From assembly GCA_014377485.1 (NCBI GenBank), contig JACMPM010000092.1, forward strand, positions 1 through 41,660: a stretch of DNA of 41,660 nucleotides, given 5' to 3'. A program made the translations under genes and the position numbers. This document shows, in pieces, positions 1 to 41,660 of the stretch (position 1 is the first letter of the stretch; each line of letters starts with the position of its first letter). Below the pieces are notes generated by a model that was given only the letters and a program-made list of their open reading frames with translations, was not told the origin of the DNA and did not search any database. Source of the stretch: Bacteriovorax sp. (lineage in GTDB: Bacteria > Bdellovibrionota > Bacteriovoracia > Bacteriovoracales > Bacteriovoracaceae).

Positions 1-258
1 CCCGCTTGCCAGACTCTTGGTTTTAATTGAAATAGAAGTTTTGTCTTCGCTTGTGATTCTCCACTTTGGAACCTGGGCCAGCACAGCTCGCGATTGCTCG
101 ATTTGGATTTCGTTAAATTGCCCATCAAGCTCGCTTACTAGCTTGCGATTATCATCCCCATAGATTCCTTTATCAACAGATCCAGACTGATCTAAGGCAT
201 GAGATGGCATTGAACAAAGTAAAGTCGTTAGTGTCGTTAAGGTGAATAAAAATTTCAT
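1..258 (-). CDS. Secreted serine protease-like protein, N-terminal part (cut by window edge)
   Basis: The frame opens at an ATG (reverse complement of 256-258) and stays open to base 1, giving 86 residues. Residues 1-22 form a signal peptide: Lys at position 2, a hydrophobic Leu/Thr-rich core, and a likely cut after SHA. The mature start has an IYGDDNR motif followed by QSRAVLAQVPKW. From memory this resembles the propeptide or entry region of trypsin/V8-like secreted peptidases common in Bdellovibrio-type bacteria. The catalytic part, which would carry the TAGHC motif, lies outside the window. Function is therefore inference; the secreted nature is well supported. It is divergent from the histidine kinase at 394. 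Confidence 0.55.
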   Translation of the reverse strand, partial: MKFLFTLTTLTTLLCSMPSHALDQSGSVDKGIYGDDNRKLVSELDGQFNEIQIEQSRAVLAQVPKWRITSEDKTSISIKTKSLASG

Positions 259-393
259 AAATGCCTATTACCTTTTGAATTCAAAGTTGTAAGGCAAAAA
301 CCAAGAGAGTGTAATAATTACAAAATTTGGTGAGAAAACTAGAGATATTCTTGAGCTGACAATAAATAAAAATAGTAATAGTTTAACAAATAT

Positions 394-2607
394 ATGATGA
401 AAAATATTTTGAACAAGCCTCTAAAATTTAGAATCTATTTTGCAATACTTTTATCTGCAGTGGCATTGCTGTTATATATTCAATTGACCCCCTACGTTCA
501 AGGCATCAAGTTTCTGATTCTCTACCCGATCATTTTTTTAATTGCCTGGGTCTCCGGACTTTACCCCACACTTATTGCCATTTCATTAACAACAATAATT
601 GTTCATTTTCGATCTGGAAGTTCTGACTTCACAGAATATTTAAGACTCGCTATCTATTTAGTAACAAGTATCTGCATTACCTGGATGATTGAATACAATC
701 GACGTCGAGAAAAGGAGATCCTGACCAACTTGCTAAAGTCTACAACAGAGATGACTTCCATCATTGAAGGAATGAAAGATTCATTCGTGTCAGTAGATAG
801 AAACTGGAAAATAGTCGCGGTTAATCGCAACTATGAATTAAGCACTAATGTAAGTCGTGAAAAGTCAATCGGAAAAGTTCTCTGGCAAGTGTTCCCTGAG
901 GCCGCAAACAATAATTACAATTATTGGATAGAATCTAATAGAGTAATGAATACGGGAGTCCCTGTTGAGTTTGAAGAATATTATCCACCGTTAAATATTT
1001 GGACTGAAGCTAGAATATATCCAACAGATAACGGAATCGCTTTATTCTTCCGTGATATCTCCAAAAGAAAAAATGCAGAAATAGAACTTATTCAAAATGA
1101 AAAAATATTTAATAAAATACTTAAAGCAAATGAAGAGAAATTTGAAAGTTTAGCCAATAATATTCCACAACTATCCTGGATGAATGACGATCAAGGTAAT
1201 GTCTTTTGGTATAACCAAAGATGGTTTGATTATACCGGCACTACTATTGAAGATATGCAGGATCAGGGATGGAGAAAAGTTCATCATCCCGATTACCTTG
1301 AATATGTTTTAAGAAATTTTAACAACCATTTAATTTCTGGTGAACCTTGGGAAGATGTATACCCAATAAAAGGAAAAGACGGACAATTTCGTTGGTTTTT
1401 GTCTCGAGCGACCCCCGTTAAAAATGAAGATGGAACAATTCTTCGTTGGTTTGGAACTCACACAGATATAGACGAACAGGTAAAAATTGAAGCTGAATTA
1501 AGTGAAAGCCAATATCATTTTAAAAGACTGGCCGATTCAATCCCCCATATTATTTGGACCTCGAAAGCAGACGGACAGCTGGATTTTTACAATGCACGCT
1601 ATTACGAATTTACCGGAGTAGAGCAAAGCAACGGTGAGTTAGAGCAAAGCTGGGAAGCGCTCATCCACCCAGATGATTATAAAAGAACAATTGAAATTTG
1701 GAATAAATCTCTAGCTTCGGGCACGCCTTATCAAATTGAATACCGTTTTAAGGATCGCTTCACAGGTGGTCATAGATGGTTCCTGGGGCTTGCACTTCCA
1801 GTAAAAGATTATACCGGTGAAATTATAAAGTGGTTTGGTTCATGTACCGATATTGACGACCAAAAACATTTGGCGGAAAAAATTGAAACTCAAAAAGAAG
1901 ATTTGCAAAATGCACTTATTGCTAGAGATGAATTTCTATCCATTGCTTCACATGAATTAAAAACACCGCTGACTTCCTTAAAACTACATTCACAAATTTT
2001 TAAAAAAGGAGTCGATAAAGGCATTCCCGATGCGTACTCCGCAAAACGTATAGATTCCTTAGCAGAGCAAGTCGAAAAACAAGTGTCAAAACTCAATCGA
2101 CTTGTAGATGACATGCTAGATATTTCTCGAATAAGAACTGGAAAGCTAACCCTTCAACCTCAAAACTTTGATCTGAATGAACTTATAAATGAAGTTTTCG
2201 AAATTCTAAATGGACAATTTACATCTTCTAATTACCTGGAACCAATCTTCAAGAAAGACGTTGAATCAATTTCCGTTTTCTGGGATAGAATCCGTATTGA
2301 ACAAGTCCTGATAAACTTACTTACAAACGCTATTCGCTACGGCAACGGCAAACAGATTCACCTGACCCTTACGACCACCGACAATAAAGTTTTTTTAAAC
2401 TTAAAAGACAATGGTATAGGTATCGCCAAAGAAAATTTAGATAAAATATTTTATCGTTTCGAAAAAATTAAAAACCCAAATGAAGTTTCAGGACTTGGTC
2501 TAGGATTATTTATTTCTAAGCAAATCGTAGACGCTCATGCTGGAAAATTATGGGTTGAAAGTGAATTAGGAGTCGGTTCCGAATTTAAGATTGAAATGCC
2601 TCGATAG
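394..2607 (+). CDS. Membrane-bound PAS-domain sensor histidine kinase
   Basis: This is a two-component sensor kinase of 737 residues. Residues 12-100 contain about four hydrophobic segments resembling the DUF4118 (KdpD-type) membrane domain. Three PAS domains follow at about 115-230, 250-370 and 378-500; the last two share the IPxxxW start and a W-F-G-x-x-T-D-I-D end typical of PAS/PAC units. The dimerisation/phosphoacceptor domain has the H-box SHELKTPL with phospho-histidine His520. The ATPase domain shows an N-box (NLLTNAIRYGNG), a G1 box (DNGIGIAKEN) and a G2 box (GLGLGLFISK). No receiver domain is fused and no response regulator gene lies nearby, so the partner is unknown. ATG codons at 394 and 397 are both possible starts; no clear ribosome binding site is visible. 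Confidence 0.93.
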   Translation: MMKNILNKPLKFRIYFAILLSAVALLLYIQLTPYVQGIKFLILYPIIFLIAWVSGLYPTLIAISLTTIIVHFRSGSSDFTEYLRLAIYLVTSICITWMIEYNRRREKEILTNLLKSTTEMTSIIEGMKDSFVSVDRNWKIVAVNRNYELSTNVSREKSIGKVLWQVFPEAANNNYNYWIESNRVMNTGVPVEFEEYYPPLNIWTEARIYPTDNGIALFFRDISKRKNAEIELIQNEKIFNKILKANEEKFESLANNIPQLSWMNDDQGNVFWYNQRWFDYTGTTIEDMQDQGWRKVHHPDYLEYVLRNFNNHLISGEPWEDVYPIKGKDGQFRWFLSRATPVKNEDGTILRWFGTHTDIDEQVKIEAELSESQYHFKRLADSIPHIIWTSKADGQLDFYNARYYEFTGVEQSNGELEQSWEALIHPDDYKRTIEIWNKSLASGTPYQIEYRFKDRFTGGHRWFLGLALPVKDYTGEIIKWFGSCTDIDDQKHLAEKIETQKEDLQNALIARDEFLSIASHELKTPLTSLKLHSQIFKKGVDKGIPDAYSAKRIDSLAEQVEKQVSKLNRLVDDMLDISRIRTGKLTLQPQNFDLNELINEVFEILNGQFTSSNYLEPIFKKDVESISVFWDRIRIEQVLINLLTNAIRYGNGKQIHLTLTTTDNKVFLNLKDNGIGIAKENLDKIFYRFEKIKNPNEVSGLGLGLFISKQIVDAHAGKLWVESELGVGSEFKIEMPR

Positions 2608-2624
2608 TTGTATTGTCAGCTGCC

Positions 2625-4285
2625 TTAATTGCTTTCAATGATAGTGTAGCTTTTATTGATCATTAAATTCTTTAAAATTTGTACCTTATTTAAAACAGGC
2701 CAATAAATTTCAACGCGATCAATACTATTTGCCGCTCCTACCCCAATATGTTGCTCAAGAGGGCCTGAACCAAAACTTCCTCCAGAAGAAACCATCCTGT
2801 GAACCATTCTCTTTTTACCACCTTCATTTATAAAGACAGAAATTCGTGCACCAATTGCACTTCGATTATCTCTTGTTCCTTGAAGCTTGAGCTTTATCCA
2901 ATTTCCTTTATTACCTGGATTTAAAAAAAGAACTCGCTTAAAACCGTCATTCTCAAAAACACCTCCAAGCACTTCAAAAATATCTTGGGCACCATCTTCA
3001 TTGATATCTCCAAAGGCAACAGCATGTCCCTTTTGTAAATGTCCAACTCCTGCACTAGTGGTTATATCAACAAATTTTTTTCCTTTTTGGTTGAGAAATA
3101 AACGGTTAGGAATTAACATTTCAAGTAACGGATAGCCTGTTCCTAAATAGAAATCCAGGTAACCATCGTTATTAATATCTCCAAAGTTCGCTCCCATCGT
3201 TAGCAATACTCTATCAAGTCCAACTTTTTTTGAAACATTTGAAAAAGTTCCATTCCTGTTGTTATGAAAAAGAGCAGCCTTGGCACCATTATTTTTTCTA
3301 TTTTGATAATCTGCAACTATATCAGCGAGAGTGGCCTTATAACCTGAAACAAAAAGATCGAGATATCCATCGTTATCATAATCAAAAAACCAACTGGTGA
3401 AGGAATGTTTGGGATCGCTAATTCCAGCTTCATGAGAGGCATCGCTAAAATGCCAGACTCCCGATGAATCAGGTCCAAGATTTTTTAATAATAGGGAGGA
3501 TCCATTTAAGTTAGCTAAAAATAAATCTAGCTTTCCATCATTATTATAATCTCCCCAAGCAGCGGCCTTAAAAAAGCCATGATAAGCGGCAAGGCCCGCT
3601 TCTTTTGCAATATCAGTAAAAGTACCATTACCATTATTTTTCCAAAGTTGAGTGGGATAAAATTTTTCACTATCGCTTTCATAGGCAACAACTAAATCTA
3701 GCAATCCATCGTTGTTGAAATCTCCCCATGCAACAGCTTGCCCCGGGCCAGTGGTCAAGATTTTAGCTTTAGTTGTTATATCCTCAAATTTTCCATTCCC
3801 TAATCCTTTAAGCAGAGATCCAGGAATTTCACCTTGGACATCATTCCATGCTCCTCTAGATAGAAAAACGTCTACATTACCATCGTTATTATAATCGCCC
3901 TGCATAATATTTAATGATCCTTTTAATCCTTTGAGATCGGAGGATTTAGTTATATCAAAAAACTTAATAGTTCCGGATTCTTTGGAACTAAGAAAGATAC
4001 GGAGAGGATCTTTTGATGAAATAGAAGATATCATTAAATCCAAATGTCCATCGTTGTTGAAATCATCTAAAACGACCCCGCCAGCGAGGCCTTCGAAATT
4101 AATTCCAAAATCTTCACTCTTATTATTAAAACGAGGATATGAAATTTTTGATTCAAAAAGGCTTGGTGGAATCAACCATTTTGGAGGAACAGATTTTGGA
4201 TAACCTCCAAGAGTATTCCACGCAAGATTCAGCAGCCTTTTACTGTCGGATTGTTTATCATTTTTTTTTAAATTCTTGAAAAAAT
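2625..4285 (-). CDS. FG-GAP/VCBS repeat protein with ASPIC/UnbV domain, C-terminal part of a frameshifted gene
   Basis: This is the larger, downstream part of a CRTAC1/ASPIC-type secreted beta-propeller protein. It carries seven calcium-binding repeats of the form DxNxDGxxD (for example DFNNDGHLDL, DYNNDGNVDV, DYDNDGYLDL, DINEDGAQDI). The C-terminus has the ASPIC/UnbV signature: NWIKLKLQG, RSAIGARI and a GSGPLEQHIGVG stretch. An ATG at 4352 could formally start this frame, but the first residues there are not family-like. From about 4270 onward the protein continues with LLNLAWNTLGGYP, which in this family directly follows the element at the end of the upstream fragment. Adding one base near 4270-4284 joins both into a 700-residue protein. 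Function is unknown; such proteins are thought to bind ligands or surfaces outside the cell. Confidence 0.85.
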
Positions 4286-4726
4286 TTCGATTGCTTTTAC
4301 AGAACCCTCTCGTTTCATATGAACTCCTTTTCCTGCTATAGGAAAAAGACAAGAATGATCATTGTTCATTCCCACACAATTTTGCTGCTCCCCGATTCTT
4401 AGATAAGTTAAACCAATATAAAATTCCACAAGTTCAGAAAATTTCCATACTTCTTCTTCTTTTATAATTTCGTCTGGTGAATAATAATTTTTTATTAAAT
4501 TAAATTCTTTGATGGCATTATCGAATTGGCCGGCGAAAAGCATTTCTCTGGCCATTTTGAAATTTAACAAAGCTCTTTTTTTAGAATCTTTTTCTTTAAC
4601 TGATAAAGATCTAAACCATTTAATACGTTCGGTATTGGAATATTGAAAGGGTCTTCGTGTATTTAGTTCTTCTCCAATCACTTGGAAAAAAACAAAGAAA
4701 AGGATAATTGATAAAGTGATTTTCAA
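4268..4726 (-). CDS. N-terminal part of the frameshifted ASPIC/FG-GAP secreted protein
   Basis: This 152-residue fragment begins with a signal peptide (MKITLSIILFFVFF then VIG-E). It continues with a helical segment (residues 40-125) and the sequence NNDHSCLFPIAGKGVH followed by KREGSVKAIEIFSRI and a TAA stop. The CxxPxxxxGxH-REGS-AIE element is the conserved lead-in of CRTAC1/ASPIC-family proteins, which then continue with a leucine-rich L-L-N-L-A segment. That continuation lies here in the minus-one frame (see 2625-4285). The stop sits beside T3 and A9 homopolymers, and T6 lies just upstream. It follows tpm by 14 bases and probably shares its transcript. As it stands the fragment would make a short secreted protein without the propeller. 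Confidence 0.8.
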   Translation of the reverse strand: MKITLSIILFFVFFQVIGEELNTRRPFQYSNTERIKWFRSLSVKEKDSKKRALLNFKMAREMLFAGQFDNAIKEFNLIKNYYSPDEIIKEEEVWKFSELVEFYIGLTYLRIGEQQNCVGMNNDHSCLFPIAGKGVHMKREGSVKAIEIFSRI

Positions 4727-4740
4727 TTTTAAGATATAAA

Positions 4741-5400
4741 TTATCCGTTGATTTTTTTCTTAAAAAGCCAAGTGACTTCTTTTTCATAAATAGCACCTTT
4801 TGATTTTAAATTGTCTCGCAAAGGTGTTTCATCACTTCTTAACACTTCTAACTCAAAATTCTTGCCATACAAAAGATTAAGTTCGCGGGCCGTCACTGAA
4901 AAAGGAGGTCCTGCATCCAAAACTTCCCCATAATCCAAAAGAGGGGCCAGGATCAGAGTTAAATCTTTGACAATATCTTTTAGAAATTGTGAATAATTAA
5001 CCCGCTCTTGCTGATTAAAGGCCACCATTGAAGCCCGGTCGTAGCAACAAGTAACGCCCGCCAAATCGATTTCAAATAATTTAAAAAGATTTCCCTGATA
5101 AATCTTAAAACCATCTCCTTCATAAAAAATCAAATCACGAACTTCATGTTTTATCATTTTCAGATTATTTTCTTTAATAAAGTCTAAAATCGCAATTTCT
5201 GAGAATTCGACACCTATAACTTCAAGACCATATTGGCGAAGAAAAATCATATCAGGAGATTTCCCGCATAAAGGAACAAATATTTTTTTATGCACTTTAA
5301 AAAGATCAATGAATTCGATCAAACTTTTATGAGGTCCGTTCATATGGAAGCCGATTTGATTATTTAACCATCGTTCACTCCAAAATTGATAATCAGGCAT
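4741..5400 (-). CDS. tpm: Thiopurine S-methyltransferase family protein
   Basis: This is a SAM-dependent methyltransferase of the TPMT family, 219 residues and so the usual bacterial Tpm length. The N-terminus carries the family hallmark FWSERWLNNQIGFHMNGPH. The SAM-binding core follows with FVPLCGKSPDM and the acidic strand end VIGVEFSEIAI. A CCYDRASMVAF segment matches the family's D-R-A-A-hydrophobic region. Known members methylate thiopurines, or tellurite/selenite species in bacteria; the natural substrate here cannot be told from sequence. It begins three bases beyond the folP stop and sits in the tilS-ftsH-folP run, so it is probably co-transcribed. Confidence 0.85.
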   Translation of the reverse strand: MPDYQFWSERWLNNQIGFHMNGPHKSLIEFIDLFKVHKKIFVPLCGKSPDMIFLRQYGLEVIGVEFSEIAILDFIKENNLKMIKHEVRDLIFYEGDGFKIYQGNLFKLFEIDLAGVTCCYDRASMVAFNQQERVNYSQFLKDIVKDLTLILAPLLDYGEVLDAGPPFSVTARELNLLYGKNFELEVLRSDETPLRDNLKSKGAIYEKEVTWLFKKKING

Positions 5401-5403
5401 AGG

Positions 5404-6312
5404 TTATTTCTCTCGAGTCAAGTTGAATGATTTTTGTACGATTTTTGGGTCGTGCGCCCTAAAGATCAAATGGCCCAAATGTTTTGACACCAAGTCTTGA
5501 ATAATTTTTAAATGAAGAATTTCTGAATCTTGAAATGGATCAAGAGAATCAGGCAGAGACTTACGAAGAAAAGATTTTTTAGAAACTCCGATTATCCATG
5601 GGATATTTATCAAAGAATTATTTAATTTAAAAACTAATTCATCAAACCGGTGAATCAAATCCCAATTTTGCTCATAAGTTTTAGAAAAGCCAAAACAAGG
5701 ATCACAAATAATTTTATCTATCATTCCAATTTCTTTTAATTTTTCCAAACCTTTAGAGAAGTGTTCAAAGCACATTTGGACAATGTCGCCTTCATGAATA
5801 TATTTCATGTGATCAAGAATATTATCGCGCAAAGGAATATGCGTACAACCGTAAACGTAAAAGAAATTCTCCTGGTTTTGTTTATTTTTTAAAAGCATCA
5901 GCAATTCAGAGTCAAGCACACCTGATACATCATTAAAAATAAACCCACACTCGTGATACCTGGATTTAAATTTCTCCTCAAAATAGAGATAATTTTGCGG
6001 CCTATAAGTATCGAAAGAAATCCAGCGGCCATTAAGGTCAATCTCTTTAATGATATCGAAAAATGAGTCAAATCTTGATCGCTCTTCATCTAATGAGATG
6101 GCCGAATTCATAGGTGCTGTAGACTCAAATCCAAAATCAAGTGCAAGGTTGGGAATGGTCAAAAAATTATTAAGAGTAGATTTGAGAGTTTCGGAATTTA
6201 AAAAAATATTTCCGTCTGAAAATGAATTGGGAGTTATATTTATAACTCCCAATTTATTTAATTCTAAAAATTTTTCGAGCTTAGGCAAGTATTGGATCAA
6301 GAGATGGTGCAA
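5404..6312 (-). CDS. folP: Dihydropteroate synthase
   Basis: The enzyme condenses p-aminobenzoate with hydroxymethyl-dihydropterin diphosphate to dihydropteroate in folate synthesis. The signature [14 protein letters not shown] lies near residue 21. Later elements are [41 protein letters not shown] and a final RAHDP, in family order. The protein is fairly divergent: Cys replaces the usual Gly after DP, and a long insert lies around residues 130-185. The frame starts with TTG at 6312, inside the last codons of ftsH (overlap about 32 bases), so translation is probably coupled to ftsH. A slightly later start is possible because about 20 residues precede the first strand. The ftsH-folP order is conserved in many bacteria. 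Confidence 0.9.
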
Positions 6313-8176
6313 TTGCAGGAGCTGGCTTATCTGTCGGTTGATCGTCCTTAGGCTTTTCAGCTTTTAGAGGTACTCCGATATCGATTCCTGCGATAACATC
6401 TTTTACCTGATTAAAGTCAATTGTTTCCCAGGCCATTAGTGCTTTAGCTAAACGATCGAGACCATCGCGGTTAGATTTTAGTATATTGATCGCTTGTTTA
6501 TAGTTCTTTTCAACAATGCGATTAATTTCTTCATCAATCTCCTGAGCAGTTTTTTCTGAGTAATCTGTATTGTCGCCCATTCCTGAGAATGGAGAGGTCG
6601 AAGACTTATTATAATTAATCGGACCCATCTTAACTGACATACCCCATTTACAAACCATATTGCGGGCAAGGGCCGTTGATCTTTCAATATCGTTTGAAGC
6701 TCCTGAAGTCATTTGTCCGTAAACAATTTCTTCAGCACAACGTCCACCCATTAAAAAGGCAATAAAGTTTTCAGCGCGGTCATTAGTTAATGATAAAAGA
6801 TCTTCATTGGGAAGAGTTTGAGTCACACCTAAAGCTCCACCACGAGGCATGATTGAAACTTTATGAATAGGATCTGTATGAGGTAGATTCATACCCACTA
6901 ATGTATGTCCTGCTTCATGGTAAGCAGTCATTAATTTTTCCTTATCAGATATAACAAGAGATTTTCTCTCAGGTCCCATTAATACTTTATCTTTTGCCGA
7001 TTCAAAATCTTCGTTAGAAAGTTTCTTCTTATTTAAGCGGGCAGCGTTTAAGGCCGCTTCGTTAACTAAGTTTGCAAGATCTGCCCCAGTAAATCCCGGA
7101 GTTCCTTTGGCGATAACTTCTAAGTCAATATTATCTTCAAGCGGTGTTTTTTTAGTGTGAACTTTCAATATTCCTAAACGTCCGCGAACATCCGGAACAC
7201 CAACCATTACTCTTCTGTCAAAACGACCCGGTCGTAAAAGTGCTGGATCGAGAACGTCAATTCTATTGGTAGCTGCAATTAAAATAACACCTTCGTTTGA
7301 TTCAAACCCATCCATCTCAACTAAGAGTTGGTTAAGTGTTTGTTCGCGCTCATCGTGTCCACCACCCATTCCCTGACCTCTATGGCGTCCAACCGCATCG
7401 ATCTCATCAATAAAGATAATACATGGTGCGTGCTTCTTTCCTTGTTCGAATAAATCTCTTACACGAGATGCTCCGACCCCAACAAACATTTCTACGAAGT
7501 CTGAACCCGATATAGAAAAGAATGGAACATCTGCTTCGCCGGCAACTGCTCTTGCCAATAAAGTTTTCCCGGTACCTGGGGGTCCTACAAGGATTACACC
7601 TTTTGGTATTTTTCCGCCGAGTGCCGTATATTTTTTTGGATCTTTTAAGAAATCTACAACTTCTTCAAGTTCTTCTTTTGCTTCTTGAACACCTGAGACA
7701 TCGCCAAATGTTATTTTTTTATCGTGAGGGCTAAGCATACGAGCGCGAGACTTTCCAAAACTCATTGCCTTTCCACCGCCTGCTTGAATTTGGCGAAGGA
7801 AGAAATAAAAAATTACAATTAATAAAATCATCGGTCCCCAATTAAGGAGAAGCGAGGTGAAAAAAGTTTGTTTTTCTTCTTCTTCATACTGAGGAATAAT
7901 TCCGTTTTCACGCAAAATATTAAAAGTCGCGTCTCCTGTATTCCCGGTCAAGCTAAAACGAGATCCAGTTTCATAACCTGGTTTAAATTTTCCCATGATG
8001 GTGTCTTTGCCTTTAAAGACAACTTCTTCGACATTTTTTTCCTGTACAGCTTTTACAAAAGCAGGATATTTAATAAATTTATTGTTGACCTTATCTACCG
8101 TTGCAACTTTCGCTACAAGTGCCATAAGGAGAATTACGACAATCCATAAAGTGAGTGTTTTTTGTTGAGGTTTCAT
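6281..8176 (-). CDS. ftsH: ATP-dependent zinc metalloprotease FtsH
   Basis: FtsH is a hexameric inner-membrane AAA+ protease that degrades misfolded membrane proteins and regulators. The 631 residues show the full layout: a transmembrane segment at about 8-25, a periplasmic domain, a second segment at about 108-127, the Walker A motif GPPGTGKT (198-205), Walker B IIFIDEID, the second region of homology with AATNR and RPGRFDR, and the zinc motif HEAGH (420-424). The C-terminal tail is Pro/Ala/Asp-rich. A ribosome binding site (AGGA) lies a few bases ahead of the ATG. It follows tilS by 60 bases and overlaps folP downstream, matching the widespread tilS-ftsH-folP arrangement. Confidence 0.98.
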
Positions 8177-8236
8177 TTATTTCCTATTCCTTCTATAACT
8201 AAAAGCTAATCTTCATTTATTTTATGTTCAAGTATT

Positions 8237-9592
8237 CTATAAACCAAGGACTGAAGAATCAAGTATGACAGCGGTGTGAAGTAGCTTTTGTCTCCCTTTT
8301 TTTGATATTAATGGATAAAAACTATAGGGAATTTTTCGCTGTTTTAACCATTCTGTACTTTTTGGGAGCAAAGGATGAGTGAGCTTCGAAGATTTAGATC
8401 GATCTGCTGCCACCAAGAAACACAAATAGGGGAAAAAAACTTTTTTTGCATTTCTTAGACGCGACTCGGTAATCTGCGTAACCTTACCAGTCTGCTCAAA
8501 TGATTCTAAGAGCAGTTCATCACAATGACGATAATAATCCAAGTGTAAATCATTGCAGATCAAAAGGTAATCATCCAAAATAAAAATCTTCACTCCGCCA
8601 GAAAAAGATAGAGGTCCTTTCATTTTTAATTCTCTAGGATCTTCTGAAATTTTTTTATGGGCAAGAATTAATTTATCAATTTCATGATCAATTTCTCCCC
8701 TGTGTGTTTTGGAAAAAAAATGAATCCATTCTTTAATATGATTTTTATGAAAACTAAAATCCTTAGATCTCAAGACAACGGCTCCTGAAGCTTCACGCTT
8801 TTCTTGAATTATAGATTTTCCAGCTTCAGTCTTCTTAACAAATAGACTTCGGTGTAGATTTAACTGCAACGCAAGTTGATTTTGGCGGGCCACATAATGG
8901 CACAAGTACTGCGGATATCGATTATGAATTGTTTCCGTCAGGGCAGCTCTAAAAAAATTTCTCTCGAATCGAATATCGCGATTGCTCGAATCTTCTGCCC
9001 AAGTAAGACCCAAGGACCTGGCATAGGTGCGAATCTGATTTTTACTGGCACACATAAAAGGTCTAACCAAACCTCTATTAAAAACAGGAATTCCCAATGT
9101 AGATGATAAAGAACTTTGTTTAAACGACTGAATCATACTCCACTCAAAAGAGTCATCGAGATGATGGGCCGTATGGACCCAATAATTTTTTTGAATATAT
9201 TGTTTATAGACTTCCGCTCTTAAATTTCGCGCGACTGCTTCAAAATTATTTTGATCCAAATTTAGGGTGAATTTAACGATATCGACTTCAATATTTAAAA
9301 AATTACAATGCTTGATTACTAAATTTTCTTCATCAATATTAGCTGGTCTTGTTCCATGATTGATATGAAGGACTCTTAATTGACCTTTAAAAATTTCGGC
9401 AAGCACATACATGAGGGCGATAGAATCCACACCACCCGATACTGCAACTAGAATCGATTTATCAGAATTAATTAACTGCATTGAGTCCATAAACAATTGA
9501 ACATGTTTAACAAATTGTTTAGGTCTAAATTTGGAGTTGCTTTTTGAGACCCTATTGGAGCTCAGTTGGGAATTTATTTTGGAGATGGCCAT
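8237..9592 (-). CDS. tilS: tRNA(Ile)-lysidine synthase
   Basis: TilS converts C34 of tRNA-Ile(CAU) to lysidine so that it reads AUA codons as isoleucine. The 451-residue protein has the ATP-pyrophosphatase P-loop SGGVDS at residues 52-57, then HINHGTRP and HTAHHLDDSFEW, all typical of the N-type PP-loop fold. Downstream are the RPFM and WAEDSSNRDIRFERNFFR elements that follow in TilS. The C-terminal half carries TilS-type substrate-binding regions but is divergent. About 25 basic/serine-rich residues precede the core, longer than usual, so a start inside this stretch is possible. A tRNA gene with a CAU anticodon lies divergently about 150 bases upstream. Confidence 0.92.
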   Translation of the reverse strand: MAISKINSQLSSNRVSKSNSKFRPKQFVKHVQLFMDSMQLINSDKSILVAVSGGVDSIALMYVLAEIFKGQLRVLHINHGTRPANIDEENLVIKHCNFLNIEVDIVKFTLNLDQNNFEAVARNLRAEVYKQYIQKNYWVHTAHHLDDSFEWSMIQSFKQSSLSSTLGIPVFNRGLVRPFMCASKNQIRTYARSLGLTWAEDSSNRDIRFERNFFRAALTETIHNRYPQYLCHYVARQNQLALQLNLHRSLFVKKTEAGKSIIQEKREASGAVVLRSKDFSFHKNHIKEWIHFFSKTHRGEIDHEIDKLILAHKKISEDPRELKMKGPLSFSGGVKIFILDDYLLICNDLHLDYYRHCDELLLESFEQTGKVTQITESRLRNAKKVFFPYLCFLVAADRSKSSKLTHPLLPKSTEWLKQRKIPYSFYPLISKKGRQKLLHTAVILDSSVLGL

Positions 9593-9692
9593 GATTTGCT
9601 TATCCTCGTGATTATCATAGTGCCAAAGACCAATAATGCCTAGCCAGCGCTGATTAAAAAGAAGAGAAATACTTGGAATTTCGTAGAAATTC

Positions 9693-9721
9693 TTGACAGA
9701 TAAGTCCCAAGAAAATAGGAT
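9693..9721 (+). promoter_or_regulatory. Sigma70-type promoter of the CAU tRNA gene
   Basis: TTGACA (9693-9698) is a perfect -35 box. TAGGAT (9716-9721) serves as the -10 box, with an ideal 17-base spacer. The predicted transcription start, around 9728, is about 12 bases before the mature tRNA 5' end. Confidence 0.75.
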
Positions 9722-9739
9722 GAGTCAAACTTTTTTTTT

Positions 9740-9816
9740 GGCTTGGTAGCTCAGTTGGTTAGAGCGATGGATTCATAACCCATAGGTGGGCAGTTCGATT
9801 CTGCCCCAAGCCACCA
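9740..9816 (+). tRNA. tRNA with CAU anticodon, probably elongator tRNA-Met
   Basis: A full cloverleaf is visible. The acceptor stem GGCTTGG pairs perfectly with CCAAGCC, followed by A and an encoded CCA. The D arm is GCTC-AGTTGGTTA-GAGC. The anticodon loop is TTCATAA, so the anticodon is CAU. The T arm is GGCAG-TTCGATT-CTGCC. The acceptor stem lacks the C4-G69/C5-G68 pairs of E. coli tRNA-Ile2, and U4-A69 is Met-like, so elongator Met is favoured over lysidine-modified Ile2. An initiator is unlikely because position 1 pairs normally. Two oddities: an A31/C39 mismatch at the base of the anticodon loop, and G rather than C at position 48. Confidence 0.93.
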
Positions 9817-9871
9817 AAATCTTTCTTTCTCTAAAATCAATAAATTTATGCATTAATAATTACGGAAAAAA

Positions 9872-10189
9872 ATGTTTATGAAAAAAACTATTATCCAGAT
9901 ACTCCTAAGCCTTTCGGTGCTTTTTTTATTTTCAGCATGCAGCGAGCAAAAAGTTTTGTCAGATACATCATTAATTTCAAAATCAGAAGTGGCACAACCA
10001 TCAATTTCGGTAAAATCAGAAACTCCTGAACCTACTAAGGCCAAAATAGACATGAAAAATTGTGTCTGTGTTCAATTGTGGATGCCAGTTTGTGGAGAAA
10101 ATGGAAAAACCTACTCAAATTCATGTTTTGCAAACTGTGCCGGCGTGAAGTTTGTCCAAGGCTCATGCGCAAATATTATTACAGATTAA
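9872..10189 (+). CDS. Kazal-type protease inhibitor lipoprotein
   Basis: This is a 105-residue lipoprotein. A short basic start and hydrophobic core end in the lipobox LFSAC, giving a lipidated Cys23. A Ser/Thr/Pro-rich linker follows (24-60). One Kazal domain spans about 62-99 with six cysteines at 64, 66, 74, 85, 89 and 99 and the core PVCGENGKTYSNSCFANC. Kazal domains bind and inhibit serine proteases; the short C-x-C spacing is of the non-classical type. Ser24 follows the lipid-anchored Cys, so outer-membrane location is likely if Lol sorting applies. A role guarding the cell surface against self or foreign proteases is inference. The 3' end overlaps the convergent gene at 10179 by 11 bases. 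ATG 9878 is an alternative start. Confidence 0.9.
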   Translation: MFMKKTIIQILLSLSVLFLFSACSEQKVLSDTSLISKSEVAQPSISVKSETPEPTKAKIDMKNCVCVQLWMPVCGENGKTYSNSCFANCAGVKFVQGSCANIITD

Positions 10190-11207
10190 TTTCGCTCAAT
10201 ACTTTTTTGGCGCATAAATGCGAAGAGGTAAATCCATTTTTATACAGGCCGCTGATCATATAAATATTTTTTTCCAGGTCCAATGCTTTAGCAATTGCCC
10301 TGCGTCTGACACCTTTATGACGAAGTCCCGTTACAATTTTAAAATCACTTAAATGACCAATCGAAAAATTGCATTTTTGATTAAACATATCGAGTATACC
10401 ATTTAACTCCTTATAATCGGCCATAATTATTCCGCCATTACTGGAAGCGCTACCTACAATCAATGTTTGCTCTTCGCTTCTGTAGATGAGATTGAGCTCA
10501 TTAATAGTCACATAGAAAGAAGGTCTCAAGAGATTTACAGATCTCTCTAAAAAGCTTCCTGGCACTGTTTGGGTATTTTTAAAATCAAGAGTTTCGTCGG
10601 AGAACTCTGAAAATAATTTTGCGTAAGCACCAGTGCACAAAACAATTTTTTTTGTTTTTAAAACTTCGTTATTATGCAACTCACATTCGATAATTCCATC
10701 ATTAATTTTGGTGAATTTTTTAAGAAATTTTTTCTTTTGTACAATATCATGATGTGAGAGCTGATCTTTAAACCAGGAATTAAAAAGAAGCGGTTGAACT
10801 AAATAAGAATTAAGTTGAATTCCTTCTTGTTCCTCTTTTAAGATAGGATGGCTTACTTTTTTAAGAACTTTATAACGTCTTATCATTTTAGCTCTATCTT
10901 TATCATTGGAATAACTAATAACTTGAGCAACTTTTTCTACACCTGCTGGATTGTGAGTCTTTTGAAATTCTTCGAAAAGAAAATAAGATTCTCGCAATTC
11001 ATTTCCTAAATCACTTACACCTTCCTCTATTCCACTGAGAGAAACAGTGGCGGTTGTACGCAACGAGCAAGAAGCTGCGATCTCTTCAGAATAGATTTGA
11101 GCAACAGAAAAATTCTGTCTTTTTTTCACATCTAGCTTTGTAAATAATTCAAAGAGAAAAGTCTGCGCAGCAATACCATTTCCAACCACTATTAAATCGT
11201 AAATCAC
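10179..11207 (-). CDS. FAD-dependent oxidoreductase (DAO-like)
   Basis: The protein has 342 residues. The N-terminus is a Rossmann dinucleotide-binding fold (YDLIVVGNGIAAQTFLFEL, a GxGxxA variant). A central strand-turn KKIVLCTGAYAKLF resembles the second FAD contact, and the C-terminus TGLRHKGVRRRAIAKAL...ISGLYKNGFTSS resembles the closing FAD-binding segment of DAO-type oxidases. No substrate-specific motif is recognised. No signal peptide is seen, so it is probably cytoplasmic. It is transcribed away from tex and convergent with the Kazal gene, so it looks like a single-gene unit. Confidence 0.72.
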   Translation of the reverse strand: MIYDLIVVGNGIAAQTFLFELFTKLDVKKRQNFSVAQIYSEEIAASCSLRTTATVSLSGIEEGVSDLGNELRESYFLFEEFQKTHNPAGVEKVAQVISYSNDKDRAKMIRRYKVLKKVSHPILKEEQEGIQLNSYLVQPLLFNSWFKDQLSHHDIVQKKKFLKKFTKINDGIIECELHNNEVLKTKKIVLCTGAYAKLFSEFSDETLDFKNTQTVPGSFLERSVNLLRPSFYVTINELNLIYRSEEQTLIVGSASSNGGIIMADYKELNGILDMFNQKCNFSIGHLSDFKIVTGLRHKGVRRRAIAKALDLEKNIYMISGLYKNGFTSSHLCAKKVLSEINL

Positions 11208-11263
11208 AACAATTCCTCAAGATCGCACGTTTTAACAATCATAGCGTATTGCCAACAGTTTTT

Positions 11264-11280
11264 AAAATGATTATCGTTTT
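11264..11280. promoter_or_regulatory. Fur-like palindrome between the FAD oxidoreductase and tex
   Basis: AAAATGATTATCGTTTT is an imperfect inverted repeat (arms match at 7 of 8 positions around a central T). It resembles the core of Fur-box consensus sequences. It lies between two divergent genes, 57 bases from the minus-strand start and 50 bases from the tex start, where a repressor could act on either. In AT-rich DNA such matches also arise by chance. Confidence 0.25.
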
Positions 11281-11329
11281 TCTTCAAACAATTATCTGAA
11301 AATGAATTTGTCTAAAGGAGAATCGTTAC

Positions 11330-13651
11330 ATGTCACTTGAACAAAGCGCTGTTATTTTTGCCGCCCAAGAAACAAACATAAATGCGCGATCAGTTTTGAG
11401 CGTTTTAAATCTTCTTATAACTGAACAAAGTACTGTTCCATTTGTCGCTCGCTATAGGAAAGAAGTGACTGGTGGAATGGATGAAGTGCAAATTAGAGCA
11501 ATCCATGAGTCTTATGAAAATTATATAGAACGCGAAAAACGCCGTGAGTATATCCTTGAGGCCATTAAAAAAATGGAACTTTTGACACCCGATCTGGAGA
11601 AAAAAATTAAGGCCGCGGACACTATCAATCAGTTAGAAGATTTGTACGCTCCGTTTAAGGCCAAAAAGAAATCAAAAGGAATGCTGGCCATAGAAGCAGG
11701 ACTCCAGCCATTAGCTGATATAATTCTTGTCACTTCTAAAACAAAACAACAATTGAAAGTTGAATACGGCGATAAATTTAACAAGCTTGAATTAAAATTT
11801 ACAACTTTCGAAGAAGCTTATGCCGGAGCCTTTGATATTATTATTGAAATGATGGCCCATGATCCAGAAACTAAAGAAATTCTCCGCAAAGATTATTGGA
11901 GCGATGCCGTTGTAAAATCAACAAAAAGAGATAAGGCAGAAACAGAAGATAAAGACTGGATGAAATACAAAGACTATTTCGAATTCTCTCAACGTGCTAT
12001 TGAATTAAAAGATCCAAAAGCTGGTCATCGTTTCCTGGCGATGAGAAGAGGAATGACTTCAAAAACACTAAAAGTAGAAATAGATTTTCCAGAAGTTGGG
12101 GGCTTAGGTCTTTTAAAGAAAAGATTTTTCTCTAATGGTAATTTGGGATGTTTTAGCGATCTGGAATTAGCAGCTAAAAAGGCTTACCTTAATTATATTC
12201 ACCCAAGTCTGGATTTAGAAATTAAATCGGAACTCAAAAAAGTTTCAGATGAAACCGCTATAAGTGTTTTCGGTATCAATTTAAAAAGTCTTTTGCTTCA
12301 GCCTTATCTTGGTCCAAAATCAGTGATAGGAGTTGATCCAGGCGTGCGTACAGGGTGTAAAATTGTAATCGTTGATAATACCGGCAAATTTTTAGCAGAT
12401 TGTGTAATTTATCCTCATGAACCACGGATGCAAGTTAAAGAATCGGCGGCCATATTAGATGCAATTATTGAACAATTTAAAGTTGAACATATTGCCATTG
12501 GAAGCGGAACATACGGAAGAGAGACTCTGACTTTTATTCAACAAAATGTAAAAAAAGTTAAAGATGGAAGTGTAAACGCAACCCTAATTTCTGAAGCTGG
12601 CGCCTCTGTTTACTCAGCATCTGACATTGCGCGCGCGGAATTCCCAGATAAAGATCCAACAGTAAGAGGTTCAATATCAATAGCTAGAAGGTTCCAGGAC
12701 CCATTGGCAGAATTAGTTAAGATTGATCCAAAATCAATTGGTGTTGGGCAATATCAACACGATGTTAATCAAGCACGTTTAAAAAAATCGCTTGAAGGCG
12801 TAGTTGAATCTTGTGTTAACTTTGTTGGCGTTGATTTAAACACGGCATCTGCTCCCCTTTTAGCTTACGTCTCCGGAATAGGCCCTACTCTGGCCCAAAA
12901 CGTGATCAAGTATCGTGAGCAAAATGGTGGATTTAAAAACAGAACTGAAATTTTAAAAGTACCGCGATTTTCAGCAAAAATTTTTGAACAAGCGGCAGGT
13001 TTTCTTCGCATTTATAACGGAGAAGAGCCTCTAGATGGAACTTTTATTCACCCTGAGCGCTACGAAGTTCTCACAAACTGGGCAAGAAAAAATTCAACCC
13101 AATTAAAAGATTTAATTTCTAATAAAGACTTGATTATGAAGCTTGAAAAAGACCATGATTTTAAGGCCGAAGTGGGAGAATTTACATTTAATGATATTGT
13201 AAAATCATTAAAAGCTCCCTCTCAAGATCCTCGTACGGAATTTAAATCATTCGAGTATCGAAAAGATATTTCTAAAATTCGCGACCTAAAAATTGGTGAG
13301 TGGTACCCGGGTCTTGTGACCAACATTACTCAATTTGGTGCATTCGTAGATATAGGTATTAAAGAAAATGGATTACTCCACGTTTCTCAAATCTCAGATA
13401 CTTTTGTTGAAAATGCAATGACTGCACTAAAAGTTGGTCAGGAAATAAAAGTTCAAGTTTTAGAAATTGATTACGATCGAGGTAGAATCTCATTAACTGC
13501 AAAAAAAGGCGAGCAAGGGATTCGATCTAACGCTGGAGCAAGCTCAGGGACTCCAAGACATAATCAGTCTACTCCCAAACAAAACATTGCACCTAAAGCA
13601 CCTGAGTTGAAGAATAATGCTTTCGCCGGACTTAAAAATTTAAAATTATAA
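11330..13651 (+). CDS. tex: RNA-binding transcription accessory protein Tex
   Basis: Tex is a conserved cytoplasmic nucleic-acid-binding protein implicated in transcription processes. The 773 residues follow the family layout: a helical N-terminal region with VPFVARYRKEVTGGMDE near residue 37, a YqgF/RNase-H-like domain beginning at IGVDPGVRTGCK (about residue 331), helix-hairpin-helix elements around SGIGPTLAQNVIKYREQNGG, and a C-terminal S1 RNA-binding domain (about 654-726, GLVTNITQFGAFVDIG). A basic Ser/Pro/Asn-rich tail ends with NAFAGLKNLKL. AAAGGAG lies about nine bases before the ATG. The 3' end is only three bases from the convergent permease gene. Confidence 0.97.
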   Translation: MSLEQSAVIFAAQETNINARSVLSVLNLLITEQSTVPFVARYRKEVTGGMDEVQIRAIHESYENYIEREKRREYILEAIKKMELLTPDLEKKIKAADTINQLEDLYAPFKAKKKSKGMLAIEAGLQPLADIILVTSKTKQQLKVEYGDKFNKLELKFTTFEEAYAGAFDIIIEMMAHDPETKEILRKDYWSDAVVKSTKRDKAETEDKDWMKYKDYFEFSQRAIELKDPKAGHRFLAMRRGMTSKTLKVEIDFPEVGGLGLLKKRFFSNGNLGCFSDLELAAKKAYLNYIHPSLDLEIKSELKKVSDETAISVFGINLKSLLLQPYLGPKSVIGVDPGVRTGCKIVIVDNTGKFLADCVIYPHEPRMQVKESAAILDAIIEQFKVEHIAIGSGTYGRETLTFIQQNVKKVKDGSVNATLISEAGASVYSASDIARAEFPDKDPTVRGSISIARRFQDPLAELVKIDPKSIGVGQYQHDVNQARLKKSLEGVVESCVNFVGVDLNTASAPLLAYVSGIGPTLAQNVIKYREQNGGFKNRTEILKVPRFSAKIFEQAAGFLRIYNGEEPLDGTFIHPERYEVLTNWARKNSTQLKDLISNKDLIMKLEKDHDFKAEVGEFTFNDIVKSLKAPSQDPRTEFKSFEYRKDISKIRDLKIGEWYPGLVTNITQFGAFVDIGIKENGLLHVSQISDTFVENAMTALKVGQEIKVQVLEIDYDRGRISLTAKKGEQGIRSNAGASSGTPRHNQSTPKQNIAPKAPELKNNAFAGLKNLKL

Positions 13652-13654
13652 TAT

Positions 13655-14809
13655 TTAGCTAATTGAGCGAACATGATCTAATAAATTGTGTTCGCGTTTA
13701 AATTGCGAAAGAGCGAAAGTCACAAAAATCGAAGAAATAATATAAGGTACTAAAAAAGAAATCGCCAAACCTTTCATTGTAATAAGAATAGGAATTTTTC
13801 GATCCACAAAAACATCAGGCATAATCTCAGGTGCGTAATGATCAAAAAACCACAGGAAGACCAGGCCACCAAGCACTCCAGCAACTATTGAAACAAAGCT
13901 CATTAAATGCAAAAAATATTTGGTAGAACGATTTATTTTTTCGAAAGATGCTCCTAATATCCAGAAGCTTGAAAGATCAGTTTTAATTTTATTAAAAAAG
14001 ATTAGAAGTCCTGATGAAATACAAAGTGAAACTAATAAACTCATGGCCGCAAATAAAAAAATCATTACGGAGCTCTCAAGATTAAGTGCCCAAACCAAAG
14101 TTCGGTTTTCATCTTCCCATGTTTTATACTGAACCCAGCTTGGAAGAAGACCTGCTAATTTTTGAAAGTCGGTTTTTGAGTAAATACGTATACGATTTAT
14201 ACTTCTGGCCTGAATAAGATTTTGAATCAATGGAAGTCTTACCCACAAATGACTTATATCAATTTCAGGGACATCTGAATTAAAAGTTTTATCAATCTGT
14301 ATAGATTGGCTGCGAGGAATTTCTCCCAAGAGATCATCCACATGAGAGGGAGAAATGAGCTGAAGTGTTTCAGGCGGTGCCACCCCTACTTTGTAAGCAA
14401 GTTCTGTTGGGATCATCGCCTCAAATTTATGTTCATTAACCAAGAACGGAGGCAAAAAACCTAATTGATCAATGCCATGAACTGTGACGGGAGTAATATA
14501 GGTTTGATAACGAAGCAGTAATTCCATTTCATATTCACGGGTATAAGAAAGGTGCTCTTTAATTAGGACTCTCTCTAACTCAATTAAACGGGGATCGGAC
14601 TCATTTGTTTTAAAAATAATGGTTGCTCTTCCAATAACTGCCTTAGAGCGCTCCATTAACTTATTTTGAAGTCCACCCATGGTGCTTTGAAGAACAATTA
14701 AAGCAAAAGAAGAAATGAATAAACCAACGACTGCTAAAATAAGCAGTCGCTGGCGATTTTTTGCAGAAATAATATAAAAGAAAAAATATTTTAAATAAGT
14801 ACTAAACAC
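13655..14809 (-). CDS. LolC/LolE-like ABC transporter permease (FtsX family)
   Basis: This is a membrane protein of 384 residues. Topology is one N-terminal membrane helix (about 23-42), a large extracytoplasmic domain (about 45-245) and three C-terminal helices (about 253-275, 295-325 and 345-370). This is the MacB/LolC/E-FtsX arrangement. The N-terminal QSTMGGLQNKLMERSKAVIG resembles the lead-in of LolC/E periplasmic domains. Such permeases work with a LolD-type ATPase to extract lipoproteins from the inner membrane, but no ATPase gene is adjacent. It starts with GTG five bases after the fadJ stop and so appears to be the last gene of the fadI-fadJ operon, an unusual partner. Confidence 0.7.
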   Translation of the reverse strand: MFSTYLKYFFFYIISAKNRQRLLILAVVGLFISSFALIVLQSTMGGLQNKLMERSKAVIGRATIIFKTNESDPRLIELERVLIKEHLSYTREYEMELLLRYQTYITPVTVHGIDQLGFLPPFLVNEHKFEAMIPTELAYKVGVAPPETLQLISPSHVDDLLGEIPRSQSIQIDKTFNSDVPEIDISHLWVRLPLIQNLIQARSINRIRIYSKTDFQKLAGLLPSWVQYKTWEDENRTLVWALNLESSVMIFLFAAMSLLVSLCISSGLLIFFNKIKTDLSSFWILGASFEKINRSTKYFLHLMSFVSIVAGVLGGLVFLWFFDHYAPEIMPDVFVDRKIPILITMKGLAISFLVPYIISSIFVTFALSQFKREHNLLDHVRSIS

Positions 14810-14814
14810 GATTT

Positions 14815-16947
14815 TTAATGTGCCGCTTTTTCATAAAAACTTGTTTTGTTAGCAACCAATTCCTCTAGATATGTACTAGGAAGGTAGCGTTCTTTATCCA
14901 CGGTGTCGCTAAAATGTTTTAAGGCAGCTAAAATTTTATCTAAACCTTCGCTATCAGCATAACGAAGCAACCCACCTCTAAATGGAGGAAATCCTATTCC
15001 AAAAATAAGACCTAAATCAACTTCTTCTGCCGTGCCAACAATTCCATCTTTTAAGATGGCCGCTGCTTCATTTATCATTGGTAAAAATAAGCGCATTTGT
15101 AGATCTGTTTCGCTCATTTTCTTTTTAATGGAAGGAAGAAGTTCTTCTACTTCCAAGTTAGGCCCTGTGACTTTTCCTTTTTCATCATAAAGATAAAAAC
15201 CTTTGGCCGATTTCTTTCCTAAAAATTTCTTCTCAGCCAAGAGACTTGAGAATTTTGAAGGATGAGCTCGCTCACCTAAACCTTCATGCATTACTTTTGC
15301 AACTTTTACAGCAACATCAATTCCGACTTCATCCAAGAGTCTGCAAGGGCCCATTGGCATTCCGAAATTAAGTGCAGCAGCATCTAAATCCTTAACGGAG
15401 ACTCCTTCTTCAAGCAGGTAACCAGCTTCATTAAGATAAGGCATAAGAATTCTATTCACCAAAAAGCCTGGACCATCTTTAACGACGACCGGAGTTTTCT
15501 TCACTCTTAAAACCCATTTATAAAGTGCTTCAACTGTTTCAGGGCTTACTTTACTATGTACAATAATTTCAACTAAAGGCATAAGGTGAACTGGATTAAA
15601 AAAGTGAAGGCCTGCAAAGCGTCCTGGGTATTCCAAGGCCTTTGACATTTCTTCGACTGAAAGCGAAGATGTATTACTGGTTAAAAGACATTCAAGATGA
15701 ACATTTTTTTCTGTTTCAGCAAAAACTTTTTTCTTCACATCCATTATTTCAACGACAGCTTCAATAACTAAATCGACTTTTTTGAATCCACTATAGTCAA
15801 GTTGTGCAGTGATTGATCGTTGTTTTCGCTCGAACTCATCAGGTGTGATTTTTTTTCTTTTTAAAGCACCTGCAAAGTTTTGTGATGATTGCTTTAAACC
15901 CAGGTTCAAGGCCTCTACAGTAAGGTCTTTCATGATTGGATGCATTCCTGCATCTGCCATGAGCCAAGCGATCCCACCACCCATTGTTCCGGCCCCTAGT
16001 GCAGCCCCACGTTCTAATACAGGAAGAGGTTTAATCGATTTTGGACCGTTGTATTTTTTAACAGACTCAGACATGAAAAAAATATGTTGGAGATTTTTAC
16101 TCTGTTCACTGATGGCCAGTTCACCAAAAGCTTGAGCTTCCGAAGCGAGGTAGCTTGTGCGTCCTTTCATCATCCCAGAGTCCATGACATCTAAAATCTT
16201 AAGAGGTGCTTGGTAGAAACCATTTGTTTTTTTCAATACACTTTCGCGGACTTTTTGAAAAATAATTTTTCTTGTAACGAAATTTTCAGTCGCTAATTCT
16301 TTCAACGATTCTTTTAATGAATGATGAGATTCTTTTTTATTAAAAAATTTTGGGGCCATAGCAAGAAGATTCTCTCGTGGATAAACTTCTGTTACAAGTC
16401 CAAGTCTTTTTGCCTTGTCTGCTCGCAATGTCTTACCGGTTAGAATCATATCTAGGGCATTAGGAAGTCCAATTTTTCTTGGCAAGCGGTATGTCCCGCC
16501 AAAGCCAGGAATAATTCCAAGCTTAACTTCAGGTAACCCTAGAGATGTCTTAGTTGAATTTGAAGCGAGAATTGTATTACAGGCAAGACTTAACTCTAGG
16601 CCCCCGCCAAGACATACACCATCAACACAAACAACTGTTGGAATGCTTAGGTCTTCAATGCGGTTATAAATATTTTGACCTTGTTCTGATTTGTCAGCGG
16701 CTTCTGCTTCTGTAACTAATGAAGAAATGAGATTTATATCGGCACCGGCTAGAAAACAATTCTCAATATGAGAAAAGAATATTGCTCCTGTCAGTTCATT
16801 AGACTTAGTGTGCAGCTCTTCAACAATACTTGCGAGTTCATTCATTGTTTCTACATCGAGAGAAGTCATGCTTTTAGTGCTATTGAATCCAAAGCCGACG
16901 TAGGCAATTTTATCTTTAATCTCTAGGCTGATTCTTTTGGTAATCAT
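14815..16947 (-). CDS. fadJ: Bifunctional enoyl-CoA hydratase / 3-hydroxyacyl-CoA dehydrogenase
   Basis: This is the alpha subunit of the fatty-acid beta-oxidation complex, 710 residues. The hydratase domain occupies about 1-190 with CFLAGADI (oxyanion hole) and the two catalytic glutamates in GGGLE and LGLPE followed by VKLGIIPGFGGTYRLPR. The NAD-binding domain starts at GAALGAGTMGGGIAWLMADAG (about 310), with SNTSSLS and the catalytic histidine in LHFFNPVHLMPLVEI. The C-terminal dehydrogenase domain is repeated to the end. The ATG at 16947 is preferred because AGAGAG lies just before it; the frame extends to 17022, but that would give a Trp-rich stretch inside the thiolase gene. It lies 20 bases after the thiolase stop. 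Confidence 0.95.
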   Translation of the reverse strand: MITKRISLEIKDKIAYVGFGFNSTKSMTSLDVETMNELASIVEELHTKSNELTGAIFFSHIENCFLAGADINLISSLVTEAEAADKSEQGQNIYNRIEDLSIPTVVCVDGVCLGGGLELSLACNTILASNSTKTSLGLPEVKLGIIPGFGGTYRLPRKIGLPNALDMILTGKTLRADKAKRLGLVTEVYPRENLLAMAPKFFNKKESHHSLKESLKELATENFVTRKIIFQKVRESVLKKTNGFYQAPLKILDVMDSGMMKGRTSYLASEAQAFGELAISEQSKNLQHIFFMSESVKKYNGPKSIKPLPVLERGAALGAGTMGGGIAWLMADAGMHPIMKDLTVEALNLGLKQSSQNFAGALKRKKITPDEFERKQRSITAQLDYSGFKKVDLVIEAVVEIMDVKKKVFAETEKNVHLECLLTSNTSSLSVEEMSKALEYPGRFAGLHFFNPVHLMPLVEIIVHSKVSPETVEALYKWVLRVKKTPVVVKDGPGFLVNRILMPYLNEAGYLLEEGVSVKDLDAAALNFGMPMGPCRLLDEVGIDVAVKVAKVMHEGLGERAHPSKFSSLLAEKKFLGKKSAKGFYLYDEKGKVTGPNLEVEELLPSIKKKMSETDLQMRLFLPMINEAAAILKDGIVGTAEEVDLGLIFGIGFPPFRGGLLRYADSEGLDKILAALKHFSDTVDKERYLPSTYLEELVANKTSFYEKAAH

Positions 16948-16967
16948 ATTTATCTCTCTTTTAAAAA

Positions 16968-18263
16968 TTAGCGAATTAAGTTCTCGATAATAACAGCTCC
17001 ACCTTGACCACCACCAATACATAAAGAAGCAAGTCCGTACTTACCTTTTCTTCTTCTTAATTCATGCATTAGAGAAACAATTAAACGCGAGCCTGTCGAG
17101 CCAACAGGATGACCAAGTGCGATTCCTCCACCGTTAACATTTACACGACTCCAATCCAACTCTCCCCATGCGCGGTCAACGCCGAATCTCGCAGCAACTT
17201 CTTTATCTTTTAGGGCAATTGATACTGCTAAAATTTGAGCAGCAAACGCTTCATTTAATTCAAACAAATCAAAGTCAGATAGAGTCAGACCAGTTCGTCT
17301 CATCACTCCGTCCATAGCAAGCAGAGGACCCATTCCCATTCTCTCTGGCTCTAAACCATGAAAGTGATAATCAGTTAATTTTGCCATTGGTTTTAAGTTA
17401 TATTTTTTTACAGCTTCTTCAGAAACAAATAATAAGGCCGAACCGCCATCTGTGATTGGACAACTGTTACCAACAGTCACAGTTCCAGATTTTTTATCAA
17501 AGTACGGCTTCATTTTCCCCAGACCTTCAACAGTAGAATTTTCTCTTGGACCAACATCTGTTGTTAAAAGTTTATTTAAATTTCCACCAATAGTGATAGG
17601 AAGAATCTCATCTTTAAATCTGCCCTCTTTAGTTGCAGCAACAGCTTTCATATGAGAGTTGTTTGCATACGTATCCTGCATCTCACGAGTAATTTTAAGT
17701 TCACGCGCTAGTAGTTCGGCAGTTTGTCCCATGTTGAGTCCACAAAATGGATCTGTAAGGCCTTGCTCAATGGCAACTATTGGAGTGAGATAATTTGGTC
17801 TAAAAGCAGTCATTGCAGAGAGTTTTTCACCAACTGATTTTGCTTTCATTAACTTTGCAAAAAGTTCAGTCATTTCTTTGTTGTACATCAAAGGCATTTG
17901 AGACATTGACTCTACACCACCGGCAACGATGACATCACAACGACCGCTGGCAATTTTCAAATACGCTTGTGAAGCAGCTTCCATCCCTGAAGCACAATTT
18001 CTATGAACTGAATAAGCAGAAGTTTTTTTATGCAAACCTGCTTCAAGAGCAATGACTCTACCTACGTTTGGATATTTTGCTGGAGTTCCAGTGTTTCCAA
18101 AAATAACTTCGTCCACCATGTCGGTTGGAATTTCGGTGTTATCAATTAAATGTTTTACAAGATAGGCACCTAAATAAGGAGCTTGAACATCTTTGAGATC
18201 AAGACCTGATTTGGCCTGAGGGGTTCTTTTACCATCAACAATATACACGTCTTTCATCGACAT
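16968..18263 (-). CDS. fadI: Acetyl-CoA C-acyltransferase (3-ketoacyl-CoA thiolase)
   Basis: The thiolase is the last enzyme of each beta-oxidation cycle and cleaves 3-ketoacyl-CoA with CoA. All family landmarks are present in 431 residues: the nucleophilic Cys in RNCASGMEAAS (near residue 93), VIVAGGVESMS, ELNEAFAAQ, the GGGIALGHPVGSTGSR histidine loop, and the second Cys in CIGGGQGGA. Length and loop content fit FadI better than the shorter AtoB/FadA types, but the symbol is by similarity only. GGAGAAG precedes the ATG by six bases. It is the first gene of fadI-fadJ-permease. Confidence 0.93.
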   Translation of the reverse strand: MSMKDVYIVDGKRTPQAKSGLDLKDVQAPYLGAYLVKHLIDNTEIPTDMVDEVIFGNTGTPAKYPNVGRVIALEAGLHKKTSAYSVHRNCASGMEAASQAYLKIASGRCDVIVAGGVESMSQMPLMYNKEMTELFAKLMKAKSVGEKLSAMTAFRPNYLTPIVAIEQGLTDPFCGLNMGQTAELLARELKITREMQDTYANNSHMKAVAATKEGRFKDEILPITIGGNLNKLLTTDVGPRENSTVEGLGKMKPYFDKKSGTVTVGNSCPITDGGSALLFVSEEAVKKYNLKPMAKLTDYHFHGLEPERMGMGPLLAMDGVMRRTGLTLSDFDLFELNEAFAAQILAVSIALKDKEVAARFGVDRAWGELDWSRVNVNGGGIALGHPVGSTGSRLIVSLMHELRRRKGKYGLASLCIGGGQGGAVIIENLIR

Positions 18264-18382
18264 AATTCTTCTCCATGAATTTAAGGGAAATCAAGGTTAT
18301 ATAGGTAAATTCTAAGTGAAGTTGAACATTAAAGAAAGGATGGATATTTTTGAACTCAGAATTAAATTGAACAATAATTGAC

Positions 18383-18413
18383 AAAAAAAAACGGGCATCA
18401 TCAAGATGCCCGT
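18383..18413 (-). terminator. Rho-independent terminator of the barrel protein gene
   Basis: On the minus strand, a 9-bp perfect stem ACGGGCATC/GATGCCCGT with a five-base loop (18391-18413) is followed directly by a run of nine Ts (18383-18391). It lies 28 bases past the stop codon at 18441. It separates this gene from fadI. Confidence 0.88.
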
Positions 18414-18440
18414 ACTATTAGTTTTTTGTTAAGAGCATGA

Positions 18441-19541
18441 TTAGAATCTTACAACCAAACCAGCTTGGATAGAAGTAATGTCCGAATCTTCCATCGACTT
18501 CGTTACGTTTTGAAGTCTTCCTTGGTCTGGATTGTTGTTTGTTGTGTTAGCTGTGCTTGAGATCCCAGATGAGAGAGTCTTTGTAAAAGAAAGATCTATA
18601 TTTAGACCGACAGTTTCATTGAAATCAACTTCCGCACCTAACTTCGCTGTTGCTCCCATTGCTGTCGAAGAATAACCTTCGTTACCAAAGTTAACACCAT
18701 TTTGACTTACTCCATTTCCGTTATCATCATACTTTAAGTTTGAACGGTTGTAGCTTAATGCAGCTCCAACGAATGGCTTAATTCTTGATTCAACAGTTAA
18801 AAAGAACTTCGAGTTTGCTTCGATAGTTACTTTTGATGAAGACATTTTTCTTCCCGTTCCAAAACTGTTATAATAAGTAGGATTATAAACTGATCCGCTG
18901 TTTACGAAATCATTTGCAACGTCAGTAATGTCTAAAGATGTATATCCAACACCAATACCAACACTAAATTGATTTGAAATCATTGTTTCAAGATTTGCAC
19001 CGATATTAAGTTTTGATTCGAAATCAATTTTATCACCTTTAATCGATTGAGCCCCAAGGTAAGGAATAACTTTTGATTTCTTAACTTCAGGAATTTTTTC
19101 TTCTTTAACTTCAATAATTCTTTCAATGATAGGGGTTGGAGCGGCCACTACTACAGGTTGAGGAGCAACAGGTGCGGCCTGAACGACTTGAACTTTATCT
19201 TCGTTAAGATTGTTCAAACTTTTTCCAAAAGCATCTTGAAGTTTATTGGTAAGTGCAATTTCTTGTTTTACGCGAATATCTTCAATTTTCTTTTCGACCA
19301 TTATTTTGTTTCTTTCTTCTAATTTCTCTCTTCGTTGACGAAGACGTTCTGAGGGAGAAAGCTTTCCTTCAAGGTTGATATCTTCCATTTGCAGTGAATC
19401 GTCACCACTTAATGAATCGTTAGCTTCATCAAGCATATCGTCTTGTGCTTTTACTGAACCTGAATGGATTCCAGCTATCAATGCTGACGCTAAAAATAAA
19501 CTCATGAATGTTAATCTTCTGTTTTCTTTAATAAGTTTCAT
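18441..19541 (-). CDS. Outer-membrane beta-barrel protein with coiled-coil N-terminus
   Basis: The protein has 366 residues. A signal peptide (MKLIKENRRLTFMSLFLASA, cut near VKAQ) is followed by an acidic stretch. Next come a charged, coiled-coil-like helix (about 55-110) and a Pro/Val/Ala linker with VVVAAPTPIIERI. A C-terminal domain of alternating amphipathic strands (about 170-366) ends in VVRF; a terminal Phe is the usual outer-membrane assembly signal. This resembles OmpA/opacity-type eight-strand barrels. Start: ATG at 19541 is preferred over 19577 because AAGGAGAAG lies just upstream and it begins the signal peptide. A TATAAT box on the minus strand (19644-19649) lies about 100 bases upstream. 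Partner or ligand unknown. Confidence 0.85.
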   Translation of the reverse strand: MKLIKENRRLTFMSLFLASALIAGIHSGSVKAQDDMLDEANDSLSGDDSLQMEDINLEGKLSPSERLRQRREKLEERNKIMVEKKIEDIRVKQEIALTNKLQDAFGKSLNNLNEDKVQVVQAAPVAPQPVVVAAPTPIIERIIEVKEEKIPEVKKSKVIPYLGAQSIKGDKIDFESKLNIGANLETMISNQFSVGIGVGYTSLDITDVANDFVNSGSVYNPTYYNSFGTGRKMSSSKVTIEANSKFFLTVESRIKPFVGAALSYNRSNLKYDDNGNGVSQNGVNFGNEGYSSTAMGATAKLGAEVDFNETVGLNIDLSFTKTLSSGISSTANTTNNNPDQGRLQNVTKSMEDSDITSIQAGLVVRF

Positions 19542-19643
19542 AACTTCTCCTTGGGACAATAAGCATGTGAGTATCAATCACGCCATATTCATTTAATTAC
19601 AATTCGTATTCCCCAAAGTTATAGCAGACTGAGAATTAATCAC

Positions 19644-19649
19644 ATTATA
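19644..19649 (-). promoter_or_regulatory. Possible -10 box for the barrel protein gene
   Basis: The minus strand reads TATAAT here, the perfect -10 hexamer, about 100 bases before the ATG at 19541. No good -35 box sits at 16-18 bases, so an activator or a weak -35 would be needed. Confidence 0.3.
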
Positions 19650-19693
19650 ATTTGACGTGTCGTGTAGTTTTTACAAAATTGAAATTAATTATT

Positions 19694-19945
19694 CTATTTT
19701 TTAAAGGGATAATATTGAAATTTCTTCTCATTGCCATGTGGCTCAATTATGCCATTGATTCTACAAAGCAATGTCTTAGAAAATGCGGGTTTTTGGCATT
19801 GGGTAGCGTCCCCTAAGTACTTGTTTTTTATATAGCCCATGATGGACGTTATTATACTCACCATTACCAGCAGCATAAGAATATACTCAACTACGGTCTG
19901 TCCTTTTTGGCAGTTTTGAAGTTGCTTCAAAGGGACTCTCTCCAT
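19694..19945 (-). CDS. Flp/TadE-like prepilin-type small protein
   Basis: The product has 83 residues. A short hydrophilic leader ends in KG, followed by QTVVEYILMLLVMVSIITSI. This is the type IVb (Flp) prepilin pattern: cleavage after Gly15, Glu at +5 of the mature protein, then a hydrophobic helix. The remaining part carries three Cys and is basic. No Tad/pilus assembly genes are present in the window, so its export and partners are unknown. The ATG lies inside the 3' end of the upstream gene (overlap 19 bases), implying co-translation with it. It could also be a pseudopilin-like protein of another system. Confidence 0.65.
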   Translation of the reverse strand: MERVPLKQLQNCQKGQTVVEYILMLLVMVSIITSIMGYIKNKYLGDATQCQKPAFSKTLLCRINGIIEPHGNEKKFQYYPFKK

Positions 19946-21318
19946 CTTTTTATCTCTATTAAAGAGGAAAAAGTACCCAGCGCATCCTCATTATAAGGAC
20001 CAAAATAGAGCACATTTTTTAGGCGAGAAAAAATAAGAGGGGCAGTGTCTTCTAGAACTTCAACTATTTTTACTCCTAAAGAAGCTTCAATTCTTTTATA
20101 GGCCAGGTAGTCTTTATCTTCTATAAAAACATCGAGGGTGAATTTCATTTCAATATTTATAATTTCAAATTCATACTCGGGAAAAAGATAGGCTAAATCA
20201 TCTTTTAGCAGTTTGATGACTCGCTCTTTAATGAAATCAACTTTTGTCCCTTCACGTTTGGCCATAATAATATTAAAGACCGCTCCGGATTCGCTAAAAT
20301 AGACTTCCCAGAAAGGCCGGTCTGTTCCAATTTTCATTGGACTTGAAAAGATTACTTTTTTATCTTTTAAGAGTTTTGGCAAAGGATTATTAAATTTCAA
20401 AGAGACGTTGAGGCAATTATAAGAGACAGATGAAGTCTTTAGTCGAATAGGAAGTCCGACTGGATAACCGCCAATAAAGGCCATTTTCTTAGGCTTAATA
20501 ATACCTTCAAAACTCTCCAGCTCAAAACTCTTTACCAGCCCGCTTTGAAATTTCAGGTCTGCCAGATTTAATTTCTTAAATTCTCCTCCGGCCTTCTGAT
20601 GAACTTCAAGAAGATCGTGAATGAGTCTTTCATGGTCTAATTTAAAATAAGGAGAAATGAGAGAAAAGAAAAGATGCATAATCTCAGAGCGACTTCCGGT
20701 GGTAGACAATCTATTTTGAAAAAAACCTCTGGTCATGAATATGAGAGCATTAAATTCAGAGCGGTCAACTTCGTTCATGCCGTCTTTATTTGCAAAATGA
20801 GAAAAGAAGTGTTGGAAGTGATTGAGTAGTTCAGCTGGAATGGAAGTCTCAAACAGCTTGGATACTTTAGATGAATTTTTTTCTTGAAAAATTGAATGAG
20901 TCACTTTAGAGCAAAAATTATTATAGAAATTATTAAAGTCCATCACTTCATTTTGATTTGAAAGAGAGCCTGACTTATCATTCATAAAGAGATTGGGAAA
21001 TTTTCTGCAAAGTTCGCGATAATTCCTAAGTGGAGTATCGCCCAGAACGATTTGTTTTTTTCCCACGTAAAAATAAACGGATTGAGGAGATAGGTAATTA
21101 TCAATGTTCTTTAAAGGCGACAAATCTCCCAGGTCCCCCCAGGTTCGTAAAAACTCCACGTCCAAAAGAGTCAGTGAATTAGTGAAAAAATCTCCATAAT
21201 TAAATCGATCGTCATCAAGTACTAAAACTTTCTTTCCTCTATTGAGCAGACCAATAGACAATAAAAAGGTGATGAAATTATGTCCAACCAAAGCGTAATC
21301 AATATTTTTATTTAACAT
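19927..21318 (-). CDS. Uncharacterised Rossmann-fold (FAD/NAD-binding-like) protein
   Basis: The protein has 463 residues and is not recognised as a named family. The N-terminus YALVGHNFITFLLSIGLLNRG...VLVLDDDR has the strand-helix-strand layout of a dinucleotide-binding fold (VGxxxx in place of GxGxxG, acidic DDD at the end of strand two), as in FAD-dependent oxidoreductases or phytoene-desaturase-like proteins. A region near the middle, FIGGYPVGLPIRLKTSSVSY, could be a second contact site. No signal peptide. It overlaps the end of the waaA-like gene by seven bases and the pilin-like gene by 19, so the three form a tight operon. Confidence 0.6.
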   Translation of the reverse strand: MLNKNIDYALVGHNFITFLLSIGLLNRGKKVLVLDDDRFNYGDFFTNSLTLLDVEFLRTWGDLGDLSPLKNIDNYLSPQSVYFYVGKKQIVLGDTPLRNYRELCRKFPNLFMNDKSGSLSNQNEVMDFNNFYNNFCSKVTHSIFQEKNSSKVSKLFETSIPAELLNHFQHFFSHFANKDGMNEVDRSEFNALIFMTRGFFQNRLSTTGSRSEIMHLFFSLISPYFKLDHERLIHDLLEVHQKAGGEFKKLNLADLKFQSGLVKSFELESFEGIIKPKKMAFIGGYPVGLPIRLKTSSVSYNCLNVSLKFNNPLPKLLKDKKVIFSSPMKIGTDRPFWEVYFSESGAVFNIIMAKREGTKVDFIKERVIKLLKDDLAYLFPEYEFEIINIEMKFTLDVFIEDKDYLAYKRIEASLGVKIVEVLEDTAPLIFSRLKNVLYFGPYNEDALGTFSSLIEIKRWRESL

Positions 21319-22640
21319 GTTTCGATCTCTTTAATAATGGACTCCATTATGGTATCGGCCGCTTTTGATAAATTAGTGCGAACACTGATATCGGGAGTCT
21401 TTGAAGCATTTAATTTAACTAAATTATAAAAGCTTTCAAGATTTTTGAGAAGATGAATCTCACCTGGAGCTTGTTCTTTAATGAAATCGTACTCGGTGGA
21501 TCTACTAATCTTTGGGCCGCAGGCAACTTGGCAGCCACTTAAAAAAGGTTCTAAGACTGAGTGAATTGATCTCTCATATCCTCCGCCCACGTAAGCAAAA
21601 GAAAACTTCGAATAGAGTTCACATAAAACGCCGCTCAAATTAAGTATCACAATTCCAGGTCTGCTATTTAATTGATCAGCATTAAACCCATTGTCCTTTG
21701 AGATTTCATACATTGGAATATTTGGCATTAGAGAGCTAAATGTTTCTTTTAATTTTGAGATCGATTCATTATTTAGCTTGTGCGGGACAACTAATAAATG
21801 CATTGTGCCAGCAAGAAGTTCTTTATACCATTTATCTGAATCGTTTTTAAAAATAACTAAATCACTCTCCCATGCACTTCCTAATATTAATTTTTGAGAG
21901 GGGGGAATTGAAGCTAGATAGTTTAAGTAAGTAGATAATTCTGGAACCACTTGAAGAGTTTGTGAAGACATCTCTAATCGTTTAAAAATTCTTGGCACCC
22001 GAAAATCAAAGGCAGAAACTTTAATACCTTGAAAATTCTCTCTAAAGAAACGGGCTTCAGTTTCATTGGCGGCTACAATAAAATTAAAGAGAGAATTGGA
22101 TTGATTTTTAAACCAGGAAGGATTTTTACCATCTGCTGATAAGAGGATAAGTTTTTTCCCAAAGAATTTGAAGCTAAGCAACTCTGGATAAAAATCATAA
22201 CGACAGAAAATAATAGTTTGAGCGCTTACCCAATCCCAAGGACTTTGAAAAATTAGAAAAGATACTGGAGCAAAACTCGCAATCGGCAAACGCATAATTC
22301 GCATTTGATCGCTAAACTCGACGGCCCACTTTAAGCATTTAGCTTCAACTGACGGTGAAGAAAAAAGAATTTCAATTCGTTTTTTACTTTCGAGATAGTG
22401 TTCAATTAAAGGTCGAACTTGTTCTAATTCGCCTTCAGAAGAAACTTCAAAACAGTAATCTGCGACAATATCTTCTCGTTTGAATGACCGACATTCATCT
22501 TGAATTAAATTCTTTCTTTCAAAATCAATTCTCACTTTAAGAGGTCTTGATAAATTTTTTAAAATGATAAGTAATACTGATATTGGTCCACGAATGAGGG
22601 CCGCTAAGAAGAGCAGAAAAAAAAAAATTATCCGTGACAT
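21312..22640 (-). CDS. waaA: Kdo transferase-like glycosyltransferase (GT30, WaaA/KdtA-like)
   Basis: WaaA adds Kdo to lipid A precursor at the inner membrane. The 442-residue protein has an N-terminal membrane anchor (about 4-28), then SSEGELEQVRPLIEHYL, matching the catalytic SVGE block of WaaA with the base Glu71 retained. The C-terminal half has GSAWESDL, VVPHKLNNESI, ELYSKFSFAYVGGGYERSIHSVLEPF and GCQVACGP; these match the nucleotide-sugar-binding GELxxLYxxADxAFVGGS and GGHNxLEP blocks. Divergence is high: in the last block S-I-H-S replaces the usual G-G-H-N. It may be a distant Kdo transferase or a related sugar transferase. Confidence 0.72.
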   Translation of the reverse strand: MSRIIFFFLLFLAALIRGPISVLLIILKNLSRPLKVRIDFERKNLIQDECRSFKREDIVADYCFEVSSEGELEQVRPLIEHYLESKKRIEILFSSPSVEAKCLKWAVEFSDQMRIMRLPIASFAPVSFLIFQSPWDWVSAQTIIFCRYDFYPELLSFKFFGKKLILLSADGKNPSWFKNQSNSLFNFIVAANETEARFFRENFQGIKVSAFDFRVPRIFKRLEMSSQTLQVVPELSTYLNYLASIPPSQKLILGSAWESDLVIFKNDSDKWYKELLAGTMHLLVVPHKLNNESISKLKETFSSLMPNIPMYEISKDNGFNADQLNSRPGIVILNLSGVLCELYSKFSFAYVGGGYERSIHSVLEPFLSGCQVACGPKISRSTEYDFIKEQAPGEIHLLKNLESFYNLVKLNASKTPDISVRTNLSKAADTIMESIIKEIETC

Positions 22641-22913
22641 AATTCTTTAGAGTCGCAGACTAGTGCCAGCTTGTCACTTTAGCTTTCTAAAACAAACAAA
22701 TTAAATAAAGTATTAAATAGTTTCTTTAAACTTTTCTTACTATTTCTTACATTCGCTCATTTTACCGGCAACTATTTAAAACACCGTTGTATTCTTGAGT
22801 AAAAAACATAAGAATAACTTTTTCTATTTATAGAGAAATGTTTTGGAACTCATAGGGCCAAATTACTAAATTACTTTTTCATTACACTAACGACATAAAG
22901 GGGAGCAATTTCA

Positions 22914-24074
22914 ATGTACGCAAAGATTTTATTAATGACTGCGATTTTATTATCAGGTCAAGTTTACGCTCAAAGTACAACCACAACGGAAACAACAACT
23001 GTTGTTAAAAAGAAAAAGAAAAAGAAAATTGTTCCAGCGACAGAAACTGCAGCAGGAGTAACTGCTACTTCAGCAGCTCCAGCACTTGAAGTAAAAAAAG
23101 AAGAACCAAAGAAGGCAGAAGTAGTTGCTCCTTATGTAGCCCCTCCTACTTTTCTTTCTTACATGAAAGATCACTTTTCAGCTTCTTACCATGGTGAATA
23201 TTACGCCGTAAGACGCGATGCCGAAAGTGCTGATAAAAAAGATCATGATATTCAAGACATCAAGATCATGCACAACCCGACACTTATTTATAAGCCGTCT
23301 CCAAATTGGCAAGCTCTTGCGACTGCTGAATTTAAATATAGTGACCAACCAAATACTGTAGTTGGCCCAGCATATCCAAATGATTTTTACCGTGCTCTTT
23401 TCACAGTGACTCGTAAAAATATTTTTACTGAAAAAGAAAATGGCCTTCAAGTAGATGCTGGTGTTGGAAGAAGAGTGTTTAACACTGGAAGAGAGCAACA
23501 ACCAAAAAATCCTCCAGTTTTACCAGCAGGCGGGAAATATCCATTACCTTCTTATGGTAACGACCGTGCTTTCACTACGATGACTAAAACTTTTGGAAAA
23601 AGTAATGCTTCTCTATTTCTTCAGTATCTTCACAACAATTATAAAAAAGCGGTGGCAACTACATGGGTACATAGCGTAGAAGTAATTCCGACACTGAATC
23701 TTCAATTGACTGAAAAACTTTCTTATTTATTTAATGATGATATTGCTTTTAACACACCAAAATATAAGAATACTGCTAGAGACTTTACAACTTCCCACGA
23801 AATGAACGTAGCCTATTTAAACTACCAATGGACTGACAAGATTAATACTTACTATCAATTTAAGTATTACCACACTGATGACTTCACAAAAGCACCACAA
23901 ACTCAAAATGATTATTTTGAACACTATGCTGGTGTTGGATATGCTTTTACTCCAAAAGCGACTGTAACATTTGAAGTTGGCAGTGAAATTTTTCGTGCCA
24001 GAGACGGAAGAGACTTTTTCTCTAAAAAAGTCGCCTATCCTGAATTGGCCATGTACTTAGACTTCTCAATTTAA
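22914..24074 (+). CDS. Putative outer-membrane protein with Lys/Ala/Pro-rich linker
   Basis: The protein has 386 residues. A signal peptide (MYAKILLMTAILLSGQVYA) is followed by a Thr/Glu stretch, a run of seven lysines (32-38) and an Ala/Pro/Lys/Glu linker to about residue 78. The rest (about 80-386) alternates polar and aromatic residues in strands (YHGEYYAVRR, YLNYQWTDKINTYYQFKYYH) and ends with YLDFSI. This is the look of a barrel of the porin or MipA type, but no family is recognised. AAGGGGAGC is eight bases upstream of the ATG. A terminator follows at 24093, so it is a single-gene unit. Confidence 0.75.
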   Translation: MYAKILLMTAILLSGQVYAQSTTTTETTTVVKKKKKKKIVPATETAAGVTATSAAPALEVKKEEPKKAEVVAPYVAPPTFLSYMKDHFSASYHGEYYAVRRDAESADKKDHDIQDIKIMHNPTLIYKPSPNWQALATAEFKYSDQPNTVVGPAYPNDFYRALFTVTRKNIFTEKENGLQVDAGVGRRVFNTGREQQPKNPPVLPAGGKYPLPSYGNDRAFTTMTKTFGKSNASLFLQYLHNNYKKAVATTWVHSVEVIPTLNLQLTEKLSYLFNDDIAFNTPKYKNTARDFTTSHEMNVAYLNYQWTDKINTYYQFKYYHTDDFTKAPQTQNDYFEHYAGVGYAFTPKATVTFEVGSEIFRARDGRDFFSKKVAYPELAMYLDFSI

Positions 24075-24092
24075 TTTATTACAAAAACAAAT

Positions 24093-24120
24093 AAGGTCGG
24101 TCTTTGTGCCGACCTTTTTT
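24093..24120 (+). terminator. Rho-independent terminator after the putative outer-membrane protein
   Basis: An 8-bp perfect stem AAGGTCGG (24093-24100) / CCGACCTT (24109-24116) with an eight-base loop is followed by a T run to 24120. It begins 18 bases after the stop codon. Confidence 0.88.
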
Positions 24121-24210
24121 CTCAGCTAATTCCACTAAAAAGCCTCAAAAATAAAATCAAACACCCGATAAAGTCTTAGTACAACTTGCATTTAAATTAA
24201 TGCAAAACTA

Positions 24211-25377
24211 ATGGGACTTTCCACTATGGCACTAAATAACTTAGCTGTTTTAGAAACTTACTTAAAAGACATCATAGTTTCAGAAGAGACCATCAAATCT
24301 AATGTAGAAATGCGAGAGCATATCTTCGAAATTAAAGATGATGAAAAGACATTAGGATTTATTTCACTCTATGATTTAAAGACCTACGTCTTTGAACATG
24401 AAGAAGCAGCAAAAAATTACTGGGTTAAAAATATTGACAGCGATGAATGGAAAAATATTTACGAACACCCCTTCTTCCAGAGAAGAAAACCACAATTGGT
24501 ATCCAGTGATACATTAAAAGATGCTGATGATTTAGAATTTTTTATTTTACAAAAAGGTCAGAAGACCGGTCCTTATGAAAAATACGAATTAATGGAGATG
24601 GTTGAAAAAAGAGAAATTCTACTCTCAGACATGGTTTCTTTTAATGGAGGCCTTGCTTGGATAAAACTTTTTCAAGTCGATGGTTTCGATCGTCGATCCC
24701 TTCGTGATAGTGACCAACTTCCAGGAATGCCCACATCTGAATTTTTAAATCGCCCAAGTGAATCTTTTAATAATATTGGTGAAACGACTGATGCTATTAC
24801 CTCACTCGCCTTTTTAGGAAATCAAAAGAAGGGGAAAACTCTGGAGCGCGAGCGCGAAGTTTCCTATAAAGATGAAATGACCAAAGGGGCCAGTTCAACA
24901 TCTACTTATAAATGGCTATTAATAGCTTCGGTCGCAGGTATTGTTTATTTTCTATTCAATATTAAATCGCATTTGAGTTCTCCATTTGGGGCCGCCCCTT
25001 CTAGCTCTGTTGGGGAACAGGCAGAGATGCTTACACCGATTGAAAACTCTACTTCCACTTACGATAAAACAAATAGTCACCCAAGCAATAATGGGGTCAA
25101 TGATCAAAGAAGAATGGGAAAATTTGAAACGCGTAAAATGAATCCAGTTAGACCAATAGCTAGAAAGTCTTTTATGGAAACTAATAAATTTATGGAAAGT
25201 AATGGTGACGCAGGAGCAACTTCAGGCGAAGAGAGTAATTATTTTTATGATAATGCTGCTCCAATGGAATTAGATCCGGTACGTGCCCAAATCTCTAAAG
25301 AAAATTTTGATAATGGCGGCGAACCTGGACCTGCTCCGGAGGCAGATACGCTATTTAACGGTGAAGTTTCAAATTAA
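24211..25377 (+). CDS. GYF_2-domain single-pass membrane protein
   Basis: The protein has 388 residues. The first 100 are acidic. Residues about 110-165 match a GYF_2/DUF4339 domain: FFILQKGQKTGPYEKYELMEM...REILLSDMVSFNGGLAWI, with the GPY turn and the closing tryptophan. A single membrane helix (WLLIASVAGIVYFLF) lies near residue 235. About 130 low-complexity Ser/Asn/Glu residues follow, presumably outside the membrane. GYF domains bind proline-rich peptides, so a scaffold or sensing role is possible but unproven. ATG 24226 is an alternative start. It is 79 bases ahead of tmk and on the same strand. Confidence 0.7.
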   Translation: MGLSTMALNNLAVLETYLKDIIVSEETIKSNVEMREHIFEIKDDEKTLGFISLYDLKTYVFEHEEAAKNYWVKNIDSDEWKNIYEHPFFQRRKPQLVSSDTLKDADDLEFFILQKGQKTGPYEKYELMEMVEKREILLSDMVSFNGGLAWIKLFQVDGFDRRSLRDSDQLPGMPTSEFLNRPSESFNNIGETTDAITSLAFLGNQKKGKTLEREREVSYKDEMTKGASSTSTYKWLLIASVAGIVYFLFNIKSHLSSPFGAAPSSSVGEQAEMLTPIENSTSTYDKTNSHPSNNGVNDQRRMGKFETRKMNPVRPIARKSFMETNKFMESNGDAGATSGEESNYFYDNAAPMELDPVRAQISKENFDNGGEPGPAPEADTLFNGEVSN

Positions 25378-25456
25378 GTGAATCCTTGTTGATCGAGTGA
25401 ATTACAGGTATTGTAATGGTAAATCACATTGGTAATATCACTCTCACAGGACGAAT

Positions 25457-26173
25457 ATGAAAGAGATAACTCATGAACTTTTAAGTTCATTCCGCGCACC
25501 GGCCTTTCCTGGATCTTTCTTCTTAAGTTTTGAAGGAATCGAAGGGGCGGGAAAATCAACTCAAATTACCCGTTTAAAAAAATACCTGGAAGAAGAAAAG
25601 AATTTTCGGGTCTTAGTTTTACGTGAACCAGGTGGAACTCCATTTGGAGAAAAATTACGCCAGGCCATTTTAGAAACTAAAACAGAAATAAGTCCCCTTG
25701 CTGAAGCTCATCTTTTTGCGGCCTCACGCTCTCAGCTCCTCACTGAAGTCATTTTAGCTGAACTTTCAGTCCCGAATACCGTTATAATTTGCGATCGTTA
25801 TATTGATAGCTCAATTGTTTACCAAGGACATGCAAGAGGTCTTGGAGTGGCGGAAGTTTTAGAAATTCATAATATATTTCCACTTAACCTGGTTCCTCAC
25901 TTAACTTTTTATTTGAGAATTGGAGTTGAAACTTCAGAAAAAAGACAAAAAATAAGAAATGCTCCAAAAGATTATTTTGAGGCCCGAGGAATCGAGTTTT
26001 ATAAAAAATTAGTCGTTGGTTATGATTTAATGCATGAACTTTTTCCCAATAGAATTCTAAAATTAGATGCGGAAGGCGGTCTCGATGAAGTCACTAATTT
26101 AATTTTAAAGACGATGGAAAATATGATCAACACCAATCGCGATGGCCACAAAGAACTCTCTGACGAAGAATAA
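25457..26173 (+). CDS. tmk: Thymidylate kinase
   Basis: Tmk phosphorylates dTMP to dTDP in the cytoplasm. The 238 residues include a P-loop SFEGIEGAGKSTQ, LREPGGTPFGEKLRQAIL, and the DRYIDSSIVYQGHARGLG substrate-binding block, all diagnostic. An extra N-terminal stretch of about 20 residues precedes the P-loop. The ATG follows AGGACG. The start of the holB-like gene lies just past the stop, followed by ricT, an order conserved in many bacteria. Confidence 0.96.
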   Translation: MKEITHELLSSFRAPAFPGSFFLSFEGIEGAGKSTQITRLKKYLEEEKNFRVLVLREPGGTPFGEKLRQAILETKTEISPLAEAHLFAASRSQLLTEVILAELSVPNTVIICDRYIDSSIVYQGHARGLGVAEVLEIHNIFPLNLVPHLTFYLRIGVETSEKRQKIRNAPKDYFEARGIEFYKKLVVGYDLMHELFPNRILKLDAEGGLDEVTNLILKTMENMINTNRDGHKELSDEE

Positions 26174-26178
26174 GTAAG

Positions 26179-26880
26179 ATGATTGATAATTTGCAAACTA
26201 TTCTTTTCAAGAAGTACCAGGACAAGTTTCTTGCTTCTCTTTATATTGCCAATTACGACTCTCGCTCAATTGATCCGGATCTATGGGTGAATGAATTTCT
26301 TACCCAGTTCACTCAAATAGAAGATCATCCAGATGTTCTAAAAATACACAAAGCCGAAAAAGAACCAGAATACAAAGTGGACTCCGCCCAGATCCGTGAT
26401 TTTCTAAAATTTATCAATTACAGACCTCTGCAATTGGAAAAGAAATTTATTTTTATTTTCGACGCACATGATATCTCCACCATTTTATCAAATAAATTAT
26501 TAAAAATTTTTGAAGAATTGGGATCAAATTTTTGTCTTTTTTTAATGGTGCCAGACAATGCCCATATGCTCCCAACGGTTCTTAGTCGTGCTATAAAACT
26601 TCAAATTCCAAATAAAAAAGAAGTAAAAATCCAAGGACTGGACTTCTCCGAGGTCCATACTCCACAAGATCTATTGGCTTTATTAAAAGAGAATGGCAGT
26701 AACACCCAAGATGAAAAGAAATTTATTGAACAAACCATTGAACATTTTCTTACGCAAAGCAAAGATTCACCTGAATACTTCAATAATCTCGAAGAACTTT
26801 TAAAAATCCTCGCCGATAATGAGACTTTCAGCAATTTCAACAATTCTAAACTTGCCAGAATGACTAGATTTTTTAAGTAA
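26179..26880 (+). CDS. holB: DNA polymerase III delta-prime-like protein
   Basis: The protein has 233 residues. HPDVLKIHKAEKE, QIRDFLKFINYRPLQLEKKFIFIFDAHDIS, SNKLLKIFEELGSNFCLFLMVPD and LPTVLSR run in the order found in delta-prime/DnaX AAA-like clamp-loader subunits (IR, KV-I-D-A, N-x-L-L-K-x-L-E-E, S-R). It is shorter than usual (over 300 residues). The P-loop and zinc module are absent, but delta-prime does not bind ATP productively in many species. Its position between tmk and ricT supports the call. The symbol is by context and similarity. Confidence 0.82.
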   Translation: MIDNLQTILFKKYQDKFLASLYIANYDSRSIDPDLWVNEFLTQFTQIEDHPDVLKIHKAEKEPEYKVDSAQIRDFLKFINYRPLQLEKKFIFIFDAHDISTILSNKLLKIFEELGSNFCLFLMVPDNAHMLPTVLSRAIKLQIPNKKEVKIQGLDFSEVHTPQDLLALLKENGSNTQDEKKFIEQTIEHFLTQSKDSPEYFNNLEELLKILADNETFSNFNNSKLARMTRFFK

Positions 26881-26962
26881 TCTTATTGCCTTGTGCAGTG
26901 ACAATTTTCACTAAAATCGAAATAATATTTAATACTTAAACTCAATCATGGATTAAAAAGCA

Positions 26963-28402
26963 ATGCAGCCTAATGCACATATATATGCAAACACTGAAAC
27001 TGTTTTAGAAGAAGCACTAGAAATCGAAATCATCAACTATGATGATGCTGATATAGACATTTCTAATACAAATAATAACGACACTGAATACGTCTACAAC
27101 AGTGAAGAAACAGAAGAAGACCAAAAGCTTCAAGAAGAAAAAGAAAACTCTCGTTTTAAAGAAGGCGAAAAGTTAATCATGATCCGCGTCCGTTTTCCTG
27201 GAAACGCCCGCTCTTTTCCGTTTTTAGTAGGAAAAAGAAAGTTTGGTTACGGCCAGAAAGTTGTAGCAATGAGTGATAGAGGAATGACTGTTGGATACAT
27301 CAATTCATTTCCTTATGAGGTTATATTTAACAAATCAATGCTTCCTGTACGATCAATCGCAAAAGTGGCCAGTGCAGAAGACATTCAAGCTCAAGTTGAA
27401 TTTAGAGACTCTGAGAAAAAAGCTGAAGTTATTTGTATTCGTTTAATTGACCGCCATCAACTAGATATGATTTTAACTCATGTTGAGTTTACTCAATTTG
27501 GTAAGAAGGCCGTTTTCTACTTCAATGCTCCTGCTAGAGTTGACTTCAGAGACCTTGTAAAAGACCTTGTATATGACCTAAAAATGAGAATTGAATTGAG
27601 ACAAATTTCAGTGCGAGATCGCGCTGCCGCTCTTGGTTCGGTTGGTGCTTGTGGACTTCAAACTTGCTGTTCATCTTTTTTAAAAAATTACGGAAACGTT
27701 TCAATTAAGATGGCGAAAAATCAAAACCTCGCATTAATACCTACTAAACTCAATGGTGTTTGTGGACAGATCAAATGCTGTATTCGTTATGAAGATGATG
27801 TTTATACAGACAAAAGAAAAAATTTGCCTCGTGAAGGAACTTTTATCCGCGCTATTAACGGTGATAAAGGTAAAGTTCAAAAACTCAATATTCTCATCGA
27901 GCAATTTGAATTGCTGACAGATACTGGTGTTCGTCGCCGTTATTCTTCAAATCAATACAAAGGAAGAGAATCTGATCTAGGCAACGACTACCGCTTCCCG
28001 GAATTCTTCGACAATATTATTAATGAAACTCAATCAGTTATTGGGATTTCATTAGAAGAACAATTGAAGGCCGACAAATTTCTTGAACACAATTCGTTAG
28101 CGACACTTGATCGTGACGTAGATCAAAATGATGCTAATTTCTTTAAAAAGAATGATGAATTTGAAGATTTTGTAGATGAAGATGAAAACATAGTTGCACC
28201 GATTATTGAGCATAAAAAAGATGTTCATCCTCCGAGACAGAATCAGAATCAAAATCAAAAACGCGAGCAAAATGCTGGTCCTAATAATAGACCACAAAAC
28301 AGTAATCAGAATCGCAATCGCAATAACCCTAATCAAAACCGCAATAAAAATAATAGCGGGACTCCAGGCACTAGCGGTGGCGGAAACAAACCTGCGACTT
28401 AA
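26963..28402 (+). CDS. ricT: PSP1-domain protein, RicT/YaaT-like
   Basis: RicT belongs to the RicA-RicF-RicT complex that in Bacillus modulates RNase Y activity; elsewhere its role is less clear. Residues 1-65 are acidic and non-conserved. The PSP1 core spans about 70-330, with RIELRQISVRDRAAALG leading into two CxxxxCC motifs (Cys230/235/236 and Cys267/272/273), the probable iron-sulfur ligands. Beyond residue 350 the sequence is low-complexity. The last 60 residues are Asn/Gln/Arg/Pro-rich (QNQNQNQKREQN), a possible RNA-contacting tail. It follows the holB-like gene by 82 bases. Confidence 0.87.
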   Translation: MQPNAHIYANTETVLEEALEIEIINYDDADIDISNTNNNDTEYVYNSEETEEDQKLQEEKENSRFKEGEKLIMIRVRFPGNARSFPFLVGKRKFGYGQKVVAMSDRGMTVGYINSFPYEVIFNKSMLPVRSIAKVASAEDIQAQVEFRDSEKKAEVICIRLIDRHQLDMILTHVEFTQFGKKAVFYFNAPARVDFRDLVKDLVYDLKMRIELRQISVRDRAAALGSVGACGLQTCCSSFLKNYGNVSIKMAKNQNLALIPTKLNGVCGQIKCCIRYEDDVYTDKRKNLPREGTFIRAINGDKGKVQKLNILIEQFELLTDTGVRRRYSSNQYKGRESDLGNDYRFPEFFDNIINETQSVIGISLEEQLKADKFLEHNSLATLDRDVDQNDANFFKKNDEFEDFVDEDENIVAPIIEHKKDVHPPRQNQNQNQKREQNAGPNNRPQNSNQNRNRNNPNQNRNKNNSGTPGTSGGGNKPAT

Positions 28403-28419
28403 ATTTTAATTTTGTTTTT

Positions 28420-28457
28420 AACTCCTCAGAGAATTTTTTAAATTATTTTGAGGGGTT
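28420..28457. terminator. Hairpin after ricT, possible terminator
   Basis: AACTCCTCA (28420-28428) pairs with TGAGGGGTT (28449-28457) with one G-T wobble. The loop can form an inner AATTT/AAATT stem. No T run follows on either strand, so termination activity is uncertain. It could serve as a transcript 3' end stabiliser. Confidence 0.3.
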
Positions 28458-28501
28458 ATTGTAAATTGCGCTCCAGGTGAATTAAAATTTAAAACAATTT
28501 A

Positions 28502-28529
28502 TTGATATTTTTATGACATCTGCTAAAAT
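28502..28529 (+). promoter_or_regulatory. Candidate promoter of a small RNA
   Basis: TTGATA (28502-28507) and TAAAAT (28524-28529), each one base off consensus, are separated by 16 bases. The predicted start, about 28535, coincides with the first base of a 10-bp stem. No open reading frame follows. Confidence 0.4.
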
Positions 28530-28534
28530 AAAAA

Positions 28535-28615
28535 CTGGTGGTTTTAGATTTGAAATTTTGCAGGATCCTTTTCATAAACCACCAGAAAACTTCTCAAATT
28601 CTTGAGGAATCTTTT
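28535..28615 (+). ncRNA. Candidate small RNA of about 80 nt
   Basis: CTGGTGGTTT (28535-28544) pairs perfectly with AAACCACCAG (28576-28585), so the predicted transcript would begin in a 10-bp stem enclosing a 31-base loop with a GGATCC palindrome. A second small hairpin, CTCAA-attc-TTGAG (28593-28606), is followed by CTTTT, a weak terminator-like end. A promoter sits at the right distance upstream. It does not match the SRP, 6S or tmRNA landmarks I know. Existence is inference from layout alone. Confidence 0.35.
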
Positions 28616-28823
28616 AACCGAATTATCATAATTACCTCCATTTTTTGAGAATTAGCAGCACGAAAGTTTATAGATTTTCTAGTATGAAATGGACTTGAAT
28701 TCCAGCGCATAAATAATGCCTTAATGAAATATACATTTTTATAAGTAGCCGTTTTTATAAAAAATTATTCCTTATGGAATAAAATTAACTTAAAACAAAT
28801 ATTGTTTTAGCCGATTATTCGGT

Positions 28824-29894
28824 ATGAAAAATTTAATCAAAGTATTCGCTGCCGGCCCTCTACTTATTTGGTCTCTTACAATATATGCAAAAGAACCAGG
28901 ATCAGATCCCTATCAGGCCATTGAATATATAAAATTAGACAACGGTGTTAGTGTTTATCTCGCCCCTAGTGAAGAGACAAATTTAACAGAAATCAGACTT
29001 GATGTAGGTGTAGGATGGGAAGCTGAAAATAAAAGTAACTGGGGCGTATCTCATCTCCTGGAGCACGTTTTATTCAGAGACAAGCAACTTAAAGAAGAGA
29101 TGAGTTATCTGCAAATCATAAAAGAAGCTGGCGGTAGGGCCAACGGTCAAACCGACTCTCGCCTCACTAGCTATTACGGTTCAATACCTTCTTCTAAAAG
29201 TAAATGGCTCTTAGATACATTTTCGAAAATGCTCCTGCATCCAAATATGACAAATGAAAATGTACAAAAAGAAAAAAGCACTGTTGAGTTAGAAATTGGC
29301 CGTCCAGGCCCGGTTACACAGGCGTTGGGTTTTAATCCTTTTGATAAGTTTTATCCGAGTTATTTAAAAAGCAGTTCTTTTTGGGAAACAGAATTCAAAA
29401 TATCTAATGATAACCTCTTTAGTAAATCTGAAGAACAACTATCTAATCAAAAGCTGACTCTTGTTCAAATCAATGATCATTATAATAATTATTATTACCC
29501 ATCAAATATGAAACTATTTGTTGCCGGAAAATTCACTAAAAAAGAAATAATGGATACAATTATTATGACATGGGGAACTCTTAAGCCTCGAGTTGGATTA
29601 AGTTTAAAACCAGTGAAAAAAGCAGAACCGCGCCTCGAGCCTTATATCCATACTGATGTTACTCAAGAAAATAATTCAGTCTACATTGGAACAAAAGCCT
29701 GGAATTTTACAAATCAAGACCAAGAAATTTTAAGTTCATATTCAAATTATCTTGCTCATAGATTAATGAAAGAGATTCGTAACCTTAAAGGACAAGCTTA
29801 TACCGCTCATGCTGAAAATTATTTTCATAAAGATTATGGATATACTTACGTTGGATTTCAAACACCGAAGGAAAATCTCGATAGCAATTTATAA
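28824..29894 (+). CDS. M16 zinc peptidase, N-terminal part of a gene with an in-frame stop
   Basis: This part has 356 residues. A signal peptide (about 1-22, ending IYAK) is followed by the M16 insulinase/mitochondrial-processing-peptidase-like domain. The inverted zinc motif HLLEH lies at 77-81, with a downstream glutamate ligand among Glu155/Glu157 in STVELEIG. The second M16 domain begins near residue 190 (YYPSNMKLFVAGKF) and continues to KGQAYTAHAENYF. The frame hits TAA at codon 357 (29892-29894) and then stays open to 30827 in the same frame, so this is the front of one larger gene. M16 proteins degrade or process peptides; export to the periplasm or beyond is likely. Confidence 0.85.
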   Translation: MKNLIKVFAAGPLLIWSLTIYAKEPGSDPYQAIEYIKLDNGVSVYLAPSEETNLTEIRLDVGVGWEAENKSNWGVSHLLEHVLFRDKQLKEEMSYLQIIKEAGGRANGQTDSRLTSYYGSIPSSKSKWLLDTFSKMLLHPNMTNENVQKEKSTVELEIGRPGPVTQALGFNPFDKFYPSYLKSSSFWETEFKISNDNLFSKSEEQLSNQKLTLVQINDHYNNYYYPSNMKLFVAGKFTKKEIMDTIIMTWGTLKPRVGLSLKPVKKAEPRLEPYIHTDVTQENNSVYIGTKAWNFTNQDQEILSSYSNYLAHRLMKEIRNLKGQAYTAHAENYFHKDYGYTYVGFQTPKENLDSNL

Positions 29895-30827
29895 CTTGTA
29901 AAAAAATACATCGATGAACAAGCAACACATGGCGGACTTAAGACTAAAGAAGTTCAAGAGGCCATTGAACTGCATTTGGCCGAATATCAATTAAAAGGAA
30001 AAGAAGCTAGCGTCATGATGGAATATGCCAAAGAATATCAAAGCATACAAGAAGATGAAGGAGTTTTTTCATCGCCTTTTTTAGCCGTTAAAAATACTAC
30101 TACTACTCAATATAACGAAATCTTAAAAAAATACTTCAAACCTGAACAACGTTATGAATATCTTTACAAGGCTCCAATCCTTTTTGCCTATGATTATGTT
30201 TTATTCTCTGCACTTGCTTTGATTTTAACATTCACAGGCCTTCGTTTTGTCCTCACTAAAGAATTTAAAAATGATCATATCCGTTGGGTTAGAAAAGTAA
30301 AATATCCTCCATTAAAACTTCTAGAGATGACTGCATTGGTATTTGGTTTTTTTATTTTTGTTCATATTGAATATCTTGTTACAAAAACTGTCGGGAATTC
30401 TAATTTTTTCCAATCTCACTTAATATTAAGCCAATATCTTCTACCTGCGCTTGCAATGTCAGGCATCGTGATGACATTCCAAATTACTTTATCAGCATTG
30501 CCAAAAAAACTTATGGTGATGGACGATCAATTAATAATTAAAAGTATTTCTTATTATTCAAAAAAATTTCCTCTAAATGAAATTGAATCAATTGAGATAA
30601 GCAAAACTCTCTTTTATCCTTTTCCTATTTCAAAATGGATTAGGAAGGTTGGTTTCAGATATTTTAACTTCAGCATGAAATTCTGGAAACCAGGATTATT
30701 GATAAATATGAAAAATGGGAAAGCTTATTTTTTCAGTATCGAGTCTGCTAAAGATGCCCAGCGCGAACTGGTACAATTTATTCCTGAAAGCAAACTAAAC
30801 CCTGTTGATCACAACATCGCTGCATAG
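29895..30827 (+). pseudogene. C-terminal part of the M16 peptidase gene, beyond the in-frame TAA: membrane segments and PH-like tail
   Basis: This stretch is in frame with the M16 gene and follows its TAA directly. The first 75 codons finish the M16 C-terminal domain (VKKYIDEQATHGGLKTKEVQEAIE). Three hydrophobic segments follow (about 30193-30258, 30328-30393 and 30418-30492). A soluble tail LMVMDDQLIIKSISYYSKKF...IESIEI resembles a bacterial PH-like domain. No ATG with a ribosome binding site starts this part; the first formal start is a TTG at 29976. So it is unlikely to be an independent gene and may be untranslated unless the stop is an error or is read through. Confidence 0.7.
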
Positions 30828-30841
30828 TATTGGTTAATGCT

Positions 30842-32176
30842 TTAACCTCGAATATGCCATGCTCGCGGTTTGGTAAACGCTAAAATCCCCAAGTATGAAA
30901 GAGTCGTTCCCAATCCAGAATTTTTTCTTCCGGCCCATGGAAGATAAGGACTCACGCGATCACAACAATTAATATAGGCAGTACCTGCATCAACTTGACC
31001 TGCTATTTTTTTAGCGCGATCAATATTTTTTGAATACACAGAAGCCGTTAATCCATACTCACAATCATTCATCAACTTAATGGCCTCTTCGTCATTTTTC
31101 ACTTTCATTACACCTATGACCGGCCCAAAAGTTTCTTCCGTCATCACTTTCATATTATGATTAACATCGACCAGTACAGTTGGTTCAAAATAATTTCCAT
31201 CTGACTTTATTTTTTTACCACCAATAAGAACCTTTGCGCCTTTGGAAACGGCATCTTGAATTTGTGAATCTAGGAAATCTAAGTGTGTTGGTCTTGTAAT
31301 GGCCCCCGTAGAAAAATTTTTAATTTCAGGTAGAAAATATGTCATAAATTCATCGTAAACTTTTTCATTCACATAGACCCGTTCGACAGCGCAACAGCTT
31401 TGACCATTATTATAAAGACAGCCTTCGGCCACTGCACCCGCAACTTGTTTAATATCATTTACGTCATCCGTTACATAAAGAGGATCTTTACCCCCGAGTT
31501 CTAGACCGACTGGTACCAATTTATGCGCCACTTTCTCGGCAATATACTTGCCCGTCTTAAAACTACCGGTGAAAAAATATCCGTCGAGAGGAAGATCGAG
31601 TAGAACTTCGCCAATTCTAGAATCCCCAATTAAAGGGACGAAGATATTTGTGGGAACACCCGCTTCGTGCATCAGTTTGGCAATATTTAGTCCAGTTAAA
31701 GTAGCAAATTCAGAAGGTTTATAAAGAACTGCATTTCCTGCAATCAGGGCGGGAATAAAAACATTCACTCCAACCAAAAATGGATAATTCCAGGCAGAAA
31801 TATTAGCAATCACGCCCAGAGGATCGAAACTTAAAACTTCTTTGGTATTGCCATCAGTATGAACGTGATTTTCACTCAACCATTTTTTGGAATTTTCGAT
31901 AAAAAAAGTTATGCGCTTTTGAGCGCCATTAATTTCGTTTAAAGATTCTTGCAATGGCTTTCCCATTTCACTTGTTAAATCATTAGCTAAAATTTCACTA
32001 TTTTTGGCAAGCAATTCAGAAAATTTCGTAATGACAAAAAGTCGACTTTCCATGGTTTGAGCGGCCCAACTTTTGTGAGCGGCTTTTGCCATTTCAAATT
32101 TTTCAGTCACAGAGGATTTTGTATCCTCACCTACTTCTTTTATTAATTTATTGGTTGCTGGGTTTAATATTTTCAT
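30842..32176 (-). CDS. NAD(P)-dependent aldehyde dehydrogenase
   Basis: The protein has 444 residues. Family landmarks: SAWNYPF, NAVLYKPSEFA, FFTGSFKTGKYIAEKVA, the general-base glutamate in GLELGGKDPLYV, the catalytic cysteine in NNGQSCCAVERVYV, EETFGPVIGV, and a closing PYLPWAGRKNSGLG. It is shorter at the N-terminus than the usual 480-500 residues. Its ATG overlaps the stop of the hydrolase gene by four bases (ATGA), so the two are translationally coupled. In this operon it should oxidise a gamma-glutamyl aldehyde to the acid. Confidence 0.93.
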   Translation of the reverse strand: MKILNPATNKLIKEVGEDTKSSVTEKFEMAKAAHKSWAAQTMESRLFVITKFSELLAKNSEILANDLTSEMGKPLQESLNEINGAQKRITFFIENSKKWLSENHVHTDGNTKEVLSFDPLGVIANISAWNYPFLVGVNVFIPALIAGNAVLYKPSEFATLTGLNIAKLMHEAGVPTNIFVPLIGDSRIGEVLLDLPLDGYFFTGSFKTGKYIAEKVAHKLVPVGLELGGKDPLYVTDDVNDIKQVAGAVAEGCLYNNGQSCCAVERVYVNEKVYDEFMTYFLPEIKNFSTGAITRPTHLDFLDSQIQDAVSKGAKVLIGGKKIKSDGNYFEPTVLVDVNHNMKVMTEETFGPVIGVMKVKNDEEAIKLMNDCEYGLTASVYSKNIDRAKKIAGQVDAGTAYINCCDRVSPYLPWAGRKNSGLGTTLSYLGILAFTKPRAWHIRG

Positions 32177-32928
32177 TCAAGCCTCTTTAAAAAATAATTT
32201 AACAGTGGTTCAGGATCTATTACAGTGTCTTTAATGGTGTGAGAAAATTCCGGATGCCATTGAACGGCCAAAACAAAATTCTCGTCCATATTTTTATAAT
32301 GAAAAGCTTCAATAATTTTATCATCAGGACTTAGTGCATCGACCACAAGATCATTACCCAAAGTTTTAATTCCTTGATGGTGAACAGAATTTACAGTTAA
32401 TTTCTTTTTGTTGTAAATTTGCTCCAAGAGACTTCCAGATGGGCATTCCACCTCGTGAAATATCTTGTCGTATAATTCCGCGTTTCTGTGTTCTATGTTG
32501 GTCTTAGTTTGTATTTTTAAATCTTGGTAGAGACTCCCGCCAAAATATACATTGGCCAGCTGAAACCCACGGCATATGGCCAGAATAGGCTTCTTATTTT
32601 TAAAGGCGTAATCCATAATTTTAAGTTCATATTGATCGCGGTGATAATCCCCAGGCCATCTACCATTTTCAATCATTTCTTCTTTATAACTCTTAGGTGA
32701 AACATCTGCTCCACCTTGAAAAACAAAACCATCCATCTCGTGAAGGTATTGCTCTAACTCTGCCCAAGGAACATCAGGAAGCAAAATCGGCATTACTCCA
32801 ATTCTGGAAAGGAATCGACTCATGTCATGCTCAAAATAGGTCAATGTTTTCTGACCAAACACCGCTCTTGTTGGATCTGGATACATAAAACATGTTGTAA
32901 CCCCAAGCTTAATCATCTTTTTTTCCAT
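32173..32928 (-). CDS. Gamma-glutamyl hydrolase of the class-I amidotransferase family (PuuD-like)
   Basis: The protein has 251 residues. It shows FVFQGGADVSP, the nucleophile elbow ICRGFQLANVYFGGSLYQDL, SVHHQGIK and the triad His/Glu in QWHPEF. This set is typical of gamma-glutamyl-GABA hydrolase PuuD and peptidase C26. It would release glutamate from a gamma-glutamylated acid. The gene starts one base after the alcohol dehydrogenase stop; the ATG at 32916 (MIKLG), behind GGAAAAAAAG, is a good alternative start. Confidence 0.88.
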   Translation of the reverse strand: MEKKMIKLGVTTCFMYPDPTRAVFGQKTLTYFEHDMSRFLSRIGVMPILLPDVPWAELEQYLHEMDGFVFQGGADVSPKSYKEEMIENGRWPGDYHRDQYELKIMDYAFKNKKPILAICRGFQLANVYFGGSLYQDLKIQTKTNIEHRNAELYDKIFHEVECPSGSLLEQIYNKKKLTVNSVHHQGIKTLGNDLVVDALSPDDKIIEAFHYKNMDENFVLAVQWHPEFSHTIKDTVIDPEPLLNYFLKRLE

Positions 32929-32929
32929 C

Positions 32930-34084
32930 TTATAAACTTTTTGAATATATTTCTAAAAAGTCTTTTTTAGTTACTGGCTTTTCATTTGAAGGCCAGCAAG
33001 GATCTTTGATTGCAAGTTCTGCTAGTGCTTCTAAATGAGAACTATTAACATTTTGAGTAGAAAGTTTAGAAGGAATATTTAACTTTTTATTCAAGTCGTT
33101 AATCCATGCTATTAGCCCTTCCGGTGATGTATCTTTTAACCCTATAGCAATAGCAATAGTCGTCATGCGTGGACCTGAAACAGATTTATTAAATTCCATT
33201 CCGTAGGGAAGCATAATTGCATTTGCCAACCCATGGTGCATATCAACTAATGTCGAGAGTGGATGTGCTAACGAATGCACAATGCCTAAACCTTTTTGAA
33301 AAGCTGTAGCACCCATTAAAGAACCCATCATCATTTTTGCACGAGATTCAAAATCAGGATTATGAGTTGCTTTCTCAATGCTTTGAGCGATTAATTTAAT
33401 TCCTTCTAATGCGATACCATCGCACATAGGAGAGAAACCTTTTGCAAGATAGGCTTCGATATTATGAGTAAGTGCATCCATCCCAGTAGCGGCAGTTACA
33501 AATGAAGGAAGCTCCATTGATAGCATTGGATCAGCAAAAACTTTACGGGCCATAAGTTTTGGCGAGAAAAGTATTTTTTTCGCATGAGTGATATCATCGG
33601 AAATAACTGTTGAGCGACCGACTTCAGAACCAGTTCCAGAAGTAGTTGGCACTGTGACGAAATAAGGAATTTCTCCAGTTACGTATTGATCTCCACCAAG
33701 AGCGTCGTCGTAATCAAAAAGATCACGGTGATGATTAATTTTTAGGGCAATTGCACGGGCCACGTCCATGCTCGCTCCGCCCCCAAAACCAATGATTGAA
33801 TCGCAATTATTTTTTGCAAATACTTCTGCACCTTTTAGGACATTTGATTTCACCGGATTTTTATCAATACCTGAAAAGACTGCAACCTGAAGCCCTGCAC
33901 TCTTTAGCATGTCTGTGACTTGAGTAAACACTGGCAACTTAACTAATCCCGGGTCAGAGACCACTAACACGTGTTTTAAGCCTTGATCTTTTAAATGCGG
34001 CCCTAGTTCCAAAATGACATCTTTTCCAAAACGAACAAGTGTTGGGAAATTATAATTATATTTAGCATTCCACTCATGATTCAT
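32930..34084 (-). CDS. Iron-containing (group III) alcohol dehydrogenase
   Basis: The protein has 384 residues. The dinucleotide site is IIGFGGGASMDVARAIAL. Metal ligands are in GMDALTHNIEAYL, GIVHSLAHPL and DMHHGLANAIMLPYG, all expected positions of the Asp and three His that hold iron. TVPTTSGTGSEVGRSTVI is the family signature. It oxidises a primary alcohol to an aldehyde with NAD(P). In this operon it sits between the ligase and the hydrolase, so a gamma-glutamyl-alcohol is the likely substrate (inference). Confidence 0.93.
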   Translation of the reverse strand: MNHEWNAKYNYNFPTLVRFGKDVILELGPHLKDQGLKHVLVVSDPGLVKLPVFTQVTDMLKSAGLQVAVFSGIDKNPVKSNVLKGAEVFAKNNCDSIIGFGGGASMDVARAIALKINHHRDLFDYDDALGGDQYVTGEIPYFVTVPTTSGTGSEVGRSTVISDDITHAKKILFSPKLMARKVFADPMLSMELPSFVTAATGMDALTHNIEAYLAKGFSPMCDGIALEGIKLIAQSIEKATHNPDFESRAKMMMGSLMGATAFQKGLGIVHSLAHPLSTLVDMHHGLANAIMLPYGMEFNKSVSGPRMTTIAIAIGLKDTSPEGLIAWINDLNKKLNIPSKLSTQNVNSSHLEALAELAIKDPCWPSNEKPVTKKDFLEIYSKSL

Positions 34085-34110
34085 AAATTTTTCCTTTATA
34101 TATTTTTTAA

Positions 34111-35451
34111 TTAAACTATTTCAAAATAACGTTTAAATTCCCAATCTGTCACTGCTTTTGCATGTTGTTTCCATTCCCATTCGCGAGTGTCTGTAAAATG
34201 TTTCACAAACTTTTCGCCAAATATTTCTTTTGCAACGCTTGAGCTCTTCATGGCCTGAGTCGCATCCCAAAGATTTCTTGGAAGACAGCCATTTTTCAAA
34301 TCACGATATCCGCTTCCTTCAGTCATAGCGACATCAAGTTTCATTTTATTTTTAATACCATATAGTCCTGAAGCAAGAGCTGCTGCATGAGCAAGATATG
34401 GATTGGCGTCAGAACCCACCACCCGCAATTCAATCCGTGTAGATTGTGATCCGGCCAAAAGCGCACGAACACAAGTTGTGCGATTATCTATGCCCCAGGT
34501 CACTGTAGTTGGGGCCCAAGCACCCTCAACTAATCTTTTAAATGAATTAATCGTTGGTGCATACATTGGTAATACAAAAGGCATGCAATGAAGAAGTCCT
34601 GCAATATAACTCTCCATAAGCGGACTCATTTTTGTTTTACTTTTATCGTCATAAAAAACATTCTCTTTTTCATTCCGAAGACTCTGGTGAATATGTCCAG
34701 AGCACCCAGGAAGTTTTTCATTAATTTTCGCCATAAAAGTTGGCATAATTCCGTAGCGCAATCCAATTTCTTTTACACCAGATTTAAAAAGTACGGCCCT
34801 ATCTGCTGACTCGAGTACATCGCCGTAAAGAATGGCCGCCTCTAAAACTCCGGGACCTGTCTCAGTATGCAGTCCTTCGATCGGTACATTAAACTTAAAC
34901 ATCAAATCATAAATATCATTTAGAAATTCTTTATTCTTTGCCATCCGTAAAATGGAGTAACCAAACATCCCTTCGGTAAGAGGTTTGGGATTATTGAAAT
35001 TTTTTTCATGTAAACTTTCTGATGTTTCTCTAAAATTAAACCACTCAAATTCCTGACCAAAAAAAGGTTGAAAGCCAAGCTTAATTGTTTCGTCCTTTAT
35101 TTTTTTTAAAAGATTTCTGGGGCAAATATCAATATTAAAATCCCCTAAGAAAAAAGGAACGTCATTATCCCAAGGAACTTTTCTAAAGGTATTTAAATCC
35201 AGTGTGGCATTGGCATCGGGATAACCAGTATGCCATCCTGTAAAATCCATTCCATCAATCGCAAGATCGTTAATATCCCAACCGAAGATCACATCACAAA
35301 AACCAAATCCGCCTTCAATCGCCGAAAGAAATTTATTTTTGTGAAGATACTTTCCCCGCAAAACGCCATCTAAATCAGTAATGGCCACCTTAACTTTTGG
35401 ATTAGATGAGTTTTTTACTTCGTTAATGATCTGTTCTTTTGTTAACTTCAT
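34111..35451 (-). CDS. Glutamine synthetase-like gamma-glutamyl-amine ligase (PuuA/GlnA4-type)
   Basis: The protein has 446 residues. AITDLDGVLRGKYLHKNKFLSA and GWDINDLAIDG are the start typical of the PuuA-like branch of glutamine synthetase. QEFEWFNF, LHTETGPGVLEAAI, GCSGHIHQSL and the arginine-rich WGIDNRTTCVRALLAG form the ATP, glutamate and metal site. The tail is EWKQHAKAVTDWEFKRYFEIV. Members join glutamate to amines such as putrescine, ethanolamine or isopropylamine rather than to ammonia. It is the first gene of the four-gene unit. A core glutamine synthetase would be expected elsewhere. Confidence 0.9.
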   Translation of the reverse strand: MKLTKEQIINEVKNSSNPKVKVAITDLDGVLRGKYLHKNKFLSAIEGGFGFCDVIFGWDINDLAIDGMDFTGWHTGYPDANATLDLNTFRKVPWDNDVPFFLGDFNIDICPRNLLKKIKDETIKLGFQPFFGQEFEWFNFRETSESLHEKNFNNPKPLTEGMFGYSILRMAKNKEFLNDIYDLMFKFNVPIEGLHTETGPGVLEAAILYGDVLESADRAVLFKSGVKEIGLRYGIMPTFMAKINEKLPGCSGHIHQSLRNEKENVFYDDKSKTKMSPLMESYIAGLLHCMPFVLPMYAPTINSFKRLVEGAWAPTTVTWGIDNRTTCVRALLAGSQSTRIELRVVGSDANPYLAHAAALASGLYGIKNKMKLDVAMTEGSGYRDLKNGCLPRNLWDATQAMKSSSVAKEIFGEKFVKHFTDTREWEWKQHAKAVTDWEFKRYFEIV

Positions 35452-35933
35452 GCTGAACCCTAATTTAATTTTTTTGTTTCTATTATTCTAATAGCAACCC
35501 TAAAAAATGAAACTCGGTAAAGTATGCAAATATTCTTTATTTAAAGTATTTATGTCAGGTGATTATTGGAAATTTTTATTTCCCTAAGACGATACTCTTT
35601 AGGGCATTAACAGTCTGCTCATAAGAAAGCTTGGTGTATCTTCCTTCAAGTCGTACAAAAGATGATCGAAGTCTCAGGATTGTTATCTAAAAAAATGGCG
35701 GCCTCTTTGAGCTATCTCTTTCAATAACATCAAAGCATAAAGTTTTTAAAATATTTAATTTTAAAACTGTTCTGAGGTCAAAATCAGTTTTAAGAGTAGT
35801 ACTTGAATCAAGAAGAATTTTTCGGCAAAATGTAAATTATCTTTATTTTTTAATTACTTAAAATTGTTAATTCTTTTTGTAAAATTTGTCAGTTACGGCT
35901 TAATGTTTAGATCTGTTTAGATACTTGATAATT
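35452..35933. other. Intergenic region of about 480 bases
   Basis: It holds the upstream region of the ligase operon and a gene fossil on the minus strand (35576-35836). The rest is AT-rich. CCCTAA/TTAGGG arms at 35582-35604 form a small hairpin inside the fossil. No promoter with both boxes at consensus was found. Confidence 0.5.
35576..35836 (-). pseudogene. Possible decayed gene fragment
   Basis: On the minus strand one frame stays open for 49 codons (35836-35690), meets TAG at 35687-35689 beside a T7 run, then continues 36 codons to TAA at 35576. The residues look protein-like (for example LKTDFDLRTVLKLNILKTL, then SFVRLEGRYTKLSYEQTVN), but there is no ATG, GTG or TTG start. I cannot name the family. 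The frame may simply be chance in AT-rich DNA. Confidence 0.3.
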
Positions 35934-38072
35934 TCAAAAATGATAAACAATATTATTTTTGGTTAAATAAGATTTCCCCCATGCAACATAACTGATGGAC
36001 TGAGCCTTAAATTCTAACGGCCGGATGTTCTGACATTGATTAAATTTATATTTAATAGGAGTATACAGCGTAGACCTCATGAAGGATTGTGGGTTGGAAA
36101 ATCCTTGATAAAAATCTGCATAAGCACTACCAACTGAAGTTCCAATTAAGGGTAATTCCACGGATAATAAATTCTCGTCACAGTAAAAGCTAAGCCTAGC
36201 ATTATGTATAACAATATTTGGCCCTAAGGTATAAAACCTAGAAGTTTCTTCTGAAAAGAATAAGAATTCTTTTTTATCTTTGTCGGTAAGCAAGTAAAAA
36301 GCTGGTCCATTTTCTTTAAATATCGGAATCCTGTACTGAACAAGATATTGATGATTTTTCAAAAAATTAGATGAAATAGAATTGGGTAATCCGGTGTTTT
36401 GAATGGATATAGGCAATAGGTTGCCGATCATTTTATAATTGAGAATAATGAAAGGAGGAATTTCTCTTCTGTTCGTTATTATCATTTTGGATTCTTTGAT
36501 CAGTTTTCTCCATATAGGTTCAACTGTCAGATTTTGATTCATATCCAGCAAATTTTTCGCTCGTTTATGAACGATAATATAACCATTATCATTGAAACTC
36601 GTTATGGAGGATGTTGTATGATCCAAAAGCGATTGATAGACATAGTGTGCAGTAAATTCAGGAAGCACTCCAACCCAGAAAACCCGAAGACCAAATTCTT
36701 CGGCACTCCATGATGTTTCTGAGAGAATCAACTTAGAAATGCTTTCTAGTGAATGCAAAGGTATGAGTTTAATTTTTTTATCAATTCGTGCGTGCCAGAC
36801 TTCAGAGTATCCTTGCATCGTTAAAATAAGAAATGCAACTCCTGTGAAAAAAATTTTATCTTTTGAAACCTTGAAATAAAAAAACAAATTCAATCCTAAG
36901 AGAATCAAGGAACAGTAGCTAAAATAAAAAATTTTTAGAAAAAATAAATTTATTGCAAAAAAAATAATAAATAATAAGTAAAATAAAGTTTCAATTTTCA
37001 TTTTATAGAATTGCGAAATGCCAAAAGCTATATAACACAGACCTACCAGAGTTGGCAAAAGAAGATAACGAGGATTTTCTCTCGTAATAAAAACTGGATA
37101 AACAAAGACTATCACTAAAAAGAAGACACTTAAAAAAATTAAATCCCATTTCAATAATCGAATATTTTTCACACTGAATGCTTGAAACATTCTGCAACAA
37201 AAAACACTGAAAAATATAGATAAATATAAAAAACCAAAAGATCCATAAATAGATTTCAAAATCCATGATAAAGATCCTCTTGCCCATGGGTCTTTATACA
37301 TAAAAATGAAATAATTGGATAAATCTTCTGTTTGATTAACTAACCTATATTCTTGAGTCTTGGTTGCACTAAAAAAAAGCCAGATGAAATAAGGGATAAA
37401 AGGTAAGCAAAATAAGATAATTCCTTTGAACCAAATCTTTTTATTTTTAATAACTAAAAGATAAATAATAGATCCTGGAATTAACCAAAACAAACTTGAC
37501 ATATGAATTTGTGTAGCCAAAGCATTTATCAAACAAAAAATATACCATTTGTTATCTTCTTTTTTAGTCGTATAAATCGAGTAGAGTAATATCATCAGGA
37601 ATGACCAGAAGATCAGAATATAACTGGGATTCCAGACCATATCTCTTAAATTCTTCAAGATCGGATTAATGCTAAAGATGAGGAAAACAATTAAAAGTGC
37701 CGACCTGAATTTTGGATGTTTAAAATTAATCCAAATCAGACCAAAAGAACTACTGATTGTAATAACCATGAAATAGGCACAAGCTTTATACCCTCCAATT
37801 AAGTAGGGAATCAAAATAAAGTAATAATAAAATGGTCCTGGAATATTGCCATGCCTAGATAGCTCAGGACCAAACCATACCAAATGCCCACTCAATATTT
37901 CCTTTACCCGCAAGTAATCCCGCAAGTTAAAAACATTGGGAAGAATAATATCGAGGTCTCGAATGAAAAGAATAAAAAAAATGAATGAGAGAAAGACTCC
38001 TTCTACTATACAAGGGTTGGAAGCAACCCAGTTTTTTAGTTTTGATCCCAAGCTATTCATTCCGGTTCTCAA
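35934..38072 (-). CDS. Multi-spanning membrane protein, possible GT-C type glycosyltransferase
   Basis: The protein has 712 residues. About a dozen hydrophobic segments cover residues 22-420 (for example FFILFIRDLDIILP, AYFMVITISSSFGLIWI, LLFIIFFAINLFFLKIFYF), followed by a soluble domain of about 280 residues (LLDMNQNLTVEPIWRKL onward). The first loop includes NVFNLRDYLRVKEI and RHGNIPGPFYYYF, a look shared with GT39/ArnT-type membrane glycosyltransferases, but the acidic pair expected there is weak. The enzyme class is therefore a guess. ATG at 38072 or 38060 are both possible starts. Confidence 0.6.
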   Translation of the reverse strand: MRTGMNSLGSKLKNWVASNPCIVEGVFLSFIFFILFIRDLDIILPNVFNLRDYLRVKEILSGHLVWFGPELSRHGNIPGPFYYYFILIPYLIGGYKACAYFMVITISSSFGLIWINFKHPKFRSALLIVFLIFSINPILKNLRDMVWNPSYILIFWSFLMILLYSIYTTKKEDNKWYIFCLINALATQIHMSSLFWLIPGSIIYLLVIKNKKIWFKGIILFCLPFIPYFIWLFFSATKTQEYRLVNQTEDLSNYFIFMYKDPWARGSLSWILKSIYGSFGFLYLSIFFSVFCCRMFQAFSVKNIRLLKWDLIFLSVFFLVIVFVYPVFITRENPRYLLLPTLVGLCYIAFGISQFYKMKIETLFYLLFIIFFAINLFFLKIFYFSYCSLILLGLNLFFYFKVSKDKIFFTGVAFLILTMQGYSEVWHARIDKKIKLIPLHSLESISKLILSETSWSAEEFGLRVFWVGVLPEFTAHYVYQSLLDHTTSSITSFNDNGYIIVHKRAKNLLDMNQNLTVEPIWRKLIKESKMIITNRREIPPFIILNYKMIGNLLPISIQNTGLPNSISSNFLKNHQYLVQYRIPIFKENGPAFYLLTDKDKKEFLFFSEETSRFYTLGPNIVIHNARLSFYCDENLLSVELPLIGTSVGSAYADFYQGFSNPQSFMRSTLYTPIKYKFNQCQNIRPLEFKAQSISYVAWGKSYLTKNNIVYHF

Positions 38073-38668
38073 GAAGTATTACCATTTATTGTAAGCAATA
38101 TTTCGTTAAAAAGTCTTTAAAAAGTATAGATAAATAGTTTATTAAGTTGATTAAGTTAAGCAAGATTATTAAGCTTATTAAATGCAGATTTCAAGAGAGC
38201 AATTTTCATTTGCTGCTGCAATTGCTTTTCGCATTCAAATGATATCAATTTTCTAATTGAAGAGTCTTCACCAATTCAAAAATCCCAATTTTTTTTGACC
38301 TTTCCATTGATGGAAAAATTCCATTGAAAAAAGAATTGATGAAACAATGAAAATATTTAACATTTTACCAGCTAAAACCAACGGGTTTTATCCCGACTCT
38401 AGAACACATTCATTTTTACAACACCCCAGTAAAAGTAATCATCCCTTTCTATTCCCCCAAAGGAAACCGTCAGTTAACAGAAATCAATTTTTTAACTTCA
38501 AATATTACAATGAATAAATAGCTCTCTGGGATACTCTAGGGGGGCATTTCTGTTCGCGATCAAAATATTTTGCAATCACGATAAGAAAAAAATTATCTTT
38601 ATCAACGCAAAAACTCTTGAAATAGAATCTTCTCTTTTCCACAAAGGGGACAAGCTTCATCCCATATG
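38073..38668. other. Gene-poor interval of about 600 bases
   Basis: It contains a hairpin AGCAATT/AATTGCT (38198-38226) followed by TTTT, a perfect six-base inverted repeat TTTCCA-ttga-TGGAAA (38301-38316) and a short ORF (38347-38517). Otherwise AT-rich (TTAAG-type simple runs near 38140-38180) with no feature recognised. Confidence 0.5.
38347..38517 (+). CDS. Small hypothetical protein, 56 residues
   Basis: ATG at 38347 opens a 56-codon frame (MKIFNILPAKTNGFYPDSRT then a Ser/His/Pro/Phe/Asn-rich stretch) ending in TAA at 38515-38517. The start is more protein-like than its surroundings, and TGGAAAAA and the TTTCCA inverted repeat lie about 30 bases upstream. There is no clear ribosome binding site or -10 box. 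It could be a real small protein or chance. Confidence 0.3.
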   Translation: MKIFNILPAKTNGFYPDSRTHSFLQHPSKSNHPFLFPQRKPSVNRNQFFNFKYYNE

Positions 38669-39889
38669 CTAAGACTGCAAACATACTACTTTTAATTCCT
38701 CAGTGAATTTTTTTATTTCTTCTGAAGAATTATAGTAATGAAGAGAAGCTCTAACTATAGAATCGATTTTTCTTTCTTTTAAATCTATAGAAAATTCCAC
38801 TTTGCCTGTCGAGACATTAATTTTTTTTGTTCTCATTTGTTCACTGAATTGATAAGGGTTAATCTTATCGATGCTAAATGTAATAATCCCAGACTTAATA
38901 ATGCCACTATCGCATAAAGTGACTTGTGGAATCTCACTCAATTCATCCCTTAGTTCTTGTGCGACTGCTTGAACGCGTTTCCAAATATTTTCTAATCCAA
39001 TATTGAGAGCATATTCCACCGCGGTTCCTAATCCTATCCGACTTGCATAACTCATTTCAAAATTTTCGAAACGCTTGGCCGTTTCAATTAAAGTATAGCT
39101 TCCGCTTGTGTTTAGAGTTGCTGAACTAAAATCAACAAATAAAGGTTCAAGATTATATTTTTTTAAAACACTTTCACGAATATAAAGAAACCCCGAGCCA
39201 CGAGGGGCCCGCAAAAACTTTCTTCCAGTGGCCGCTAAAAAATCACAACCTATTTTTTCTACATCAATTGGCATCTGCCCAATTGATTGACAGGCGTCCA
39301 GTAAAAATAAGGCACCTACCGATTTTGCAATATCACTAATTCCAACTAGAGGATTAACCAGGCCATTAGTGGAAGGCACATGGGTTATGGCGATTAGTTT
39401 TACTTTTTCATCTACCATATCGGCCAAGGCCTCTAGCGAGCACTGACCATCAGAATCGTTGGGTATAAAATCTATTTTAAAATTCAACTTCTTTTTGAGC
39501 TGTAGTAGTGCCAGATAATTACTAATGTATTCTGAGTGAGAGGTAAGGACACGGTCGCCCTCTTGGAAAGTAATAGATGAAAGCGCCAAGTCCCAGGCTC
39601 GAGTTGCACTCTCCACTATGGCCACTTCAGAAAGTTTGCAATTAATCATGAGCGCTATAGATTGATAGACCTTTGCATGTTGAGCACTAAACTCAAGTGC
39701 TGTCTCATAGCCGCCAATGCGAGCTTCTGTTTTAAGGTAATTAATTGTTGCTTCAAGGACTTGATTAGGAGGAAGAGAAGAGCCGGCATTATTAAAATGA
39801 ATGGTATGAAGACAGCCAGAAGTATCATTTCTGGCCGAGTTTAAATTAAAAGTCACAATTTTTTGGAGTTCTTGGGAAAGGAATAACAT
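38669..39889 (-). CDS. PLP-dependent aminotransferase class V (cysteine desulfurase/EgtE-like)
   Basis: The protein has up to 406 residues. TIHFNNAGSSLPP, VESATRAWDLAL, HSEYISNYLALLQL, AITHVPSTNGLVNPL, LLDACQSIGQMPID and the PLP-binding lysine in AATGRKFLRAPRGSGFLY are the class-V landmarks in order. Desulfurases keep a catalytic Cys in a C-terminal loop; that loop is not clearly present here, so an EgtE-like C-S lyase or another fold-type-I enzyme is possible. The start is uncertain: ATG 39889 overlaps asnS by 44 bases, and GTG 39856 overlaps by only 11 and looks more natural. Confidence 0.82.
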   Translation of the reverse strand: MLFLSQELQKIVTFNLNSARNDTSGCLHTIHFNNAGSSLPPNQVLEATINYLKTEARIGGYETALEFSAQHAKVYQSIALMINCKLSEVAIVESATRAWDLALSSITFQEGDRVLTSHSEYISNYLALLQLKKKLNFKIDFIPNDSDGQCSLEALADMVDEKVKLIAITHVPSTNGLVNPLVGISDIAKSVGALFLLDACQSIGQMPIDVEKIGCDFLAATGRKFLRAPRGSGFLYIRESVLKKYNLEPLFVDFSSATLNTSGSYTLIETAKRFENFEMSYASRIGLGTAVEYALNIGLENIWKRVQAVAQELRDELSEIPQVTLCDSGIIKSGIITFSIDKINPYQFSEQMRTKKINVSTGKVEFSIDLKERKIDSIVRASLHYYNSSEEIKKFTEELKVVCLQS

Positions 39890-41258
39890 CTCGAATATTA
39901 TTTACTCCAGTGATGTACATTAAAGCACGCTCAAACCCCAGGCCAAAACCTGCGTGAGGAACAGAACCAAAACGCCGAAGATCTAGATACCACCAGAGTG
40001 GATCTTTATTCATATTCATTTCATCCATTCTTTTTTCGAGTTTCTCTAAATTGTCTTCACGTTGTGAGCCACCGATAATCTCTCCAATACCTGGAACAAG
40101 AATATCCATGGCCTTAACTGTTTTTCCATCAGTATTTAATTTCATGTAAAAAGCTTTAAACTCTTTTGGGTAATCAGTGACAATCACTGGCAATTTGAAA
40201 TGTTCTTCAGCTAAAAATCTTTCATGCTCTGTTTGAAGTTCATGGCCCCAAGTTGTTGGGTATTCGAATTTGCGAACTTTGGGATCAACTTTAGATAAAA
40301 TTTCAATCGCCTCAGTATAAGTAATGCGAATAAACTTAGAATCGCGAACATGCTTCAATACTTCCATATGGTCTTTTGAAGCAGTTGAGTCTTCACGAGA
40401 AAATAAAAATTCTAATTCAGCAGCAGCATGTTCCAGAGAATAAGAAATAAGAAATTTAATATAATCAGTGGCAAGACTTGCGATCTCATCAAGATCGGCA
40501 AACGCCACTTCTGGTTCAATCATCCAAAACTCTGATAGGTGACGGGTTGTGTTTGAGTTTTCTGAACGAAATGTTGGACCGAAAGTATAAATAGATCCCA
40601 ATCCCATTGCATAACACTCACCTTCAAGCTGTCCTGTAACTGCCAGGAAAACTTCTTTTCCAAAATAATCTTTTGAAAAATCTAATTTACCATCTTTTGT
40701 TTTTGGAGCTTTATTTATGTCAGTGGCAAGAGTTGAAATGGTAAACATCTCTCCTGCACCTTCTGCATCAACTCCAGAAATAATTGGTGAATTCAAATAA
40801 AAGAATCCACGTTTTGAGAAAAATTCATGAGTCGCCATGGCCAGGTGATGGCGAACGCGCATGATAGCACCAAAAGTATTGGTTCGAATCCTTAGATGAG
40901 CTTGCTCTCTTAAGAATTCCAAAGAAGTTGCTTTCTTTTGTAGTGGGTATGTCTCATCGACTTTGCCAATAATCTCTACAGAAATGGCCTGCATTTCTAC
41001 TGATTGGACTTTTCCTCCGCCCTTGACTAAACGACCAGTAATGGCTACCGCTGAACCAGATAAAAGGGCCGCGACATCTGTATAATTTGGAAGTACTTCA
41101 TCGACAACGATCTGCAGAGAATTTTGTGAAGAGCCGTCGTTTAATACGATAAATGAAAACTTTTTTGAATTTCGGACAGATCGAATCCACCCTTTAACTG
41201 TGGCTTCAACATCAACAATATTATCTTTCAAAATATCTTTAACTAATAAACGAGACAT
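39846..41258 (-). CDS. asnS: Asparaginyl-tRNA synthetase
   Basis: This class-II synthetase charges tRNA-Asn. The N-terminal OB-fold anticodon-binding domain covers about 1-105 (VKGWIRSVRNSKKFSFIVL), followed by the class-II core with GAGEMFTIS, the GQLEGE asparagine-site motif that separates it from aspartyl enzymes, FGPTFRSENSNTTRHLSEFWMIEPE (motif 2) and GLGFERALMYITGVNNIRDVIPFPRTPKN (motif 3). The 470 residues match the usual length. It lies 12 bases after the PfkB-family gene and just ahead of the class-V gene, so the three are probably one transcript. Confidence 0.97.
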   Translation of the reverse strand: MSRLLVKDILKDNIVDVEATVKGWIRSVRNSKKFSFIVLNDGSSQNSLQIVVDEVLPNYTDVAALLSGSAVAITGRLVKGGGKVQSVEMQAISVEIIGKVDETYPLQKKATSLEFLREQAHLRIRTNTFGAIMRVRHHLAMATHEFFSKRGFFYLNSPIISGVDAEGAGEMFTISTLATDINKAPKTKDGKLDFSKDYFGKEVFLAVTGQLEGECYAMGLGSIYTFGPTFRSENSNTTRHLSEFWMIEPEVAFADLDEIASLATDYIKFLISYSLEHAAAELEFLFSREDSTASKDHMEVLKHVRDSKFIRITYTEAIEILSKVDPKVRKFEYPTTWGHELQTEHERFLAEEHFKLPVIVTDYPKEFKAFYMKLNTDGKTVKAMDILVPGIGEIIGGSQREDNLEKLEKRMDEMNMNKDPLWWYLDLRRFGSVPHAGFGLGFERALMYITGVNNIRDVIPFPRTPKNCDF

Positions 41259-41270
41259 AGAATATTCCTT

Positions 41271-41660
41271 TTATAAAGTTTTAGCTTTTATTTCTAAAAC
41301 TTGATCTTTTTTCAAACGGGCACCAAATTGTGTAACTAATAATGAAGAGGCCATGCAGCCTAGCTTCGCGGCTTCTGCGTATGAAATTCCTGAATTAATA
41401 GCGTAGAGAAATGCACCTGCATAAAGATCTCCTGCGCCGTTGGTATCAATTGCTTCAACTGGAGTCGTAACAACGTAAATTTCTTTTTCACCATCAAAAA
41501 CGAATGCGCCTTTAGGGCCCAGAGTAATTGAAAAAGCTTTGGCAATTTTTTTCAAAACTTTTGCAGCATCAACAACATTATTTGTTTTAGTGTAAGCATA
41601 AGCTTCTGCTTCATTACAAAAAAGTAAATCAACTCCATCTCCAATCATTTCGGCGAGGCC
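41271..41660 (-). CDS. PfkB-family carbohydrate/adenosine kinase, C-terminal part (cut by window edge)
   Basis: The frame is open from the right edge; the first ATG visible (41648) is internal. The 129 residues cover the end of the kinase: LLFCNEAEAYAY, ITLGPKGAFVF and the signature DTNGAGDLYAGAFLYAINSG, whose Asp is the catalytic base and whose GAGD forms the anion hole. Sequence style is that of adenosine kinase-like PfkB members, but the substrate region is outside the window. It ends 12 bases before asnS. Confidence 0.88.
   Translation of the reverse strand, partial: GLAEMIGDGVDLLFCNEAEAYAYTKTNNVVDAAKVLKKIAKAFSITLGPKGAFVFDGEKEIYVVTTPVEAIDTNGAGDLYAGAFLYAINSGISYAEAAKLGCMASSLLVTQFGARLKKDQVLEIKAKTL

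Follow-up and report, generated by a model that had tools for sequence, protein, structure and literature searches.

Results

A predicted promoter and two hairpins downstream of ricT

The window, i.e. the whole stretch of 41,660 nt of Bacteriovorax sp. DNA that was analysed, carries at 28502-28615, in the gap between ricT and an M16 peptidase gene, an element that a first-pass annotation had put forward as a candidate small RNA (sRNA) with its own promoter and no ORF. The parts of the element and its immediate surroundings, all on the + strand, are listed below by position.

28420-28457, + strand: terminator-like hairpin after ricT (AACTCCTC...GAGGGGTT), stem found by eye
28502-28507, + strand: -35 hexamer TTGATA, from the sequence; TTG at a spacer of 16-18 in 79/92 copies
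28521-28529, + strand: extended -10 TGC TAAAAT, from the sequence; TANNNT in 84/92 and TGN in 76/92 copies
28531-28628, + strand: conserved RNA body AAAAC...TATCA, matched by covariance models R1 and R2
28535-28544, + strand: 5' strand of helix P1, CTGGTGGTTT, from covariation
28552-28573, + strand: inner helix P1b, GAAA (28552-28555) with TTTC (28570-28573), weaker than P1 and P2
28558-28564, + strand: apical motif TTGCAGG, conserved, with GCGA, GCAA and GCAG variants in other genera
28576-28585, + strand: 3' strand of helix P1, AAACCACCAG, from covariation
28591-28608, + strand: hairpin P2, arms 28591-28597 and 28602-28608, AUUC loop 28598-28601, 5' side CU-rich
28612-28615, + strand: TTTT after P2, a weak terminator-like U run and possible 3' end
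28672-28692, + strand: second block AGATTTTCTAGTATGAAATGG with inverted repeat TTTC...GAAA, about 45 nt beyond the RNA body

The promoter claimed for the ricT-M16 gap, TTGATA-N16-TAAAAT, is present at 28502-28529 with a 16-nt spacer, TG at 28521-28522, the -10 hexamer at 28524-28529 and 10 of 12 matches to the consensus. From the -10 geometry, transcription is predicted to start at 28534-28536, a range that includes the stem foot at 28535 where the annotation had placed it. The stem itself (P1) is indeed a perfect helix of 10 bp, CTGGTGGTTT against AAACCACCAG, with a loop of 31 nt, and the second hairpin and short T run were found as described, at 28591-28608 and 28612-28615. The hairpin after ricT lies upstream of the sRNA promoter and is separate from it; its loop is too long for the hairpin scan and it does not figure in the scan's list. 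The next gene, that of the M16 peptidase (28824), lies about 200 nt downstream on the same strand as the element.

The coincidence of promoter and stem, which had been judged beyond chance with no calculation, was borne out by counting. Indeed, a promoter of such grade with a perfect 10-bp stem 4-9 nt past its -10 occurs at two sites over both strands of the window, once per strand, and at none in 30 dinucleotide shuffles of the window searched on both strands. The sole other site lies on the minus strand near 6288. Promoter-like sites alone are not above chance in the region (11 found vs 10.3 expected from shuffles), and the fold energy of 28502-28640 is weakly better than that of shuffled sequences (z -1.36, 18/200 shuffles as good), with a mean fold z of -2.17 over the 93 related copies described below, 55 of which fall below -2. 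The stand-alone statistics of the stretch itself are modest, and it is the comparative evidence from the 93 copies that decides the sRNA reading.

A family of 93 copies in 29 genomes

A BLASTN search with the intergenic region, run against its own genome and 56 other relatives, added two copies from the former and gave matches in 12 of the latter. Two matches proved not to be copies: the one in G031 (locus L043) covers AT-rich promoter sequence only and the one in G026 the far downstream part only, and both were left out or not fetched together with a few other short BLASTN rows. A first alignment (A1) holds 33 of the 37 extracted copies, the remaining 4 being divergent, truncated or promoter-damaged, and a second one (A2), from genus g62, holds 17 of 19 copies. 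The window copy belongs to the training set of the covariance model R1, so that the R1 match to the window body at 28531-28628 (2.3e-19) is one within that set. R1 matches were observed in 13 of the 57 genomes (one antisense row was dropped) and in 22 of 129 family genomes at E<=1e-3; among the latter 129, nine genomes of the second genus g62 gave weak but consistent matches. The model R2 was built from the 17 g62 sequences only, none of them from the window's genus, and recovers the window copy at 1.3e-8 plus three more in its genome, with matches in 27 of the 129 family genomes at E<=1e-4. No sequence is common to the two training sets, although it was through R1 that the g62 copies first came to notice, and the E-values of both models are rough.

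Over 368 genomes of the phylum, R2 matched 29, in 7 of 181 genera, and 28 of these belong to one family, the exception being G155. In total, 93 distinct copies were counted, and the 29 genomes with copies hold between 1 and 11 each; a few weak or degenerate copies (e.g. G009:C17, G013:C90, G029:C1, G007:C161:7421 and G005:C2) are retained in these counts, which are not independent since the copies are related. The window's genome holds five, namely the window copy on contig C37, one each on C104 and C27 and two on C26, and the highest number, 11, was found in G004, a metagenome-assembled genome with 9% contamination in which some copies are degenerate. No copy was found at the R1 and R2 thresholds in three genomes of the same genus (G008, G010 and G011). 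At L017:1467-1560 and L020:3046-3143, degenerate or truncated copies lie near intact ones, as if the family were born and lost quickly.

An exact pattern from the 3' half of the element, searched across 84,980 species, gave 15 matches in 14 stretches, all labelled Bacteriovorax sp. or Bacteriovoracaceae bacterium, and for this reason the host family is taken as Bacteriovoracaceae. The same pattern had no match in viral contigs, and single queries with the window stretch against phages and with a g62 stretch against plasmids likewise returned none. At the gathering score of Rfam 15 the only match in the window is a tRNA at 9740, and at a lax E-value no match listed for 5 and 7 copy-bearing loci overlaps a copy.

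The stems covary and the loops are kept

The A1 consensus displays one helix, P1, of 10 pairs; in 6 pairs both sides have changed. Paired cells amount to 93.6% against 79.0% in shuffles (0/500 reach this value), the covariation is 0.423, compared with 0.148 in shuffles and no more than 0.147 when the partner strand is slid, and 47 cells show two-sided changes against 11.1 shuffled (0/500). The number of pairs with two-sided changes is not unusual by itself, as 186 of 500 shuffles reach 6. Loss of the stem in relatives had been named beforehand as an observation that would refute the candidate; the stem is kept there, with compensatory changes and positive covariation. For P2, in this structure-blind alignment, 5 of 8 pairs are changed on both sides, which 2 of 500 shuffles reach, and the covariation is 0.124 against 0.062 shuffled and a slid maximum of 0.107. 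In genus g1, the pairs in the middle of P2 are often not formed. In the disjoint set A2 both helices covary (0.290 vs 0.128), with 93.4% paired cells against 85.2% and two-sided changes in 9 of 16 pairs (0/500 shuffles).

The inner helix P1b is supported in aggregate only. Anchored on the apical motif, its closing-helix score is 9.81 against 7.29 shuffled over 85 of the 93 copies, related copies being treated as independent, and just 16 of these 85 reach p<=0.05 singly; the unanchored test gave 9.00 vs 8.54, i.e. not above shuffles. By eye, P1b is clearest in G017, G142, G002 and G004:C35.

The loop sequences are kept across genera and the stems beneath them vary. TTGCAG is found in 47/93 copies and any variant of the apical motif in 85/93, ATTC in the 3' half in 83/93, a linker with a pyrimidine run of at least 5 in 85/91 and TTTT near the end of P2 in 78/93. 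In many g62 copies (L114-L128), P1 contains CCAGAAA, complementary to a downstream TTTCTGG whose end letters change together with it; the P1 foot and an extended P2 compete for pairing there, a feature absent from the g1 consensus.

A conserved promoter position and a candidate 3' end

Promoter features were counted over the 92 copies with 60 nt of upstream sequence, which one of the 93 lacked, and compared with shuffles of the upstream letters. A TANNNT ending 0-4 nt before the RNA body was observed in 84/92 copies vs 20.1 in shuffles, the extended TGN in 76/92 vs 1.4, and TTG at a spacer of 16-18 in 79/92 vs 1.5; all three are combined in 72/92 copies vs 0.1 (0.115). The hexamers are thus kept at the same place, with a spacer that is mostly little conserved. 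The candidate sRNA with its own promoter gains support from this conserved placement taken together with the covarying stem. That a chance hairpin merely follows a chance promoter in AT-rich DNA, as the promoter scan at chance level and the fold z of only -1.36 might suggest, is refuted by the covariation, the R2 match to the window copy and the promoter conservation over 93 homologous copies, and hardly deserves any credence.

In G017 (L142:4900-5400) three full units, each preceded by a -35 and -10 of its own, follow one another in tandem at distances of 133 and 131 nt, together with the tail of a further unit. The first two units end in CCCC..GGGG-AGTTTTT, a strong terminator, and the third in a weaker form, which marks P2 as a terminator hairpin in that genome. 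Elsewhere the end of the RNA is less sharply drawn: conservation runs past the U run to TAnCA and, in some copies, includes a block corresponding to 28672-28692, and in some g62 copies a strong terminator can be seen by eye some 260 nt from the start. A strict TTTC-N2-9-GAAA repeat was found downstream of 29/93 copies, including that of the window, against 1.7 shuffled, with looser forms seen by eye. This block could be a 3' hairpin, an operator or the end of a moving unit. Given the short U run, the conservation beyond it, the downstream block and the g62 terminator at about +260, the 3' end predicted for the RNA may lie beyond TTTT at 28612-28615.

The copies share no neighbour gene and no reading frame

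No ORF of at least 50 codons in the list spans the element, in line with the absence of an ORF claimed for it, and frames are not kept among copies; ORFs of at least 90 codons overlap 3 of the 93 copies (95, 95 and 98 codons, two antisense and one sense). A gene for a small protein would have to start at TTG 28558, which opens a 15-codon frame ending at TCTTGA, or at a GTG in P1, and stop in P2. Closed ATG or GTG frames of at least 20 codons do lie inside the RNA body in 29/93 copies, and when TTG and flanking sequence are allowed such frames appear in 86/93, a count that has no control. However, the distance from TTGCAG to ATTC, taken modulo 3, is distributed 22/13/10 over 45 copies, and that from the P1 GTG (present in 65/93 copies) to ATTC 27/21/14; closed P1-GTG frames of at least 15 codons number 21 vs 16.6 (sd 3.4) in shuffles, and the sequence changes follow pairing. 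We regard the coding reading as extremely improbable. The P1 GTG sometimes opens a frame of about 20 codons.

The element could also act in cis, as 5' leader or riboswitch of the gene that follows it, here that of the M16 peptidase, whose position on the same strand about 200 nt further on is what such a leader would call for; moreover, CCAG in P1 of g62 copies can pair, by eye, with a downstream CTGG in an alternative fold. The copies at large do not bear this out, as the g1 consensus TTTTCAGG has not retained the alternative pairing and there is no fixed position before a co-oriented gene. From mechanical ORF calls, the downstream gene is on the same strand in 49 copies, on the opposite strand in 40 and out of view in 4 of the 93, and within 250 nt the numbers are 26 and 27 respectively. 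A shared neighbour gene was looked for among 52 copies, those of g62 being left out, and rejected: the largest neighbour protein cluster has 4 members, and clusters mostly represent the same locus across genomes. A leader function is accordingly very unlikely.

Nor are the copies tied to ricT or M16. The ricT gene was found in all 14 relatives examined and no copy lies beside any of them; 11 of these relatives carry copies, on contigs other than that of ricT in 10 cases and 125 kb away in G002. The ricT-M16 gap is thus just one landing place. Neighbour genes are diverse, with clpX, ssb, thyA, a pyrophosphatase, nusA/rimP and rpsA among those listed (named by eye), and only one lipoprotein family and one transposase-like family recur at different places.

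Possible horizontal movement of copies

Between G110 and G155, the latter a genome in one contig and from another family, a stretch of 323 aligned bases is 95.7% identical; it runs from about 80 nt before the RNA body to about 146 nt after it, and its flanks are unrelated. Sequence identity of this degree suggests that a segment of ~320 bp with one copy moved horizontally between two families. Both copies lie at most 2.5 kb from tRNA-His and on its strand, copies of G000, G113, G114 and G122 are also found downstream of tRNA-His on its strand, and in five loci (L141, L146, L150, L151 and L153) copies have tRNA-Phe nearby on the other strand. The sRNA copy may thus have travelled as part of a tRNA-linked island. 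An apparent second repeat common to several loci turned out to be tRNA-His itself. A variable region with at least one copy lies downstream of tRNA-His, on its strand, at L076:3805-5351, L120, L121, L140, L144 and L147, and such tRNA-His-linked variable regions occur in genera g1 and g62 and in G155.

Instead of being an RNA gene, the element might be a recombination site or a piece of mobile DNA, of an integron attC-like, MITE or REP-like kind. The dispersed and tandem copies, the ~320 bp shared at 95.7% by different families between unrelated flanks, the several copies in variable regions beside tRNA-His or tRNA-Phe and the transposase-like genes seen by eye near some G009 copies all fit a mobile element. 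However, such an element would not account for promoter hexamers kept over an unconserved spacer or for compensatory changes in the stems, and inspection by eye reveals no clear terminal repeats at either end of the shared segment. An integron integrase (TIGR02249) exceeded the cut-off in 0/17 genomes, and also in 0/14 controls, so that this search has no positive control; matches below the cut-off, to other tyrosine recombinases, were seen in 17/17 genomes. The element is probably not an integron site, and we consider a purely DNA-level identity improbable. A bolder scheme has the sRNA gene itself as a self-spreading cassette of ~320 bp (promoter, RNA and downstream block). Moving inside one predatory bacterium or from one to another, the cassette would come to rest downstream of housekeeping genes and in variable regions linked to tRNA genes, build up tandem arrays and supply a chaperone-free RNA regulator with two small loops as its sole constant parts; this scheme is speculative and in our estimate rather unlikely.

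Discussion

A probable free-standing sRNA gene

Being multicopy, covarying, endowed with its own promoter, flanked by neighbours on either strand, devoid of a kept frame and without a match in Rfam, the element is best read as a free-standing sRNA gene of an apparently undescribed family. From comparison of the sequences, it is very probable that the copies are real sRNA genes of one family. The predicted gene has its own sigma70-type promoter with an extended -10 and a body of about 90-100 nt that would start at the P1 foot; the predicted RNA comprises P1 with the apical UUGCAGG (GCGA or GCAA elsewhere), a CU-rich linker and P2 with its largely conserved AUUC loop and U run. It would be transcribed from this promoter, stabilised by its paired 5' end and terminator-like 3' hairpin, and end at or beyond the U run.

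Mechanism is a matter of more doubt. A profile search for Hfq (PF17209) found none in 20 genomes, a set in which 12 reach a completeness of 90% or more with contamination of 5% or less, the control being positive in 5 of 14 named genomes; ProQ was matched in 1/20, as a borderline case, and CsrA in 18/20, 17 of them over the cut-off. As Hfq was not detected and the layout resembles that of LhrC, trans pairing free of a chaperone is favoured. The RNA would act in trans without Hfq, most likely by pairing with purine-rich ribosome-binding sites in the LhrC manner; all copies would address a common set of targets through the same sequences in loop and linker, and would be additive in dose. The CU-rich linker may not be free for such pairing, part of it lying inside P2. 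Base pairing with mRNA as the mechanism is accordingly a tentative proposal to which we give somewhat less than an even chance, and the whole statement, that of a free-standing sRNA gene of a multicopy, lineage-specific family acting in trans on mRNAs independently of Hfq, stands at about even chances.

Conserved small loops on covarying stems would fit a protein partner as well. The main alternative is that of a protein-binding decoy, in which the apical motif and the AUUC loop titrate an RNA-binding protein and extra copies raise the dose, following a CsrB- or 6S-like logic. The conservation of the loops across genera over varying stems, ATTC in 83/93 copies and the genomes' lack of detectable Hfq alongside CsrA matches in 18/20 (17 over the cut-off) are consistent with a decoy. 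However, the CsrA core AGGA is found in only 20/93 copies (plain GGA in 64/93), so that CsrA is no obvious partner. We hold a decoy function to be possible, if on the unlikely side, and retain mRNA pairing as the working proposal.

Whichever partner it has, a multicopy family in genomes in which Hfq went undetected, and ProQ nearly so, offers a handle on post-transcriptional regulation in these bacteria. It also lends itself to testing how sRNA genes multiply and move, since copies are tandem, dispersed, tRNA-adjacent and found across a family boundary.

Comparison with known systems

By its constitution the family is of a known kind, that of multicopy sRNAs, and appears to be an undescribed member from Bacteriovorax-type bacteria. 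The Qrr sRNAs of Vibrio exist in several near-redundant copies with a conserved core and act additively; they need Hfq and sigma54 promoters. The family presented here is like them in its near-redundant copies with a common core and differs in its predicted sigma70-type extended -10 promoter and in the lack of detectable Hfq. Decoy RNAs such as CsrB and RsmZ have conserved hairpin loops and act in a dose-dependent manner, and are defined by repeated GGA loops. Conserved hairpin loops are found here as well, but AGGA occurs in only 20/93 copies, and GGA at any place in 64/93.

Few small RNAs have been described for predatory Bdellovibrionota. In the open-access literature, which mostly leaves subscription papers outside, no sRNA of Bacteriovorax is described in the titles and abstracts among the matches listed. 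For Bdellovibrio bacteriovorus, a predator of the same phylum, attack-phase sRNAs and merRNA, the latter with a c-di-GMP riboswitch, are presented as intergenic RNAs with mapped starts, and the authors report no significant homology for the attack-phase sRNAs outside that species (PMC3627812). The Bacteriovorax family is likewise intergenic, and no Rfam family matched it in the window or the copy-bearing loci searched.

The LhrC sRNAs of Listeria pair through CU-rich motifs with AG-rich ribosome-binding sites, without Hfq as far as shown (PMC8079631). In contrast to LhrC, which is marked by UCCC motifs in loop A and in the linker, the apical motif of the present family is UUGCAGG or GCGA and not UCCC; TCCC was found in the P1 loop region of 14/93 copies and in the linker of 56/91. 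The genomes further differ in that no Hfq gene was detected and in carrying up to 11 copies each. The likeness to LhrC1-5, Rli22 and Rli33-1 of Listeria monocytogenes is one of layout: two stem-loops joined by a pyrimidine linker, the second being the terminator, are matched here by P1 and by P2, whose role in termination is predicted from its terminator-like form, and in both cases there are several redundant copies, some of them in tandem.
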